Source: Luteithermobacter gelatinilyticus
GTDB lineage: Bacteria; Pseudomonadota; Alphaproteobacteria; Sphingomonadales; Emcibacteraceae
Assembly (NCBI RefSeq): GCF_005849285.1
Contig: NZ_CP040517.1
Coordinates: forward strand, 750,501-814,500
Direction: 5' to 3'
DNA length: 64,000 nt
The position numbers and the translations under genes are program-made. Below, piece by piece: positions 1 through 64,000 of the stretch (its first letter is position 1; each line of letters opens with the position of its first letter). The notes under the pieces are model-generated. The model was not told where the DNA came from. It did not search any database and saw only the letters and a program-made list of their open reading frames with translations.

Positions 1-299
1 ATGCGGATCGGGACGTGGAGGTGACGTTCACCCCTCTGGATCGCAGACATATAAGCATTACAGTGAGGGATGAGGGCATCGGCATGAGCCCCGAGGAAAT
101 GGAGGTCGCATTATCATCCTTTGGCCAGGTGCAATCCAGCCATGTCCGAAGTCATCAGGGAACGGGCCTTGGGTTGCCGTTAACCAGGTCTCTGGTGGAA
201 CTGCACGGGGGGGAATTTTTTCTGGAAAGTGAACCCGGCAAGGGCACGATAGTGCGTGTGAGCCTGCCGATCCGGGACGAAAACCAGAAACTGCTATGA
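1..299 (+). CDS. Sensor histidine kinase, C-terminal fragment (HATPase_c)
   Basis: Open at the left edge; the reading frame continues upstream of position 1. About 98 codons are visible and correspond to the second half of a GHKL-type ATP-binding domain. The G1 box (DEGIGM), an F-box-like FGQVQSS segment and the G2 box (GTGLGLPL) appear in the right order, followed by the usual ELHGG and 'SEPGKGT' strands. The DHp domain, phospho-accepting histidine and any sensor domain lie outside the window, so the signal and the cognate regulator cannot be named. The Q-rich F-box and the LPLTRSLVELHGG ending resemble PAS-containing alphaproteobacterial kinases. No response-regulator gene follows. Confidence 0.9.
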   Translation, partial: ADRDVEVTFTPLDRRHISITVRDEGIGMSPEEMEVALSSFGQVQSSHVRSHQGTGLGLPLTRSLVELHGGEFFLESEPGKGTIVRVSLPIRDENQKLL

Positions 300-380
300 G
301 AGCCGGTTAGCAGGACCCGGACATTGTATGTATCTTACAGCAGGTATCTTACAGCCAGTTATTTTGCGGATATGTCAATT

Positions 381-399
381 ATTCACAACTCACTCTAAA
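381..399. repeat. Half copy of the TAGAGTGAATTG palindrome family
   Basis: The sequence ATTCACAACTCACTCTAAA matches the right arm and inner part of the dispersed palindrome seen complete at 1274-1311, with one mismatch (C for T in the arm). No inverted partner was seen within about 100 bases upstream, so this looks like a decayed or truncated copy. It sits in the spacer between the histidine kinase and the first DUF308 gene. Confidence 0.55.
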
Positions 400-534
400 C
401 GATAGGATGTGGATTGCCACGCTCCTTTTCCAAATGATCCATGGATGATGTGATCATCAATTCGCAACATACATCCGTGGATATTCAAGCGCAAGAAGCC
501 GGGAAAAAAACGGCCCATGACCGGGACCGGGGCA

Positions 535-1176
535 TTACTCCTGGCCTGGTGGGTGGGGGGCGTGATTGCCCCAGTTGTCGTAGATGTCCTCAGGCCCTAT
601 ATAGGCGTCTTCCGGCAGTTTCTTTAACAGGAAACGACGGGCCGTAAAGCCAAGCGCAATGAGATACAACCCCAGCGCCGTGGCCGGTGTCCAGTATACT
701 GTGTCCGGGAAACCGCTGAAAATCGACAATCCCAGAGCCATGCCGAAATATCCGCAATAGACAACGGATTCAATATGCCGGCTGGAAAAGGAATAGCGGC
801 CCTCGATCACCACGTAAAATCCTGTGGCCATCATATAGACCCCGATGGTCATGGTCAGTGGAATATTCAGGTCAAACGGGTTCATCAGGGTGATGTAACT
901 GGCCAGAAAGGTGATCGCCGTCACCACAGCGCGCCAGGCAAAGCCCGGATTAATGCCGTACCTGACCAGAATCATACTTTGCACCAGCGCCGTGATCAGC
1001 AACATGCTGCCCAGAAAGGCCGCTTGGTCGACCGGGGTTATCAGGGGCAGAACAATCCCCATAAGCCCCAATACCGTATAGGCCGGCCATTGCATCAGCA
1101 GGAAAACCCGGCTGGAAATAATGGCGTTTTTTCTTCGAAGTTCTTCTTCGGACAGCTTTTGTTCTTCCGTCGACAT
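535..1176 (-). CDS. HdeD/DUF308 family membrane protein, copy 1
   Basis: A 213-residue integral membrane protein with about six hydrophobic segments arranged in pairs. It has a charged N-terminal tail (residues 1-20) and a hydrophilic C-terminal tail rich in Asp, Pro and His. It resembles the DUF308/HdeD family, whose E. coli member is linked to acid resistance; the molecular role of most members is unknown. The conserved stretch QWPAYTVLGL near residues 29-38 recurs almost unchanged in the next gene (1309-1881), so the pair arose by tandem duplication. A purine-rich stretch precedes the ATG. Function beyond 'membrane stress protein' is not supported by the sequence. Confidence 0.8.
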   Translation of the reverse strand: MSTEEQKLSEEELRRKNAIISSRVFLLMQWPAYTVLGLMGIVLPLITPVDQAAFLGSMLLITALVQSMILVRYGINPGFAWRAVVTAITFLASYITLMNPFDLNIPLTMTIGVYMMATGFYVVIEGRYSFSSRHIESVVYCGYFGMALGLSIFSGFPDTVYWTPATALGLYLIALGFTARRFLLKKLPEDAYIGPEDIYDNWGNHAPHPPGQE

Positions 1177-1273
1177 CCATAGGCTCCCATATTTTTTATG
1201 GGAGACAGTTTATATATTTAGGGTTTTCCGTCAAAGCCTATTTTATGTGTCTTTAATCTGCCGCCATTTGTTT

Positions 1274-1311
1274 TAGAGTGAATTGAGCCAACCTATTCAC
1301 AATTCACTCTA
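1274..1311. repeat. Palindromic intergenic repeat, complete copy A
   Basis: Perfect 12-bp arms TAGAGTGAATTG (1274-1285) and CAATTCACTCTA (1300-1311) enclose a 14-nt loop containing CCAACCTATTCA. The same element recurs at 49008-49045 and, in the opposite orientation with a longer loop, at 10313-10358. The last three bases (1309-1311), read on the minus strand, are the TAG stop codon of the second DUF308 gene. There is no adjacent T-run on either strand, so it is not a classical terminator. Confidence 0.85.
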
Positions 1312-1881
1312 GTCACTTGGGGCAATGGCCGTGTTGATAATGCGGGAAGCCTGCCCGACGGCCAAAAGATTCAGGCTGAGCGCCAGGACAGGGGTCCAGA
1401 ATGCAACAGAGGGCCACCCTGTCAGCAGGGTGAGGGCAAAGGCAATGGAAAGATAGCCCGTGCCAACCATGGTGCCGGCTTTATGTCCTGCAAAGGTATA
1501 GCGGCCTTCAATCACCACATATAACCCCGTGGCCAGCAAATAGCCGCCGATGCTGATCTCAAGTGGGATATGCAAGGAAAGAGGGTCCATCAGGATGCCC
1601 CAGGCCACAATTAACGTAAAGATGGTGATCCCCGCCCGCCAGGCAAATCCTGGCCTCACCCCCCATTTTAGCAGTATGGCCAATTGTACCAGCCCTTTGA
1701 TGAGCAACATTGTGCCCGCCAGCGTCGCCATGTCCACTTCACCAAGCCAGGGCAGCAATATGCCCAGAAGCCCCAGCACCGTATAGGCCGGCCATTGTAG
1801 AATCAGAAAATTTTTGCTGGCGGCAAAGGCTCTGTCCTTGACGGTCTGATCGGTTTCCCCATTTTTGCTATAATCCACCAT
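1309..1881 (-). CDS. HdeD/DUF308 family membrane protein, copy 2
   Basis: A 190-residue membrane protein paralogous to the gene at 535-1176. Both share the QWPAYTVLGL segment, the RPGFAWRA/NPGFAWRA turn and the GLYVVIEGRY/GFYVVIEGRY segment. It lacks the long hydrophilic C-terminal tail of copy 1 and ends IAPSD. Its TAG stop is the first three bases of a palindromic repeat, so the original 3' end may have been altered by the repeat. It lies upstream of copy 1 on the same strand, and the 130-bp spacer contains the repeat. HdeD-like proteins are associated with acid or envelope stress in enterobacteria; carrying that over here is inference. Confidence 0.8.
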   Translation of the reverse strand: MVDYSKNGETDQTVKDRAFAASKNFLILQWPAYTVLGLLGILLPWLGEVDMATLAGTMLLIKGLVQLAILLKWGVRPGFAWRAGITIFTLIVAWGILMDPLSLHIPLEISIGGYLLATGLYVVIEGRYTFAGHKAGTMVGTGYLSIAFALTLLTGWPSVAFWTPVLALSLNLLAVGQASRIINTAIAPSD

Positions 1882-2015
1882 GACTGCTCTCCCTGTTTGT
1901 TTTTTTCAGTATACAGTATGTTGTCTTTCAGTATAGGGGCGGGAATAAAAAACGACATTGACTTAGGTCACGTAATTCCCTAACAGCGGGCATTCACCTT
2001 GGAAGGAGTCATGTA

Positions 2016-3461
2016 ATGCCACAAGAGGTCAAAAAAGTTAGAGTGGGCTGGGAAGAATGGCTGGCTTTGCCAAAGCTGGGGCTGCCGGCGATCAAGGCCA
2101 AGGTGGATACGGGGGCGCGAACCTCCGCGCTGCATGCGTTCGGGATTTATGAATTCACCGAACAAGGCAAGCCCATGGTTTCGTTCGGGGTGCATCCGAT
2201 TCCGGAACGTCCGGATATTGAAATCTATTGCACGGCCCCGCTGGTGGGCAAACGTGACGTGACCAGCTCCAACGGACAGACGGAATTGCGCCATATTATT
2301 TCCACCACACTGGCCATCGGGGGGGAGGAATGGGAAACGGAAATCTCCCTGACCTATCGGGAAAACATGGCTTATCGTATGCTCCTGGGGCGCAAGGCGC
2401 TTGAGGGGCGGGCGATTGTGGATCCAGTGCAGTCCTGTCTGTGCGGGGAATTGTCGCCAAGCCTTTATGACGATCTGGTTGCTGAAGAGCCCATGCACCG
2501 GCCGCTGAAGATTCTGCTGCTGAGCCGAGAACCACATAATTATTCCAGCCGCCGCCTTGTGGAAGAGGCAGAGCGGCGCGGCCATAGCATGGATGTCATT
2601 AATACCAAACGCTGTTATATGAATATTACTTCCGCCCATCCGGAAGTGCGTTATGGCGGACAAGTGCTGGCCAGTTATGATGCCGTCATTCCACGCATTG
2701 GGGCATCGGTGACCTCTTATGGCACGGCCGTGGTGCGCCAGTTTGAGGCCATGAATGTGTTTTGCCTCAATTCCTCTGATGCCATCCGGCGTTCGCGGGA
2801 TAAACTCTATGCCCATCAATTGCTGGCCGCGCAAGGGATCGGCATGCCGGTGACAGGGTATGCCAGTTCTCCCAGCGATACTATGGATCTGATCAAGATT
2901 GTAGGCGGTGCGCCGCTGGTTCTGAAGCTGTTGCAGGGCACGCAGGGGAAGGGTGTGGTCCTGGCGGAAACCCGTAAGGCAGCGGAATCCGTTATTGATG
3001 CTTTCCGCGGTCTGGATGCCGATATTCTGGTCCAGGAGTTCATCAAGGAAGCGGCTGGTACGGACATTCGCTGTTTTGTGATTGGCAATCGGGTGGTGGC
3101 TGCGATGAAACGCACGGGCAGTGAAGGGGATTTTCGCAGCAACCTGCATAAGGGGGGGAATGCGACCAAAGTAAGAATTACCCGCGAAGAGCGGGCTACG
3201 GCCGTCAAGGCCGCCCGGGTGCTGGGATTGTCCGTCGCGGGGGTGGATATGCTGCGAACAGAGAGTGGCCCCAAGGTGCTGGAAGTGAACTCTTCACCAG
3301 GGCTGGAAGGGATCGAGAGTGTCACCGGCAAAAATATCGCCGGGCATATCCTGGATTATATTGAAAAACGCGCCAAGATCATGGCGGCAAGGCGGGTTCG
3401 TCAGGATCGCTCAAGACGGCGCCGTCTGGAAGAGGCCAGCCGCCAGCGGGCGTCATCCTGA
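2016..3461 (+). CDS. RimB-RimK fusion: retropepsin-like protease domain plus ATP-grasp glutamate ligase
   Basis: A 481-residue two-domain protein. Residues 1 to about 150 match the 'ATP-dependent zinc protease'/RimB family (PF05618), with a retropepsin-type VDTGART motif at 30-36 and later [10 protein letters not shown] and LLGRKAL segments. From about residue 166 ([18 protein letters not shown]) to the C terminus it is a RimK-type ATP-grasp ligase, with the TQGKGV phosphate loop and the metal-binding [11 protein letters not shown] near the end. RimK adds glutamates to ribosomal protein S6; in Pseudomonas RimB is a separate partner. Fusing them would join ligase and protease in one chain. The basic tail ([12 protein letters not shown]) may bind RNA or ribosomes (inference). 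A GGAAGGA Shine-Dalgarno precedes the ATG. Confidence 0.88.
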
Positions 3462-3489
3462 GAAGGGGATATGGGAGCCGGGAACAGGT

Positions 3490-4299
3490 TTAGAAATCTT
3501 CGTCAAGATCGTCAAACAGATCATCCTCGGCCCCAAGGTCCAGGGCGCCGTCATTGATTTCATACTGTCGCAGTTGGCGATAGGCGCTGCGTAGCGTGGC
3601 ATAGAAATCCGTGGATGACTTACTGAGATCGTCCAGGGTTTCCAGGTTTTCCTCGCGGTAAATCAGCCCCCGCAACGCCAGCCGGCCATAGCGGACATAG
3701 GTCCAGCCCCGATCTTCCAGCCACAGGCTGACCGGGTCATAGAAAAAGTCCACCATAAATCCGGTAAAATCCCGCACGTTGGAAGGGCCGAGAATAGGCA
3801 GAACCAGATAAGGCCCTTCGCCAATGCCCCAAACCGCAAAGGTTTCGCCGAAATCCTCTGTATGACGTTCAATGCCCCAATAGCTTGCGGTGTCCAGAAT
3901 TCCCAGCAAACCAAAGGTGGAATTGATCAGAAACCGTGAAATCGAGGTCAGGCCCCGTTTCGGTTTTCCTTGCAGGAAATCATTGATAAAGGTGATCGGT
4001 TCCCGCCAGTTATTGACAAAATTGGAAATCCCTGTGCGCAGGGTCGGGGGGCCCCATTTGCGATACAGTTTGGCCGTGGGTTCCAGAATGGCATCGTCAA
4101 AGGCCATGTTAAAGGCAAAGATTGCTCTGTTGAATGGCTCAAACGGATCGTTTGCCTCTTCATATGCGGCCAGAGCTTCCGGGTCGGACTCCGGCGGGCG
4201 TTTGGCGCATCCGGTCATCAGCACAAGAGAGCAGAAAAGACATAACAAGATAAAAAAATGAGCAGGCCCTGATGTGGAGTAATTGCGAACTGTCGTCAT
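3490..4299 (-). CDS. mlaA: MlaA (VacJ) family outer-membrane lipoprotein
   Basis: Component of the Mla pathway, which removes mislocalised phospholipid from the outer leaflet of the outer membrane. A signal peptide with an LMTGC lipobox puts the lipidated Cys at residue 31. The family signature NDPFEPFNRAIFAFN follows, then conserved NFVNNWREP, INSTFGLLG and PILGPSNVRD segments. The 269-residue length is normal. I chose the ATG at 4299, preceded by AAGGAC, over a longer in-frame start at 4386 that would add a basic leader with no ribosome-binding site. The C-terminal tail is very acidic. The other mla genes are not adjacent. Confidence 0.92.
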   Translation of the reverse strand: MTTVRNYSTSGPAHFFILLCLFCSLVLMTGCAKRPPESDPEALAAYEEANDPFEPFNRAIFAFNMAFDDAILEPTAKLYRKWGPPTLRTGISNFVNNWREPITFINDFLQGKPKRGLTSISRFLINSTFGLLGILDTASYWGIERHTEDFGETFAVWGIGEGPYLVLPILGPSNVRDFTGFMVDFFYDPVSLWLEDRGWTYVRYGRLALRGLIYREENLETLDDLSKSSTDFYATLRSAYRQLRQYEINDGALDLGAEDDLFDDLDEDF

Positions 4300-4431
4300 T
4301 TTTGTCCTTATAATCGGGGCCTTTCTCCCCAAAGCCGATTTGAAGGGCAATTTGTACAGAAGTTGTCCGCTCTTTTCAACAGGCAACAGGTAACATCTTT
4401 TTGGGAAATATTTGATGAAGTGTATTTACTT

Positions 4432-4453
4432 TATATAAATATATATTTATATA
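4432..4453. promoter_or_regulatory. 22-bp perfect AT palindrome upstream of the ArsR-methyltransferase gene
   Basis: The sequence from 4432 to 4453 consists only of A and T and equals its own reverse complement over 22 bases (half-site TATATAAATAT). It ends 30 bases before the GTG start at 4484, overlapping where a promoter would lie. ArsR-family repressors bind AT-rich dyads of about this size, so an autoregulatory operator is plausible. AT-rich palindromes also arise by chance in promoters. Confidence 0.4.
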
Positions 4454-4483
4454 TTTCTTTGTATCGAGAAGGGATCGGAAATC

Positions 4484-5425
4484 GTGTCATATTCTGTAGA
4501 AGAACTGCTTGCCGGGTTAAAGGCGGCCGGAGAGGAAACCCGGTTGCGTATTCTGGCGCTGTTTGAGTTTAGTGAACTGACGGTCACGGAGCTCGTGACC
4601 ATTTTGCGCCAGAGCCAGCCCCGAGTGTCCCGACATCTCAAACTTTTGTGTGAAGCCGGGCTTCTGGAACGGCACCGGGAAGGCACCTGGATTTTTTATC
4701 GGCTGGCCGAGGCGGGCACGCCGGGTGGCGATCTGGCACGGGCCATTATGGCCTTTATTCCTCTGCAGGACCAGTTGTTGCAGCATGACCAGGAGCGTTT
4801 GCAGGAGGTGAAAAGGGAGCGGAAGGAAAAGGCCGCCGAATATTTTCGCCTCAATGCGGAAAATTGGGACAAGATCCGCTCACTTTATGTGCCGGAACGG
4901 GATGTGGAAAAGCTGCTTCTGGAACTTACGGCGGGCATGAAAATTGACACTCTTCTAGATGTGGGAACCGGTACCGGCCGTATGCTGGAGATTTTTGCCC
5001 CCCATATTGGCAAGGGGATTGGCATTGACCTGAGCCGGGAAATGTTGTCCGTCGCCCGGGTCAATCTGGAAAAAGCGGGGGTGAATAATTGTCAGGTTCG
5101 CCAGGGGGATATGTATGATCTGGCTTTGCCGGACCGATCTGTTGATCTGGTGCTGTTCCATCAGGTTCTGCATTTTGCGGATGAGCCGTTATCCGCGCTC
5201 AAGGAGACCAGCCGCTTGTTGAAAAAAGGTGGCGGCGTTATCATTGTGGACTTTTCCCCCCATGATCTGGAATTTTTGCGGGAAGAGCATGCCCACCGCC
5301 GGCTGGGGTTTGCGGATGAGGAAATCAGCGCCTGGTGCCGACAGGTTGGGCTCATATGTGATCCGGTGATCCGCTTGAAGGGCCGGGAACTGGAGGTTTC
5401 CATCTGGATGGCACACAAAAAATAA
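4484..5425 (+). CDS. ArsR-type HTH fused to class I SAM methyltransferase; likely methionine-cycle regulator
   Basis: A 313-residue fusion with a GTG start. Residues 1-95 form an ArsR-type winged helix: TVTELVTILRQSQPRVSRHL is the recognition region and TWIFYRL the wing. After a charged helix, residues 120-313 are a class I methyltransferase fold with SAM motif I LLDVGTGTGR at 157-166 and acidic IDLSREM at 180-186. It lies immediately upstream of metF and metH on the same strand. ArsR-family SahR proteins sense S-adenosylhomocysteine and control methionine-cycle genes in other proteobacteria; I infer the methyltransferase domain here senses SAM/SAH rather than, or as well as, catalysing. No arsenic gene is nearby. 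A metabolite or quinone methyltransferase is the alternative. Confidence 0.85.
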   Translation: MSYSVEELLAGLKAAGEETRLRILALFEFSELTVTELVTILRQSQPRVSRHLKLLCEAGLLERHREGTWIFYRLAEAGTPGGDLARAIMAFIPLQDQLLQHDQERLQEVKRERKEKAAEYFRLNAENWDKIRSLYVPERDVEKLLLELTAGMKIDTLLDVGTGTGRMLEIFAPHIGKGIGIDLSREMLSVARVNLEKAGVNNCQVRQGDMYDLALPDRSVDLVLFHQVLHFADEPLSALKETSRLLKKGGGVIIVDFSPHDLEFLREEHAHRRLGFADEEISAWCRQVGLICDPVIRLKGRELEVSIWMAHKK

Positions 5426-5454
5426 ATACCGCGACGCATCCCCCGGAAACATTT

Positions 5455-5498
5455 CCCGATACAGGCCCGATACAGGCCCGATACAGGCCCGATACAGG
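5455..5498. repeat. Tandem repeat, four perfect 11-bp units
   Basis: Four head-to-tail copies of CCCGATACAGG without a mismatch, at 5455-5465, 5466-5476, 5477-5487 and 5488-5498. They lie between the ArsR-methyltransferase gene and metF, 51 bases before the metF start. Perfect identity implies recent expansion or slippage. The 11-bp period is close to one helical turn, so the copies present the same face of DNA. Confidence 0.95.
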
Positions 5499-5548
5499 CA
5501 AGAAACCCCTTAGAGACAAGAATAAACAAAACACCAAAGAGGCAGCAC

Positions 5549-6481
5549 GTGACTGAAGATCAGAAAGCAGATCTGTTAAGACCCAATCTGTTTGCTACAG
5601 AAGCCAAGGACATCAAGGTCTCCTTCGAATTCTTTCCGCCCAAGACGGAACAGATGGAGCAGACATTATGGAGCAGCATTCGCAAGCTGGAACCCCTGCA
5701 GCCTGAAATGGTTTCCGTCACCTATGGCGCCGGCGGCAGTACCCGGGAACGCACCCATGCCACCGTTTCGCGCATTCTCAAGGAAACCACCCTGACCCCG
5801 GCGGCCCATCTGACCTGTGTAGCGGCCTCGCGGGGCGAAGTGGATGACATTTTACGGCAATACTGGGATGAAGGGGTGCGCCATATTGTGGCGCTCAGGG
5901 GGGATATGCCCACCATTGGCCAGGCCTATACGCCGCATCCCGAGGGGTATCGCAATGCCGCGGATCTGGTCGCAGGTATCCGCAAGATTGGCGATTTCGA
6001 CATTTCCGTCGCGGCCTATCCGGAATGCCATCCGGATTCCCCGTCTCTTGAGGCGGATATCGACAATCTGAAACGCAAAATTGATGCCGGCGCCAACCGG
6101 GCCATTACCCAATACTTTTTTGATGTGGACCTGTATTTTCGGTTTCTGGACCGGGTTCTGGCGGCAGGTATTGATGTCCCGATCGTGCCCGGCATCATGC
6201 CGGTAACCAATTTCAAAATGGCCAAGCGGTTTTCCGAGGGCTGTGGCACCTCTGTGCCCCACTGGCTTGAACATCTTTTTGAAGGGCTGGATGACCGTCC
6301 GGCGATCCGTCGCCATGTGGCGGCCGTGGTGGCGGCAGAACAGTGTATCCGTCTGTATCAAGGCGGTGTGAAAAATTATCATTTTTATACCCTGAACCGG
6401 GCCGAGCTGACCCTGGCCATCTGCCATATTCTCGGTATCCGGCCAAAATGGAGCATTGCCGCGGGAGAAAGCGATGACTGA
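5549..6481 (+). CDS. metF: 5,10-methylenetetrahydrofolate reductase
   Basis: Flavoenzyme reducing 5,10-methylene-THF to 5-methyl-THF, the methyl donor for methionine synthase. The 310-residue length is typical of the bacterial catalytic domain. The conserved FEFFPPK holds the catalytic Glu (Glu27), followed by [18 protein letters not shown] and the QYFFD folate-site segment. The start is GTG. The 3' end overlaps the next gene by eight bases (ATGACTGA), indicating translational coupling with the homocysteine-binding half of methionine synthase. Together with the upstream ArsR-methyltransferase regulator the block forms a methionine-regeneration unit. Confidence 0.97.
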
Positions 6482-7544
6482 GCGCACCAACCTGTTACAT
6501 GAAATTCTGAAAGATCGCATTTTGGTGCTTGATGGGGCGATGGGTACCATGATTCAGGCGTATAAGCTGGATGAGGCCGGTTATCGGGGCGCGCGTTTTG
6601 CTGGGTGGAGCCAGGATGTGAAGGGCAACAATGACCTGCTTACGCTTACCCAGCCTGACATTCTGAAAGAGATTCACCGGGCCTATCTGGATGCCGGCTG
6701 TGACATTTTGGAAACCAATACTTTCAATGCCACCAGCATTTCCCAGGCCGATTACGGCATGGAGGATCAGGTGTACGACTTGAATCGGGAGGGGGCGCGA
6801 CTGGCCCGTGAGGTGGCCGATGAAGTGACAGGGCAAACGCCGGATAAACCGCGTTTTGTGGCCGGAGTGCTGGGCCCGACCAATCGCACGGCCAGCATCT
6901 CACCGGACGTGAACAATCCTGCTTTCCGCAATACCAGTTTCCAGGACTTGTGTGTGGCCTATGAGGAAGCCACGCGCGGGCTGATGGACGGGGGAGCGGA
7001 CCTGATCATGATTGAAACGGTGTTTGATACCCTGAACGCCAAAGCAGCGATTTTCGCCGTGCAGAATGTGTTTGAGGAAAAAGGCCGCGACCTGCCGATT
7101 ATGATTTCTGGCACCATTACCGATGCTTCCGGTCGCACCCTCAGCGGCCAGACGGCAGAAGCCTTCTGGTTCAGCGTGCGTCATGCCAACCCGTTGAGTA
7201 TCGGGTTCAACTGCGCGCTTGGGGCAAGGGAACTGCGCCAGCATGTGCTGACCGTCGCGAAAGTGGCGGATACCTATGTGTCCGCCCACCCCAATGCGGG
7301 TTTGCCCAACGAGATGGGCGAATATGACGAAAGCCCCGAACAGATGGCCGCCCAGCTTAAGGAATGGGCGGAAAGTGGCCTGGTCAACATTATTGGCGGC
7401 TGTTGCGGGACAACGCCTGATCATATCCGTGCCATTGCCGAAGCGGTAAAGGATATTCCGCCCCGAAAGGTGCCGGTGCTGGACCGGCATTTGCGCTTGA
7501 GCGGTCTAGAGCCTTTTGAAGTTATCCAGACCGAGAGTGCGTAA
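6474..7544 (+). CDS. metH: Cobalamin-dependent methionine synthase, homocysteine-binding part (split MetH, N-terminal module)
   Basis: Corresponds to the first module of MetH. It binds zinc and activates homocysteine as thiolate. The 356-residue chain has NCALG with Cys247 and GGCCGTTP with Cys310 and Cys311; these positions equal those known for the zinc ligands of E. coli MetH. The chain stops just after the barrel, and pterin, cobalamin and activation modules are on the next gene 30 bases downstream. I start at the ATG overlapping the metF stop rather than six codons upstream. A split MetH is known in alphaproteobacteria, so this is not a frameshift artefact: both parts have clean ends. 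Confidence 0.95.
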
Positions 7545-7574
7545 AACGACATAAAGACAGAAAGAAAAAATGGC

Positions 7575-10205
7575 ATGAAAAAAAGTCCGATTTTCGTGAA
7601 TATTGGGGAGCGGACCAATGTAACCGGCTCCGCCAAGTTCAAGAAGCTGATCCTGAGCGGAGATTACGCCGCGGCGCTGGATGTGGCGCGTCAGCAGGTG
7701 GAGGCGGGTGCCCAGATTATCGACGTCAATATGGACGAGGCCATGCTGGACAGCGAGCAGGCTATGGTCACCTTTCTCAATCTGATTGCCAGCGAACCCG
7801 ACATTTCGCGTGTGCCGGTCATGATCGACAGCTCCAAATGGTCGGTGATCGAAGCCGGCCTGCAATGTCTGCAAGGCAAGGGCATTGTCAATTCCATTTC
7901 GCTCAAGGAGGGCGAAGAACTCTTTATCGAGCAGGCCAGGAAAATCAAACGCTATGGCGCGGCAGTGGTGGTCATGGCCTTTGATGAAATCGGCCAGGCG
8001 GATACCGAGGAGCGTAAATATGAAATCTGCGAACGCTCTTACAGGGTGCTGACGGAAAAAGTCGGCTTTCCGCCGGAGGATATCATTTTTGATCCCAATA
8101 TCTTTGCGGTTGCTACCGGGATTGAGGAACATAATAATTACGGAGTGGATTTCATCAACGCCACCCGGCGCATCAAGGAAAACCTGCCCTATTGTCATGT
8201 ATCCGGCGGGGTGAGCAACATTTCCTTCTCTTTCCGTGGCAATAATCCGGTGCGTGAAGCCATGCACAGCGTGTTTCTGTATCACGCCATTCAGGCTGGC
8301 ATGGATATGGGGATTGTGAATGCCGGCATGATCACGGTATATTCGGAAATTCCAGCGGAACTGCGCGAACGGGTGGAGGATGTAATCCTCAACCGTCGGC
8401 CTGACGCCACGGACCGGCTGCTGGAAATTGCTGATAAATACAAGGGGGAAAAGGGGGCGCGGCCCCAGGAAGACCTGTCCTGGCGGGAGGCGCCTGTAGA
8501 AGAGCGTCTTGCCCATGCGCTGGTCAAGGGGATTACCACCTATATCATCGAGGATACCGAAGAGGCGCGACAGAAAGCCGACCGGCCGTTGCAGGTGATC
8601 GAAGGGCCGTTGATGGACGGCATGAATGTGGTCGGCGACCTGTTCGGGTCGGGTCAGATGTTTTTGCCCCAGGTGGTGAAGTCCGCCCGGGTGATGAAGC
8701 AGGCGGTGGCCCATCTGATTCCGTATATCGAAGCCGAGAAGACCGATAACACGCAGGCCAAGGGCAAGATTCTGATGGCGACGGTGAAGGGGGATGTACA
8801 TGACATCGGCAAGAATATTGTGGGGGTGGTCCTGCAATGCAACAGTTATGAAGTCATTGACCTCGGGGTGATGGTGCCATTTGAAAAAATTCTGGAGACG
8901 GCCGAGAAGGAAAAGGTGGATGTTATCGGCCTTTCGGGGCTGATTACGCCGTCGTTGGAAGAAATGTGTACGGTCGCTGCGGAAATGCAGCGCCGGGGCA
9001 TGACGCTGCCGCTGCTGATTGGTGGTGCGACCACCTCCCGCGTGCATACAGCGGTGAAGATTGCCCCCAATTATGACGGGCCTGTAGTTTATGTCCTGGA
9101 TGCCTCGCGCGCGGTAGGGGTGGTCAGCGCTCTGCTGAGTGAAAGCCAGAAAAGCAGTTTTGTGGAAAATATCGCCCGCGAATATACCGATATCCGCGAA
9201 AGACATGCCCGCAGCAAAAAAACCGAAAACCAGATCCCCCTGGAGCAGGCCCGGACCAACGCCTATCCTATCGACTGGACGGGATACCACCCGCCCAAAC
9301 CAGCCTTTACCGGCCTTAAGGTGTTTGAGGAATATGATCTGGCGGAACTGGTGGATCGTATCGACTGGACGCCGTTTTTCCGTACCTGGGAACTGGCGGG
9401 CACTTATCCGAAGATCCTTGACGATAATGTGGTGGGAGAGACGGCACGCAGCCTGTTCAAGGATGCTCAGGCCATGCTCAAATCCATAATTGATGAGAAA
9501 TGGTTGCGCGCCCGGGCGGTAATCGGTTTTTGGCCGGCGGCCCGTGTGGGCGATGATGTGGAACTCTATGACGAGGATGGCGCCGTTCTGGAAACCGTAC
9601 ATTTTCTGCGCCAGCAGATCGCCAAGCGTCCGGGGCGCGCCAATATGTGCCTGGCGGATTTTATTGCACCGAAAGAGGCGGGTCTGGAGGACTATCTCGG
9701 CGGTTTTGTGGTCACGGCGGGTCTCGGGATCGAGGACAAACTCGCGGAATTCGACGCGCGGCATGACGATTATAACGGTATTTTGCTGAAAGCTCTGGCT
9801 GACCGTTTGGCGGAAGCTTTCGCCGAACGCCTGCATGAGCGGGTGCGTAAGGAATTCTGGGGCTATGCGCCGGAGGAAGATTTCACCAATGAGGAGCTGA
9901 TCAAGGAAAAATACCGGGGTATCCGCCCGGCGCCGGGCTATCCGGCCTGTCCGGACCATACGGAAAAGCCGGCGCTGTTCAGTCTCTTGAAGGCGCAGCA
10001 ATACGCCCGGGTGACCTTGACCGACAGCATGGCTATGCTGCCGGCCAGTTCTGTCTCGGGCTATTATTTCTCACATCCGGAAAGCCAGTATTTCGGTATT
10101 GGCAAGATTTCGAAGGATCAGGTGGAGGATTACGCCCGGCGCCGAAATAAAACTGTGGAGGAGGTGGAACGCTGGCTCGCCTCTAACCTGGCATATTCAA
10201 GGTAG
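7575..10205 (+). CDS. metH: Cobalamin-dependent methionine synthase, folate/B12/SAM modules (split MetH, C-terminal part)
   Basis: An 876-residue protein carrying the remaining MetH modules. The pterin-binding barrel occupies roughly residues 1-270 ([27 protein letters not shown]). A helical cap is followed by the cobalamin Rossmann domain, whose DVHDIGKN motif supplies the axial histidine (His409). From about residue 560 comes the activation domain, with [16 protein letters not shown] and a C-terminal [16 protein letters not shown] segment. It transfers methyl from 5-methyl-THF via B12 to homocysteine held by the partner protein, and needs SAM plus a reductant for reactivation. A SAM-binding regulator heads the same gene block. 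Confidence 0.96.
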
Positions 10206-10312
10206 GACACTCATAACAAGCCTTACCATATTTTTTATGGCCATATTTTTATGAATAGCGTCGCTGTCGCGCCTTGCCATGACGGTGAAGCTGTGCCGCA
10301 GGCCACCAGAAA

Positions 10313-10358
10313 TTAGAGTGAATTGCGAATAGGTTGACCCATTCACAATTCACTCTAA
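10313..10358. repeat. Palindromic intergenic repeat, complete copy B (inverted, longer loop)
   Basis: Arms TTAGAGTGAATTG (10313-10325) and CAATTCACTCTAA (10346-10358) pair perfectly over 13 bp around a 20-nt loop. The loop carries AATAGGTTGA, the reverse complement of the inner sequence of copies A and C, so this copy is inserted in the opposite orientation. It lies between metH and ubiA, 5 bases beyond the TAG stop of ubiA. As in the other complete copies, the neighbouring gene end is on the minus strand. Confidence 0.85.
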
Positions 10359-10363
10359 CCCGC

Positions 10364-11314
10364 CTAGAAATAATGCCCGGCAATGAGGCTGAGAAAAACC
10401 AGCAAGCCGAAAATCTTGTTGGACTTGAACAGCCGCAGGCAGGTCGGCTCGTCATGAATGTCCAGCTTGCGGATCTGCCATAACAACTGGCCTGTGGCCA
10501 GCAGCATGCCCACATAAAAAGAAAGCCCCAGGCCCGCCATTCCGCCAGCGAGAATGAACAGCACCGCTGCGGAGCCGTAAAACAGCACCAGCCAGCCCGG
10601 CGTGGCTTCCCCCAGTCTCAGCGCCAGGGACTTCACCCCGATCAGCGCGTCGTCCTCCTTGTCCTGATGGGCGTAAATGGTGTCATAGCCCAAGGTCCAG
10701 AAAATTCCGCCCATATACAGCGCAATTGCCGGGGCCCCAAGCCCGCCTGTCACCGCCGCCCAGCCCATCAGCGCCCCCCAGTTGAAGGTAAGGCCCAGAA
10801 AAAACTGTGGCCAGTAAGTCAAGCGCTTCATGAACGGATAGGTGATCACCAGAAGCAGCGAAGCCACGCCAAGCTTGATGGTGAAGAGGTTGAATTGCAC
10901 CAGAATGACAAGCCCGATCAAACACAGCGCCGCCAGAAACAGCAGCGCCTGTTTCACACTGACCCGTCCGCTGGGCAGGGGCCGGCCGCGGGTGCGTTCC
11001 ACCATGCCGTCGAAATTCCGGTCGGCAAGGTCATTCACTACACAGCCCGCCCCCCGCATGACAAAAGCCCCGATCGCAAACAGAATCAAGAATTCCGGAT
11101 GCGGCAGCCCGAGCCGCCAACCCACCTCCAGCCAGTGACTGGCCAGGGCGATGGACCACAGACAGGGCCATAGTAAAAGCCAGGTGCCAATGGGCCGGTC
11201 GGCGCGCATCAGTTGCAGATAAGGCACGGCGGCGGCGGGGGCAAAGCGATAAACCCAACTGTCCGGCAGCGAGTCAGCGGGGGTAGTTTCCGGTGGTGTC
11301 TGCTGTTTTGTCAT
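10364..11314 (-). CDS. ubiA: 4-hydroxybenzoate polyprenyltransferase
   Basis: Membrane prenyltransferase that attaches the polyprenyl chain to 4-hydroxybenzoate in ubiquinone synthesis. The 316 residues contain about eight to nine membrane segments and both Asp-rich motifs: NDLADRNFDG at 94-103, followed by ERTRGRPLPSG, and DTIYAHQDKEDD at 211-222. The extended hydrophilic N terminus (about 25 residues) is poorly conserved in the family. The gene is divergent from rsmE, with only 42 bases between starts. The retained ubiquinone pathway fits the aerobic respiratory genes elsewhere in the window. Confidence 0.96.
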   Translation of the reverse strand: MTKQQTPPETTPADSLPDSWVYRFAPAAAVPYLQLMRADRPIGTWLLLWPCLWSIALASHWLEVGWRLGLPHPEFLILFAIGAFVMRGAGCVVNDLADRNFDGMVERTRGRPLPSGRVSVKQALLFLAALCLIGLVILVQFNLFTIKLGVASLLLVITYPFMKRLTYWPQFFLGLTFNWGALMGWAAVTGGLGAPAIALYMGGIFWTLGYDTIYAHQDKEDDALIGVKSLALRLGEATPGWLVLFYGSAAVLFILAGGMAGLGLSFYVGMLLATGQLLWQIRKLDIHDEPTCLRLFKSNKIFGLLVFLSLIAGHYF

Positions 11315-11356
11315 TGGTCTTTTGTATCTCTGCCGCTAATATGAAGTAGATATAAA

Positions 11357-12139
11357 ATGAAGGTAAATCATTACATGTCCAGTGCAAATCCCAATATTCG
11401 GCTTTTTGTGGAAAATGACCTCTCGGAAGAGGCCGGTTTTCTGATTGACGGTCATCAGGGCCATTATCTGATGAATGTTATGCGCATGAAAGAGGGGGAG
11501 GTGGTGGCGCTGTTCAACGGTCGTGACGGCGAATGGATGGCGCGGCTGGAAAAAACCGGCAAGGGCCGGGCCGAGGTCCGGGTTTTGGGGCAGATCGAGG
11601 AACAGAGCCCCGAACCGGATCTGTGGTATCTGTTTGCCCCCGTCAAGCGGGCCCGGCTGGATTATATGGTGGAAAAGGCAACGGAGTTGGGGGCGTCGTT
11701 AATCTGGCCGGTTATGACCCGGCGCACCAATGTGGACCGGGTGAAGGAGGAAAGGCTGCGGGCCAATGCCATAGAGGCCGCCGAACAGTGCGGGCGCCTC
11801 ACTGTGCCGGAGATCCGTTCACCGGTGAAGCTGGAGCGGGTGCTGCTGGACTGGCCGGAAGACAGGCTGATCCTGTTTTGTGATGAAGCCGGAGGGGAGG
11901 GCGGACAGGACATTGCGCCTTTGGGGATCGCCGTGAAAGCAGCGGAAGAGAAGACGGGATTGGATAAATGGGCTATTTTGATTGGTCCGGAAGGCGGGTT
12001 CACGCCAGAGGAGCGTCATATGATTCGTCAGCACCCGCAAAGTGTGGCGGTGACCTTGGGGCCACGGATTCTGCGGGCTGACACGGCGGCCGTGGCAGCG
12101 CTGGCTTTATGGCAATGTTATGCCGGGGACTGGCAATAA
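11357..12139 (+). CDS. rsmE: 16S rRNA (uracil(1498)-N(3))-methyltransferase
   Basis: SPOUT-class methyltransferase modifying U1498 of 16S rRNA. The N-terminal PUA-like domain is seen in RLFVENDL and HYLMNVMRMKEGEVVALFNG. The trefoil-knot SAM site is in the C-terminal half: ILIGPEGGFTPEE and LGPRILRADTAAVAAL. The chain has 260 residues from the first ATG; a second in-frame ATG six codons downstream (11375) has a better-placed AAGGT and may be the true start. It is divergent from ubiA across a very short shared promoter region. Confidence 0.94.
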   Translation: MKVNHYMSSANPNIRLFVENDLSEEAGFLIDGHQGHYLMNVMRMKEGEVVALFNGRDGEWMARLEKTGKGRAEVRVLGQIEEQSPEPDLWYLFAPVKRARLDYMVEKATELGASLIWPVMTRRTNVDRVKEERLRANAIEAAEQCGRLTVPEIRSPVKLERVLLDWPEDRLILFCDEAGGEGGQDIAPLGIAVKAAEEKTGLDKWAILIGPEGGFTPEERHMIRQHPQSVAVTLGPRILRADTAAVAALALWQCYAGDWQ

Positions 12140-12193
12140 TAGGCCCCGTTTCAGCGATCTAACAAAGAAAGCCAGCAAAGAAAGGGAGACAGA

Positions 12194-12985
12194 ATGAGCA
12201 TGAATGTAAGACGTATTACCTGGGTGGCGGGTCTGATCCTGTGGGGGGTGTTGGGCGGGGGGCCGATCATGGCGGCAGAGCAGACCGGGCACATCCGGAT
12301 GGCAGTGGACAGCCCCTTGCGCAGCGCAGAAAACAAAGCCCGTGACGAACGTCGCAAGCCGGCGGAAATCCTTAAATTCTTTGGGGTGGAACCCGGTATG
12401 AAGATTGTGGAAATTGCCGCAGGCGGTGGTTATTATACGGAAATTCTGTCTCTGGCAGTAGGCGAGGGAGGGCGGGTCATTGCCCATACGCCGCCATTTC
12501 TGGTGACCTATCGCCCGGAAGTATACGGACCCGGCGGCATAATGGCGCAGAAATATTCTTCCCCGCCCTGGAATAAAAATGTGGTCTATTGGGTGGCGGA
12601 TTTGAGTGCGCCTGATTTCCCTATGGACCAGGACATGGTGACCAATGTGTTATTCTATCACGACACGGTCTGGCAGAAGACAGACCGGGCGGCCATGAAC
12701 CGGGCCATTTATGACTGCCTGAAACCGGGCGGCATCTATGCCATTATTGATCATAGCGCGCAGGCAGGATCCGGCGGGCGGGATGTCAAAAGCCTGCACC
12801 GCATAGACAAGGCCCTAGTGATCCATGAGGTCACGGCCGCGGGATTTGAGCTGGTGGCCGAAAGCGACTTACTGGCGCACCCGGAAGACAGCCGTGACTA
12901 TAACGTTTTCCGGGATGTGGAAACCAGGCGCGATGCCACGGACCGTTTCGTCCTGAAATTTCGTAAACCGGTCCCGCCCATGTAA
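12194..12985 (+). CDS. Exported methyltransferase-like protein (COG4798 type)
   Basis: A 263-residue protein with a cleavable-looking signal peptide (basic MNVRR, hydrophobic core, cleavage near IMAA). The mature part looks like a class I methyltransferase: EIAAGGGYYTEIL resembles SAM motif I and LKPGGIYAIIDH the post-motif strand. It matches the COG4798 'predicted methyltransferase' type, often annotated with a signal peptide and no known substrate. SAM is not expected in the periplasm, so either the fold was recruited for another ligand or the protein acts before export. GGGAGA precedes the ATG. Confidence 0.75.
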   Translation: MSMNVRRITWVAGLILWGVLGGGPIMAAEQTGHIRMAVDSPLRSAENKARDERRKPAEILKFFGVEPGMKIVEIAAGGGYYTEILSLAVGEGGRVIAHTPPFLVTYRPEVYGPGGIMAQKYSSPPWNKNVVYWVADLSAPDFPMDQDMVTNVLFYHDTVWQKTDRAAMNRAIYDCLKPGGIYAIIDHSAQAGSGGRDVKSLHRIDKALVIHEVTAAGFELVAESDLLAHPEDSRDYNVFRDVETRRDATDRFVLKFRKPVPPM

Positions 12986-13020
12986 ACGAACAATCGGCAC
13001 AAGTAATATGCAATAGTGAT

Positions 13021-13794
13021 GTGAACTTCATGACGGATCCCGATTTTAAATCTCCGTGGGAAAGGGGAAAAGCCTCTGACAATGGGGGGCGGGGAAGCGA
13101 CCCGACACCATCCGCGCCCCGTCGTCCCTATGTCACTATTCTAAAATGGGTGGCAATTGCGCTGGCCGTGACGCTGGTGCTGATCTGGATTTTTCCCGAC
13201 GTCATTGTCACCGATCGGGTGGCGGTTGATCTGATTTACGATCTTCTTCTGCTCGGGCTGATTGGGAGTTCGCTGTTGCTGCATGTGATGAGCAATCCCG
13301 GTCAGGCGCTGCGTCATGCAGCGCTGTGGGTTCTGATCGGCAGTCTTCTTGCCTTGGGATACAGCATCTGGAGCGGCATGGGGCGGCTGGGCAGTGAACT
13401 TAACCCGGTACAGGGCCGCCAAGTGAATGGCGGGATTTCCTTCCCGGCCACCTTAAACGGCCACTTTGTCATCCGGGTGGCGGTGAATGGTGAACCGATT
13501 GTTTTTATCGTGGATACCGGCGCCAGCGATGTAGTTCTGCCGGCCGAAGAGGCGCGTCGTATCGGCATTGACCCGGACAAGCTGGACTATACGCTGCCCT
13601 TCAGGACCGCCAGCGGCATGACCTATGGGGCGCGCATACGCCTGGAAGAAATGCGGCTCGGCCCCATTACCATGCGCGGCGTGCGCGCCGCCGTTATTCG
13701 GGAAGGGCTGGATCATGCGCTTTTGGGTATGAGTTTTCTGGGTCGCCTGTCCTCCTATCAAGTGTCAAATGATGTATTGACATTATATCCCTGA
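13021..13794 (+). CDS. Membrane-anchored retropepsin-like aspartic protease (TIGR02281 family)
   Basis: A 257-residue protein with three hydrophobic segments (about residues 38-60, 70-90 and 99-119) and a C-terminal single-copy aspartic protease domain. The catalytic motif VDTGASDVVLP has Asp165, and a later LLGMSFL acts as the family's hydrophobic-hydrophobic-Gly partner. Retropepsin-like proteins work as homodimers; this clan AA family is common in alphaproteobacteria with no assigned substrate. The start is either GTG at 13021 or the ATG three codons later at 13030; no clear ribosome-binding site decides between them. It is the second retropepsin-fold domain in the window, after the RimB domain at 2.0 kb. 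Confidence 0.85.
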   Translation: MNFMTDPDFKSPWERGKASDNGGRGSDPTPSAPRRPYVTILKWVAIALAVTLVLIWIFPDVIVTDRVAVDLIYDLLLLGLIGSSLLLHVMSNPGQALRHAALWVLIGSLLALGYSIWSGMGRLGSELNPVQGRQVNGGISFPATLNGHFVIRVAVNGEPIVFIVDTGASDVVLPAEEARRIGIDPDKLDYTLPFRTASGMTYGARIRLEEMRLGPITMRGVRAAVIREGLDHALLGMSFLGRLSSYQVSNDVLTLYP

Positions 13795-13964
13795 AGCCCC
13801 ACATGACGAATTCTGGATGACTTCTGATGGAATTGATTTTTGGCACACCACAAAAATTTGACTTTCGCCGGCCGGAAAATAAGTCTATCAGAGCTTTTAG
13901 TGGACAAGACAGGCTCGCAGGATAGTAAGATCCCTGTAGCATTATTTCCAAGAAGGGTGGACGC

Positions 13965-15335
13965 GTGACACAACAACTCCTGGCCAAAAAAGACAACCCG
14001 ATCACCTCCAAACAGCAGTTAATTGAGTATATTGCCGCGGGAGAAAAACCCCGCGAACAGTGGCGGATCGGCACAGAACATGAAAAATTTGCTTTCTGTA
14101 AAGATACCTTGCGTCCTGTGCCTTATGACGGCGAACGCAGCATCCGGGCCATTCTGGAAGCGCTGGCCAAAGAGTTTGGGTGGAGCCCTATCATGGAAGG
14201 GGAGTATATTATTGGTCTGAAAAAAAACGGCCAATCCATAACATTGGAGCCGGGAGGGCAACTGGAACTGTCCGGGGGGACGCTTGCAACCCTTCATGAA
14301 ACCTGTGCCGAGGTGGGCACTCATCTGAAGGAAACCATGGCGGTCAGCGAAAAACTGGGCATTAATTTTCTGGGGGTGGGCTTTAATCCCAACACCCGCC
14401 GGGAAGATGTGCCGAAAATGCCCAAGGGCCGGTATGCCATCATGACCGCCTACATGCCCAAACGCGGCAATTTGGGACTGGATATGATGTATCGGACCGC
14501 GACCGTACAGACCAATCTGGATTATGCCGATGAAGCGGATATGGTGCGGAAATTCCGCACATCCCTGGCACTGCAACCCATTGTGACGGCCCTGTTTGCC
14601 AACTCACCTTTCTCCGAAGGGCAACCCAACGGCTATCTGAGTTATCGCAGCCATATCTGGACCGATACTGACCCGGACCGGTGCGGTATGTTGCCATTTG
14701 TATTTGAAGCCGGCATGGGGTATGAGGCTTATGTGGACCATGTCCTGGACGTGCCCATGTATTTTGTATATCGCGACGGCAAATATGTTGATGCGTCCGG
14801 CCAGTCCTTTCGTGATTTTCTGCAAGGCCGCCTGTCGGCCTGTCCGGGGGAAAGGCCCACTATGCAGGACTGGGAAGATCATATGAGTACCCTGTTCCCT
14901 GAAGTGCGTCTGAAGAAGTTCCTGGAAATGCGTGGTGCGGATGGCGGTTCTTGGAATATTATCTGTGCCCTGCCGGCTTTGTGGGTAGGGCTGCTGTATG
15001 ATTCTGCGGCGCTTGAGGCCGCTTGGGACTTGTGCAAGGGCTGGAGCCTTGAGGACCACGACTATTTGCGACGGGAGGTTCCGAAAACAGCCCTGAAAAC
15101 TCCGTTTGGGAAAGGGACAGTATTGGATCTTGCCCGGGATCTGCTCGATATTTCTGCGGAGGGGCTCAAGCGGCGGGGCAAGCTCAACAGCACCGGCGAA
15201 GATGAACGGATTTTTCTGAACAGCCTTTTTGCCATCGCCGAAAGCGGCAGAACCCAGGCTGAAGTGTTGCTGGAAAAATATCACAAGGAATGGAACGGCG
15301 ATATTACGCGCCTGTTTAGTGATCATGCTTTTTGA
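13965..15335 (+). CDS. gshA: Glutamate--cysteine ligase
   Basis: First step of glutathione synthesis, joining glutamate and cysteine with ATP. The 456 residues and signature segments (WRIGTEHEKFAF, LEPGGQLELSGG, MMYRTATVQTNLDY) match the plant/alphaproteobacterial class of GCL rather than the E. coli class. The start is GTG at 13965 with AGAAGGG upstream. The spacer before it contains a compact dyad at 13860-13885 with GACTT/AAGTC outer arms around CCGG-rich inner arms; no T-run follows, so its role is unclear. gshB is not in the window. Confidence 0.95.
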   Translation: MTQQLLAKKDNPITSKQQLIEYIAAGEKPREQWRIGTEHEKFAFCKDTLRPVPYDGERSIRAILEALAKEFGWSPIMEGEYIIGLKKNGQSITLEPGGQLELSGGTLATLHETCAEVGTHLKETMAVSEKLGINFLGVGFNPNTRREDVPKMPKGRYAIMTAYMPKRGNLGLDMMYRTATVQTNLDYADEADMVRKFRTSLALQPIVTALFANSPFSEGQPNGYLSYRSHIWTDTDPDRCGMLPFVFEAGMGYEAYVDHVLDVPMYFVYRDGKYVDASGQSFRDFLQGRLSACPGERPTMQDWEDHMSTLFPEVRLKKFLEMRGADGGSWNIICALPALWVGLLYDSAALEAAWDLCKGWSLEDHDYLRREVPKTALKTPFGKGTVLDLARDLLDISAEGLKRRGKLNSTGEDERIFLNSLFAIAESGRTQAEVLLEKYHKEWNGDITRLFSDHAF

Positions 15336-15568
15336 ACCTGGAGAGGTCTAAAATGAATTAGATCTAAGGTGAAATATTGCGGCATGGTGCCCCGTTGGCC
15401 GTCTTCATCCTGTCTCTTCCCTGTACTGTAAAACAAGACAGTGCCACTGACCGGGCGTTTGGAATCGGGCCCGTCAGAGGGGGGCGTAGAAGAAAGGGAT
15501 GTCTCCTGACATTCCATCCTTACGGCATGATGATATTATATGATAATATTCTCATACAGGAGAAGTGG

Positions 15569-16018
15569 ATGGCCGTATTTATGAAGGAAATTGATACGAC
15601 AGTATTTTCAGATGATCGCCATCATCAGCTTTATCAATATTGGCTGTCCAAATGTGCCGCACGCCCCATGCCAGCCCGCCGGGATCTTGACCCCGGTGAT
15701 ATTCCTGCTCTGCTGTCTTGCCTTATTTTGATTGAGGTCCACCACACCCCCTTACGCTACAAAGTCCGCCTGACCGGCACAGAGGTGGACACGATTACGG
15801 GGCTCAGCCTGAAAGGCCATTGGGCGGATGACTTTCCCAATTCCGCTAGCGTCATTGACCGCTTTACCTGGCTGGTGAAAAACCGCAAACCTTATTATGT
15901 AGAGGACCGGCTGCGTTACGCCAATAAGGAACTGACCCGCTATTCCTGCCTTGTTCTGCCCCTGTCGGATGACGGCGAAAATGTAAATATGATCATTGCC
16001 TCCAATCACTTTTTTTAA
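15569..16018 (+). CDS. PAS_5 domain protein, copy 1
   Basis: A 149-residue single-domain protein of the PAS_5 (PF07310) type. The typical pattern is an N-terminal 'YWLSKCAARPMPARRDLDP' helix-loop, DIPALLSCLILIEV, a central YKVRLTGTEVD strand pair and a final CLVLPLSDDGENVNMII strand. I start at the ATG at 15569, which has AGGAGA six bases upstream; the longer reading frame has no such site. PAS_5 proteins are abundant in some alphaproteobacteria and their ligand is unknown. Two paralogues lie at 50900-51382 and 51747-52271. It converges on tldD. Confidence 0.85.
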   Translation: MAVFMKEIDTTVFSDDRHHQLYQYWLSKCAARPMPARRDLDPGDIPALLSCLILIEVHHTPLRYKVRLTGTEVDTITGLSLKGHWADDFPNSASVIDRFTWLVKNRKPYYVEDRLRYANKELTRYSCLVLPLSDDGENVNMIIASNHFF

Positions 16019-16021
16019 ACC

Positions 16022-16054
16022 CGGCCCCCTTCATTGTCATCGCAGGGGCCGTTT
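16022..16054. terminator. Convergent-gene hairpin between PAS_5 copy 1 and tldD
   Basis: Arms CGGCCCC (16022-16028) and GGGGCCG (16045-16051) enclose a 16-nt loop and are followed by TTTAT on the plus strand. On the minus strand the stem is followed within a few bases by TTTAAAAAAA, a poor U-run. It fills the 34-base gap between two convergent stop codons, where a shared terminator is expected. Confidence 0.45.
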
Positions 16055-17489
16055 ATCCTTCCGTACCGCCCACGGTCAGGCCATTGACCCGGAGTGTCGG
16101 CTGACCAACGCCCACGGGCACGCTTTGCCCGCCTTTGCCGCAGATGCCGACACCGCTGTCCAGTTCCAGGTCATTGCCCACTGCCGTGACCCGGGTCAGC
16201 ACATCCGGGCCATTACCGATCAGGGTTGCGCCCTTGACCGGTGCGCCGAGCTTGCCGTTTTCGATTTTGTAGGCTTCGGTACAGCTGAAGACGAACTTGC
16301 CGTTGGTGATGTCTACCTGTCCGCCGCCGAAATTCACTGCATAAAGGCCGTTTTTGACTCCGGCAATAATTTCTTCCGGGTCCTGATCGCCGGCCAACAT
16401 ATAGGTATTGGTCATGCGCGGCATGGGCTGATGGGCATAGGACTGACGCCGGCCGTTACCGGTGGCGTTCATCTCCATCAGGCGTGCATTCATGCGGTCC
16501 TGCATGTACCCTTTCAGAATACCGTCTTCGATCAGGGTGGTGCAGCTTGTGGGGGTGCCTTCATCATCAAAGGTGAGAGAGCCACGCCGATCCGTAAGAG
16601 TACCGTCATCCACCACGGTGACGCCCGGGGCGGCCACCCGCTCGCCAAGGAGGCCGGCAAATGCTGATGACCCCTTGCGGTTAAAATCCCCTTCCAGACC
16701 GTGACCAATGGCTTCATGCAGCAGGACGCCAGGCCAGCCAGGGCCAAGCACCACATCCATTTCCCCGGCCGGGGCAGGTACGCTTTCTAGATTAACCCGC
16801 GCTTGGCGATAGGCTTCATCCACCTGGGCTTTCCAGTTCTCTTCCATCAGCAGGCGGCTGTACTCATATCGGCCACCGGCCCCTTGATAGCCGCTCTCCA
16901 TACGGTCTCCCTGGCGGGCCACAACGGAAACGTTAAGCCGTACCAGGGGCCGGATATCCCGGACCCGATGCCCGCCGGGGCGGATAATTTCAATAATTTG
17001 CCATTCGCCGCTAAGGGAGGCGCTGACCTGACAGATCCGCTCGTCCAGCGCGCGGGCATAGGCATCAATTTCTTCCAGAAGTCGGACCTTGGCCTGAAAG
17101 TCAAGGCCGCCAAGCAGCGGGTTTTCATCTGTATAAAGTTTTCGGTTGGTGCCTTGGGGCGGAATGGCGAGGGTACCACCCTGTCCGCTGCGAATGCTGC
17201 GCACGGTTTCCGCAGCGCGCTTCAGTGCGGTTTCCGTCAGATCCGAAGAATGGGCATATCCGCTGACTTCACCCAGGACGCTGCGCAGACCAAAACCGCG
17301 GCTGATGTCATAGACTGCATTTTTGAGCCGGCCATCATCATAGGTAAAACTTTCCGACTGGGCATATTGCAGATAAAGCTCACCGTCTTCCATGCCATGC
17401 AAGGCTTCGTCCACAATACGCTGGGTGCGCAGGGAATCGAGATCGGTTTCTGTGAAAAAATAGGAGTCGGTTTGTAATGAATCGGTCAT
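16053..17489 (-). CDS. tldD: Metalloprotease TldD
   Basis: Subunit of the TldD/TldE zinc protease, which trims unfolded peptides and matures some ribosomal peptides. The 478-residue length is standard. The zinc site HEAIGHGLEGD has His258, Glu259 and His262. The C-terminal glycine-rich GICGKGGQSVPVGVGQP is the TldD signature and separates it from TldE. The ATG at 17489 is preceded by a weak AGGGCC and preferred over an in-frame ATG at 17543 that has no ribosome-binding site. TldD next to the cytochrome oxidase genes is a recurrent alphaproteobacterial arrangement; the partner tldE is not here. Confidence 0.96.
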   Translation of the reverse strand: MTDSLQTDSYFFTETDLDSLRTQRIVDEALHGMEDGELYLQYAQSESFTYDDGRLKNAVYDISRGFGLRSVLGEVSGYAHSSDLTETALKRAAETVRSIRSGQGGTLAIPPQGTNRKLYTDENPLLGGLDFQAKVRLLEEIDAYARALDERICQVSASLSGEWQIIEIIRPGGHRVRDIRPLVRLNVSVVARQGDRMESGYQGAGGRYEYSRLLMEENWKAQVDEAYRQARVNLESVPAPAGEMDVVLGPGWPGVLLHEAIGHGLEGDFNRKGSSAFAGLLGERVAAPGVTVVDDGTLTDRRGSLTFDDEGTPTSCTTLIEDGILKGYMQDRMNARLMEMNATGNGRRQSYAHQPMPRMTNTYMLAGDQDPEEIIAGVKNGLYAVNFGGGQVDITNGKFVFSCTEAYKIENGKLGAPVKGATLIGNGPDVLTRVTAVGNDLELDSGVGICGKGGQSVPVGVGQPTLRVNGLTVGGTEG

Positions 17490-17718
17490 ATTGGCCCTGT
17501 TCTCGGTGGAATCGGTTTTCAAAGTATATTTTTTATACATCATACATAGTCTATATGGGTCTTATGGAAAACCGTCGCAAGAAAATTTGGCAAAAGAGGG
17601 CTGTTTTTCAGGCCTGTTCCGGTGAATGAGAAGGAGATGCGCTGAAGCAAGAGACAGAATTTCCGGTAATAATCCGGCACTAAGAGGATACAGAAACAAA
17701 TTATTGCACAGGAAAGTA

Positions 17719-17732
17719 TTGATTTGTATCAA
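17719..17732. promoter_or_regulatory. FNR/FixK/Anr-type box, perfect consensus
   Basis: TTGATTTGTATCAA matches the consensus TTGAT-N4-ATCAA at all ten specified bases. It is centred about 190 bases upstream of the ctaC start. FNR/FixK-family regulators use this box to change terminal-oxidase expression when oxygen is low, which suits a site before aa3-type oxidase genes. Whether it activates or represses cannot be told without the transcription start. Confidence 0.65.
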
Positions 17733-17786
17733 TGTAATCAATTACAGGGGTAATTGATAATTATAGCGGTAACTGATAATGCAGCC

Positions 17787-17800
17787 TTGAGCTAGATCAA
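17787..17800. promoter_or_regulatory. FNR/FixK-type box, second near-consensus site
   Basis: TTGAGCTAGATCAA fits TTGAT-N4-ATCAA with one mismatch (G for T in the left half). Its centre is 68 bases downstream of the perfect box and about 124 bases upstream of the ctaC start. A pair of sites could give graded or repressive control. Confidence 0.5.
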
Positions 17801-17917
17801 TTATCTGCTATAAGGTGAGGTGTTTTGCACGGGGATCAATAATAAGGATGGCAAGACATCCTTACCCTTGTGTGCACGATTTGAACTCGACAGTGGAATT
17901 TAGGGGTAGGACAGGAT

Positions 17918-20427
<2,510 letters not shown>

Positions 20428-20439
20428 ACATGATGAGGG

Positions 20440-20486
20440 GCGGGCCTTGTCTTTCCCGGAATGTTCCGAGAGGAAGAGGGGCCCGC
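20440..20486. other. Nested hairpin in the ctaD-ctaB spacer
   Basis: Outer arms GCGGGCC (20440-20446) and GGCCCGC (20480-20486) enclose an inner hairpin CGGA-ATGT-TCCG (20457-20468) flanked by partly pairing TCTTTCC/GGAAGA. No T-run follows. It could act as an mRNA processing or stability element that lowers ctaB relative to the structural subunits; that role is inference. Confidence 0.35.
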
Positions 20487-20561
20487 TTTACGGACTTTCA
20501 GATTGCCCGGCGGTTTGCTCGGAAGGGCAGGCTGGGTTTTTGATGAGCTTGACGGGACAAG

Positions 20562-21482
20562 ATGTACGCTACTTCCGCTGAACAGCGCCGTTATGATCAA
20601 TATGAACCGGCGGCGAGGGATTTCTGGGCCCTGCTGAAACCACGGGTGATGTCGCTGGTGGTTTTTACCGGGCTTGTGGGCCTGTTGCTGGCGCCGGGGG
20701 AAATTCACCCTGTGATCGCCTTTACGGCCATTTTATGTATTGCCGTGGGGGCCGGGGCATCGGGCTGCCTGAATATGTGGTATGACGCGGATATAGATGC
20801 GGTGATGAATCGCACCTGCGACCGGCCGATCCCGGCAGGGCGCGTTTCCCGTGAAAGTGCGTTGCATTTCGGGGTAGCGTTGTCAGTGGCGTCCGTTCTG
20901 CTGATGGGACTAGCGGTAAATATCACGGCGGCAGTGCTTCTAGCGGTTACCATCGGGTTTTATATTTTTGTCTATACCATGTGGTTGAAACGCCGCACCC
21001 CGCAAAATATTGTTATCGGCGGGGCGGCGGGGGCATTTCCGCCGATGATCGGCTGGGTCGCCGTGACCGGCAACATTTCCTTGGAAAGCCTGGTTTTGTT
21101 CGGGATAATTTTTATGTGGACGCCACCGCATTTCTGGGCGTTGTCTTTGTTTGCCTGCAAGGATTATGAAAAGGTGGGGGTGCCGATGCTGCCGGTGGTG
21201 GCGGGAGAGGCGGAAACCCGCAAGCAGATTCTGATTTATACCCTGCTTATGGTGCCGATCACGCTGGCCCCGTGGGTGATGGGATTTGCCGGGCCGGTCT
21301 ATGGGCTGACTTCTGCGGTTTTGGGGACTGTTTTTCTGGGCCTGGCGCTGAAGCTTTATTTTCGTAAAGATATCGGAACGGCGAAAAAGCTGTTCTTTTT
21401 CTCGATCCTGTATCTGTTTATTCTGTTTGCGGTTCTGGGAACGGAAGCCTTTCTGGGCCAGACTTCAGGAGGGCTGATCTGA
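20562..21482 (+). CDS. ctaB: Protoheme IX farnesyltransferase (heme O synthase)
   Basis: UbiA-superfamily membrane enzyme that farnesylates heme b to heme O, precursor of the heme a used by the oxidase. The 306 residues have about nine membrane helices. The prenyl-diphosphate motif [21 protein letters not shown] is at about residues 70-90, and the family-specific [21 protein letters not shown] follows. It is separated from ctaD by 134 bases containing a hairpin. Its TGA overlaps the ATG of the following 39-codon ORF by one base. Confidence 0.97.
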
Positions 21483-21601
21483 TGCCGCTGCATGAGGAAC
21501 ATAAAAAACGCGCCGGGCGGAATTATGCGCTGGCTGCTGTGCTGCTGGCCTTGGTCGTGTTGTTTTTCCTGCTCACTCTTGCGAAGCTGAATGTGATATA
21601 G
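21482..21601 (+). CDS. CoxF-like small single-helix membrane protein of the oxidase cluster
   Basis: A 39-residue ORF starting at an ATG that shares one base with the ctaB stop codon. It has a charged N terminus (HEEHKKRAGRN), one hydrophobic helix of about 20 residues (residues 16-34) and a short basic tail. Small proteins with this layout and position, between ctaB and ctaG, are known in alphaproteobacterial oxidase clusters and are sometimes called CoxF or CtaG-associated proteins. The tight coupling and the 8-base gap to ctaG argue that it is a real gene. Function is not established; an assembly role is inferred from position. Confidence 0.75.
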   Translation: MPLHEEHKKRAGRNYALAAVLLALVVLFFLLTLAKLNVI

Positions 21602-21609
21602 GGATACCC

Positions 21610-22161
21610 ATGAACAGTTACGCAGAAACCAGACCCAACAATACCAAAACCCTGCTTGTGATCATGCTGATCCTGGCAGTGATGATCGGGCTTGTTTTTG
21701 CCGCAGTGCCGTTGTACCAGCTATTCTGCCAGGTAACAGGCTATGGGGGTACAACGCAAAGAGCGGAAAGCGGTGCGGCGCCTGTGGTGCTGAACCGGGA
21801 AATGAAGGTCAGTTTTAATGCGGATGTAAACCGGGAACTGCCCTGGAGTTTCAGGCCGGTGCAGCGGTCAGTTACCGTCAAGGTTGGAGAAGAGGCTCTG
21901 GTGTTCTATAAGGCGGTGAACAACAGTTCCGAAACGATAACCGGCACGGCGACCTTTAATGTCACGCCGTATAAGGCGGGAGCGTATTTCAGTAAGATTG
22001 AATGTTTCTGTTTTACGGAGCAGACACTCAAACCCGGGGAAGAGGTGGACATGCCAGTCACTTTCTTCATTGACCCGGAAATTGCCGAAGATGAACGTTT
22101 GGATGAGGTGAAGGAAATCACCCTTTCCTATACATTTTTCCGGATGAATGAGGAACAATAG
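21610..22161 (+). CDS. ctaG: Cytochrome c oxidase assembly protein Cox11/CtaG
   Basis: Copper chaperone that loads CuB into subunit I. The 183 residues comprise one N-terminal membrane anchor (about residues 15-37) and a periplasmic immunoglobulin-like domain. The copper-binding IECFCFTEQ motif and the downstream MPVTFFIDPE are diagnostic of the Cox11 family. Its position between heme O synthase and subunit III is usual in alphaproteobacteria. Confidence 0.97.
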   Translation: MNSYAETRPNNTKTLLVIMLILAVMIGLVFAAVPLYQLFCQVTGYGGTTQRAESGAAPVVLNREMKVSFNADVNRELPWSFRPVQRSVTVKVGEEALVFYKAVNNSSETITGTATFNVTPYKAGAYFSKIECFCFTEQTLKPGEEVDMPVTFFIDPEIAEDERLDEVKEITLSYTFFRMNEEQ

Positions 22162-22225
22162 ACGGCGGGCAGGCCGCTATTTGGTTAGGATACAATTACG
22201 CATAGAGTGAGTAAGGGGACAATAG

Positions 22226-23041
22226 ATGTCAGATTCACATGCTACTGAACATGAATATCACCTGGTGGACCCGAGCCCGTGGCCGTTGATCTGTTCGATC
22301 GGCGCATTTGTCACTGGTATTGGACTGGTGTTGTTGATGCATTTCGACGTAAGCTGGGTGGTTATCACCGGTGCGGTCATTCTGGCTTATGGCGCCTATA
22401 GCTGGTGGGGGGATGTCATTGACGAGGGCGAGCACAAAGGGTTTCACAAACCCATCGTGCAGTTGGGCCTGCGTTATGGCATGTTCCTGTTTATTATTTC
22501 CGAGGTCATGTTTTTTGTGGCGTGGTTTTGGGCGTATTTCAATGCGTCCCTGTTTCCTACCGAGGCCGTCGGTGGGGTATGGCCGCCGGAAGGCGTGGAA
22601 ACTCTGGATCCCTGGCATTTGCCGCTGGTCAATACGCTGATCCTGCTGACATCCGGCTGCACGGTAACCTGGGCGCACCATGCCCTTGTTGAAGGGGACC
22701 GCAGCACCTTCCTGCGTATGTTGACTTTCACCATTCTTCTGGGGCTCAGCTTCACCGGCATCCAGGCTTACGAATATGCCCATGCCAGCTTCGGCTTCGA
22801 AGATGGCATCTACAGCTCCACCTTCTATATGGCGACCGGGTTCCACGGCGCCCATGTGATCATTGGCACCATCTTCCTGTTGGTGTGTCTGTTGCGTGGC
22901 CTGCGGGGCCATTTCAAACCTGATCACCACTTCGGTTTCGAAGCGGCCGCCTGGTACTGGCACTTTGTTGACGTGGTGTGGCTGGTGTTGTTCTTTAGCA
23001 TTTATGTCGCGGGGTCCAGCAACGGTGTTGCAGGCCATTAA
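22226..23041 (+). CDS. ctaE: Cytochrome c oxidase subunit III
   Basis: Third core subunit of the aa3 oxidase. It has 271 residues and seven predicted membrane helices. Conserved segments include EVMFFVAWFWAYFNASLFP, GVWPPEGVETLDPWHLPL and the C-terminal HFGFEAAAWYWHFVDVVWL. It begins with a His/Glu-rich cytosolic tail. It completes the structural set with ctaC and ctaD and is followed nine bases later by a DUF983 gene. Confidence 0.98.
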   Translation: MSDSHATEHEYHLVDPSPWPLICSIGAFVTGIGLVLLMHFDVSWVVITGAVILAYGAYSWWGDVIDEGEHKGFHKPIVQLGLRYGMFLFIISEVMFFVAWFWAYFNASLFPTEAVGGVWPPEGVETLDPWHLPLVNTLILLTSGCTVTWAHHALVEGDRSTFLRMLTFTILLGLSFTGIQAYEYAHASFGFEDGIYSSTFYMATGFHGAHVIIGTIFLLVCLLRGLRGHFKPDHHFGFEAAAWYWHFVDVVWLVLFFSIYVAGSSNGVAGH

Positions 23042-23049
23042 GGCGGTTA

Positions 23050-23451
23050 ATGCCTGATCAAGACCATGATCCTTATCTGATGACCCCAGTCTCGCCTCTT
23101 AGGGCGGGGCTGGGGGGTGTCTGTCCGCGTTGCGGCCAAGGCCGCCTGTTTAGGGGGTATCTGGATCTGCGGGACAAATGTTCGTGCTGCGGTCTGGACT
23201 ATTCATCATTTGAGTCCGCAGATGGCCCGGCCGTTTTTATTATTCTGATTCTTGGCTTTATCGTTGTGGGACTTGCGCTTGTGGTGGAGGTAAGCTTTGA
23301 GCCGCCGCTATGGGTGCATGTCGTGCTTTGGGGGCCGCTGACCCTGCTGGGGGCACTCGCATTGTTGCGCCCGTTCAAGGGGGTGATGATTGCCCTGCAA
23401 TATCATTTCAAGGCAGAAGAAGGCCGGCTGGACGGGGAAGACGAGATATGA
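23050..23451 (+). CDS. DUF983 family protein with zinc-ribbon-like cysteines
   Basis: A 133-residue protein with two CxxC pairs near the N terminus (CPRC and CSCC, about 20 residues apart) that look like a small zinc ribbon. Two membrane helices follow (about residues 57-80 and 85-107), then a charged C-terminal tail. DUF983 genes sit repeatedly between ctaE and SURF1 in alphaproteobacteria, so a role in oxidase assembly is likely but unproven. Its stop codon overlaps the SURF1 start by four bases (ATGA). Confidence 0.85.
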   Translation: MPDQDHDPYLMTPVSPLRAGLGGVCPRCGQGRLFRGYLDLRDKCSCCGLDYSSFESADGPAVFIILILGFIVVGLALVVEVSFEPPLWVHVVLWGPLTLLGALALLRPFKGVMIALQYHFKAEEGRLDGEDEI

Positions 23452-24179
23452 TTTCCTTCCGCCCCCGTTTATGGCCCACGGTCTTTACCCTGCCGGCCTT
23501 TATCCTTCTTTGTGTGCTGGGCAACTGGCAGCTGGAGCGGCTTGACTGGAAGCTGGGGCTGATTGAAAAACTGGAAAGCCGCATGGCGCTGCCCCCAGTG
23601 GACCTTCCCCGTTCTCTGGAGAATAGCCCGGAGGTTCTGGATCGCTGGGAATACCGGCCGGTAATGGTACGGGGCCATTTTCTGCATATGCGGGAAATGA
23701 CGCTGTACAGCATCGGGCCCGATGGCAAACCGGGTTATGATCTGTTCACCCCTCTGATGCTGGACCGGGGCGGGGTCATCATTGTCAATCGCGGCTGGGT
23801 ACCGGAACAGCTGAAACTCAAAACAATGCGTCCGCAGACGCTAACGGAGGGTAAGGTTACCGTGACCGGGGTTTTGCGCAAGCCTTGGGGAAAGATCTGG
23901 TACGGCCCGGAAAACAGCCCGCAGACCAATGACTGGTATTATGGTGACATTGCGGCCATGGCGGAAAGCCAGAATCTGGAAAAGGTTTTTCCCATGTATC
24001 TCTATGCTGATAAAGGGGGGGATCCGGAGGAATACCCCCTGGGCGGGCGAACCCGGATCAAGCTGGTGAACAATCATCTGGATTATGCGCTGACCTGGTT
24101 CGGGTTGGCAGCGGTGCTGCTGATTATTTATCTGGTCTATCATGTTCGTTTAAGACGGGACGAGGGGACACAGGAATAA
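23448..24179 (+). CDS. SURF1 family oxidase assembly protein
   Basis: A 243-residue protein with a membrane helix at each end and a periplasmic domain between them, the standard SURF1 layout. SURF1 helps insert heme a into subunit I. Conserved features are GNWQLERLDWK after the first helix, the YRPVMVRGHF and VIVNRGWVP segments, and NNHLDYALTWFGLA before the last helix. I start at the ATG that overlaps the DUF983 stop. It is the last oxidase-related gene of the cluster. Confidence 0.93.
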   Translation: MISFRPRLWPTVFTLPAFILLCVLGNWQLERLDWKLGLIEKLESRMALPPVDLPRSLENSPEVLDRWEYRPVMVRGHFLHMREMTLYSIGPDGKPGYDLFTPLMLDRGGVIIVNRGWVPEQLKLKTMRPQTLTEGKVTVTGVLRKPWGKIWYGPENSPQTNDWYYGDIAAMAESQNLEKVFPMYLYADKGGDPEEYPLGGRTRIKLVNNHLDYALTWFGLAAVLLIIYLVYHVRLRRDEGTQE

Positions 24180-24269
24180 CTTGCATCGTCAAGGCAAGAT
24201 GCTAGTCTTGCCCGCGCAAAATGTATGAGTCGCTCATCATCTACAGCCTGAAAATAAAGGACGCATAAG

Positions 24270-25661
24270 GTGAAATATGTCAGTACACGCGGGGAAGCGC
24301 CGTCCCTGGGATTTGAAGAAGTTCTGCTGACCGGTCTGGCCCGGGACGGGGGCCTGTATCTGCCGGAAAGCTGGCCGCAATTGAGCCGGGAGGATATTGC
24401 TTCCTTTGCCGGGCTGAGTTATCAAGAGACGGCCTTTCGGGTGATGAAACCCTATGTATGTCCGGAAATATCCGAAGACGATTTTGCCGACCTCATTGAC
24501 AACGCATACGCCACCTTCCGGCATAAGGCGGTCACGCCGCTTTCCCAGTTAGACAGCAATGAATGGATCCTGGAGCTGTTTCACGGACCAACGCTGGCGT
24601 TCAAGGATGTGGCGTTACAGCTCTTGGGACATTTGTTCGACCATGTGCTGACCCGTCAGGGACGCAGGATCACCATTGTGGGGGCCACCTCCGGCGATAC
24701 GGGATCGGCCGCTATAGACTGCGTGCGGGATCGGGGCTGTGCGGAAATTTTCATGCTGCATCCCAAGGGCCGGGTGTCCGAGGTCCAGCGGCGGCAGATG
24801 ACCACCGTGCAAAGCGCCAATGTGCACAATATTGCTGTGGAGGGGACCTTTGACGACTGTCAGGCGCTGGTCAAGGCCATGTTTAATGATCTTGCCTTCC
24901 GGGACGAGATCGCGCTGTCTGCCGTCAACAGCATCAACTGGGCCCGGGTGATGGCGCAGATCGTCTATTATTTTACTTCGGCTGTCGCGCTTGGCGCTCC
25001 GGCACGGCCTATTTCCTATAGCGTGCCGACCGGTAATTTTGGTGATGTCTATGCGGGATATGTGGCGCGGTGCATGGGACTTCCTATTGAACAGCTGGTG
25101 GTGGCGACCAATATAAATGATATTCTGGCCCGCAGTTTGACCAGCGGGGATTATACGGTGGGCACGGTACAACCGACCATCAGCCCCAGCATGGACATTC
25201 AGGTGTCCAGCAATTTTGAAAGGCTGCTGTATAATCTTTATGACGGGCAGGCGGCGGAAATCCGCCGGCTTATGGAAAACCTGAAACAGGCGGGCAGTTT
25301 CACCATCGACGGGCCACAGCTGGAAAAGGCACAGGCTCTTTTTGAGGCCTGTCGTGTAAGTGAAGAAGACACTCGCGCCACCATTCGCGAGGTCTATGAC
25401 GAGACGGAAATCCTGCTGGACCCGCATACGGCAGTGGGGGTTTGCGCGGCCCGCAGCAAGCGCCGCCGGGCTGAAACGCCGATGGTGACTTTAAGCACGG
25501 CGCATCCGGCCAAATTCCCGGATGCCGTGGAGGCGGTTACCGGCAAACATCCGGCATTGCCGGATCATATGGCGGATCTGTTTTCGCGCCCGGAAAAATA
25601 TGACAGCCTGCCCAATGACCTGGGCGTGATACAGGCCTATATACGTGATACGTTGAAATAA
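24270..25661 (+). CDS. thrC: Threonine synthase
   Basis: PLP enzyme converting O-phosphohomoserine to threonine. At 463 residues with YVSTRGEAPSLGFEEVLLTG at the N terminus it belongs to the fungal/proteobacterial class. The PLP lysine is Lys112 in FHGPTLAFKD; SGDTGSAA is the phosphate loop. It starts with GTG after AAGG. A 15-bp sequence spanning the last codons and stop is tandemly duplicated just downstream. A second, divergent member of the threonine-synthase family is at 52440-53699. ThrC followed by an M16 peptidase behind the cox genes is a common alphaproteobacterial order. Confidence 0.96.
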   Translation: MKYVSTRGEAPSLGFEEVLLTGLARDGGLYLPESWPQLSREDIASFAGLSYQETAFRVMKPYVCPEISEDDFADLIDNAYATFRHKAVTPLSQLDSNEWILELFHGPTLAFKDVALQLLGHLFDHVLTRQGRRITIVGATSGDTGSAAIDCVRDRGCAEIFMLHPKGRVSEVQRRQMTTVQSANVHNIAVEGTFDDCQALVKAMFNDLAFRDEIALSAVNSINWARVMAQIVYYFTSAVALGAPARPISYSVPTGNFGDVYAGYVARCMGLPIEQLVVATNINDILARSLTSGDYTVGTVQPTISPSMDIQVSSNFERLLYNLYDGQAAEIRRLMENLKQAGSFTIDGPQLEKAQALFEACRVSEEDTRATIREVYDETEILLDPHTAVGVCAARSKRRRAETPMVTLSTAHPAKFPDAVEAVTGKHPALPDHMADLFSRPEKYDSLPNDLGVIQAYIRDTLK

Positions 25662-25680
25662 AAACACGTTGAAATAAAAA
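25650..25680. repeat. 16-bp-period tandem duplication at the end of thrC
   Basis: ACGTTGAAATAAAAA occurs at 25650-25664 and again at 25666-25680, a perfect 15-base match with a 16-base period. The first copy contains the last Leu-Lys codons and the TAA stop of thrC; the second repeats them in the spacer. It looks like a slippage duplication. Confidence 0.85.
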
Positions 25681-25706
25681 GTGACGGAAAAATCTGACGA
25701 ACGCGA

Positions 25707-26963
25707 ATGACAGTACGGACTTCGACCCTGGATAACGGCTTGCGTGTTGTGAGTGACAGTATGCCGCATGTGGAAACCGTGACGGTGGGGGTCTGGAACG
25801 ATGTGGGCAGCCGCCACGAAAACCGGGAACAGAACGGGCTGAGCCATATGCTGGAACATATGGCCTTCAAGGGCACGACCCGGCGCACGGCGCGCGACAT
25901 TGCCGAACAGATTGAAAATGTCGGCGGGTATCTGAATGCCTATACCTCGCGGGAGCATACCACCTATTATGCCCGGCTTCTGCATGAGGATCTGGAACTG
26001 GGCCTCGACGTGTTGGCCGATATTTTGCAGTTTTCCACATTTGATGCTGAGGAACTGGAACGGGAGCGGGGAGTTATCATCCAGGAAATCGGGCAAGCCA
26101 ACGACACTCCCGATGATATAGTGTTTGACCTGATGCAGGAGGCCGCCTATCCCGATCAGCCGGCCGGTCGGCCCATTCTTGGTACGCTGGATCTGGTGCG
26201 GCGGTTCCAACGCCATGATCTTGCCGATTATATGGGGCACCACTACAAGGCTGAGGAAATGGTGCTGGTGGCAGCAGGGCGCGTTAATCACGACCAGCTT
26301 GTCGACCTTGCCGAAAAAAAGTTTTCCGCCTTGCAAAGACGTCGAGACAGTCGCATGGAGCCGATCTCTTATATCGGCGGGGCGCGGCTTAAGGACAAGG
26401 ACTATGATCAGGTCAATCTGGTTTTCGGTTTTGACGGGATCAGCTATGACGATCCGGATTATTATGTGGCGCAGATTATGTCCATGATTCTGGGGGGCGG
26501 CATGTCGTCGCGTCTGTTTCAGGAAGTACGCGAAAGGCGGGGCCTGGTGTATTCCATCTACAGCTTCATGCAGTCCTATACCGATGGCGGGACCTTTGCC
26601 ATTCATGCGGGGACGGGACCGGATCAGGTAAATGAGCTGATTCCCGTAGTGGCTGAGGAAATGCATCGGCTCAGCCAGGATGTGAGCGCAGAAGAGGTGA
26701 GCCGGGCCCGTACCCAGCTCAAGGCCGGCATGATGATGGCTTATGAAAGCACCACCAACCGTATGGAACAACTGGGCCGGCAGATGATGATTTTTGACCG
26801 CCCCATCCCGCGACAGGAAATTCTTGACAGCCTGGATCGAGTGGATGAGACAGCGGTCATGCGGTATATGGACCGGTTGCTGTCTTCGGGGCCGCTGACG
26901 CTTGGGGCGATCGGTCCGCTCAAGGGGCTGGAGGAGTACGACAAAATCGCCGCCCGATTTTAA
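25707..26963 (+). CDS. M16 family zinc metallopeptidase (processing-peptidase-like)
   Basis: A 418-residue protein like mitochondrial processing peptidase beta subunits and bacterial PqqL/YmxG-type enzymes. The inverted zinc motif HMLEH is at residues 47-51 and continues as HMAFKGT. A second half-domain ends with the substrate-cleft ILGGGMSSRLFQEVRERRGL segment. No signal peptide is visible, so the protein is probably cytoplasmic. The substrate is unknown; in alphaproteobacteria this gene regularly follows thrC, the basis for its proposed relation to the ancestor of mitochondrial MPP. Confidence 0.94.
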   Translation: MTVRTSTLDNGLRVVSDSMPHVETVTVGVWNDVGSRHENREQNGLSHMLEHMAFKGTTRRTARDIAEQIENVGGYLNAYTSREHTTYYARLLHEDLELGLDVLADILQFSTFDAEELERERGVIIQEIGQANDTPDDIVFDLMQEAAYPDQPAGRPILGTLDLVRRFQRHDLADYMGHHYKAEEMVLVAAGRVNHDQLVDLAEKKFSALQRRRDSRMEPISYIGGARLKDKDYDQVNLVFGFDGISYDDPDYYVAQIMSMILGGGMSSRLFQEVRERRGLVYSIYSFMQSYTDGGTFAIHAGTGPDQVNELIPVVAEEMHRLSQDVSAEEVSRARTQLKAGMMMAYESTTNRMEQLGRQMMIFDRPIPRQEILDSLDRVDETAVMRYMDRLLSSGPLTLGAIGPLKGLEEYDKIAARF

Positions 26964-26984
26964 AAATGTTTCTCCCCTCTTTTC

Positions 26985-27140
26985 TTCTTTTTATTGTCAT
27001 TCCCGCGTTTATTGTCATTCCCGTTTTTATTGTCATTCCCGCGCAGGCGGGAATCCAGTCCTTTGTTAAAATGGCTCTTCCGGGCCAATTGGGGGGGTGT
27101 GTTATGGGGCTGGATTGCTGTCTGTGTGGCAATGACGGGA
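26985..27140. repeat. dRS3-like intergenic repeat element
   Basis: Three near-identical TTTATTGTCATTCCCG units follow one another at about 26989-27042. The third continues into ATTCCCGCGCAGGCGGGAAT (27035-27054), which fits the ATTCCC-N8-GGGAAT pattern of neisserial dRS3 and of similar repeats in many proteobacteria. Further right, CTGGATTG and GGCAATGACGGGA (about 27111-27141) look like a degraded inverted partner of the left end. The element fills the spacer between the convergent M16 and GST genes. Confidence 0.7.
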
Positions 27141-27148
27141 AGACCGCC

Positions 27149-27757
27149 TTACTCCGGAAACATGGGAATAAATCGCGGGGTGTTCTGCACCCGTTCGATC
27201 CAGGTTCGAATGGCTGGATAGGGGCCAAGGTCAAAATCACCCATTTCAGCCACATGGGTATAGGCAAATAGCGCGATATCGGCGATGGAATACTGTTCGC
27301 CCACGAGAAAGGTTCGATCCTTCAGATGGGCTTCCATCACTTGTAACGCCGCAGTGCCTTTTTCATGCAGGTCCGGTAGTTCCGCCCGGCGGGGGCTATC
27401 TTCCGGCAGGAGGGTGAGAATGAATTTTGCCACGGCGACATAGGGTTCGTGGCTGTATTGCTCAAAAAACAGCCACTGCATCACTTGGGCCTGGCCCCAT
27501 TTATCGGTGGGGAAATAGTCTGTCTCTTGCGCAAAATAATACAGAATGGCGTTGGATTCGGCGAGACAGTGCCCGTCCGGAAACTCCACCACCGGAATGC
27601 GGCCGTTGGCATTGATCCGCGACAGAAAGTCCGGGGTGCGGGTCTCTCCGATGGTCACGTCATAGGAAATGCTGCGAAAAGGCACCCCCAGTTGGCTTAG
27701 CAGAAGGCGCACCTTATAGGCATTGCCGGAGTGGGGATTGTCGTGCAGGATATACAT
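27149..27757 (-). CDS. Glutathione S-transferase family protein
   Basis: A 202-residue protein with an N-terminal thioredoxin-like domain (YILHDNPHSGNAYKVRLLL, with Ser in the usual catalytic position) and an all-helical C-terminal domain (FLVGEQYSIADIALFAYTHVAEMGDF). The NGRIPVVEF and LAESNAILYYFA segments form the glutathione site. It probably belongs to the beta/theta-like GSTs, conjugating or reducing electrophiles with glutathione made via gshA. It lies 21 bases downstream of mutY on the same strand and is likely co-transcribed. Confidence 0.92.
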   Translation of the reverse strand: MYILHDNPHSGNAYKVRLLLSQLGVPFRSISYDVTIGETRTPDFLSRINANGRIPVVEFPDGHCLAESNAILYYFAQETDYFPTDKWGQAQVMQWLFFEQYSHEPYVAVAKFILTLLPEDSPRRAELPDLHEKGTAALQVMEAHLKDRTFLVGEQYSIADIALFAYTHVAEMGDFDLGPYPAIRTWIERVQNTPRFIPMFPE

Positions 27758-27778
27758 AGCCTCGATTTTCCTTCCCGC

Positions 27779-28885
27779 TCACAGGTCCAGCACCGGTTCG
27801 CGTACATGATCGATGATTTTTTTCATCACCGTAGGCAGGGCGTATTTATCCAGCTGGTCCAGTGGCACCCATTCCCCTTCCTGCAGATTGATCATTTCTT
27901 CAAGCTCAAGGCGGATCACTTTCAGTTCCAGGTGAAAATGGGTAAAGGTGTGGCGCACCAGCCCCGGCAGTTCCCGCCAGTTGGCGATAATCGGCACCCG
28001 GGGAGGTGGAAAATTGTCCCAGCTGTTGCTGGGAATCCAGTCGCTGGTAGGCACCTCCATCATCCCGCCGAGCAATCCATTTTCGGGTCGGCGGCGCAGC
28101 CACAGCTTGCCGTCAAATTCCCCCCAGAAGGCAAAACCCCGGCGGGTGGGTTTTTCCGCCTTGCGTGTCTTTTTGGGCAGTTCTTCAGCGCTGTCAGTGC
28201 GGGCGGCGAGGCAGAATGCCTCCCACGGGCAGCGCCCGTTACATTTGAGCGCCCGCGGCGTACACACAGTCGCGCCCAGATCCATAACCGCTTGGGCGTA
28301 ATCTCCCGGTCTGTGTGTGGGGGTCAGCTTTTCGGCAAATTCTCTCAAAACCGGTCTGGCGTCGGGCAGGGGGGTGTGCACGTCAAACAGCCGGGCCATG
28401 ACCCGCTCCACATTGCCGTCTACCACTGTGGCGGCCTCATCAAAGGCAATGGCAGCGATCGCGGCGGCGGTATAGGGGCCGATACCGGGCAGCTTGCGCA
28501 GGTCGCCCTCTGTGGTGGGAAAGATACCGTCCAGGTCATAGGCGATGACCTGCGCGCATTTATGCAGGTTTCGGGCCCGGGCGTAATATCCCAGTCCCGC
28601 CCATTCCACCAGCACATCATCCAGATCGGCCTGGGCCAGATCCTTAACGGTGGGCCATTTTTCGATAAATTTTGTGAAATAGGGAATCACCGTTGCGACG
28701 GTGGTCTGTTGCAGCATGATTTCGCTGAGCCAGACTTCATAGGGATCCGGCACGAGGCCGCCTTTGCGATGTTCGGGGCTGATGCGCCAGGGCAAGGTCC
28801 GGGCGTGAGTGTCGTACCAGTCCAGCAGCATATCCGCGAGATCTTCGCGGTGTTGTAATAAGATGTCCTGTTCTGCTGTCGTCAT
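27779..28885 (-). CDS. mutY: Adenine DNA glycosylase MutY
   Basis: Removes adenine mispaired with 8-oxoguanine. The 368 residues contain the helix-hairpin-helix LRKLPGIGPYTAAAI, a catalytic Asp in AATVVDGNVERV and the QQTTVATVIPYF intercalation segment. A C-terminal NUDIX-like domain begins around residue 235 and recognises 8-oxoG. The iron-sulfur loop reads CTPRALKCNGRCPWEAFC, a Cys-X6-Cys-X3-Cys-X5-Cys spacing; the usual spacing is X6-X2-X5, so one residue is inserted. The gene is divergent from dciA and upstream of the GST gene. Confidence 0.96.
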   Translation of the reverse strand: MTTAEQDILLQHREDLADMLLDWYDTHARTLPWRISPEHRKGGLVPDPYEVWLSEIMLQQTTVATVIPYFTKFIEKWPTVKDLAQADLDDVLVEWAGLGYYARARNLHKCAQVIAYDLDGIFPTTEGDLRKLPGIGPYTAAAIAAIAFDEAATVVDGNVERVMARLFDVHTPLPDARPVLREFAEKLTPTHRPGDYAQAVMDLGATVCTPRALKCNGRCPWEAFCLAARTDSAEELPKKTRKAEKPTRRGFAFWGEFDGKLWLRRRPENGLLGGMMEVPTSDWIPSNSWDNFPPPRVPIIANWRELPGLVRHTFTHFHLELKVIRLELEEMINLQEGEWVPLDQLDKYALPTVMKKIIDHVREPVLDL

Positions 28886-29135
28886 AACCCGGTGGTGATT
28901 GTTTTGTTCGGTTTTCTTTTTCGGTTTTTGGTGCTGAGTTTGTTTCGGGAAGGAAAACTATAAAGAAAGCCTCGAAAGAATCCAGAAAATAGAGTCGTCG
29001 GCAGGCTACCCAGGTGTGAGACCCCCTCATCTCCCTCCGTATTTTTTCCTATGATCATCTTATTTTGGACATAGGCCGGAAATATCTTATGGTTGTCCCT
29101 CTTTCGATTTGCGGGAAGAACTGTATAGTAACGTC

Positions 29136-29729
29136 ATGACCATAAAGCGACCAGAAAAAAGCTCTGGGGGAGTACGCGGCACCGGCAGGTCTCGGAAGCC
29201 CCTTTCCGTGGCCGATGCGGTAGAATTGTCCAGCCTCAGAGCGTTCCGGCGTTACGGTTTTGCCCGGCGGGAAATCATTTCCCGATGGAGCGATATTGTG
29301 GGTTCCGTGCTTGCGGAGTGCAGCCTGCCAGAGCGGCTGAGCCCGCCGCGGGAAACGCCTGACGGCGAAAGCCGGGGGGGGACGCTCTATGTCCGGGTGC
29401 AGGGCAGCTTTGCCGCAGAAATACAGCATCTGGAGCCTTTGATTATTGACAGAATCAACAGCTATTACGGGTATCGGGCCGTGGACAGGCTGAAACTGCG
29501 GCAGGGGCCGGTACCGCCCCGGTTGCGGCCGGCGTCACGCCGGGAACCGGAGTTGACCGAGTCTCAGAAAAAATTTTTGGAAGAGACACTGTGCAGGGTC
29601 AAGGACAATAGCTTGCGGCAGGCACTCTATCGTCTCGGGGCCTCGCTCTTCGATCCGGAAAAAGCAGAAAAACCAAGACCTAAGCGTCGCTTTGCCCGGC
29701 GCGGCAAGGGGGCGCTGCCGCCGGATTAG
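29136..29729 (+). CDS. DUF721/DciA family protein
   Basis: A 197-residue basic protein with the DUF721 core: ELSSLRAFRRYGFARREIISRW, followed by IVGSVLAECSLPERLSPPR and the TLYVRVQGSFAAEIQHLEPLIIDRIN region. DciA proteins load the replicative helicase DnaB in bacteria that lack DnaC. The C-terminal third is Arg/Lys/Pro-rich and probably disordered. I take the ATG at 29136 rather than a TTG nine codons upstream. The run mutY (divergent)-DUF721-dsbA-smc is common in alphaproteobacteria. Confidence 0.85.
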   Translation: MTIKRPEKSSGGVRGTGRSRKPLSVADAVELSSLRAFRRYGFARREIISRWSDIVGSVLAECSLPERLSPPRETPDGESRGGTLYVRVQGSFAAEIQHLEPLIIDRINSYYGYRAVDRLKLRQGPVPPRLRPASRREPELTESQKKFLEETLCRVKDNSLRQALYRLGASLFDPEKAEKPRPKRRFARRGKGALPPD

Positions 29730-29806
29730 GCGCCCTTAACGATTCTTCACTTGATTTGAAGGAACAATCATTTCTATACTCACCTACAATATATTGTGGA
29801 TACGAC

Positions 29807-30580
29807 ATGACTAAACAACTAAATACGCGAAAAAAACTGTTTTCTATTTTTGTTCTGGCGGTCTTCTTTTCGGGCGGCTGCCTGATGGGGGTCACGGCCA
29901 TGGCTGCGGCGTCGGAGCCAGAAGGAAGTGCGCAAAAAGTTGCTTCCGCACCGGCTGCAGGCGACCAGAAGCCGGTACAGACCACTGCGGCTCAGGACAA
30001 ACCCTTTCTGGATTATGATGTGGTGATGGGGGACCCGGAGGCCCCGATCGAAATCATCGAATATGCCTCCACCACCTGCCCGCACTGTGCGGACTTTCAT
30101 GAGAATGTGTTGCCGCAACTGAAAGAAAAATATATCGAAACAGGCAAAGCCAAACTCATTTACCGGCATTTTATGCTGAACGCCATTGATCTTGATGTGT
30201 CGATCATTTCCCGCTGTGCGACAGAAGATAAATATTACCCGCTGTTAGGGCTGATTTTTAAACGCCAGTCGGCCTGGTTCCAGCCCCAGGAATATCGGAA
30301 ACTTGCAGATCAGTATGGTAAAGAGACTGGCTATCGGATGTTTTCCGAATTTACCCGTAACGAAGTGGCGAAAATTGCCCGCATGGCCGGGATCAGCAAA
30401 AGCCGCATGGAACAGTGTCTGACCGATTCCCGGATTCGGGATTATCTGATTGACGTGTATCAGGAAGGCGCCAAGACCTATCAGATTACGGGAACGCCAT
30501 CATTTGTAATCAATGGCGAAAAGTTTGAGGGACGCCCCGATTTTGAGTCCCTTGATAAGGCCCTGCAAAAACTGAACTGA
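29807..30580 (+). CDS. DsbA-family thioredoxin-like protein
   Basis: A 257-residue exported disulfide oxidoreductase. The N-terminal signal (MTKQLNTRKK plus hydrophobic core) ends near AMAAA; a Cys in the core (SGGC) could be a weak lipobox. After a low-complexity Ala/Glu/Gln linker the thioredoxin domain has the CPHC active site in STTCPHCADFH, an inserted helical region, and cis-Pro in GTPSFVINGEKFEGRPD. The last segment is typical of the DsbA/BdbD/Com1-like group in alphaproteobacteria. I take the ATG at 29807 over an upstream TTG. Role: cysteine oxidation in periplasmic proteins. Confidence 0.9.
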   Translation: MTKQLNTRKKLFSIFVLAVFFSGGCLMGVTAMAAASEPEGSAQKVASAPAAGDQKPVQTTAAQDKPFLDYDVVMGDPEAPIEIIEYASTTCPHCADFHENVLPQLKEKYIETGKAKLIYRHFMLNAIDLDVSIISRCATEDKYYPLLGLIFKRQSAWFQPQEYRKLADQYGKETGYRMFSEFTRNEVAKIARMAGISKSRMEQCLTDSRIRDYLIDVYQEGAKTYQITGTPSFVINGEKFEGRPDFESLDKALQKLN

Positions 30581-30701
30581 TCCGTTACAGGACAAGGATT
30601 GGCCTGAGTTTTTGCCGCTTTATCTTTCGGGACCGGCCCGGGGCGCTCCAGATGACGGGAGTGTTGCAACGCCGGGGATGAACCCCAGGGAGGGAACCAA
30701 G

Positions 30702-33700
30702 GTGGATTTTACAAGGCTCAGGCTATCCGGTTTTAAGTCTTTTGTTGATCCGACCGAACTGGTCATTGAAAAAGGTCTAACGGGGATTGTAGGTCCCAAT
30801 GGGTGCGGCAAATCCAATCTTCTGGAGGCGTTGCGCTGGGTCATGGGGGAAAATTCCGCCAAAAGCATGCGTGGGTCTGGCATGGATGATGTGATCTTTG
30901 CCGGGACCTCGGCCCGCCCGGCGCGCAACCTGGCGGAAGTAACCCTGACCCTGCATAACGGGGATCGCACCGCCCCGGCCGCCTTTAATGATGAAATTCA
31001 GCTGGAAATTTCCCGGCGCATTGAGCGCGAAAGCGGCTCCGCCTATCGTCTTAATGGCAAGGAGGTACGGGCCAAGGATGTGCAGCTTCTGTTTGCCGAC
31101 GCCTCCACCGGGGCCCATTCCCCCTCATTGGTAAGCCAGGGGCGCATTGGTGCGCTGATTAATGCCAAGCCGCAGGCCCGTCGGGCCGTGCTGGAGGAAG
31201 CCGCCGGTATCAGTGGCCTGCATTCCCGCCGCAAGGAAGCGGAAAGCAAATTGCGCTCGGCGGAAAATAATCTGGAACGGCTGGGGGATGTGGAAATCCA
31301 GCTTCAGGAGCAGATTCGCAGCCTGAAATCCCAAGCGCGCCAGGCCACGCGCTACAAGAATGTCAGCCGGGAAATCCGCACCCTGCAGGCCTTGATCCTG
31401 TATATGGAATGGCGGGCCATTGCCGGTAATATCGCCCGCACCGAAACCGACATGCGCACGGCCGTGCGCAAAGTGTCGGACATCAGCACCACTCTCGCTG
31501 CCCTGAATAAGGAACAGGCCATCTTGGCCGCAAAACTACCTTCCCTGCGGGAAGCGGAGGCGGAGCTTGCCGCCAAACTGCATCGCCTCACCGTAGCGCG
31601 GGATGGCCTGGATGGGGAAGAAAAGCGGATACATGAGACTCAGGAAAAACTGCGGGCGCAACTGGAACAGATTGATCAGGACGAAGCCCGGGAAAAAGGC
31701 GTCGTCGGGGATGCGGCCCGTATGACCGAACGCCTGAGTGCGGAAAAGCGGCAGCTTCTTCAGGACATTGAAAATCAGACAGATAATGTGGAGCAATTAT
31801 CGGCAACCCTGAAACAAAAACAAGCCGCGACCCTGGAAGCGGAATGGACGCTGGAGGAAATGACCCGCCGGCAGGCCCAGCGCAATGCGGAAAAAAACAA
31901 TCTTCTCCGGGATCTGGAAGAAACCGAAAACCGTCTGGCGGCGCTCACGGAACAAAAAAACACCATTGAGGAACGCATTGCCCGTTTGGAAAGCAACAAT
32001 CTGTTTACTCAAGCGTTGAATGAAGCGGAAAACAGGTTGTCGGCCGCCGAAAAACAGATGCAGCTTCAGCAGGTCAAGTCCGTCGAGGCCGAAGAAAACC
32101 GTCAGCACTGGCAGCAACAGGAGCAGGACGCCCGTGCCGCCTTGCAGACCCAGGAAGCAAAGCAGGCCAAATTGCAGGCAGAGATTGAGGCATTGGAAGA
32201 GCTTCTTTCCGCGGGACATCAGGAAGGATTTACGCCGATTCTGGAAAAAGTTACCGTGCGGGAAGGTTATGAAGCGGCGCTTGGGGCGGCACTGGATGCG
32301 GATCTGGACGCATCGGAGGACAGTGAGGATCCCGTGCATTGGCGTCATTTACCGCCTCTGGTCAATCCACCGGCCCTGCCGCAAGGGGTAGAGAGGCTGG
32401 TGGATCATGTGCAGGCCCCCGAAGCTTTGGCCCGCCGGCTGTCTCAGATCGGTGTGGTGGATACGGAAGAAGAGGCCATGACGCTGCTGGACCGTCTTCA
32501 CCCCGGTCAGCGCCTGGTGACGCGCAAGGGCGGGGTCTGGCGCTGGGATGGGTTGTGCACCTCGCCGGAGGCACCCAGCGGCGCCGCCATTCGTCTAGCG
32601 CAGAAAAACCGGCTGGAAACCCTCTGTGAGGCGATGCAGGAACAGCACCGACACACCGAACATGCCCGTCGGGAGCTTGAACAGGCCCAGAGCCGGCTTG
32701 ATGAAGCCCGACAGCAGGCCCGGGACCTGCGGCAGGCGTGGCGGGACGCGGAAGAAAAGGCCGCCGCCGCGCGTCGGGAACTGACCGAAGCGGAAAAACA
32801 AGCCACCCGCCATCAGACGGAAGAGACGGCGCTAAAGGATCGTCTGGGGCATATTCTGGAAAGCCTTGATGAAGTCAGGGCACGCCGGGAACAGGTTCGG
32901 GAAACCCTGGCGGCGCTGCCGGAGCCGGCCAGTCTGGAACAGGATATTCAGGCGGCCCGGGCGGAGGTGGAAGCGCGTCGGCATGATCTGTCGGAGGCGC
33001 GTCTGGCGCATGACAGTTTCCTGTCCCGAAGCACAGCACGGCAAGACCGTCTGGAGCAGATTGAAACGGAACTTGGCGCCTGGAAACTGCGTCTGGGGGA
33101 TATTGAGCAGCATCTGGAAAAGCTGGTTCAGCGCCGGGCGAAAGCACGCGAGGAGCTGGCGGCGCTCGAAGATCGCCCCGGTCAGATTGTGGAAGAACGC
33201 CGCAAGCTCAACAGTCTGATTGACGCGGCGGAAGAAGACCGTCGCCATGCTGCGCAGCGGCTGGCAGAAGCGGAAGAAACATTGGCGACCAAGGAGCGCG
33301 AAATCCGGGAGGTGCAGGCAGCTCTCGCCGAAGCCCGGGAGCAAAAAGTACGTTACGAAACCAGTCTGGAACAATATGACGAGCAACGTCAGGCGCTGAA
33401 ACGCCGTATTGAAGAGGAGTTCGGTTGTGCGCCCGAAGCGCTAAGGGAAAAGGCGGATCATGAGCCGGAAGCGGAATTTCCGGATGAGGAGGAGGCACAC
33501 CGCCGGCTGGAGCGGCTGAAAATGGAACGGGAGCGGCTGGGGGCCGTGAACCTGCGGGCGGAAGAGGAACTGGCTGAAATTGAGAAAAGTCTGGAAACCT
33601 CCGTCCGGGAACGCGAGGATCTGGAAAAGGCCATTGAAAAACTGAAACGCGCTATTGCCGACCTGAATAGGGAAGGCCGGGCACGTATGCTGAAGGCGTT

Positions 33701-34181
33701 TGAGGAAGTCAACGCTCATTTTTCGACCTTGTTTACGACCCTGTTTGGCGGGGGTCATGCTCATCTTGAACTGACCGAGTCTGAAGACCCGCTGGATGCC
33801 GGCTTGGAGATTATGGCCAGCCCGCCGGGCAAGAAATTGCAAAATCTGTCCCTGTTGTCGGGGGGGGAGCAGGCACTGACGGCGCTGTCGCTGATTTTTG
33901 CGGTGTTTATGACCAATCCGTCACCGATTTGTGTGCTGGACGAGGTGGATGCGCCGCTGGATGATGCCAATGTGGAGCGGTTCTGCGATCTTCTGGATGA
34001 AATGACCCGCAAGACGAAAACCCGTTTCCTGATCGTCACCCACAATGCGCTAACCATGTCGCGGATGAATCGGCTGTTTGGTGTTACTATGGCGGAACGC
34101 GGGGTGTCACAGCTGGTTTCCGTGGACCTGGAAAGTGCCGAAAGAATGCGCGACAGGCTGGCAGATTCTCTTCTGGGATAG
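30702..34181 (+). CDS. smc: Chromosome segregation ATPase SMC
   Basis: Condensin ATPase of 1159 residues. Walker A GPNGCGKSN is near the N terminus; the ABC signature LSGGEQALTALSL and Walker B ICVLDEVDAPLDDAN are near the C terminus. Between them are two long coiled coils interrupted by a hinge at about residues 510-640. I chose the GTG at 30702, preceded by GGGAGG; it gives an N terminus VDFTRLRLSGFKSFVDP that matches alphaproteobacterial SMCs, whereas longer frames begin with an unrelated Pro/Gly-rich leader. ScpA and ScpB partners are not in the window. Confidence 0.96.
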   Translation: MDFTRLRLSGFKSFVDPTELVIEKGLTGIVGPNGCGKSNLLEALRWVMGENSAKSMRGSGMDDVIFAGTSARPARNLAEVTLTLHNGDRTAPAAFNDEIQLEISRRIERESGSAYRLNGKEVRAKDVQLLFADASTGAHSPSLVSQGRIGALINAKPQARRAVLEEAAGISGLHSRRKEAESKLRSAENNLERLGDVEIQLQEQIRSLKSQARQATRYKNVSREIRTLQALILYMEWRAIAGNIARTETDMRTAVRKVSDISTTLAALNKEQAILAAKLPSLREAEAELAAKLHRLTVARDGLDGEEKRIHETQEKLRAQLEQIDQDEAREKGVVGDAARMTERLSAEKRQLLQDIENQTDNVEQLSATLKQKQAATLEAEWTLEEMTRRQAQRNAEKNNLLRDLEETENRLAALTEQKNTIEERIARLESNNLFTQALNEAENRLSAAEKQMQLQQVKSVEAEENRQHWQQQEQDARAALQTQEAKQAKLQAEIEALEELLSAGHQEGFTPILEKVTVREGYEAALGAALDADLDASEDSEDPVHWRHLPPLVNPPALPQGVERLVDHVQAPEALARRLSQIGVVDTEEEAMTLLDRLHPGQRLVTRKGGVWRWDGLCTSPEAPSGAAIRLAQKNRLETLCEAMQEQHRHTEHARRELEQAQSRLDEARQQARDLRQAWRDAEEKAAAARRELTEAEKQATRHQTEETALKDRLGHILESLDEVRARREQVRETLAALPEPASLEQDIQAARAEVEARRHDLSEARLAHDSFLSRSTARQDRLEQIETELGAWKLRLGDIEQHLEKLVQRRAKAREELAALEDRPGQIVEERRKLNSLIDAAEEDRRHAAQRLAEAEETLATKEREIREVQAALAEAREQKVRYETSLEQYDEQRQALKRRIEEEFGCAPEALREKADHEPEAEFPDEEEAHRRLERLKMERERLGAVNLRAEEELAEIEKSLETSVREREDLEKAIEKLKRAIADLNREGRARMLKAFEEVNAHFSTLFTTLFGGGHAHLELTESEDPLDAGLEIMASPPGKKLQNLSLLSGGEQALTALSLIFAVFMTNPSPICVLDEVDAPLDDANVERFCDLLDEMTRKTKTRFLIVTHNALTMSRMNRLFGVTMAERGVSQLVSVDLESAERMRDRLADSLLG

Positions 34182-34291
34182 GCCTGCGGAGGAGGGGAAA
34201 AATAAGCTCAAAAAGCTGCGGGGGAAAACAACCTTTGTTCGCAGGGGGTTACGGCCATATTTGCAGGAATAAAAAGTCCTTTTTTTGTAAC

Positions 34292-34320
34292 TTGACAGGG
34301 CACGGGGCAGAAACTATGGT
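34292..34320 (+). promoter_or_regulatory. Predicted sigma-70 promoter of the F0 ATP synthase operon
   Basis: TTGACA (34292-34297) and TATGGT (34315-34320) are separated by 17 bases, the optimal spacing, with a perfect -35 hexamer. It lies 66 bases before the predicted GTG start of atpI, in the 204-base gap after smc. Confidence 0.55.
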
Positions 34321-34385
34321 GCACACAATTTTGCGGGTGCGGTCCGGGCTTTTGGTTCGGATCGGTTTTCGAAAAGGGGTTGCCT

Positions 34386-34724
34386 GTGTCTGATGATGAA
34401 AACAAGTCAGGCGACAAAGAGCGGTCTTTCGAAGATTTCAGCGCCCGGCTACAGGCGGCGCGTCAGGCCCAGAAGGACAAGAGTTCGGGGAAACCGAAAC
34501 CGATGAGCGCCTATGGCGCGGCGATCAGGCTGGTTGCCGATCTTGTTGCGGGGATCGTGATGGGGGCGCTGATTGGCCTGTTTTTGGATGACTGGCTGGG
34601 AACCCGGCCGTGGTTAATGATTGTGTTTCTGTTTTTGGGCATCGGTGCCGGGATCAGAAACGTTCTGAGGACCGCAGAGCAGATGAACCGGCCTGGGTCC
34701 GATGATGAAGAAGATAAACCGTAA
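34386..34724 (+). CDS. atpI: F0F1 ATP synthase accessory subunit I (AtpI-like)
   Basis: A 112-residue protein with a charged N terminus and two membrane helices (about residues 46-66 and 75-95). AAIRLVADLVAGIVMGALIGLFLDDWLG and FLFLGIGAGIRNVLR match AtpI/AtpZ-type proteins that precede the F0 genes in alphaproteobacteria; they help assemble the c-ring or carry Mg2+. I take the GTG at 34386, six bases after GGGG, over the overlapping TTG at 34380. It heads the F0 operon. Confidence 0.88.
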   Translation: MSDDENKSGDKERSFEDFSARLQAARQAQKDKSSGKPKPMSAYGAAIRLVADLVAGIVMGALIGLFLDDWLGTRPWLMIVFLFLGIGAGIRNVLRTAEQMNRPGSDDEEDKP

Positions 34725-34769
34725 TTCGTGTTTTGTTGAAACAAGACAGGTAATAAGAGGGAAGATAAA

Positions 34770-35513
34770 GTGGCCAGCCCGCTTGCGCAATTTGAAATCA
34801 CCAAGATCATGCCTCTGGAAGTTGCAGGCTATGATGTCTCTTTTACCAATTCTTCCGCCTTTATGGCGCTCACGGTTGTGCTGATCAGCCTGTTTGTGCT
34901 GGGAGGCATGCGCCAGGCCGCCTTGGTGCCGGGGCGATGGCAATTGATGGTGGAAGTGTTTTATGAATTCGTTGCGAAAACATTGACCGATCTTGCCGGA
35001 CATGACGCCCGGCGGTATTTTCCCTTCGTTTTCTCTCTGTTCATGTTCATTCTGTTCGCCAATGTTCTGGGGCTGATGCCCTACAGCTTTACGGTCACCA
35101 GCCATATAGCCGTTACCTTTGCGATGGCCTTTTTTGTGTTTGTGGGCGTTACGCTGATCGGCTTTATCAAACACGGCATCGGTTTTCTGAAATTTTTTGT
35201 CCCGCATGGCGCACCGTGGTATCTGCTGCCGCTGCTGATTTTGATCGAGGTGGTCTCGTATCTGTCCCGTCCCATCAGCCTGTCTGTCCGCCTGTTTGCC
35301 AATATGGTGGCCGGTCATACCATGCTGAAGGTGTTTGGCGGCTTTGTGGTGGCTTTGGGTGCACTGGAAGGCATCTGGGGAGCTTCCGGAATTTTTCCGG
35401 TGGCCTTCATGGTGGCGATTACCGGCCTTGAGCTGCTGGTGGCTTGTCTGCAGGCATACGTGTTTACGGTATTGACCTGTATTTATCTGAATGACGCCCT
35501 GCACATGCATTAA
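34770..35513 (+). CDS. atpB: F0F1 ATP synthase subunit a
   Basis: Proton-channel subunit of F0, 247 residues with five to six membrane helices. SLSVRLFANMVAGH contains the essential Arg that faces the c-ring carboxylate; LMPYSFTVTSHIAVTFAMA is the conserved proton half-channel helix. The start is GTG with GAGGGAAG upstream. In alphaproteobacteria F0 genes form an operon apart from the F1 genes, as here. Confidence 0.98.
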   Translation: MASPLAQFEITKIMPLEVAGYDVSFTNSSAFMALTVVLISLFVLGGMRQAALVPGRWQLMVEVFYEFVAKTLTDLAGHDARRYFPFVFSLFMFILFANVLGLMPYSFTVTSHIAVTFAMAFFVFVGVTLIGFIKHGIGFLKFFVPHGAPWYLLPLLILIEVVSYLSRPISLSVRLFANMVAGHTMLKVFGGFVVALGALEGIWGASGIFPVAFMVAITGLELLVACLQAYVFTVLTCIYLNDALHMH

Positions 35514-35612
35514 GGCACAGGCCTTAAGACGCATCAGCTGCGATGATGCGGTGAAGGGTAGCATGTTTTGTTGTAGTTGGATTTAATTATATATCAAAAG
35601 AGGAAGTATAAA

Positions 35613-35837
35613 ATGGACGTCGAAGCTGCAAAAATGATTGGTGCCGGTCTGGCTTGTTTTGCTCTGATCGGGGCCGGGGTAGGGATTGGCCTGATTTTCG
35701 GTAACTATGTATCTGCCGCGATCCGCAATCCTTCCGCTGCTGGCCAGGTTTTTGGTCAGACCATGCTGGGCGCCGCTCTGGCCGAGGCTGCTGGCCTGTT
35801 CGGTCTGGTTATCGCCTTTATGATCCTGTTCATGTAA
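35613..35837 (+). CDS. atpE: F0F1 ATP synthase subunit c
   Basis: A 74-residue hairpin of two membrane helices that oligomerises into the proton-driven rotor. The polar loop RNP is at residues 38-40, and the proton-binding carboxylate is Glu58 in LAEAAGLFGL. The glycine-rich first helix (IGAGVGIGLIFGN) is typical. Glu58 and the absence of Na+-ligand residues point to a proton, not sodium, enzyme. AGAGGAAG precedes the ATG at 35613, chosen over an upstream in-frame start. Confidence 0.98.
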   Translation: MDVEAAKMIGAGLACFALIGAGVGIGLIFGNYVSAAIRNPSAAGQVFGQTMLGAALAEAAGLFGLVIAFMILFM

Positions 35838-35933
35838 TGTGCCCATCAGGGAGGAAACTCCCTGATTTCCCTGGTTCACTTACGTAAACAGGAATGGGCC
35901 TTACGGCAACTTAAAGGCCCAGGAGAGAAGAAA

Positions 35934-36503
35934 ATGCCACAATTAGACCCAGCTGTATTTCTTCCCCAGATTTTCTGGTTGGCGGTGCTGTTCGGGGTGC
36001 TGTATCTGATTACGACTTACAGTGCCGTTCCGAAAATTTCCGCCATCCTGGAAAAACGCCAAAATCGTATCGCCGACGATCTGGAAGAAGCGGAAAGGTT
36101 ACAGCGTCAGGCCGAAGAGGCCCGGGCAGCTTATGAAGCGGCGCTGACCGAGGCGCGTGAGACGGCCAAGGCCCGGATTACGGCCAAGCGGGAACAGATC
36201 AAAGCTGAAATCGACGTAAAATATGACGAGCTGACAGACAGGCTGAATGCCGAGGCGGCCGAAGCAGAGCAACGCATTGCTGCCGCCAAAGCCAAGGCGA
36301 TGGCCGAGCTAAAGGATGTTTCTGCGGAACTTTGTAAGGAAATCGTCGCCCGGATTGCTCATCTGGAGCTTGATCCCAAGTCAGTGGCCAAGGTTGTGGA
36401 AGCCAAATTGGCGGACACCCGTCTGGAAGGTGCCGGGCTGGCCGAGGTTCCGGCGGATAGCGGAAAAAGCAGTGCACCGGTGAAGGAGAAAGTCCATGGT
36501 TGA
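35934..36503 (+). CDS. F0F1 ATP synthase subunit b'
   Basis: A 189-residue peripheral-stalk protein: one N-terminal membrane helix (PQIFWLAVLFGVLYLITT) and a long Ala/Glu/Lys-rich helix. This gene and the next (b) form the heterodimeric stalk found in alphaproteobacteria, cyanobacteria and chloroplasts. The N-terminal QLDPAVFLPQIFWL pattern and the position upstream of b identify it as b'. The last eight bases overlap the start of the b gene. Confidence 0.93.
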   Translation: MPQLDPAVFLPQIFWLAVLFGVLYLITTYSAVPKISAILEKRQNRIADDLEEAERLQRQAEEARAAYEAALTEARETAKARITAKREQIKAEIDVKYDELTDRLNAEAAEAEQRIAAAKAKAMAELKDVSAELCKEIVARIAHLELDPKSVAKVVEAKLADTRLEGAGLAEVPADSGKSSAPVKEKVHG

Positions 36504-37086
36504 CATAGAGCAGTCAGCTAAGGAGCTTGAGGAGAAACTCCATCAGGAAATGGAAAGTGTCGCCACCGCCTTCCACGAAGAGGAAACGCACCAAGGTTAT
36601 GAAATCGGTGATGCCACATTCTGGGTGGCGGTCTCTGCGATTTTGTTTGTCCTTCTGCTGATCCGGCTTAAGGTTCCCGGTCTGATCGCCCGCAAGCTGG
36701 ATGAAAGATCAGCGGCCATTGAAGAACAGCTGAACAATGCCCGCCAGTTGCGGGAAGAGGCATCGGCCTTGCTGAACAGCTATCAGCGGGACCAGCGCAA
36801 GGCGGAACAGCAGGCCAAGGATATGCTTGAGCAGGCAGAAAGCGAAGCCAAGGCGCTGGCGGAAGAGGCGGAAATTAAAATCAACGAAATGGTTGAACGC
36901 CGGACCCGTCTTGCGGAGCAGAAGATCGCCCAGGCCGAAGCCAATGCGGTGAAGGAAATTCAGCAGATTGCTGCTGATGCGGCCATTGCCGCCGCGCGGC
37001 AGCTCATTGCGGAAAACCTTAAAAAGGCGGACAAGGATGCTCTGATCAAGGCGAGCATCGAGAATCTGGATCATCGCCTGCATTAA
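36496..37086 (+). CDS. atpF: F0F1 ATP synthase subunit b
   Basis: Second stalk subunit, 196 residues. A polar N terminus of about 40 residues precedes the membrane helix ATFWVAVSAILFVLLLIRL, then a long amphipathic helix (ERSAAIEEQLNNARQLREEA onward). The translation start overlaps the b' stop, so the two subunits are probably made in equal amounts. A strong terminator follows 40 bases later and ends the F0 operon. Confidence 0.95.
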   Translation: MVDIEQSAKELEEKLHQEMESVATAFHEEETHQGYEIGDATFWVAVSAILFVLLLIRLKVPGLIARKLDERSAAIEEQLNNARQLREEASALLNSYQRDQRKAEQQAKDMLEQAESEAKALAEEAEIKINEMVERRTRLAEQKIAQAEANAVKEIQQIAADAAIAAARQLIAENLKKADKDALIKASIENLDHRLH

Positions 37087-37126
37087 GCATGGTCCCAGGG
37101 GAACGCCCTTTAAAATAGAATGAGAA

Positions 37127-37154
37127 AAACCCGGGCCGGAACCCGGGTTTTTTT
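37127..37154 (+). terminator. Intrinsic terminator of the F0 ATP synthase operon
   Basis: Perfect 9-bp stem AAACCCGGG (37127-37135) / CCCGGGTTT (37142-37150) with a 6-nt loop, running into TTTT and an AT-rich tail. It lies 40 bases after the atpF stop. Confidence 0.9.
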
Positions 37155-37186
37155 ATATTTACGGGCATAATTTGCGCTGGATCAAT

Positions 37187-37214
37187 GTTGAAAATTGTCG
37201 GACATGCCATACAT
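37187..37214 (+). promoter_or_regulatory. Candidate heat-shock (RpoH) promoter of hsp20
   Basis: GTTG (37187-37190), 17 bases, CATACAT (37208-37214) partly fits the alphaproteobacterial sigma-32 pattern CTTG-N17/18-CYTATNT, with three of four and five of seven bases. It lies 52 bases before the hsp20 ATG. Confidence 0.35.
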
Positions 37215-37265
37215 CATATTGTGTGTATCCTTTATGCGTTGTTCATGTAATAAGGGAGATGAGAC

Positions 37266-37766
37266 ATGTCTGAAAAATTGCCTGAAAGGAAAGAAAATGA
37301 GGGTGGTCGGACACCGCTCTCTCTGTTTGATCCGTTCACCCATCTGCGCAAGGAAATTGATGACATATTTTCCGATTATGGGCGAGGGTGGAGCAATTTC
37401 TTCCGCCGGCCGATGAGCTTGAGCAAATTTGCGCTCAACCCGCAGACAGATATCACCGAAAGCAAGGAAGCTTTTGAAATATCAGTGGAACTGCCGGGGC
37501 TGGACGAGAAGGATGTAACTCTCACCCTGCAGGATGATGTCCTGATCCTCAAAGGAGAGAAAAAAGAGGAAAAGGTGGAAAAAGAAAAAGACTATCACCT
37601 GACGGAAAGAAGCTATGGCGCCTTCCAGCGGAGTTTTAAACTACCGCCCAATGTGGATGCCGATGCCATTCAGGCGGATTTCCACAAAGGGGTCATGACG
37701 ATTGTCCTGCCGAAAACCGCCGAAGCGCAGGAAAAAGTGAAAACGATCAAAATCAAGTCCCGTTAA
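37266..37766 (+). CDS. Hsp20/alpha-crystallin family small heat-shock protein
   Basis: A 166-residue ATP-independent holdase. The N-terminal 55 residues include a Phe/Arg-rich segment (GWSNFFRRPMSLSKF). The alpha-crystallin domain spans about 58-150 (DITESKEAFEISVELPG through GVMTIVLPK), and the C-terminal tail has KTIKIKSR, carrying an IxI-like anchor. It is monocistronic: preceded by the atp terminator and followed by its own terminator. AAGGGAGA precedes the ATG. Confidence 0.95.
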   Translation: MSEKLPERKENEGGRTPLSLFDPFTHLRKEIDDIFSDYGRGWSNFFRRPMSLSKFALNPQTDITESKEAFEISVELPGLDEKDVTLTLQDDVLILKGEKKEEKVEKEKDYHLTERSYGAFQRSFKLPPNVDADAIQADFHKGVMTIVLPKTAEAQEKVKTIKIKSR

Positions 37767-37808
37767 GGGACACTGCTGTCTCTTTTGCTCAATATGCGTT
37801 TTCCTTTG

Positions 37809-37838
37809 GGGCCGGCTTTCGCGCCGGTCCTTTTTTAT
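37809..37838 (+). terminator. Intrinsic terminator of hsp20
   Basis: An 8-bp stem GGGCCGGC (37809-37816) / GCCGGTCC (37823-37830), with one G-T pair and loop TTTCGC, is followed directly by TTTTTTATT. Confidence 0.88.
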
Positions 37839-37936
37839 TAGGGTAGGGAGCTTGTCGGATAGGGCTATCTCTTGACTTTGGGCACCATATTTGATTCCTT
37901 GAAGGCCTGTAGGGTGAAAGAGAGGCTTACGACACA

Positions 37937-38551
37937 ATGAAAAGGGGGATGCGCCACGCGCTGCTGCCGATTGTTTTGCTGGGGCTTGCCGGTTGTGCCA
38001 CCAGTCCGCCCAGCAACATTCATGACAGCTGCACCATTTTCAAGGAAAAAAGCAGTTGGTATAAAGCCGCCAAAGCCAGCCAGAAACGGTATGGCACGCC
38101 GATTCATGTGCAACTGGCGATCATCAAACAGGAATCCAGCTTCAAATACGACGCCAAGCCGGAACGGGTTTATCTGTTGGGGCTTATTCCCTGGGGCCGG
38201 AAATCCTCGGCCTATGGCTATGCTCAGGTGAAAGACGGCACCTGGGACTGGTACAGGAAAAAAACCGGCAATCACGGGGCCAGCCGGGATGATTTCGCTG
38301 ATGCCATCGACTTTGTCGGCTGGTACACGAATTTAAGCCAAAGCATGCTGGGCATTTCCAAATGGGATGCGTATAACCAGTATCTGGCGTATCACGAGGG
38401 CCATGGCGGCTGGAAACGGGGTACCTACCGAAAAAAGCCCTGGTTGATGCGGGTGGCGCGCAAGGTGGAAAAAAGCGCCCGGACTTATGGCGCCCAGCTG
38501 AAACGCTGTGAAGACGACCTGGACAAGGGATTCTGGCTCTGGCCGTTTTGA
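37937..38551 (+). CDS. Lytic transglycosylase-like lipoprotein (SLT domain)
   Basis: A 204-residue lipoprotein with lipobox LGLAGC (Cys20). The mature part is a lysozyme-like domain: IIKQESSFKYDA holds the probable catalytic Glu66, SSAYGYAQVKDGTWDWY is the GLxQ-equivalent motif, and YLAYHEGHGGW closes the fold. It would cleave glycan strands of peptidoglycan from the outer-membrane inner face. The C terminus has a basic stretch and a final Cys (LKRCEDD). It stands alone after hsp20. Confidence 0.9.
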   Translation: MKRGMRHALLPIVLLGLAGCATSPPSNIHDSCTIFKEKSSWYKAAKASQKRYGTPIHVQLAIIKQESSFKYDAKPERVYLLGLIPWGRKSSAYGYAQVKDGTWDWYRKKTGNHGASRDDFADAIDFVGWYTNLSQSMLGISKWDAYNQYLAYHEGHGGWKRGTYRKKPWLMRVARKVEKSARTYGAQLKRCEDDLDKGFWLWPF

Positions 38552-38597
38552 GGGCTTGCGGAGAAATGCCTCGCCTTGAAATCTCTGAATTGCCCCC

Positions 38598-39350
38598 CTA
38601 AAGCTGTTCCGGTTCGCCTTTCCTGAGCCAGCCGGTGATGCTGTAACGGCCGCCTTCAGCCTGGGGCGCTACATAGCTTACGGAATGTTTTTGCGGCACC
38701 TTCAAAATGTTGAGCGCATTGAAGGTGGGCGTGAAGCCCTGGGAAATATGGCCGTGGTTATCAATAAACTGCAAAATTCCGCCCCAGTCGGGCCGCCAGT
38801 GCGGTGTGAAATTCAGCACATAAGCCGCCAGGCGGTTTTTGCCGCCCACATCATCGCTATGATCGGTCAGAAAATGGCCGGGGCGGAACAGGGTACACTG
38901 GGCGTCGGCATAGGTGGCTTCCTGAAAGCCGGTCACGGCCCGCATGAAGTCCAGAAACGCTTCGGAGTTCACAAAGTCCAGCACCCGGTTGATGAACAGG
39001 TCCTGATTGAGTTTCTGCGCCCGGGCATCGCTCAGGGAATAGCTGTTATAGATATACTGAAACCCGTATTTTGCTTTTTCGGTAATATGGGTGTTCAGCA
39101 GATTACGCTGTACCTCGGTCATGGCCTCGACCTGGATTTTATGGAGCGTGTAACCTTTTTCCCCGTCATTGAAATTGGTTTGCCAGGGCACTTCGGTGGT
39201 GAGCGCTTCATGGATTCGCGCTGCACTTTCGGGAGTGAGAATGTCGGGGATATGCACCCGGCCGGTTGTGGCAAAAATTTCGGCATATTTTTTGACGACA
39301 ATATCCGGATTGAGGCGGATATCAATTTCAGACGTATGATGCGCAGACAT
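38598..39350 (-). CDS. 2-oxoglutarate/Fe(II)-dependent oxygenase (prolyl-4-hydroxylase-like)
   Basis: A 250-residue protein with a double-stranded beta-helix oxygenase pattern. The HxD metal pair is in FLTDHSDDVGGKNRLAAYVL, the distal His in VPQKHSVSYVAP, and the 2-oxoglutarate Arg in GGRYSITGWL. WRPDWGGILQF lies between, as in Tpa1/prolyl-hydroxylase-type enzymes. The substrate is unknown. I start at the ATG at 39350, one base after the preceding ABM gene on the minus strand; the longer frame would overlap that gene. Likely last gene of the unit that begins with the 5-oxoprolinase. Confidence 0.87.
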   Translation of the reverse strand: MSAHHTSEIDIRLNPDIVVKKYAEIFATTGRVHIPDILTPESAARIHEALTTEVPWQTNFNDGEKGYTLHKIQVEAMTEVQRNLLNTHITEKAKYGFQYIYNSYSLSDARAQKLNQDLFINRVLDFVNSEAFLDFMRAVTGFQEATYADAQCTLFRPGHFLTDHSDDVGGKNRLAAYVLNFTPHWRPDWGGILQFIDNHGHISQGFTPTFNALNILKVPQKHSVSYVAPQAEGGRYSITGWLRKGEPEQL

Positions 39351-39351
39351 C

Positions 39352-39684
39352 TTATTTCCTGTTTCTGTCAAAATCATAGGACCGTTCCACGCGGGCCACA
39401 TGGATGGCGTATTTTTCATACCAGGTTGTCCGGCCTGTCTTCTGGGCAATGGCGTGATCCATGACTTTTTTCCAGGCCCGAATGCTGGCCTCATCCTGCC
39501 AGTAGGACACCGTAATACCTTCGCGTGTGGTTTTGTCTCTGACGCTGTCCAGGCCCAAATACCCCGGTTGCTGTCTGGCCAATTCCTCCATCAGCCGGGC
39601 CGTTTTCTGATATCCGTCTTCATCCTCCGCCGTGCGGCGGCTGGTGAAGATCACGGCATAATAAGGCGGCGTGGGCAGCGTCAT
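39352..39684 (-). CDS. Antibiotic biosynthesis monooxygenase (ABM) domain protein
   Basis: A 110-residue single ABM domain with the hallmark YYAVIFTSRR, QQPGYLGLDSVRD and GITVSYWQDEASIRAWK segments. ABM proteins form ferredoxin-like dimers; some are cofactor-free monooxygenases or heme-degrading enzymes, many have no known substrate. It is one base upstream of the 2OG-oxygenase gene and 12 bases downstream of the amidohydrolase gene, so the three are probably one transcript. Confidence 0.88.
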   Translation of the reverse strand: MTLPTPPYYAVIFTSRRTAEDEDGYQKTARLMEELARQQPGYLGLDSVRDKTTREGITVSYWQDEASIRAWKKVMDHAIAQKTGRTTWYEKYAIHVARVERSYDFDRNRK

Positions 39685-39696
39685 GGCGGGATCCTT

Positions 39697-41013
39697 CTAT
39701 CGAACAAAAGCCTTGCCGCGGGCCATCACAAAACTGGGGGTACGCAGGGTGGAGATATCTTCAAGCGGATTACCCCGGGCGGCAATGATATCGGCCACTT
39801 TGCCTTTTTCCAGCGTACCGATTTCATCTGCAAGCCCCAATAGGTCGGCGGCATTGACCGTGGCGGCTTCCAGTACGGCCCGCTCCGGCATACCGGCTTC
39901 GACCATCAGTTCCAATTCACGGCCGTTAATGCCGTGTTTGCTGACCCCGCTGTCGGTGCCGAAAGCAATTTTTACGCCGCTCTTATAGGACCGGCTGAGC
40001 GCTTCCATGATCTGGGGGCCTACTTTGCGGGCCTTATCCACGCTGGCGGGCGGAAGAGTGCCCGGAATTTCCGCCATCTCGGCGGCGGTGATGCCGGCAA
40101 GCACAGTGGGTACGTGATAAGCGCCGGTTTTCTTGAACAGCTTGATGCTTTCCTTATCCAGATAGGTACCGTGTTCAATGCTGTCCACTCCGGCCTTGAG
40201 CGCCGCGTTAATCCCGTCCGCGCCGTGGGCATGAGCGGCCACCTTGCGGCCCATAGAATGGGCGGTTTCGACAATGGCGCGCTGTTCCGCGTCCGTGAAC
40301 TGCTGGCCGGTACCGGCGGCGATATTGCTCAAGACCCCGCCGGTGGCGACATATTTGATCACATCGGCGCCGAACTTGATCTGTTCGCGCACCGCCCGAC
40401 GGCAATCATCGGCGCCGTTGCAGATGCCGCTGTCCGGTTCGATCACCCCGTGGCGGAACCCGTTGGTATCCCCATGTCCACCTAGCGGCGAGATGGTATA
40501 ACCGGCAGCAAGGATGCGCGGTCCCTGAATAAGCCCTTTGTTAATACCATCCCGGAGCGCAAAAATGCCGTCCCGCGGTCCGCCCACATTGCGGATGGTG
40601 GTGAAACCTGCGGCCAGAATACGTCGGGCAAAAGGCACGCCCATGATGGCATAATCCGCTTCGGTCAGGGTCACGGCCTCCAGGCGGCTGTTCTTGCTGA
40701 TCTCCATGGTCACATGAGTGTGACTGTCGATCATGCCGGGCATGACAAACTGATCCCTGAGGTCGATGATGTCCGCCTCACTCACCTGGTCTAACTCTTC
40801 AGGCATGACATATCCAGGCCGGATCTCTTCGATACGGTCGTTTTTAATCAGGATGGACTGTTCCCGGCGCACTTCTTCGCGCGCATCGGTCATGAGTGTT
40901 CCGGCATGGATGATGGTCCAGTGCGGCTGCTCCTTGTGATCGGCAGCCGTGGCCGCCGGGCCTGTGATCATCGCACACAGCAGCAGCCCAATAAATCCTG
41001 ATAAAAACTTCAT
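39697..41013 (-). CDS. Exported amidohydrolase-superfamily protein (imidazolonepropionase/prolidase-like)
   Basis: A 438-residue protein with a signal peptide (cleavage near ATAADHK) and a TIM-barrel amidohydrolase domain. Metal ligands are visible in MIDSHTHVTME, AAHAHGADGINAA and SIEHGT, and the catalytic Asp in IAFGTDSGVSKHG. It resembles Xaa-Pro dipeptidase/imidazolonepropionase-like periplasmic hydrolases often found in alphaproteobacteria. The likely substrate is a small amide or dipeptide. It is 116 bases downstream of the 5-oxoprolinase gene. Confidence 0.9.
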   Translation of the reverse strand: MKFLSGFIGLLLCAMITGPAATAADHKEQPHWTIIHAGTLMTDAREEVRREQSILIKNDRIEEIRPGYVMPEELDQVSEADIIDLRDQFVMPGMIDSHTHVTMEISKNSRLEAVTLTEADYAIMGVPFARRILAAGFTTIRNVGGPRDGIFALRDGINKGLIQGPRILAAGYTISPLGGHGDTNGFRHGVIEPDSGICNGADDCRRAVREQIKFGADVIKYVATGGVLSNIAAGTGQQFTDAEQRAIVETAHSMGRKVAAHAHGADGINAALKAGVDSIEHGTYLDKESIKLFKKTGAYHVPTVLAGITAAEMAEIPGTLPPASVDKARKVGPQIMEALSRSYKSGVKIAFGTDSGVSKHGINGRELELMVEAGMPERAVLEAATVNAADLLGLADEIGTLEKGKVADIIAARGNPLEDISTLRTPSFVMARGKAFVR

Positions 41014-41129
41014 GAATAATCCCCTTTAATGACTGTTATTTGTTTAATGACTTTTATGTGTCGACTCATATAAGTTTTTATAAAGCTAGCAGAATTGCCC
41101 GCCGCCGCAAATGGCCTATTTTTGCGCCG

Positions 41130-44100
41130 CTATTTCTGTCCAAAGCCGCCGCCTCCCGGGGTTTCGATGACAAAAACGTCATCCGGTTGCATATCCGTTT
41201 CATCGGCCGGCCCCAATATGTCCTCCCGACCGTCGCGGCGGATAACCTTATTGATGCCGGGTAGACCGTCATCCCCGCCGTTCAGCCCGGGCGGGGGAAT
41301 CTGTCGATGATTGGAAATGATGGCCGCTTGCATGGCATGGCGAAACCGGAGCCGGCGGACAAGGCCATCGCCGCCCCGGTGCCGTCCATCACCGCCACTG
41401 CCGCGCCGGAGGGAAAACTCTTCCAGCAAGACCGGATAGCGCCATTCGAGTACTTCGGGATCGGTCAGGCGGGAATTGGTCATATGGCTCTGGACGGCGC
41501 TTTGTCCATCATGATCCGCCGTCGCGCCCATGCCGCCGGCGAGGGTTTCGTAATACTGGAACGTCTCGTCGCCAAAGGTGAAATTATTCATGGTGCCCTG
41601 GGCGGCGGCCATCTTGCCGAGCGCGAGAAACAGTGCGTTGACCACGGCTTGCGAGGTTTCCACATTACCCGCCACCACTGCCGCCGGCGGCCGCGGGTTC
41701 AACAGGCAGCCTTCCGGTACGATGATATCAAGCGGCGTGAGGCAGCCTTCATTAAGCGGAATATCGTCGTCCACCAGACAGCGGAACACATACAGCACCG
41801 CGGCGCGACAGACGGCGAGCGGGGCATTGAAATTATTGTCCTGTTGGGCCGAGGTGCCGGTGAAATCAATACGGGCGCGGCGGGTTTGTTTGTCGATGCC
41901 CACCCTGACCCGGATTATGGCGCCATTGTCCAGCGGATAATCATAGGCCCCGTCATGCAGCACATCGAGCGCCCGGCGCACCGCTTCTTCGGCATTTTTC
42001 TGCACATGGCCCATATAGGCCCGGACCACTGGCAGGCTGAATTCTTCGATCATACGGGAAAGCTCCCGCGCGCCTTTCTCATTGGCGGCGATCTGCGCCT
42101 TGAGATCGGCGATATTTTGCGGGATATTGCGGGCTGGCCAGGGTCCGGTGGACAACAGATCCGTGATCGCCTGTTCCTGAAAGGCCCCGTCTTTGACCAG
42201 ATGCACATTGTCCAGCAGCACGCCTTCCTCGTTGATATGACGGGAGAAGGGCGGCATGCTGCCCGGCGTGAGACCGCCGATGTCCGCGTGATGTCCGCGG
42301 GTGGCGAGGTAAAACAACGGCTTTCCGTCTTCATCGAACCAGGGGCTGACCACCGTCACATCCGGCAGATGGGTGCCGCCATTATAAGGATCGTTCAGCA
42401 CATAGACATCCCCTGGTTTCATGGTCGCGCTTCGCTTTTCAATGATGGTGCGCACGCTCGCGCCCATGCTGCCCAGATGCACCGGCATATGCGGCGCATT
42501 GGCGACCAGCCGGCCTTCGCCGTCAAACAGGGCGCAGGAAAAATCCAACCGTTCCTTCATGTTGACCGAATGAGCGACATTTTGCAGCACCGCCCCCATC
42601 TGTTCGGCGATAGACATGAACAGATTGTTGAAAATTTCCAGCATGACAGGGTCGGCATCGGTACCGATGGCTTTTTGCCGGGGGAGCGGCGTGGTGCGGG
42701 TCAGAATCAGGTTGCCAAGCGGGTCCCGCTCCGCCTGCCAGCCGATCTCCACAATATTGGTGCCGTGATCTTCCAGGATCATGGCGGGGCCGGGGACCGC
42801 TGTGCCGGGGGTGAGGGCATCCCGATGCAGGACGGCGGCCTCGACCCACCTGCCGCTACAAAAGATCCGCCGGGTTTTGGGGGCCGGACGCGGGCCGTTG
42901 GGGGACGTTGCGGCCCGGTCGGGAAGAGCTTCGCCCCCGCCCCGGGCTTCGGCGCGGGCGGCTTCGACAATCAGCGGCCGGTCCGGGCTGATAAAGCCGA
43001 AATGTTGTTTATGCAAGGTTTCAAAGTTCCGGCGCATCTCCTTGAGGGAGCCATACGGCACCTGCAGCGGGCTGTCGCTGCCCTGATATTTGATCTCAAG
43101 GGTGCGTTCCACCCGGATGTCCTGAACCCGTTGTTGTTTAAGTTCGTCCCGGGCGGCTTGCGCCAGCCGGTTCAGGGCAGCCTCAATTTCGGATAGATGC
43201 GCCGTGTCCAGCGGGCATTCCAGGGTGATCTCCTGCAGGTTTCTGAGGTCCGCAAGGCCCATGCCATAGGCGCTCAATACCCCGGCGAAAGGATGCAGCA
43301 TCACCCGCGTTATGCCCAGCCGGTCGGCCACCAGGCAGGCATGTTGCCCGCCCGCGCCGCCGAAACTTGTGAGGGTATAGCGGCTCACGTCATAGCCGCG
43401 CTGGGTCGAGATTTTCTTGATGGCGCTGGCCATGTTTTCCACGGCGATGGCCAGCAGTCCTTCGGCCATATGTTCCGGGCTCTTGATTTCCTGTCCGGCG
43501 GCCTTGACCTCCTGCGCCATCGCTGCGAATTTGCGGCGCACCACGTCAAGATCCAGCGGTTCATCCGCACCGGGGCCGAACACATGGGGGAAGCTGCCCG
43601 TATCAAGCCGGCCAAGGAACAGATTAGCGTCGGTGACGGTGAGCGGCCCGCCCCTGCGATAGGCGGCGGGACCGGGATTGGCGCCAGCGCTTTCAGGCCC
43701 GACGCGAAAACGGCTGCCATCGAAGCCGAGGATCGAGCCGCCGCCGGCGGCCACGGTGTGGATATGCATCATGGGAATCCGCATGCGCACGCCCGCCACC
43801 TGGGTTTCATGGCGGCGTTCATACTGCCCCCGGTAATGGGCCACATCGGTGGAGGTGCCGCCCATGTCAAAAGCGATAATCTTGTCGACCCCCGCCTGGG
43901 CGGCGGTCCTCGCTGCGCCCACAATGCCGCCCGCCGGGCCCGACAGGATGGCGTCCTTGCCCCGGAAATGATCTGCATGGGCGAGCCCGCCATGAGACTG
44001 CATGAAATAGAGCGGGATGCCCGGCACCGCGTCCTTGACCCGGTCTATATAACGGTGCAACACGGGCGAGAGATAAGCGTCCACCACGGTGGTGTCGCCG

Positions 44101-44741
44101 CGGCTGACGAGCTTCATCAGCGGGCTGGTCTCATGGCTTGTGGAAACCTGGGAAAAGCCGGTCTCGCGGGCGAGCGTGGCGATTTTCCGTTCATGATCGG
44201 GATAGCGATACCCATGCATCAGCACGATGGCGACGGCGTTGATGCCGTCTTCATGGGCGGCCCGAAGCGGTGGTTTGAGGCTGTCCAGGTCCAGCGGGAT
44301 GAGCACCTCGCCGCTGGCACTTAAGCGTTCGTCCACCTCGATCACCTGGTCATAAAGAAGCTCCGGCAGCGTGACATGGAGCGCGAACAGATCCGGCCGG
44401 TTCTGGTACGCGATGCGCAGCGCGTCCTTAAACCCTCGGGTGATCACGAGCAGGGTGCGCTCGCCCTTGCGTTCCAAAAGCGCGTTGGTGGCGACCGTGG
44501 TGCCCATCTTGATGCTGTCCACCCGGTCTGCGGGGATCGGCGCGTCTTTGGGCAGGCCCAGCAGGTCGCGCATGCCCTGAAGGGCGGCGTCCTCATATTG
44601 TTCCGGATTGTCCGACAGCAGTTTGTGGGTCAGCAACTCGCCCCCGCAAACAGTGGCCGGCGGCGCCGCCACAATATCGGTGAACGTCCCCCCCCGATCA
44701 ATCCAGAACCGCCATTTTTTGCCAGTGTTACTTTTTTTCAT
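41130..44741 (-). CDS. 5-oxoprolinase / hydantoinase A-B fusion
   Basis: A 1203-residue ATP-dependent amidohydrolase with both modules in one chain. The HyuA-like half begins [16 protein letters not shown] and contains [13 protein letters not shown] and [17 protein letters not shown]. The HyuB-like half begins at about residue 690 ([19 protein letters not shown]) and ends in the glycine-rich [14 protein letters not shown]. This full-length layout matches eukaryote-type and bacterial OplAH, which opens 5-oxoproline to glutamate; hydantoin hydrolysis is the alternative. It is GC-richer than its surroundings. The downstream minus-strand amidohydrolase, ABM and oxygenase genes may form a catabolic unit with it. 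Confidence 0.93.
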
Positions 44742-44850
44742 AATGTTAAAGTCAGATAAATATCCGGATGAAGGGAATTGATGCCTATTGCGTAATAAGT
44801 GTTTCTATGTAACACACGAAAGTCACGAAAAAAATGCAGAGGAACCAGTA

Positions 44851-45594
44851 GTGTCGATTTGGGGTACGATCTTGGGCGGGGCCGCAGGGCTGGTGCTCGC
44901 TGGGCCGATCGGTGGTCTGATCGGGGCATTGGCCGGGCATGCGGCCAGTAAAAAACTGAACAAGAAACTTACAGGGCACGGTGGTGCGGGCGCCGAGGGC
45001 CTGCGTCAGATCACTTTCACCATCGGCGTGATCGCGCTGTCGGCCAAAATGGCCAAGGCGGATGGACGCGTGACCCGGGATGAGGTCAATGTGTTCAAAC
45101 AGGCCTTCCGGGTGCCGGAGGGGGAAGTCAAAAATGTCGGCCGCCTGTTCGATCTGGCGCGCCGGGACGTGACGGGCTATGAGGCCTATGCGCGCCAGCT
45201 TGCCGACCTGTTTCATGATCGGCCCGAGGTGCTGGAGGAGCTTCTGGACATCCTGTTTCATATTGCGCTCGCCGACGGGGTGATGCACCCGCAGGAAGAG
45301 GAGTTCCTCAAACAGGTGGCGCAGATTTTCGGGTTTTCAGCAGCGGACTATCGCCGTATTCGCGAGGGCCATATGGGTCCGGACCGCAGCGATCCCTATG
45401 TTGTTCTGGGGGTGGGGCGGGAGGCCTCGGACAGCGAGATTCGCGCCCGCTATCGCCGCCTGATCAAGGAACACCACCCGGACCGGCTGATGGCGGAAGG
45501 CGTGCCGGAGGAATTCATCACCGTGGCCAACGACAAACTGGCGGCCATCAATGCCGCCTATGACCGCATCGCCAAAGAACGGCATATGACATAA
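44851..45594 (+). CDS. DjlA-like co-chaperone (TerB plus DnaJ domain)
   Basis: A 247-residue protein. The N terminus is a glycine-zipper-like membrane segment (GTILGGAAGLVLAGPIGGLIGALAGH). A TerB-like helical domain follows (about 50-160, with FTIGVIALSAKMAKADGRVTRDE). The C-terminal J domain is at about 175-245, with the HPD motif in EHHPDRLM. This matches DjlA, a membrane-linked activator of DnaK ATPase. I start at GTG 44851, preceded by AGAGGAA, not at the upstream ATG at 44788, whose leader has no family resemblance. It is divergent from the 5-oxoprolinase. Confidence 0.9.
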   Translation: MSIWGTILGGAAGLVLAGPIGGLIGALAGHAASKKLNKKLTGHGGAGAEGLRQITFTIGVIALSAKMAKADGRVTRDEVNVFKQAFRVPEGEVKNVGRLFDLARRDVTGYEAYARQLADLFHDRPEVLEELLDILFHIALADGVMHPQEEEFLKQVAQIFGFSAADYRRIREGHMGPDRSDPYVVLGVGREASDSEIRARYRRLIKEHHPDRLMAEGVPEEFITVANDKLAAINAAYDRIAKERHMT

Positions 45595-45614
45595 CAAGGG
45601 AAAAGGAAACGTCC

Positions 45615-46499
45615 ATGTCCCCGCTGCATCTTTTACTGGGCCTAGTTGTTGCGCTGGCCTGGGGGCTTAATTTCGTGGTGATGAAGATCGGTCTGGAACA
45701 GTTGAGCCCGTTCTGGTTCGGCACGCTGCGGTTTGTCATCGTGCTGCTGATCCTTTTGCCGTGGCTAAGGGTGACGAAAGGCGCCATGACAAAGCTGTTT
45801 CTGGTGGGGATCTGTATCGGGGGCTTGCATTTCGGTTTTGTGTTTTTGGGCATGAATATGGCGAGCCAGGTTTCCGCCATCGTGGTGGTGGTGCAGATGA
45901 ATATCCCGATCACCCTGCTGCTGGCGCATTTTTTCCTGGGCGAAAAAATAAGTCTCTGGCGGATGACGGGTATTGCTGTGGCTTTTGGCGGGGTGATCAT
46001 CATCACCTTTGACCCGGCCATTGCTGGCGAAGGACTGGCGATAGCGATTATGTTGGCCGCGGTCACGCTTTATTCCATCGGTACCACCCTGATGCGGCGC
46101 ATGCAGACGGTGAGCATTCTCAGGGTACAGGCTTGGACGGCCTTTTACAGCGTGCCGCTGCTGTTGGCGCTCAGCCTGTGGTTCGAGACGGGGCAGATCG
46201 CCGAACTCGTTCATCTGGACGCGCTGCATTGGGGCATGCTGATTTATACGGCGGTGATTTCGTCCATTGTCGGCTATGGCGGCATCAATTATCTGCTGAA
46301 ACATTATCCGGTGGCGCAGATCGCGCCGATCCTGCTGCTGGTGCCGGTATTTGCCACCACGGCGGCAGTGGTCTTCCTAGACGAGGTGTTATCCCTGCGG
46401 TTTCTGATCGGTGCCGGAATAACCCTTGGCGGGCTGGGGCTGATCCATTATCGTGATTGGGTGAAGAATCGTAAACTACCCAAGGAGATGCTGCCCTGA
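45615..46499 (+). CDS. EamA/DMT family transporter
   Basis: A 294-residue membrane protein with ten predicted helices in two EamA repeats. The first repeat starts LLLGLVVALAWGLNFVVMKIGL, the second LAAVTLYSIGTTLMRRM. Family members export amino acids or metabolites (RhtA- and YdcZ-like proteins); the substrate cannot be read from sequence. It starts 20 bases after the djlA-like gene and ends 22 bases before the amidase gene, so the three may be co-transcribed. Confidence 0.92.
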   Translation: MSPLHLLLGLVVALAWGLNFVVMKIGLEQLSPFWFGTLRFVIVLLILLPWLRVTKGAMTKLFLVGICIGGLHFGFVFLGMNMASQVSAIVVVVQMNIPITLLLAHFFLGEKISLWRMTGIAVAFGGVIIITFDPAIAGEGLAIAIMLAAVTLYSIGTTLMRRMQTVSILRVQAWTAFYSVPLLLALSLWFETGQIAELVHLDALHWGMLIYTAVISSIVGYGGINYLLKHYPVAQIAPILLLVPVFATTAAVVFLDEVLSLRFLIGAGITLGGLGLIHYRDWVKNRKLPKEMLP

Positions 46500-46521
46500 G
46501 CGCAGGCTGAAGGATGCCGTT

Positions 46522-47283
46522 ATGAGACGTCTTGCCATATTCGAGGCGCCCTCGCCGAATTTTGATGACCGCCGGGCGGACGCCGAAATCCGTTATCTGA
46601 TCCTGCATTATACCGGCATGGTTTCCGCCGCTGCGGCGCTCAGCCGCATGTGTGATGCCCGCGCGAAGGTCAGCGCCCATTACATGATTGAGGAGGACGG
46701 CCGTATCCTGCGTCTGGTGCATGAACACAACCGCGCCTGGCATGCGGGGGTGTCCTGCTGGGAAGGGGAGACGGACATCAACAGCTTTTCGATTGGCATC
46801 GAACTGGTCAATCCGGGGCATGCCTATCCGGGCTACAAAGGAGGATATCGCCCCTTTCCTGAGGCCCAGATGGACAGCCTTGTGGCATTATGCCGCCGGA
46901 TCTGTGAGACATATAACATCCGGCCCTGGCATGTGCTCGCGCATTCGGATGTGGCGCCGGGACGAAAAAAAGATCCGGGGGAGCTGTTTGACTGGCCCAG
47001 GCTGGCGCGGGAGGGACTTGCGGTCTGGCCGCAGAGGGGCGGGGAAGACATGCAAGGCGAGACCTTTTCCAAAGGGCAGACGGGGGCGGAGATCACACAG
47101 TTGCAGGAGGATTTGCGGCGTTATGGGTACGGGCTTGACTGCAGCGGGGTCTATGATGCCGAAACCATTGCCGTAATGAGCGCATTCCAGCGTCACTTCC
47201 GTCCGGCCAGGTTTGACGGCATGGCGGATCCGGAAAGCCGGGCGTTGCTGAACGCCCTGTTACGGCTCAAGGACGCTGCTTAA
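46522..47283 (+). CDS. N-acetylmuramoyl-L-alanine amidase (Amidase_2 plus peptidoglycan-binding domain)
   Basis: A 253-residue AmpD/AmiD-type amidase. Zinc ligands are in YLILHYTGM, in the AHSDVAPGRKKDPGELFDW motif, and in the intervening HNRAWHAGVSCWEG. The C-terminal 70 residues are a PG_binding_1 domain (QTGAEITQLQEDLRRYGYGLDCSGVYDAET). No signal peptide is visible, so it may act in the cytoplasm on recycled muropeptides like AmpD, although the binding domain suggests AmiD. The stop codon overlaps the stop of the convergent small lipoprotein gene. Confidence 0.92.
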   Translation: MRRLAIFEAPSPNFDDRRADAEIRYLILHYTGMVSAAAALSRMCDARAKVSAHYMIEEDGRILRLVHEHNRAWHAGVSCWEGETDINSFSIGIELVNPGHAYPGYKGGYRPFPEAQMDSLVALCRRICETYNIRPWHVLAHSDVAPGRKKDPGELFDWPRLAREGLAVWPQRGGEDMQGETFSKGQTGAEITQLQEDLRRYGYGLDCSGVYDAETIAVMSAFQRHFRPARFDGMADPESRALLNALLRLKDAA

Positions 47284-47483
47284 TTTTCCGTGTGCCGGGC
47301 GTTTTCCTGATCCGGCAGAATGCCTTCAGGCAGGGGTTTCAGGGTCTGTTCGGTATTGGGACCGGCCGGACCCGTGGCGAAAACAATCTCATCATCCCCG
47401 CCACAGCCTGAAAGCATCAACAGCGGCATGGCCATAATAAGGGTTTTGAGCAGGGTCTGTATTGTGTTTGTCACCTGTTTCAT
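47280..47483 (-). CDS. Small lipoprotein, hypothetical
   Basis: A 67-residue protein with a clear lipoprotein signal (MKQVTNTIQTLLKTLIMAMPLL then LSGC lipobox) followed by a short Pro/Gly/Glu-rich mature part. I take the ATG at 47483; an upstream ATG adds nine residues ahead of the signal. The length and LSGCG start recall LptM-type small lipoproteins, but the KGPLxxP motif is not there, so I leave it unassigned. It overlaps the amidase stop by three bases on the opposite strand. Confidence 0.6.
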   Translation of the reverse strand: MKQVTNTIQTLLKTLIMAMPLLMLSGCGGDDEIVFATGPAGPNTEQTLKPLPEGILPDQENARHTEN

Positions 47484-47655
47484 TGACGTGTCCGGTCCTT
47501 GCATGATCATGTGGTAGCTTGTTGTTGTTTTCCGACAATACAGCGAAAAAAATGCAGTGCAAGCCCTTCATCTTAGAACTTTGTCAATATTTTTGGGCTA
47601 TTCTTCCGTCAAAGGGTTAACGCAATAGAGGCATACGACAGTCAGGGCAAAGATA

Positions 47656-48003
47656 ATGGCAAAGGCGGCAGTGGACATGGATGCACAACGGATCGAAAAA
47701 ATCAGGGATGGTCTGAATTGCCTGCGCAAGCACAAAAGACGCACGGTGGTGATGCCGGCGACGCTTTATGTCGGGGCTTATGAATTCCGTTCCATGTTGT
47801 ATGATATTTCGCTTGGCGGGGTGCGTATGAAGCTGGATCTGCCCTTGGCCCGGGGGGCCGAGGTCAAGATCAGAATCAAGGATAAATCCAAACTGGATGG
47901 CGCGGTGGTCTGGCATGCTACCGGCTTTCTGGGCCTGAAATTCCTGGACGATGCAGATCAGATCCGGGGCGTTTTGGGCGAACTTGTTGCAGGACTTGAC
48001 TGA
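47656..48003 (+). CDS. PilZ domain protein, copy 1
   Basis: A 115-residue single PilZ domain. The c-di-GMP-binding signature is complete: RKHKR (RxxxR) at about residues 25-29 and DISLGG (DxSxxG) about 27 residues later. The strand pattern ends in AVVWHATGFLGLKFLD. It is about half identical to copy 2 at 48626-48943 across its whole length, and the RNase P RNA gene lies between them. It probably acts as a diffusible c-di-GMP effector; its target is unknown. Confidence 0.9.
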   Translation: MAKAAVDMDAQRIEKIRDGLNCLRKHKRRTVVMPATLYVGAYEFRSMLYDISLGGVRMKLDLPLARGAEVKIRIKDKSKLDGAVVWHATGFLGLKFLDDADQIRGVLGELVAGLD

Positions 48004-48047
48004 GCGCCTTGGTCCAGCCCTGAGTGTTGCGTTTTTTGACAAGACGC

Positions 48048-48077
48048 TTGCACTTCTGTTCATAAATAAGCGATAAT
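48048..48077 (+). promoter_or_regulatory. Predicted promoter of rnpB
   Basis: TTGCAC (48048-48053), 18 bases, GATAAT (48072-48077). The first paired base of the RNase P RNA (48084) lies seven bases after the -10 element, where transcription would start. A TTGACA at 48036-48041 gives no convincing -10 at that distance. Confidence 0.6.
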
Positions 48078-48083
48078 AATAAA

Positions 48084-48459
<376 letters not shown>

Positions 48460-48625
48460 ATCATTAATCCGGATAAGATCTGGAGTAAACTGTGGTAAGG
48501 CCCCGGTCCGAACAGACTTTATCCGCTTGGTCTCTAAAGCGAAAAATGTAACTAATATTAAGTTTTTTTTAACGATCGGCTTTGTACCCTGTCACTATAA
48601 AGTATATTTAGAGCCAGGTAGACAC

Positions 48626-48943
48626 ATGCAGGATTCCGTAATCAGACAAATTCTCAGTTCCATGCGCCGTCATAACCGCCGCACAGTGTTGTTGCCGGCC
48701 AGGCTGGATGTGGGAAAATATAATTTCGACTGTACGGCATATGACATTTCGCTGGGCGGAATTCGGCTCAAGGTGGACCTGCCGTTGGAGCAGGGGGCGA
48801 AAGTTTATGTCCAGCTCAAAGACAAACTGAAACGCGCCGCTAATGTTATCTGGTCGGCCGATGGTTTTGTCGGGCTGAAATTCTGTGATGCGCCGGAAAT
48901 CATCCGGGGGGAACTTGGCAGTCTGGCCAAGGGGCTTAACTGA
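48626..48943 (+). CDS. PilZ domain protein, copy 2
   Basis: A 105-residue PilZ protein with RRHNR (RxxxR) and DISLGG (DxSxxG), so it should bind c-di-GMP. Shared blocks with copy 1 include RRT, the YDISLGGxRxKxDLPL core, GFxGLKF and IRGxLGxLxxGL at the C terminus, pointing to duplication around rnpB. The ATG at 48626 follows AGCCAGG; longer frames run back into the RNase P RNA and are not real. The 166-base spacer after rnpB holds an AT-rich stretch with eight T at about 48562-48569 but no gene. Confidence 0.88.
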   Translation: MQDSVIRQILSSMRRHNRRTVLLPARLDVGKYNFDCTAYDISLGGIRLKVDLPLEQGAKVYVQLKDKLKRAANVIWSADGFVGLKFCDAPEIIRGELGSLAKGLN

Positions 48944-49007
48944 TCTCTTTTGCTCTGATCCCTCCCGCCTTTTTACTGTCCTGAATCGATATGAATCGGC
49001 ATGGTGT

Positions 49008-49045
49008 TAGAGTGAATTGAGCCAAGCTATTCACAATTCACTCTA
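49008..49045. repeat. Palindromic intergenic repeat, complete copy C
   Basis: Arms TAGAGTGAATTG (49008-49019) and CAATTCACTCTA (49034-49045) are identical to copy A at 1274-1311; the 14-nt loop differs at one base (AGCTATTCA versus ACCTATTCA). The last three bases, read on the minus strand, are the TAG stop of the AHL synthase gene. It lies between the convergent PilZ copy 2 and AHL synthase genes. Confidence 0.85.
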
Positions 49046-49687
49046 GGCCACATTCCGAGCAACGGGGTTTGGTGTGGGCCGGTCGATATGCAGCACGGCG
49101 CCAGTGATGCTGCGGCGGCGGCGGACCAGTTCGAGCCCCACGGCTGAAACCTTGATGGCAAAGGCGATGACGGTTTCGCCGTCCATGTCCTGTGGATAGC
49201 CCAGCGGTTCAATGCCCCAGCCCGCGCGCAAGATGCAGGGAAACGTCGCCATATCCGTGACAAAGGTGATCTGCTCAATCCCATAAAGCAGGGCCGCTTC
49301 CATCAACGCGCTGCTGAAGGCGGCGCCGATCGGATTCATCAGGTTCAGGCCACCGTTCCCTCCAGACAGGATATAGGCCCGCGAACATTCCCAGATTTTG
49401 GGGCCCCGTGGCACTTCTCCTTCGATGAGGTGAGGGAATATTTCGGACATCAGATGTGGTTTTTCCGTCGGCAAAAGGCGCATGCTGCCCAAAACGTCAC
49501 CCTGTTCATCCAAGGCCATAAGATACAAGGCGTCTTCCGTATCAAACTGGTCCTTTTCATATCCCGGCCGGGCCAAGGGAAGCGACCAGCCTTTCTGTTC
49601 CACAAAAACCCGGTATCTTTGCCGGTGCATTTGGGAAATGGCTGTCAGATAACGATGCCGGTTTGCGGCAGTGACCAAGGTGATCAT
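49043..49687 (-). CDS. Acyl-homoserine-lactone synthase, LuxI family
   Basis: A 214-residue autoinducer synthase that makes an acyl-homoserine lactone from SAM and acyl-ACP or acyl-CoA. The conserved residues are present: Arg and Phe in RQRYRVFVEQKGW with the Trp at its end, Asp pair in FDTEDALYLMALD, Arg in GSMRLLPTEKP, and the WECSRAYI segment. I start at the ATG at 49687, preceded by AAAGGAG; nine upstream codons lack such a site. The TAG stop is part of a palindromic repeat, so the last codons may have been changed. The cognate regulator lies upstream on the same strand. Acyl chain length cannot be predicted. Confidence 0.93.
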   Translation of the reverse strand: MITLVTAANRHRYLTAISQMHRQRYRVFVEQKGWSLPLARPGYEKDQFDTEDALYLMALDEQGDVLGSMRLLPTEKPHLMSEIFPHLIEGEVPRGPKIWECSRAYILSGGNGGLNLMNPIGAAFSSALMEAALLYGIEQITFVTDMATFPCILRAGWGIEPLGYPQDMDGETVIAFAIKVSAVGLELVRRRRSITGAVLHIDRPTPNPVARNVA

Positions 49688-49763
49688 GAAACCGTCTCCT
49701 TTGTTGCCGAACATTTACATCTATGTTTGCGAGAATGCCTTGAAAGGTAGGACGTTGTAACCT

Positions 49764-49779
49764 CCCTAGTCGGATAGGG
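49764..49779. promoter_or_regulatory. Candidate lux-type box upstream of the AHL synthase
   Basis: CCCTA (49764-49768), six bases, TAGGG (49775-49779) forms a perfect dyad centred about 85 bases upstream of the synthase start. LuxR-family boxes are dyads of 18-20 bp, and CT-N12-AG can be fitted here (49762-49777). This is the only clear dyad in the luxR-luxI spacer. Confidence 0.35.
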
Positions 49780-49848
49780 TCACGAACGCATCAGGTCAGC
49801 CGATAAGCCGGAACGGAGATGAAGGCCGGGATCATATATGGACTCATT

Positions 49849-49880
49849 AAATAAATAGGTGGCGAAATAAATAGGTGGCG
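49849..49880. repeat. 16-bp tandem duplication in the luxR-luxI spacer
   Basis: AAATAAATAGGTGGCG occurs twice without a gap or mismatch, at 49849-49864 and 49865-49880. It lies about 70 bases downstream of the luxR stop and between it and the candidate lux box. Confidence 0.9.
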
Positions 49881-49947
49881 TTTCCCCTCATACAGCGGGC
49901 CGGGAACCGGGGACAACAGGCAGGTCATATGTGGGTAAGAACAGCGG

Positions 49948-50667
49948 TTACGGCCTGATTTCTCCGCTGATGACGGCGCGGATTACGGCCTGTACACGGG
50001 TCGGTACGCCGTGTTTGCGTTTGGCGTTTTCCACATGAAAATGTACGGTGCTGGAACTGATGGACAGAATATCGGCAATATCATTGTCACTTTTTCCTGC
50101 CGCCACCCAGCTCAGGCATTCCCGTTCCCGGTTGGTCAGAGGGACGCCGGGCCGATCGTCCTGATCCGATTTGTTAAAAATGCGGGTCGCTGCTTCCTGG
50201 AAATATATTGCCATTAAATGCAGGGCATGATGGCTGTTGGGTGGCAGATCCACGCAGCTTCCTGAAACGTTGAATGTGGTTGGCAACCGACCCGGCACAT
50301 AGATGGGCACGGTGATTCCTGTTTTAAGCCCGCACTGGGCCGCTTCATCCATGATCTGCTGCTGGCGTTTATTCAACTTGTCCAGCTTGTGCCAGTAAAA
50401 GGGGGTGGGAACGCACAGGGCTTTTTTTAAAATGATGTCCGTTTCAAAATATCGCTGGTCCAAGTATCGGGATACCCAGTTTTCAGGATAATGCACAATA
50501 CCAATGGCATCCGGCGGCGGCGAGACAAAATCCACCAAGGAAAGACAGGAAAAATAATCGAACCCCAGCGTTCTGACAGCCTTGCTCATGACCCGTTTCA
50601 ACTCTTGTCCCCCAGCGGCTTTCTGGGCGGCGGTGACAAAGTCCTGAATATCGGAAAACCCCATCAT
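49948..50667 (-). CDS. LuxR-family autoinducer-responsive transcription regulator
   Basis: About 239 residues. The N-terminal autoinducer-binding domain has the typical aromatic/acidic set in FDYFSCLSL, YPENWVSRYLDQRYFETDIILKKAL and PFYWHKL. The C-terminal GerE helix-turn-helix is LTNRERECLSWVAAGKSDNDIADIL followed by STVHFHVENAKRKHGV. I take the ATG at 50667 (or 50664) after AGGGGCC; a start at 50748 adds 27 residues without a ribosome-binding site. It is upstream of the AHL synthase on the same strand, so the two form a canonical quorum-sensing pair. It is divergent from a PAS_5 gene. Confidence 0.93.
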   Translation of the reverse strand: MMGFSDIQDFVTAAQKAAGGQELKRVMSKAVRTLGFDYFSCLSLVDFVSPPPDAIGIVHYPENWVSRYLDQRYFETDIILKKALCVPTPFYWHKLDKLNKRQQQIMDEAAQCGLKTGITVPIYVPGRLPTTFNVSGSCVDLPPNSHHALHLMAIYFQEAATRIFNKSDQDDRPGVPLTNRERECLSWVAAGKSDNDIADILSISSSTVHFHVENAKRKHGVPTRVQAVIRAVISGEIRP

Positions 50668-50899
50668 CTTACGGCCCCTATGGGAAACGGCTCCCTGAAG
50701 TGGTTCTTGGTCATATATCTTTAGTATATTATTATAAATATTTTTCAATTTAAAGTGTTATTTTGTGTTAGGGGTATTTCCGGATAAGAGGAAGCCCGCC
50801 TTAAAGCTTTCTTAAAGAAATCCATCTATTGTAGAACAGGCTTTTGAAAGTGTTTGCGGCAATACAAAAATTCATAAAAAAGTTTTCAAGGGAGCGACA

Positions 50900-51382
50900 G
50901 TGACAGACCCCCTTTTAATGAACTTCGCTGATCAGGAACTCGCAGCGGCCTGGCATAAGGACATATATGCCTATTGGCAGGCGTTGCGGGGCGACCGAAT
51001 AATGCCTTCCCGGAAAATGTTTGACCCATTGCAAGTACCTGCCGCTCTTGGAAAAATCATGATTATTGAGGTTGGGGAGCCTCCGGAAAAATATAAATTT
51101 CGTTTAATTGGGACCGAGATTACCCTGCTGGCAGGGTTTGATGCCAACGGTCAAAGATTCATGGAACTGCCCGATATCGAAAGGGTTACGCACCGTTTTG
51201 ACTGGTTGCTGGAAAATAAGCGCCCCTATTATGTCCATGATATTTTCTTTTGGTCTGAGGAAGATAGAAAGGAAGAACGGTTTGCCTATAATTCTCTGGT
51301 CCTGCCTTTTTCAGAAAATAACATAGACGTTAATTTTATTTTCAACTGCCTTGACATTGTCAAACTTCCTCCCGTTTCCTGA
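50900..51382 (+). CDS. PAS_5 domain protein, copy 2
   Basis: A 160-residue PAS_5 (PF07310) protein with GTG start after AAGGGAGC. Characteristic features: YWQALRGDRIMPSRKMFDPLQVPAALGKIMIIEV, KFRLIGTEITLLAG, FDWLLENKRPYYV and a final NSLVLPFSENNIDVNFIF strand. It is close to copy 3 at 51747-52271, with which it shares the YWxxxRGxRxMPSRKxFDPxxVPxALG pattern, and more distant from copy 1 at 15.6 kb. It is transcribed divergently from luxR. A sensory role for a small ligand is inferred from the PAS fold; there is no fused output domain. Confidence 0.87.
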   Translation: MTDPLLMNFADQELAAAWHKDIYAYWQALRGDRIMPSRKMFDPLQVPAALGKIMIIEVGEPPEKYKFRLIGTEITLLAGFDANGQRFMELPDIERVTHRFDWLLENKRPYYVHDIFFWSEEDRKEERFAYNSLVLPFSENNIDVNFIFNCLDIVKLPPVS

Positions 51383-51746
51383 CTGTCGCAGGGCGGCGGA
51401 AGAGTACAGATAAACCCCGTTGGCATTCACAGCCGTTCTTTGCAACTTGATTGGGGAACCACCTCGATATAAAGCGAATTGTGATGAGAGGGGAACGTCA
51501 TCGCGATAAACATCAGCGACGACGCAATCCATAGTGCTGCCGTCTGTGGAACGCCGCATCCGCTTGCGCCGCCCCGCAAAGCAGTGCGTTAACTTTTTGT
51601 TAACTTTTTTGCGCTGGAATCCAACGCCGGATAAAGATAATATTGTCGCATCAAAACATCACACAACGTAATGCTGCAGCAGCCCCTTCGCCAGCATTAT
51701 GTTTGGGGGATGTCCTGTTAATCTACAGGATTTAAGGGGAATAATC
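51383..51746. other. 364-base spacer between PAS_5 copies 2 and 3
   Basis: No convincing gene. A minus-strand frame at 51311-51559 overlaps PAS_5 copy 2 and has no family resemblance. The spacer contains a direct repeat GTTAACTTTTT at 51588-51598 and 51599-51609 and an AT-rich stretch up to the start of copy 3, where its promoter probably lies. Confidence 0.6.
51588..51609. repeat. 11-bp direct repeat GTTAACTTTTT, two copies
   Basis: Two adjacent perfect copies (51588-51598, 51599-51609). Each contains the palindrome GTTAAC. The 11-bp period places both on one face of the helix, about 140 bases before PAS_5 copy 3. Confidence 0.8.
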
Positions 51747-52271
51747 GTGATACACGCTAATAGTCCGGACACTTTAGTGACCGACCTTTCCAAAGGTGAT
51801 TTTTCCGAAAATTTCCAGAAAGACGTTTTGGCATACTGGAATCTGATCAGAGGCAGCCGACAGATGCCTTCACGAAAGGATTTTGATCCTGTGAAGGTTC
51901 CGACCGCTCTGGGAAATCTGCTCTTGGTGGATGTGGTGGCCAACCCCGTCAAATTCAGAATTCGCCTGCTGGGCACGGGTCTTACCCCTTTGTTCGAGGG
52001 GGACAGAACAGGTTATTTTATTGATGAAATTCCTTATAGCGGGCAAATAATACAACGGTTCCAATGGTTGATAAGCCACAAGAAACCCTATTACATCCGA
52101 AGCGATTTCTCCTGGCCCGGGGAGGATCCCAAGCCTTATACCAGCCTGGCCTTGCCCTTATCGGAAGACGGCCAGACCGTCACCATGATCCTGTGCTGCA
52201 TTCATCTGTTGCAGCTTGACCCGGGCGGAAAAATGTTCTGGTTCCGTCATTTTGGCGGGGGCGCCTCCTGA
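51747..52271 (+). CDS. PAS_5 domain protein, copy 3
   Basis: A 174-residue PAS_5 protein. Diagnostic segments: YWNLIRGSRQMPSRKDFDPVKVPTALGNLLLVDV, KFRIRLLGTGLTPLFEG, FQWLISHKKPYYI and LALPLSEDGQTVTMILCCIHLL. It has a longer C-terminal tail (GGKMFWFRHFGGGAS) than copies 1 and 2. I take the GTG at 51747, six bases after AAGGGGA, over the ATG at 51699. It forms a tandem pair with copy 2, on the same strand. Confidence 0.86.
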   Translation: MIHANSPDTLVTDLSKGDFSENFQKDVLAYWNLIRGSRQMPSRKDFDPVKVPTALGNLLLVDVVANPVKFRIRLLGTGLTPLFEGDRTGYFIDEIPYSGQIIQRFQWLISHKKPYYIRSDFSWPGEDPKPYTSLALPLSEDGQTVTMILCCIHLLQLDPGGKMFWFRHFGGGAS

Positions 52272-52439
52272 ACTTGAGGCGCAAACTTGGGCCCAAATTT
52301 GAGGCTGGGTTAGAAAACTCGCCTGTGAACCGGTCAGTGAACTTGACAGTATAAGACGGCTAGGCGCATGCTGGGATGGCCGAATTGTGGTGGTTTATCC
52401 CCGATAAGGTCTGTATTGAGCTCCTGGTGAGAGAAACTG

Positions 52440-53699
52440 ATGTCCCGACAACCTTCACGCCTTCCGTTCCAAAGCCCTGAGCAGGAATATTTGCGGCGCC
52501 TTTATACCAGCGCGTCGGCCTGTGCCCATCATTTGGAATGTTCCCTGAGCGGAGAACGTTATGATATTGGTCGGCCTCACGGACTGTCGCGGACCGGCAA
52601 ACCGCTCATGGTGCGTTATGACCTGGACAAGGTGAACCGGAGCGTCACATGGGCGCAGATGAAAGCCCGTCGCAGCGGTTTCTGGAAGTATCGGGAACTT
52701 TTGCCGGTAATGAACGGAGAGAATGTAATCAGCCTGGGAGAGGGCGTGACTCCACTGATTGCCTTGCGCTACAGTGTGCCGGCGGGCGCTCGGGTGGTTG
52801 TCAAGGATGAAGGACGCCTGCCGACCGGTTCTTTCAAGGCGCGGGGACTGGCGGTGGCCGTGGGCCGCGCGCGGGAACTGGGGCTTAGACACCTGGCCAT
52901 GCCGACCAACGGAAATGCTGGCGCGGCTCTTGCGGCTTACGCCCGTTATGCTGGCCTGAAGGCCACGATCTTCTGTCCGGAGGATACGCCAGAGATTAAC
53001 CTGCGGGAAATGGCGGCGCAGGGCGCGGAATTGCATAAGGTTAATGGTTTGATCCATGAATGCGGCCGGATTGTCCAGAAAGGGGTTGAGGAATCTGGTT
53101 GGGCCGACTTTTCCACGCTCAAAGAGCCTTATCGTCTTGAAGGCAAAAAGACCATGGGGCTGGAGCTGGCCGAACAATATGGCGGGACTTTGCCGGAGGT
53201 GATTTTTTATCCCACCGGAGGCGGCACTGGGCTGATCGGGATGTGGAAGGCATTCCAGGAATTGGTGGCTCTGGGCTGGATCAGGGACAAGCTGCCGCGC
53301 ATGGTGGCGGTGCAGGCCACAGGCTGTGCGCCAATTGTCAGGGCCTGGGAACAGGGGTGGGATCAGGCATCCTTGTGGCGTGATGCGGCCACAGTTGCGG
53401 CGGGCATTCGGGTGCCGGTGGCGGTAGGGGATTTTCTGATTCTGCGCGCTTTACGGGAAAGCGGTGGTTTCGCAACGGCCGTATCGGATCAGCAGATTCT
53501 CAAGGCACGCGATCAGGTTGCGCGTGAGGACGGCCTTTTGTTATGTCCGGAAGGGGCCGCAACCTTTGCCGCATGGAAACAGGCCCTGGAACAGGGAATG
53601 GTCAGTTTTCAGGACCAGGTTATACTGTTTAATTGCGCCACTGGCCTTAAATACCCGCTGCCAGAAGGTGGCAGCTGTTCCGATTGTGATCATCCCTGA
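52440..53699 (+). CDS. Threonine-synthase-like PLP-dependent enzyme
   Basis: A 419-residue fold-type II PLP enzyme related to plant-type threonine synthase. Residues 20-60 include a short Cys-containing segment (CAHHLECSLSGERYD) reminiscent of that family's N terminus. The PLP lysine is Lys133 in PTGSFKARG; PTNGNAGAALAAYARYAG is the substrate/phosphate region, and PTGGGTGLIGMW the PLP-phosphate loop. The chain ends with a CSDCDHP tail bearing CxxC. A separate thrC exists at 24.3 kb, so this copy probably handles another substrate, such as a beta-replacement or diaminopropionate-type reaction (inference). It is followed by a TonB-dependent receptor gene. Confidence 0.85.
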   Translation: MSRQPSRLPFQSPEQEYLRRLYTSASACAHHLECSLSGERYDIGRPHGLSRTGKPLMVRYDLDKVNRSVTWAQMKARRSGFWKYRELLPVMNGENVISLGEGVTPLIALRYSVPAGARVVVKDEGRLPTGSFKARGLAVAVGRARELGLRHLAMPTNGNAGAALAAYARYAGLKATIFCPEDTPEINLREMAAQGAELHKVNGLIHECGRIVQKGVEESGWADFSTLKEPYRLEGKKTMGLELAEQYGGTLPEVIFYPTGGGTGLIGMWKAFQELVALGWIRDKLPRMVAVQATGCAPIVRAWEQGWDQASLWRDAATVAAGIRVPVAVGDFLILRALRESGGFATAVSDQQILKARDQVAREDGLLLCPEGAATFAAWKQALEQGMVSFQDQVILFNCATGLKYPLPEGGSCSDCDHP

Positions 53700-53702
53700 T
53701 AA

Positions 53703-53740
53703 GGTCTAACCCCTGTCCGGGGTAAGGAGACCCCAATTTT
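53703..53740 (+). terminator. Compact hairpin between the PLP enzyme and TonB receptor genes
   Basis: Inner stem ACCCC (53709-53713) / GGGGT (53719-53723) sits inside outer arms GGTCT (53703-53707) / AGACC (53728-53732) and is followed by CCAATTTTG. GGGGT can alternatively pair with the second ACCCC (53730-53734), directly before AATTTT. It could be a weak terminator or an attenuator ahead of the receptor gene. Confidence 0.35.
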
Positions 53741-53770
53741 GTTATCGCCAAGGGGGCTGAACGGGAAGTT

Positions 53771-55843
53771 ATGGTGAAGTGTGTAGCGTCTATTGTTGCA
53801 GCTATGCTGGCGCTGGGAGGGCTCATCGGGGCGGTGCCGGGTTTTGCCGCCCCGGCAGTGGAGGAAATCGTCACGACGGGCACCCCACTGGCGCGTCTGG
53901 CGGATAGCTCATTTAGCGAAGACCTCTGGACGGCGGGGGATCTCGCCAGTCTGCCGGGCCGCCAGCTCGACCGGAAACTCAGATTTCATCCGGGGTTTGG
54001 TCTATTTCGTCGCCACAGCAGCCTGGTAGCACATCCTTCAATTCAGGGGGGCGGACTGCGGCATCTGGGCCCCAATGGCGCGGGGCGGGTTCTGGTGTTG
54101 CTGGATGGCGTGCCGCAAAACGACCCTTTTGGGGGCTGGGTATACTGGAACGGGATGGAGGCTGCTGACCTTGAAAGCCTTCGTCTGGTGAGTGGCGGTG
54201 GCGCCGGACAGTGGGGCCAGGCGGCCCTTGCCGGAACCATAAATCTGAGCAGCCGTTCGCCCCGGGAAGGGGGGTGGGCCCGGTTGATGGTAGACAGTCT
54301 GACGAGCCTTGAAATGGCGGCGTCGGGAGGTCTGGATCTGGACGGGGTGATGTTGTCCCTGAGCGGGGGATATCTCGATAGCGTAGGACATCATTTGTTA
54401 TCTGAAGAGCAACGCGGGTCCATTGATCAAAAAGCGTCACTGGAAAGCCGTCGGATTGGGGGGCGGCTGACGGTGCCGCTGCGGGAACAGGTGACCCTGG
54501 CGGTAGGGGCTGGTTTTTATGAAGAACATCGTCTTAATGGCCTGCCATCGGCCCCGAATGACAGTCGTCTGTATGATGGAAGTTTCAGCCTGGCTCGCCG
54601 GGATAGTCGTCTGAACTGGCAGTTTCTTTTATTCGGCCGCAGTCGTGAGTTCAGCAACCGTTTTGCCGCCACGGATGAGCGCAGGACGGCCGATCGTGTG
54701 GTGCTGGATCAGTTTGACATGCCTGCGGAGATGTTGGGCGGCAGCTTTCTGTTGCAGGCCTCTGATCTGCACCCACATCATCTGGAAACCGGTGTTGACC
54801 TGCGTCTGCTTAAGGGCGAAACCCATGAGCGGTTCTTTTTTGTGGCTGGTGTGCCAAACCGGGAACGTGCCGCCGGCGGGCGGCAGCTTTTTGCCGGAAT
54901 ATTTGTCGAGGACAGGGTGACTTTGGGGCAAAGTACGACCCTAACCCTGGGGGCGCGGCTGGACTATTGGCGGCTCTATAACGGTCACCGCCGGGAATGG
55001 AACTTGCAGGATAACAGGCTAATTCGCGATGAAAGCTTTGACGAACGTTCAGGGCAAATTATAAATGGGCGGGTTTCCATGCAGCATCGTTTCAGTCCCG
55101 ACAGCGGTCTGCGGGTGAGCGCCTATACGGGATTTCGGGTGCCGACCATCAATGAACTTTATCGGCCGTTTCGGGTGCGCACAGACATTACGGAAGCCAA
55201 TCCGCAGCTGGACCCGGAACGGCTTTACGGGATTGAAGTCAGCGGCCAACACCGCTTTACGGAACAGGGCCGCCTGGAAGTTACGTTTTTTTACACCCGT
55301 CTCAATCAGGCTGTGGCAAATGTCACTATCGGGCAGGGGCCCGGCGTCATTCCGCCATTCGGGTTTGTCCCGGGGGTGTTGCGTCAACGGCAAAATCTCG
55401 ATCGTATCGCTAGTCATGGCGCAGAGGTGCGCCTGAAGGGAGATTTGGGAGAGCGCCTGTCTTATGATCTGCGCTATCTGTACGTCCGCGGGCGGGTAGA
55501 ACAAAGCATTGCCCATGCAGAGCTTGACGGCAAGAGACTGCCGCAAAGCCCGGAACATCAGGGGAGCATTCTGGTCAACTGGCAGCCAGCGGGGCGTCTG
55601 GACATTACCCTGGTGGCCCGTTATGGCGATGGCCCGTTTGAAGATGATCTGAATACTCTGCGCTTGAACGATCTGTTCAGTGTGGATTTGGCCTTGCAGT
55701 ATCAGGCGGGAGCCGACTGGCAGATCGGCTTTGAAGCTCTCAATCTTTTGGATCGGACACTCGAAACCGGAATCAGCAGTGACGGCTTGGTCTCCATTGG
55801 GCAGCCACGGACCTTCAGGCTCAGTATCGTCAAAAACTATTAA
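53771..55843 (+). CDS. TonB-dependent outer-membrane receptor
   Basis: A 690-residue outer-membrane transporter. The signal peptide is MVKCVASIVAAMLALGGLIG with cleavage near GFAA; a short TonB-box-like segment (EEIVTTGTPL) follows. The plug domain includes RVLVLLDGVPQNDPFGG. The beta-barrel carries the LRVSAYTGFRVPTINELYRP segment, and the chain ends in an aromatic residue (RLSIVKNY). It imports a scarce ligand such as a siderophore, cobalamin or other metallophore, driven by TonB. No metal-regulator gene or corrinoid riboswitch was seen upstream, so the ligand is unknown. It lies 71 bases after the PLP enzyme gene. Confidence 0.93.
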   Translation: MVKCVASIVAAMLALGGLIGAVPGFAAPAVEEIVTTGTPLARLADSSFSEDLWTAGDLASLPGRQLDRKLRFHPGFGLFRRHSSLVAHPSIQGGGLRHLGPNGAGRVLVLLDGVPQNDPFGGWVYWNGMEAADLESLRLVSGGGAGQWGQAALAGTINLSSRSPREGGWARLMVDSLTSLEMAASGGLDLDGVMLSLSGGYLDSVGHHLLSEEQRGSIDQKASLESRRIGGRLTVPLREQVTLAVGAGFYEEHRLNGLPSAPNDSRLYDGSFSLARRDSRLNWQFLLFGRSREFSNRFAATDERRTADRVVLDQFDMPAEMLGGSFLLQASDLHPHHLETGVDLRLLKGETHERFFFVAGVPNRERAAGGRQLFAGIFVEDRVTLGQSTTLTLGARLDYWRLYNGHRREWNLQDNRLIRDESFDERSGQIINGRVSMQHRFSPDSGLRVSAYTGFRVPTINELYRPFRVRTDITEANPQLDPERLYGIEVSGQHRFTEQGRLEVTFFYTRLNQAVANVTIGQGPGVIPPFGFVPGVLRQRQNLDRIASHGAEVRLKGDLGERLSYDLRYLYVRGRVEQSIAHAELDGKRLPQSPEHQGSILVNWQPAGRLDITLVARYGDGPFEDDLNTLRLNDLFSVDLALQYQAGADWQIGFEALNLLDRTLETGISSDGLVSIGQPRTFRLSIVKNY

Positions 55844-56007
55844 CGGGCCAAAACTGTTAACGGCTCAGAAATCATGTACAATTCTCCCGGTCAGATCTGG
55901 TTCAGGAGCCAGGGATTTGGCGCAAGCCATAGTGGTGCATCTTTTCTTGCATATTCATGTTTGGGATCATATGATGTGGGTTCTTTGAGGATGTACGGGT
56001 AGAGAGT

Positions 56008-56358
56008 ATGATTGAAAAACGGCAAGAGGACTGGGAAAATAAAAAAAGCGACAAGGGTCGGATTGTTCGCTCTGAAGAACGCCGGACCCGCCGCCGGCAG
56101 CCGGTGTTATGGAAATCGGTGATCAATGTGGGCACTTACAGTTTTGATTGTGTGGTGTTCGATGTGTCCCTGGGCGGCGCCAAACTGAAATTCGATCTGC
56201 CGCTCAAACCCGGAACCCTGGCCAATCTCGTGATCAAGGATCAGTGGTCTCTGCCGGCCACCGTGGTTTGGCAGGATGAAGATCGAATGGGGGTGAAATT
56301 TGATTATGACGAAAGTCGGGTGCGGGTCATGTTTGGGCCGCTGGCGGAACGTTTGTAG
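56008..56358 (+). CDS. PilZ domain protein, copy 3
   Basis: A 116-residue PilZ protein with a charged N-terminal extension (about 20 residues) before RRTRR (RxxxR) and DVSLGG (DxSxxG), both motifs needed for c-di-GMP binding. The remainder follows copies 1 and 2 (KLKFDLPL, ATVVWQDEDRMGVKF) but is more divergent. It is a third PilZ protein within 9 kb. It stands between the TonB receptor and the division cluster with its own spacer on both sides. Confidence 0.87.
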   Translation: MIEKRQEDWENKKSDKGRIVRSEERRTRRRQPVLWKSVINVGTYSFDCVVFDVSLGGAKLKFDLPLKPGTLANLVIKDQWSLPATVVWQDEDRMGVKFDYDESRVRVMFGPLAERL

Positions 56359-56636
56359 GGCTGGCCTCAATCTTTCCTGCTCGGTTTGATTTTCTCTGCT
56401 CTGTTTTATTCTATATCTTAATCTTATTTCTATAACGCGGCCGATGCCGGGTGTTTCGTTTTTCCTGCCCTATCCTGGCTTATTTTCTGTTCTTGACCTG
56501 AGTGGCTTGTTCATGGCCTGACTGCGTCAAGGGCGCTGGCGGATTTGTGGCCGCCGAGTCTTTCCCGGAAATTGTTTTTCTGAAACCAACTGAACACACC
56601 GCATGCCGGACACGGCGTGGCCTTTGGTTTTTTGGG

Positions 56637-56660
56637 CAACCTGTTCGCAATTCACTTTAA
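56637..56660. repeat. Degraded half copy of the TAGAGTGAATTG palindrome family
   Basis: CAACCTGTTCGCAATTCACT followed by TTAA matches the inner part plus right arm of the complete copies (CAACCTATTCACAATTCACTCTAG in copy A) with a few substitutions. No left arm was found. It is upstream of the mraZ boxes. Confidence 0.5.
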
Positions 56661-56671
56661 AGCATTATTAA

Positions 56672-56728
56672 CCCCATATCTATACCATGTATTCCCATTG
56701 ACGAGGCACTATATCCCATGATATCCCA
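56672..56728 (-). promoter_or_regulatory. Candidate MraZ-binding repeats (TGGGN on the minus strand)
   Basis: On the minus strand TGGGA occurs at 56728-56724, 56718-56714 and 56697-56693, and TGGGG at 56676-56672. Spacings between starts are 10, 21 and 21 bases, near whole turns of the helix. MraZ binds direct TGGG-type repeats spaced about 10 bp upstream of its own operon in E. coli; here they point away from the operon. All lie 70-126 bases before mraZ. Confidence 0.45.
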
Positions 56729-56797
56729 TAAGGAGGCGAGTCAGAGGGGACGCAGGCCATGCAATAACGCACCACATGCCGATTGTCGGGACGGGCA

Positions 56798-57277
56798 ATG
56801 CCGAAATTTACATCGACATACACCAACAAGGTGGATAAGAAAGGCCGGGTTTCCGTGCCGGCATCCTTTCGCGCCGCCTTGCCCGAAGGATCCTGGCAGG
56901 GAATTGTGGTGTACCCGTCCTTTGTACATGATGCCATTGAAGGTTGTGATCTGGCCCATCTTGACCGGCTGGCGGACTCCATTGACGATCTGGCCCCGTT
57001 TTCCGAAGAACATGATGCCTTCACATTGTCCATCATCTCGTCCAGCTCCCGCCTGGCTTTTGACAGCGAAGGCCGCATCATACTGCCCCAGGAGTTGATG
57101 GAAATTGCCGGAATTGTCGATCGGGCGACCTTTGTCGGGCGTGGCAACACCTTTCAGATCTGGGAACCGGAGGCCTTCCAGGCCGAACTGGCCAAGGCGC
57201 GCGAAGTGGCCCGCAATAATCGGGCGATGCTGAAATGGAAAAGCCGGCTTCCTGCCGGGGAAGGGCAAGGGGCATGA
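56798..57277 (+). CDS. mraZ: Transcriptional regulator MraZ
   Basis: A 159-residue AbrB-like DNA-binding protein with two MraZ repeats: TYTNKVDKKGRVSVPASFR near the N terminus and SSRLAFDSEGRIILPQELME around residues 90-110. The DxKGR and DxEGR loops contact TGGG repeats. In E. coli it represses its own division/cell-wall operon and overexpression is toxic. I start at ATG 56798; the upstream TTG frame adds only five residues. The stop overlaps the rsmH start by four bases. Confidence 0.95.
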   Translation: MPKFTSTYTNKVDKKGRVSVPASFRAALPEGSWQGIVVYPSFVHDAIEGCDLAHLDRLADSIDDLAPFSEEHDAFTLSIISSSSRLAFDSEGRIILPQELMEIAGIVDRATFVGRGNTFQIWEPEAFQAELAKAREVARNNRAMLKWKSRLPAGEGQGA

Positions 57278-58329
57278 TGACCGCAGCTTCCCCCCGTGAT
57301 CCCCGAAAAAATACCACACATGATTCCGATCATGGCGCTGGGCGTTCCTCTCCGGACGACCGGAAACATTTTCCCGTCTTGCTGGAAGAGGTGCTGGCAG
57401 CCCTGTCTCCCGCAGATGGTGAAGTCATTGTGGATGGCACATTCGGCGCGGGCGGATATAGCCGGGCGCTGCTGGATCGGGCGGATTGCATGGTATGGGC
57501 TATCGACCGGGACCCCGCAGTCCGCGAAACGGGAACACAGTTCGAACAGGTATATCCCGGCCGGTTTCGTTTGCTTGAGGGATGTTTTTCAGACATGGAA
57601 AACCTGCTGCAAACGCAGGGGGTAACCGGCGTGAATGGTATTGTGCTGGATATCGGGGTGTCATCCATGCAATTGGATGAAGCGGCGCGCGGGTTTTCGT
57701 TTCAGCAAGACGGCCCGCTGGATATGCGTATGGCGCAAAGCGGGCGGAGCGCAGCGGATGTGGTCAATGAAGAAGATGAAACGACGCTGGCTGACATTAT
57801 TTACCAATATGGCGAGGAGCATAAATCCCGGCGCATTGCCCGGGCGATTGTCGAGGCGCGCCGTAACCGCCCCATTACCACAACCGGACAACTGGCGGAT
57901 GTTGTGGCCCGGGCGGCAGGGCCGAAAAGGCCGGCGCGCGGACAAAAGCAGATTCATCCCGCCACCCGCACCTTTCAGGCCCTGCGGATTTACGTGAATG
58001 ACGAACTTGGCGAGTTGCGCCAGGCTTTGGCGGCAGCGGAACGGCTTCTTATGCCGGGCGGCAGGCTGTGTGTGGTGACCTTTCATTCGCTGGAAGACCG
58101 TATCGTCAAAAACTTTTTCCGGGAACGTTGCGGAGCGCTTTCCCGGGGATCACGCCATTTGCCTGCGGCAGCAGCGAAAGGGTCAAAGCCAAGTTTCGAA
58201 ATGATTGTTCGGGGCGGGGTGAAGCCGTCTCAAGAAGAGCTACGTCTCAACCCTCGCTCAAGGTCGGCGAAAATGCGGGCCGGACGCAGAACTTCCGCGC
58301 CGGCTTGGAAAAAGGAGGATACGGCATGA
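57274..58329 (+). CDS. rsmH: 16S rRNA (cytosine(1402)-N(4))-methyltransferase
   Basis: MraW/RsmH methylates C1402 of 16S rRNA. The 351-residue chain has a longer, polar N terminus (about 28 residues) before HFPVLLEEVLAAL. SAM motif IVDGTFGAGGYSRALL, the family-specific DIGVSSMQLDEAARGFSF and VTFHSLEDRIVKNFF near the end are all present. The start ATG overlaps the mraZ stop and the stop overlaps ftsL, both as ATGA. Confidence 0.97.
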   Translation: MMTAASPRDPRKNTTHDSDHGAGRSSPDDRKHFPVLLEEVLAALSPADGEVIVDGTFGAGGYSRALLDRADCMVWAIDRDPAVRETGTQFEQVYPGRFRLLEGCFSDMENLLQTQGVTGVNGIVLDIGVSSMQLDEAARGFSFQQDGPLDMRMAQSGRSAADVVNEEDETTLADIIYQYGEEHKSRRIARAIVEARRNRPITTTGQLADVVARAAGPKRPARGQKQIHPATRTFQALRIYVNDELGELRQALAAAERLLMPGGRLCVVTFHSLEDRIVKNFFRERCGALSRGSRHLPAAAAKGSKPSFEMIVRGGVKPSQEELRLNPRSRSAKMRAGRRTSAPAWKKEDTA

Positions 58330-58844
58330 TCAGGATAATTGCTGCGATGGCGCTGCTGATGGTGCTGGTGTCGGCGGGCGCCGTCTATAACCTGAAAGAG
58401 GCCACGGAACGGTTGGAGGAACGCAAACGGGAGCTGAGCCGCAATATTCTGAAGGACCAGGAGGCCATCAAGGTGCTTAAGGCGGAAATGGCCTATCTCA
58501 GCCGCCCGGAGCGTTTGCAGAAACTGGCGGACAGGTTTCTCAACCTGCGGCCGATGGAAAATGTACAACTGGCTGCCTCTCTGGAAGACATTTCAGGTCG
58601 GGACGGGGAGTTTGAGCTTGTCGGTTATCCCGTGGACAGCTTTCCTTTGCTTTTGCCGCGTGAAAAGCCGCAGGAGAGGCGGGCAAATCCCAACAGGCGC
58701 GATATCTACCTGACCCGTGGTCAGGAGAGGCAGGTACATTATCCTGCGCCGCCAAAGGTTCAGGCGGAATCGAAATCCGCGCCGGCGCAGCATTCAAAAA
58801 GTTTTTATGAGCGAATTCTGACAAAATTGGAAAAACACAATTGA
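58326..58844 (+). CDS. ftsL: Cell division protein FtsL
   Basis: A 172-residue bitopic membrane protein: one helix (IRIIAAMALLMVLVSAGAVYNL) close to the N terminus and a coiled coil (about residues 25-60) with leucine-heptad character. The position between rsmH and ftsI and the LSRPERLQKLADRFLNLRP segment identify it as FtsL of the FtsQLB complex. It is longer than E. coli FtsL because of a Pro/Lys-rich C-terminal tail of about 80 residues. Both ends overlap neighbouring genes by four bases. Confidence 0.92.
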   Translation: MIRIIAAMALLMVLVSAGAVYNLKEATERLEERKRELSRNILKDQEAIKVLKAEMAYLSRPERLQKLADRFLNLRPMENVQLAASLEDISGRDGEFELVGYPVDSFPLLLPREKPQERRANPNRRDIYLTRGQERQVHYPAPPKVQAESKSAPAQHSKSFYERILTKLEKHN

Positions 58845-60559
58845 GATCTATTGATCTACATATCGAAGGGGCAAGGCAGGGGGCCATAGAGATGGCCCGC
58901 ACGCGACTGATTGTGCCGCTGGTGCTGTTTGCGCTGGGTTTTGGGTTTCTGGCGATACGCCTGATCAGCATCGGGGCGTTTGGAGAAATGCGGGAAGGCG
59001 CAAGTTATGTGGCCGCCGCGCCGCGCGATTATATCACCGGGCGGGCGGATATTCTGGATCGGAATGGCGTGGTTCTGGCCACTAATCTGTTGAGCCCGTC
59101 TTTGGCGGCGCGGCCGCGTCTGATCAGTGAGCCGGAGACGGTGGCCGACAAGATTGTAGCTATCCTGCCGGATCTTAACCGGGTCGAGGTGCTGAACAAG
59201 CTGAAATCTTCCAGTCACCATGTATGGATCAAACGCAAACTCAGCCCGCGTGAAGTCTGGCAAATCAATAGCCTTGGCGAGCCGGGCCTGGAGCTGGAGC
59301 AAGAGGAGAAACGCACCTATCCCCATGGTCCGCTGGCGGCGCATGTGCTGGGATATGTGGGGGTGGACAATCAGGCTTTCGCCGGGGTGGAGCGTTTTTT
59401 CAACGACCATCTGTCGGATCCGTTGCGGGTTAATGAACCGCTGGTTTTGTCCCTTGATATCCGCGTGCAGCATATTCTGCGTCAGGAACTGAAAGTCTAT
59501 ATGGATAAATTCAGCGCCAAGGGGGCGGCGGGGCTGATCATGGATGCGCAGACTGGCGAAATTCTTGCCCTGTCGTCGTTGCCGGATTTTGATCCCAATG
59601 ATTATACGGGGGCCGGCCGGGACCAGATGTTTAACAAGGTAACGCAGGGCGTGTATGAAATGGGGTCCGGTTTCAAGGCCTTTACGGTCGCCATGGCTTT
59701 GGAGAGCGGGGTGGTTGACCTGGAAGGTGGCTATGATGCGACCGAGCCGCTGAAGGTGGACCGGTTCACCATTCGGGACGATCACGCCAAGAAGCGCTGG
59801 CTCAGCGTGCCGGAGATTTTTACCTATTCCAGCAATATCGGCACCGCGCTTATGGCACGGGACATCGGCGCCGAACGCCAGCGGGCGTTTCTCAGGAAGA
59901 TCGGCATGATGAGCGAACCCTCCATTGAACTTTCCGGAGTGGCAAGCCCGTTGTTGCCGCGCCAGTGGGGCGAGGTGGAAATGATGACCGTTTCTTATGG
60001 GCATGGCATCGCCATCACTCCGCTGCAATTGGCCTCCGGCGTTGCCGCCCTGGTCAATGGCGGGCGTCATATTCCTGCCACCTTGTTGCGCCAAGGTGAT
60101 GGCGATCGGCACCGCGCCGATCCTTCCGGGCAAAGCCGGCATTTGAGCCGGGTGATTTCCGAAAAAACCAGCCGGACCATGCGGGACCTGATGCGTCTTG
60201 CCGTACAATATGGTACGGGCCGTCAGGCCGATGTTCAGGGGTACCGGGTGGGGGGCAAAACCGGCACGGCGGAAAAACCCGGCAAGGGCGGGTATCGGGA
60301 AAAGGACCTGGTGTCCTCGTTTGTGGGAGCTTTTCCCATGAACAATCCCCAATATGTGGTTTTTGCCATGCTGGATGAACCCCGGGGCATCGAGGAAACC
60401 TTTTATTATGCGACGGCCGGGTGGACGGCGGCCCCTCTTGTGGGCAGTGTGATAGAGAAAGTTGGTCCCCTGTTGGGGGTCATGCCGGAAAAAGAGCAGG
60501 ACCCCGGGCTGGCACATTTTATATTAACTTCGGCGGATGGCGGAACAAAAAACAGATGA
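58841..60559 (+). CDS. ftsI: Septal peptidoglycan transpeptidase FtsI (PBP3)
   Basis: A 572-residue class B penicillin-binding protein. After a membrane anchor (LIVPLVLFALGFGFLAIRL) comes the PBP dimer domain (DYITGRADILDRNGVVLATN). The transpeptidase motifs are SGFK (SxxK) in YEMGSGFKAF, SSN (SxN) in FTYSSNIG and KTGT in VGGKTGTAEKP. I use the TTG at 58841 because all four surrounding junctions in this cluster overlap by four bases in the same way (TTGA here); the ATG at 58892 (555 residues) with GGGGG upstream is the alternative. It links septal peptide cross-bridges. Confidence 0.95.
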   Translation: MRSIDLHIEGARQGAIEMARTRLIVPLVLFALGFGFLAIRLISIGAFGEMREGASYVAAAPRDYITGRADILDRNGVVLATNLLSPSLAARPRLISEPETVADKIVAILPDLNRVEVLNKLKSSSHHVWIKRKLSPREVWQINSLGEPGLELEQEEKRTYPHGPLAAHVLGYVGVDNQAFAGVERFFNDHLSDPLRVNEPLVLSLDIRVQHILRQELKVYMDKFSAKGAAGLIMDAQTGEILALSSLPDFDPNDYTGAGRDQMFNKVTQGVYEMGSGFKAFTVAMALESGVVDLEGGYDATEPLKVDRFTIRDDHAKKRWLSVPEIFTYSSNIGTALMARDIGAERQRAFLRKIGMMSEPSIELSGVASPLLPRQWGEVEMMTVSYGHGIAITPLQLASGVAALVNGGRHIPATLLRQGDGDRHRADPSGQSRHLSRVISEKTSRTMRDLMRLAVQYGTGRQADVQGYRVGGKTGTAEKPGKGGYREKDLVSSFVGAFPMNNPQYVVFAMLDEPRGIEETFYYATAGWTAAPLVGSVIEKVGPLLGVMPEKEQDPGLAHFILTSADGGTKNR

Positions 60560-62049
60560 GATTATCCGAGCTTCTGAAAGAGACACGGACCAAATTCGCG
60601 CTTGAGATCACACCGGATGCGGATCTGGAGGTCAGCGGAATCACAGCCGACAGTCGCAAGGTACAGCCCGGTTTCATTTTTGTGGCCCTGCCCGGTCTCA
60701 AATATAACGGCGCGGATTTTATCGAAGCGGCCATAGCCAAAGGGGCTGTGGCCGTTCTTTGCGCGCCTACAGAAAAGGGTTCTCACCCTTCGGTGGTGTG
60801 GTTGACCCATGACACGCCAGGGCGGGTCTTCCCGCATATTGTCGCCAGTTATTTTCGCCGTCAGCCGAACAGGGTGGCTGCGGTCACCGGCACCAATGGC
60901 AAAACCTCGGTAGCGTCCTTTACCCGGCAGATCTGGGATCATCTGGGGCTAAAGGCGGCATCGGTGGGCACGCTGGGCGTGGTTGGTCCCGATTATCACC
61001 GGGAAACCGGCCTGACCACACCTGATCCCGTCACCCTGCACAAGGCGATGAGCGATTTATGCGATCTGGGGGTGGATCATGTGGTGTTCGAGGCATCGAG
61101 TCATGGTCTGGCGCAATACCGCCTTGACGGCATGCATATTTCTGCGGGGGCATTTACCAACCTGACCCGGGATCATTATGATTATCACGGCAGTGAGGAA
61201 AATTATCTGTACGCCAAAACCCGTCTATTCGGAGAGATCATGAAACCGGGCAGTACGGCCGTGTTGAATGCGGATTGTCCCATCATGCGGGATGTGGAGG
61301 ATATCTGCTGGGCCCGGGGGCACAAGGTAATCACCGTCGGGCAGTACGATGGAGACATCCGTCTGCTCAGCCAGCGTTCCACGCCCAACGGTCAGGAAAT
61401 CACGGTTTCTTATGGGGCGCGCCTTTATGATATAGATTTGCCGCTGGTGGGCAGCTTTCAGGCTATGAATGCGCTGATGGCTGTGGGACTGGTCATCGGT
61501 TGCGGGGGTGAGGCAGACCAGGCCTTTAAGGCGTTGTCTTGTCTGCGGCCTGTTCGGGGCCGAATGGAAAATGCCGGCCGGCATCCGTCAGGCGCCCGGA
61601 TCTATGTGGATTACGCCCATACGCCGGATGCCCTGGAAACGGCGCTCAAGGCGCTTCAGCCTCATGTCCGGGGGCGGCTTTCTGTGGTGTTCGGTTGCGG
61701 TGGTGACCGGGACCGGGGCAAAAGAAAGCCCATGGGCGAGATTGCGGCGCGGCTGGCAGATCGGGTTTATGTAACGGATGACAATCCGCGCAGTGAAGAT
61801 GCAGCAGCGATCCGTACCGAGATTATGGCCGGCTGCCCCGAGGCCACCGAGGTCGGCGATCGGGCCCAGGCCATTCGCCGGGCGCTCAGGGATCTTGAAG
61901 CCGGGGATATTCTTCTGGTGGCCGGCAAAGGTCATGAAAGGGGGCAGGTTATTGCCAACAAAGTCATTGATTTCGATGATGTTTCGGAGGTGCGTACAGC
62001 GCTGGCGGAGCTGTCCCCCTCGGCCAGCCCGGGAGGAGAAACCCCATGA
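60556..62049 (+). CDS. murE: UDP-MurNAc-L-Ala-D-Glu:meso-diaminopimelate ligase
   Basis: Adds the third residue of the peptidoglycan stem peptide. The 497-residue chain has GTNGKTSVASF as ATP loop and DDNPRSEDA, in which the DNPR motif specifies meso-diaminopimelate rather than lysine. HTPDALETALKAL and FGCGGDRDRGKRKPMG are the other conserved blocks. The start overlaps ftsI (ATGA) and the stop overlaps murF (ATGA). meso-DAP peptidoglycan is as expected for a Gram-negative alphaproteobacterium. Confidence 0.98.
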   Translation: MRLSELLKETRTKFALEITPDADLEVSGITADSRKVQPGFIFVALPGLKYNGADFIEAAIAKGAVAVLCAPTEKGSHPSVVWLTHDTPGRVFPHIVASYFRRQPNRVAAVTGTNGKTSVASFTRQIWDHLGLKAASVGTLGVVGPDYHRETGLTTPDPVTLHKAMSDLCDLGVDHVVFEASSHGLAQYRLDGMHISAGAFTNLTRDHYDYHGSEENYLYAKTRLFGEIMKPGSTAVLNADCPIMRDVEDICWARGHKVITVGQYDGDIRLLSQRSTPNGQEITVSYGARLYDIDLPLVGSFQAMNALMAVGLVIGCGGEADQAFKALSCLRPVRGRMENAGRHPSGARIYVDYAHTPDALETALKALQPHVRGRLSVVFGCGGDRDRGKRKPMGEIAARLADRVYVTDDNPRSEDAAAIRTEIMAGCPEATEVGDRAQAIRRALRDLEAGDILLVAGKGHERGQVIANKVIDFDDVSEVRTALAELSPSASPGGETP

Positions 62050-63521
62050 CCGAAGTTGTCGATGAAACCGCCCTGTGGACGTCCCGGGAACTGGGGCGGG
62101 TGCTGGGGAGTGACGTCCGGGCGCAGTGGGACTGTCAGGGCATTTCCATCGACAGCCGTACGCTTAAGCGGGGGGATCTGTTTTTTGCGTTGTCAGGTCC
62201 GCATTTCGACGGTCATGATTATGTGGCAGAAGTGTTTGAGAAGGGAGCGGCAGGAGCGGTGGTCAGCAAGCCCGTTGCTGGCGCTGATCCGGCCCGTCTG
62301 CTGATGGTGAAGGATGTGCGCGCGGCGCTGGTGATGCTGGGCAGGGCGGGGCGCGATCGGGTGGAGGCGCCGGTTATTGCGGTCACCGGTAGTGTTGGCA
62401 AGACCGGAGTCAAGGAAGCGCTGCGTCTGGCGCTGGGGCGTGACAAAAAAACTCATGCCAGCATCTTAAGCTACAACAATGAGATCGGCGTACCGTTGTC
62501 CTTGGCGCGCATGCCCCGGGATGCGGCCTATGGTGTTTTTGAGCTGGGCATGAACCACAAGGGGGAGCTGAAAGAGCTGGTCAGACTGGTGCGGCCCCAT
62601 GTGGCGATTGTGACCACAGTCGAACTGGCTCATAGCGAATTTTTTGAAAGCGTGGAAGAGATTGCCGACGCCAAGGCCGAAATCTTTACCGCCATGACAG
62701 GGCCGGGGGTGGCTCTTCTCAATCGGGACAATGATCAGTACGGCCGGCTGCGGCAACGAGCCGAACAGGTCGGCGTGAACAAAATTGTTTCTTTCGGCAG
62801 CACGCCGGAAGCGGATATCCATATTCTGGAGCAGGTTCTTGAGGAAACACAAAGCATCGTGACCGCCAATGTGAACGGCAAAATCATGACCTACAGGATT
62901 GGTCTGGCGGGGCAGCACTGGGTTCTGAATTCGTTGGCAGTGCTGGGCGCTGTGGATCAGGTGGGGGGAGACCTGGGCCTTGCGGGATTGGCGCTGGCGG
63001 AAATGGCGCCGCTCAAGGGGCGCGGTCAGCGCCACAGAATTCCCCTACGCCCGGAGAAAGGCACCGACAGGGGCAGGACTACAGGCGATGAGGCTGCCTT
63101 TGTGCTGATTGATGAGAGTTATAACGCCAATCCGGCATCCATGCGGGCCGCTCTGGCCAGCCAGGGACAGATCACCCCCGCTTCGCAGGGGCGGCGTATC
63201 GCCGTGCTTGGGGATATGGCAGAACTGGGATCCGAAAGTGCCGCGCTGCATGCGGCCCTGGCGGACGCTGTTAGCGCTGCGGGCATAGAGCGGCTCTATC
63301 TGATAGGAACAGACATGAGGCATCTGGGCCGGGTGCTGGAAGATAAAATGTTTGTTGCGCATTTTGATACGATTGAGGATCTGGCGCAGGCCCTGGACGC
63401 TGATTTGCGCTGTGACGATGTGGTCATGGTAAAGGGCTCCAATGCCAGCGGCATGTTCCGACTGGTGGAAAGAATGCTGGACATGACGTCACCGAATGTG
63501 AAAAAAGCGACCAACGGGTAA
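62046..63521 (+). CDS. murF: UDP-MurNAc-tripeptide:D-Ala-D-Ala ligase
   Basis: Completes the pentapeptide precursor by adding D-Ala-D-Ala. The 491-residue chain shows ATP-loop VTGSVGKTGVKEAL, YNNEIGVPLSLARM, FELGMNHKGEL and DESYNANPASM typical of MurF. The MurF ATP loop usually reads GSxGKT, as here. It starts within the murE stop and ends 44 bases before mraY, a wider gap than any other junction in the cluster. Confidence 0.98.
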   Translation: MTEVVDETALWTSRELGRVLGSDVRAQWDCQGISIDSRTLKRGDLFFALSGPHFDGHDYVAEVFEKGAAGAVVSKPVAGADPARLLMVKDVRAALVMLGRAGRDRVEAPVIAVTGSVGKTGVKEALRLALGRDKKTHASILSYNNEIGVPLSLARMPRDAAYGVFELGMNHKGELKELVRLVRPHVAIVTTVELAHSEFFESVEEIADAKAEIFTAMTGPGVALLNRDNDQYGRLRQRAEQVGVNKIVSFGSTPEADIHILEQVLEETQSIVTANVNGKIMTYRIGLAGQHWVLNSLAVLGAVDQVGGDLGLAGLALAEMAPLKGRGQRHRIPLRPEKGTDRGRTTGDEAAFVLIDESYNANPASMRAALASQGQITPASQGRRIAVLGDMAELGSESAALHAALADAVSAAGIERLYLIGTDMRHLGRVLEDKMFVAHFDTIEDLAQALDADLRCDDVVMVKGSNASGMFRLVERMLDMTSPNVKKATNG

Positions 63522-63565
63522 ACCCGTTTCAGCTTCGGGACGACGAACAGGAAAAGACATAAGGC

Positions 63566-64000
63566 ATGCTGTATAACTTTTTATATCCTTTGAGCGATGA
63601 TTTCGGACTGTTCAATCTGTTCAGATATTTGACGTTCCGGACGGGTGGGGCGTTGTTCACCGCGTTTTTGATCAGTTTCCTGTGCGGACCGTCGCTCATA
63701 GGCTGGTTAAGAAAGAAACAGAAAAAAGGGCAACCCATCCGCGATGACGGACCGGAAAGCCATCTACTGACCAAGCAGGGCACGCCCACCATGGGTGGTT
63801 TCCTGATCCTGTTGGGCCTTACGGTGGGCACAGTATTGTGGGCGGATCTCAGCAATCCTTATGTCTGGGCCTGTCTGGTGGTTACCACCGGTTTCGGGGT
63901 GATCGGTTTCATGGATGACTACCGCAAAGTGACCCGATCCAGTTCCGCCGGCGTTCCCGGCCGCGTCAAGCTTATCCTGGAAATTATTGTGTCTTTGGGT
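63566..64000 (+). CDS. mraY: Phospho-N-acetylmuramoyl-pentapeptide transferase, 5' part
   Basis: The gene runs off the right edge; 145 codons are visible. MraY attaches the MurNAc-pentapeptide to undecaprenyl phosphate to form lipid [15 protein letters not shown] and GFMDDYRKV, with the catalytic Asp pair, are unmistakable. The N-terminal membrane helix ([15 protein letters not shown]) is in place. GGAAAAGACATAAGG precedes the ATG at 63566. murD, ftsW and murG should follow outside the window. Confidence 0.97.

Follow-up and report, generated by a model that had tools for sequence, protein, structure and literature searches.

A Short Dispersed Repeat of Luteithermobacter gelatinilyticus, Very Probably an IS630-Type MITE, Is Enriched at Stop Codons and Gene 3′ Ends

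Introduction

The luxI-type gene in a 64,000-nucleotide stretch of the Luteithermobacter gelatinilyticus genome (positions 750,501 to 814,500 of contig NZ_CP040517.1; hereafter the window) ends at a TAG codon made by a short repeat. An earlier note on this DNA had reported that two of the three intact copies of the repeat supply a stop in this way and that the third lies just past the ubiA stop, and had suggested either that stop codons or 3′ ends are targeted, or that insertions at these places are selected for. The locus raises the question of what the repeat is, and of whether stop codons are sought by it as such or copies of it survive at the ends of genes.

Copies of the Repeat in the Window

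The copies in the window and the genes next to two of them are as follows (window coordinates).

374-397, no strand: decayed solitary end, its 12-nt arm (386-397) carrying one mismatch
1274-1311, no strand: copy A, 38 bp, which gives TAG (1311-1309) to the gene at 1309-1881 (minus strand)
10314-10357, no strand: copy B, 44-bp form, intergenic target
48626-48943, plus strand: PilZ gene, the convergent neighbour of copy C
49008-49045, no strand: copy C, the 38-bp element plus both flanking TAs, inside the convergent gap
49043-49714, minus strand: luxI-type gene, an AHL synthase (PF00765 Autoind_synth, E 1.1e-23)
49043-49045, minus strand: TAG stop of the luxI-type gene, formed by the duplicated target TA and the element's first base, G
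56634-56659, no strand: decayed half copy, GGGCAACCTGTTCGCAATTCACTTTA

The stop codons of the luxI-type gene and of the gene beside copy A are thus both made by the repeat, as had been reported, and for both genes the reconstructed original stop was TAA. The position of the third copy required a small correction: it does follow the ubiA stop (TAG, 10366-10364, minus strand), but at 6 bp rather than 5, one extra base of the palindrome having been counted previously.

Homologues of the luxI-type gene in other genomes of the family have a similar end point, several of them terminating in VA* like the gene here, and two carry tails of more than 60 residues. Judged from the similar ends of these relatives, the stop of the luxI-type gene looks native rather than the result of a truncation. 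Short sequence patterns searched in the contigs of other genomes recovered no named luxI relatives, and no Rfam family matched at E 0.1 in window positions 48600-49800.

The window held two further features of note. The genes at 535-1176 and 1309-1881 have a 61-nt stretch in common at 80% identity (1045-1105 and 1750-1810) and, from this likeness, look like paralogues; neither matched a Pfam family. Between two other genes, at 5455-5498, an 11-bp unit (CCCGATACAGG) is repeated four times in tandem.

Anatomy and Copy Number

The repeat has the structure TA-GAGTGAATTG...CAATTCACTC-TA and is mostly 38 bp long. Across the whole 3,145,891-bp genome its exact arm, TAGAGTGAATTG, gave 151 matches on one strand and 154 on the other, and the reversed control pattern had no match in the same genome. 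The pattern TAGAGTGAATTGTG was matched once, in only one of 39 other genomes.

The sample taken around copies comprised 93 stretches (889,581 bases) and contained 118 paired short copies, of which 97 were 38 bp and 8 were 44 bp. After removal of those with an end lacking TA or an overlap with another copy, 94 of the 118 were retained in a kept set of 125 copies in all. This set also held 25 longer elements of 143-296 bp, most of about 270-296 bp, that have the ends of the repeat, as well as four elements of 28-29 bp with these ends. Solitary ends were left uncounted, except for pairs forming the two ends of long elements, and copies with both arms damaged are under-sampled.

The common end, which extends over 22-27 nt, was found on the 143-296 bp elements as well as on the 38- and 44-bp copies. 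The short units (38-56 bp) are without coding capacity for a transposase and have stop codons near both ends. The 38-bp unit consists of the first 32 nt of one end of the long element followed by ACTCTA; such a unit would result from fold-back copying, or from a deletion, at CAATTC. The element is nearly palindromic, which would let a stop be rebuilt from either side of it.

Another dispersed repeat, ~150-170 bp long, adjoins one end of short copies in several instances, and the junction base is invariably the same. It was seen in stretches L024, L107, L091, L058 and others, for example at genome positions 577873-578031, 585976-586099, 1595378-1595499, 2896074-2896232 and 3111343-3111501. This repeat and the short copy may be a composite that spread jointly.

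Relation to IS630-Type Elements

Only two DDE_3 transposase genes were identified in the genome (E 6.6e-37 and 1.3e-36). Both are inside elements measuring 1058 bp from TA to TA, with TAGAGTGAATTGTGAAAAGGTT at the start and GACTCTA at the end. The left ends of these insertion sequences (ISs) and of the short repeats agree over ~21 nt, with the exception of one position, and the right end of the IS has diverged (TAGAGTCTTTTGTTAATAGGTT); in the kept set this right end was placed 2 bp too far, which affected only the two IS rows. Relatives of the IS in other genomes likewise start with TA followed by GAGT (L131, L148 and L150), and the named carriers of the transposase amounted to six loci, including a Magnetovibrio MAG and unplaced alphaproteobacterial MAGs. 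In both copies the transposase is encoded in two overlapping reading frames (L006 1842-1975; L100 3012-3145), an arrangement that looks as if frameshifting were used for its expression.

We read the repeat as an IS630-type MITE that duplicates TA because its ends are common to the ~270-295 bp elements and to both DDE_3 elements. Its mobilization most likely depends on the genome's own IS630-type transposase, acting in trans.

Target Site

The clearest view of the target came from a 270-bp insertion at genome position 941409, for which ten paralogous sites without the insertion keep a single TA, eight of the ten aligning gap-free at the junction. Duplication of TA is shown in this way for the 270-bp form; it is supported by poorer alignments for the 44-bp form, and no clean case was obtained for a 38-bp copy.

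The reconstructed targets conformed to Y-TA-R in 107 of 121 cases, a preference measured among surviving copies. Both the target and the per-site counts exclude two targets whose TA also belongs to an adjacent copy. At the 67 intergenic targets, the base before TA was C in 41 and T in 21, and the base after it G in 37 and A in 25; the strongest flank was C-TA-G.

Enrichment at Stop Codons and at 3′ Ends

The distribution of targets was compared with that of TA dinucleotides in the same stretches, using genes called by our own dicodon model, rather than the public annotation, after in-script removal of the copies. The 121 targets comprised 43 stop-codon TAs, 67 intergenic and 11 coding, against 397 stop, 5968 intergenic, 19,945 coding and 117 gene-edge TAs among the 26,427 controls. 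A flank-stratified test gave 18.9 expected stops versus the 43 seen (odds ratio 4.0, z 6.6). When only YTAR sites at stops or between genes were considered, 42 of 99 element targets were at stops (42 stop, 57 intergenic), versus 146 of 1197 local controls (146 stop, 1051 intergenic; odds ratio 5.3, p 1e-12). A further 20 control stretches (398,000 bases), separate from these and selected because no exact forward arm had been listed in them, gave 75 of 466 (75 stop, 391 intergenic; odds ratio 3.8, p 4e-8); they contain 15 arms at up to one mismatch. The enrichment at stop codons holds beyond the window; the earlier note had named a lack of enrichment across all copies as the outcome that would speak against its suggestion, and the opposite was observed.

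Reconstruction of the pre-insertion stops gave 27 TAG and 19 TAA, for 46 genes at the 43 stop-located targets. Single copies at 1585730, 2120603 and 3112998 provide the stops of both convergent neighbours. Another frame of the element ends one or more called genes at 12 of the 125 kept copies, so that the last residues of these genes are changed; the other-frame stops within the element are TGA or TAA at +5, TGA at +10 and TAG at +16. One 38-bp copy, at genome positions 2385338-2385375, is a case of real truncation: the reconstructed gene has its stop 251 bp farther on, but the gene now ends at a TGA in the element.

The position of copies relative to gene ends followed a steep gradient. Outside other coding genes, and with all per-site rates raised by the choice of stretches, occupancy per YTAR site was 41/181 at stops, 6/27 at +1 to +10, 8/59 at +11 to +20 and 8/75 at +21 to +40, and farther out 5/102 at +41 to +80, 11/179 at +81 to +160, 5/139 at +161 to +320 and 2/96 beyond 320. 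Within coding sequence it was 5/68 in the last 30 bp, 2/112 at 31-100 bp and 1/309 at 101-300 bp from the stop, and copies were absent deeper than 300 bp (0/694). For the stretches covering the window and the contig's final part, the rates were 7/65 at stops, 5/58 at +1 to +40 and 3/178 beyond.

No stop-specific targeting is shown by these data, because per-site occupancy is equal at the stop (41/181) and 1-10 bp beyond it (6/27). A modest excess at stops may nevertheless exist, as the comparison of stops with sites +3 to +40 bp gave an odds ratio of 1.85 (p 0.036), and about 1.8 (p 0.07) against the separate controls. Occupancy of stop sites was higher in convergent gaps (31/96) than in tandem ones (10/90; p 0.0007). 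When gap length was matched, in tests built on the tabulated counts of a gap-length occupancy analysis, the odds ratio of stop versus intergenic sites was 1.6 for convergent (z 1.2) and 2.5 for tandem (z 2.25) gaps. There is good evidence, then, for retention of copies at 3′ ends, above all between convergent genes, and this bias fits selective tolerance, with purifying selection as its presumed cause. The earlier suggestion is partly supported: the enrichment at stop codons is real, and there was no evidence for targeting of stop codons as such.

Proposed Mechanism and Alternative Explanations

We propose that the element enters at a TA, preferably within Y-TA-R, and duplicates it. As an in-frame TAR is always a stop (TAA or TAG), a frame-0 insertion at a preferred site would be an insertion into an existing stop, and stop codons would often be struck because the YTAR target and the in-frame TAR stop coincide. 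The gene would survive because the leading G of the element, together with TA, regenerates TAG at the struck stop; the protein would be spared and the copy could persist. Short gaps 3′ of genes, above all between convergent genes, would likewise tolerate an insert, and copies would survive there. As a whole, the explanation that the repeat is an IS630/Tc1-mariner-type MITE with a duplicated TA target that survives at tolerated 3′ ends is, in our judgment, very probably correct. Several observations count against it. Of the two ends of the 38-bp form, one is full and the other shortened; an excess of stops over +3 to +40 bp remains (p 0.04-0.07), next to the tandem z of 2.25; and YTAR occupancy falls with the length of convergent gaps (at stops, from 19/47 at 60 bp or less to 2/12 above 250 bp), a trend unexpected under tolerance alone.

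This last fall, even between convergent genes, also speaks for active steering, in which the transposase or a partner from the transcription or translation termination machinery directs insertion to stops or transcript ends. The strong 3′-end gradient and the convergent-gap bias suit such steering as well, yet occupancy at stops equals that of the next 10 bp, the gap-matched convergent excess reaches only z 1.2, and stops in tandem pairs no more than 20 bp apart, though stop codons too, were struck in 0/9 cases. We consider steering unlikely. We give about the same small credence to the idea that copies are kept as useful gene-end modules, with stops in several frames and, in the RNA, a hairpin by which transcripts coming from both sides are terminated or protected. 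The copies do fold into a hairpin of at least 12 bp (−14 to −25 kcal/mol), the convergent bias is in keeping with this role, and three copies give stops to both convergent neighbours. Against it, copy C, the one copy scanned for this purpose, has no T run and no match to an intrinsic terminator. Of the arm changes, 69 were one-sided and one was both-sided (1.15 expected), with no compensation, a weak argument given that most copies were found by their exact arm, and arm decay was alike at stops and between genes (0.44 versus 0.43 changes per copy). A terminator function of the hairpin is possible but unsupported. A combined version, in which the 38-bp unit is drawn to or favored at transcript ends, especially those of close convergent genes, as a mobile gene-end cassette that equips both neighbours at once with a hairpin and with TAG stops, is doubtful, if somewhat less so than either of these two.

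That insertion truncated the genes and made new stops is highly improbable. The other-frame stops near the ends of the element, and the 12 of 125 copies with a gene ending inside, speak for it; in frame-0 cases, however, TAA or TAG is re-formed with the base that follows the distal TA, an in-frame TAR is never a sense codon, and the C-terminus of the luxI-type protein has the length seen in most relatives. Least credible of all is the reading of the repeat as a REP palindrome whose mobility comes from a REP-associated tyrosine transposase (RAYT). The size, the palindrome and the presence of one Y1_Tnp gene in the genome recall such a system, but the TA target duplication and the ends in common with IS630 do not, and the 20 kb surrounding that gene (L165) contained no arm at up to one mismatch. 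As the palindrome does not flank the lone Y1_Tnp gene, an origin of this kind was rejected.

Comparison with Known Systems

Tenzen and Ohtsubo are said to have found in 1991 that IS630 of Shigella sonnei prefers a TA within CTAG. The context is like the strongest flank here, C-TA-G; that element is an autonomous IS, however, and the present repeat accepts Y-TA-R more widely. ISY100, also of the IS630 family, inserts almost only at TA, which is duplicated (PMC2170065).

A close likeness is to RUP of Streptococcus pneumoniae, which is 107 bp long, has ends resembling IS630-Spn1, uses a TA target and is present in about 108 copies (PMC2229807, PMC3049150). Both repeats are short, have ends like an IS630 of the same genome, use TA and are in excess between convergent genes. 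They differ in size (107 bp versus mostly 38 bp), and their sequences and hosts are unrelated; in addition, RUP density peaks 50-150 bp from genes (PMC3049150), whereas the density of the repeat here is highest at the stop and immediately past it. Tolerance is the published explanation for the excess of BOX, RUP and SPRITE between convergent genes (PMC3049150). In the same text, BOX of S. pneumoniae encodes the stop in 36 of 58 overlapping genes without strong evidence of truncation, and SPRITE is found near 3′ ends between convergent genes (PMC3049150). The present repeat is like BOX in supplying stops and like SPRITE in its convergent 3′-end placement; unlike it, BOX is tied to ISSpn2-like ends rather than IS630 (PMC3049150). 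The codon-level reason proposed here, a YTAR target and a leading G, was not found in the accessible part of that account of BOX and SPRITE. The Correia/NEMIS elements of Neisseria are MITEs of ~107 and ~155 bp with TA at their ends and target duplication (PMC2229807). They share these ends and the duplication with the present repeat and differ in their longer terminal repeats, sequence and size.

A 38-bp IS630 MITE, or the YTAR/stop argument, was not found in the literature searched, as far as its text was accessible. If truly mobile, the 38-bp form would offer a Tc1/mariner-type transposase a minimal substrate. The results offer a simple codon-level reason for the presence of some mobile elements in stop codons, namely that their target coincides with a stop and the first base of the element repairs it, and they caution against inferring targeting from stop-codon geometry alone. 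Set beside these systems, the family described here has a new sequence and an unusually small size, and its stop geometry is of an already known kind, with a clear codon-level reason.
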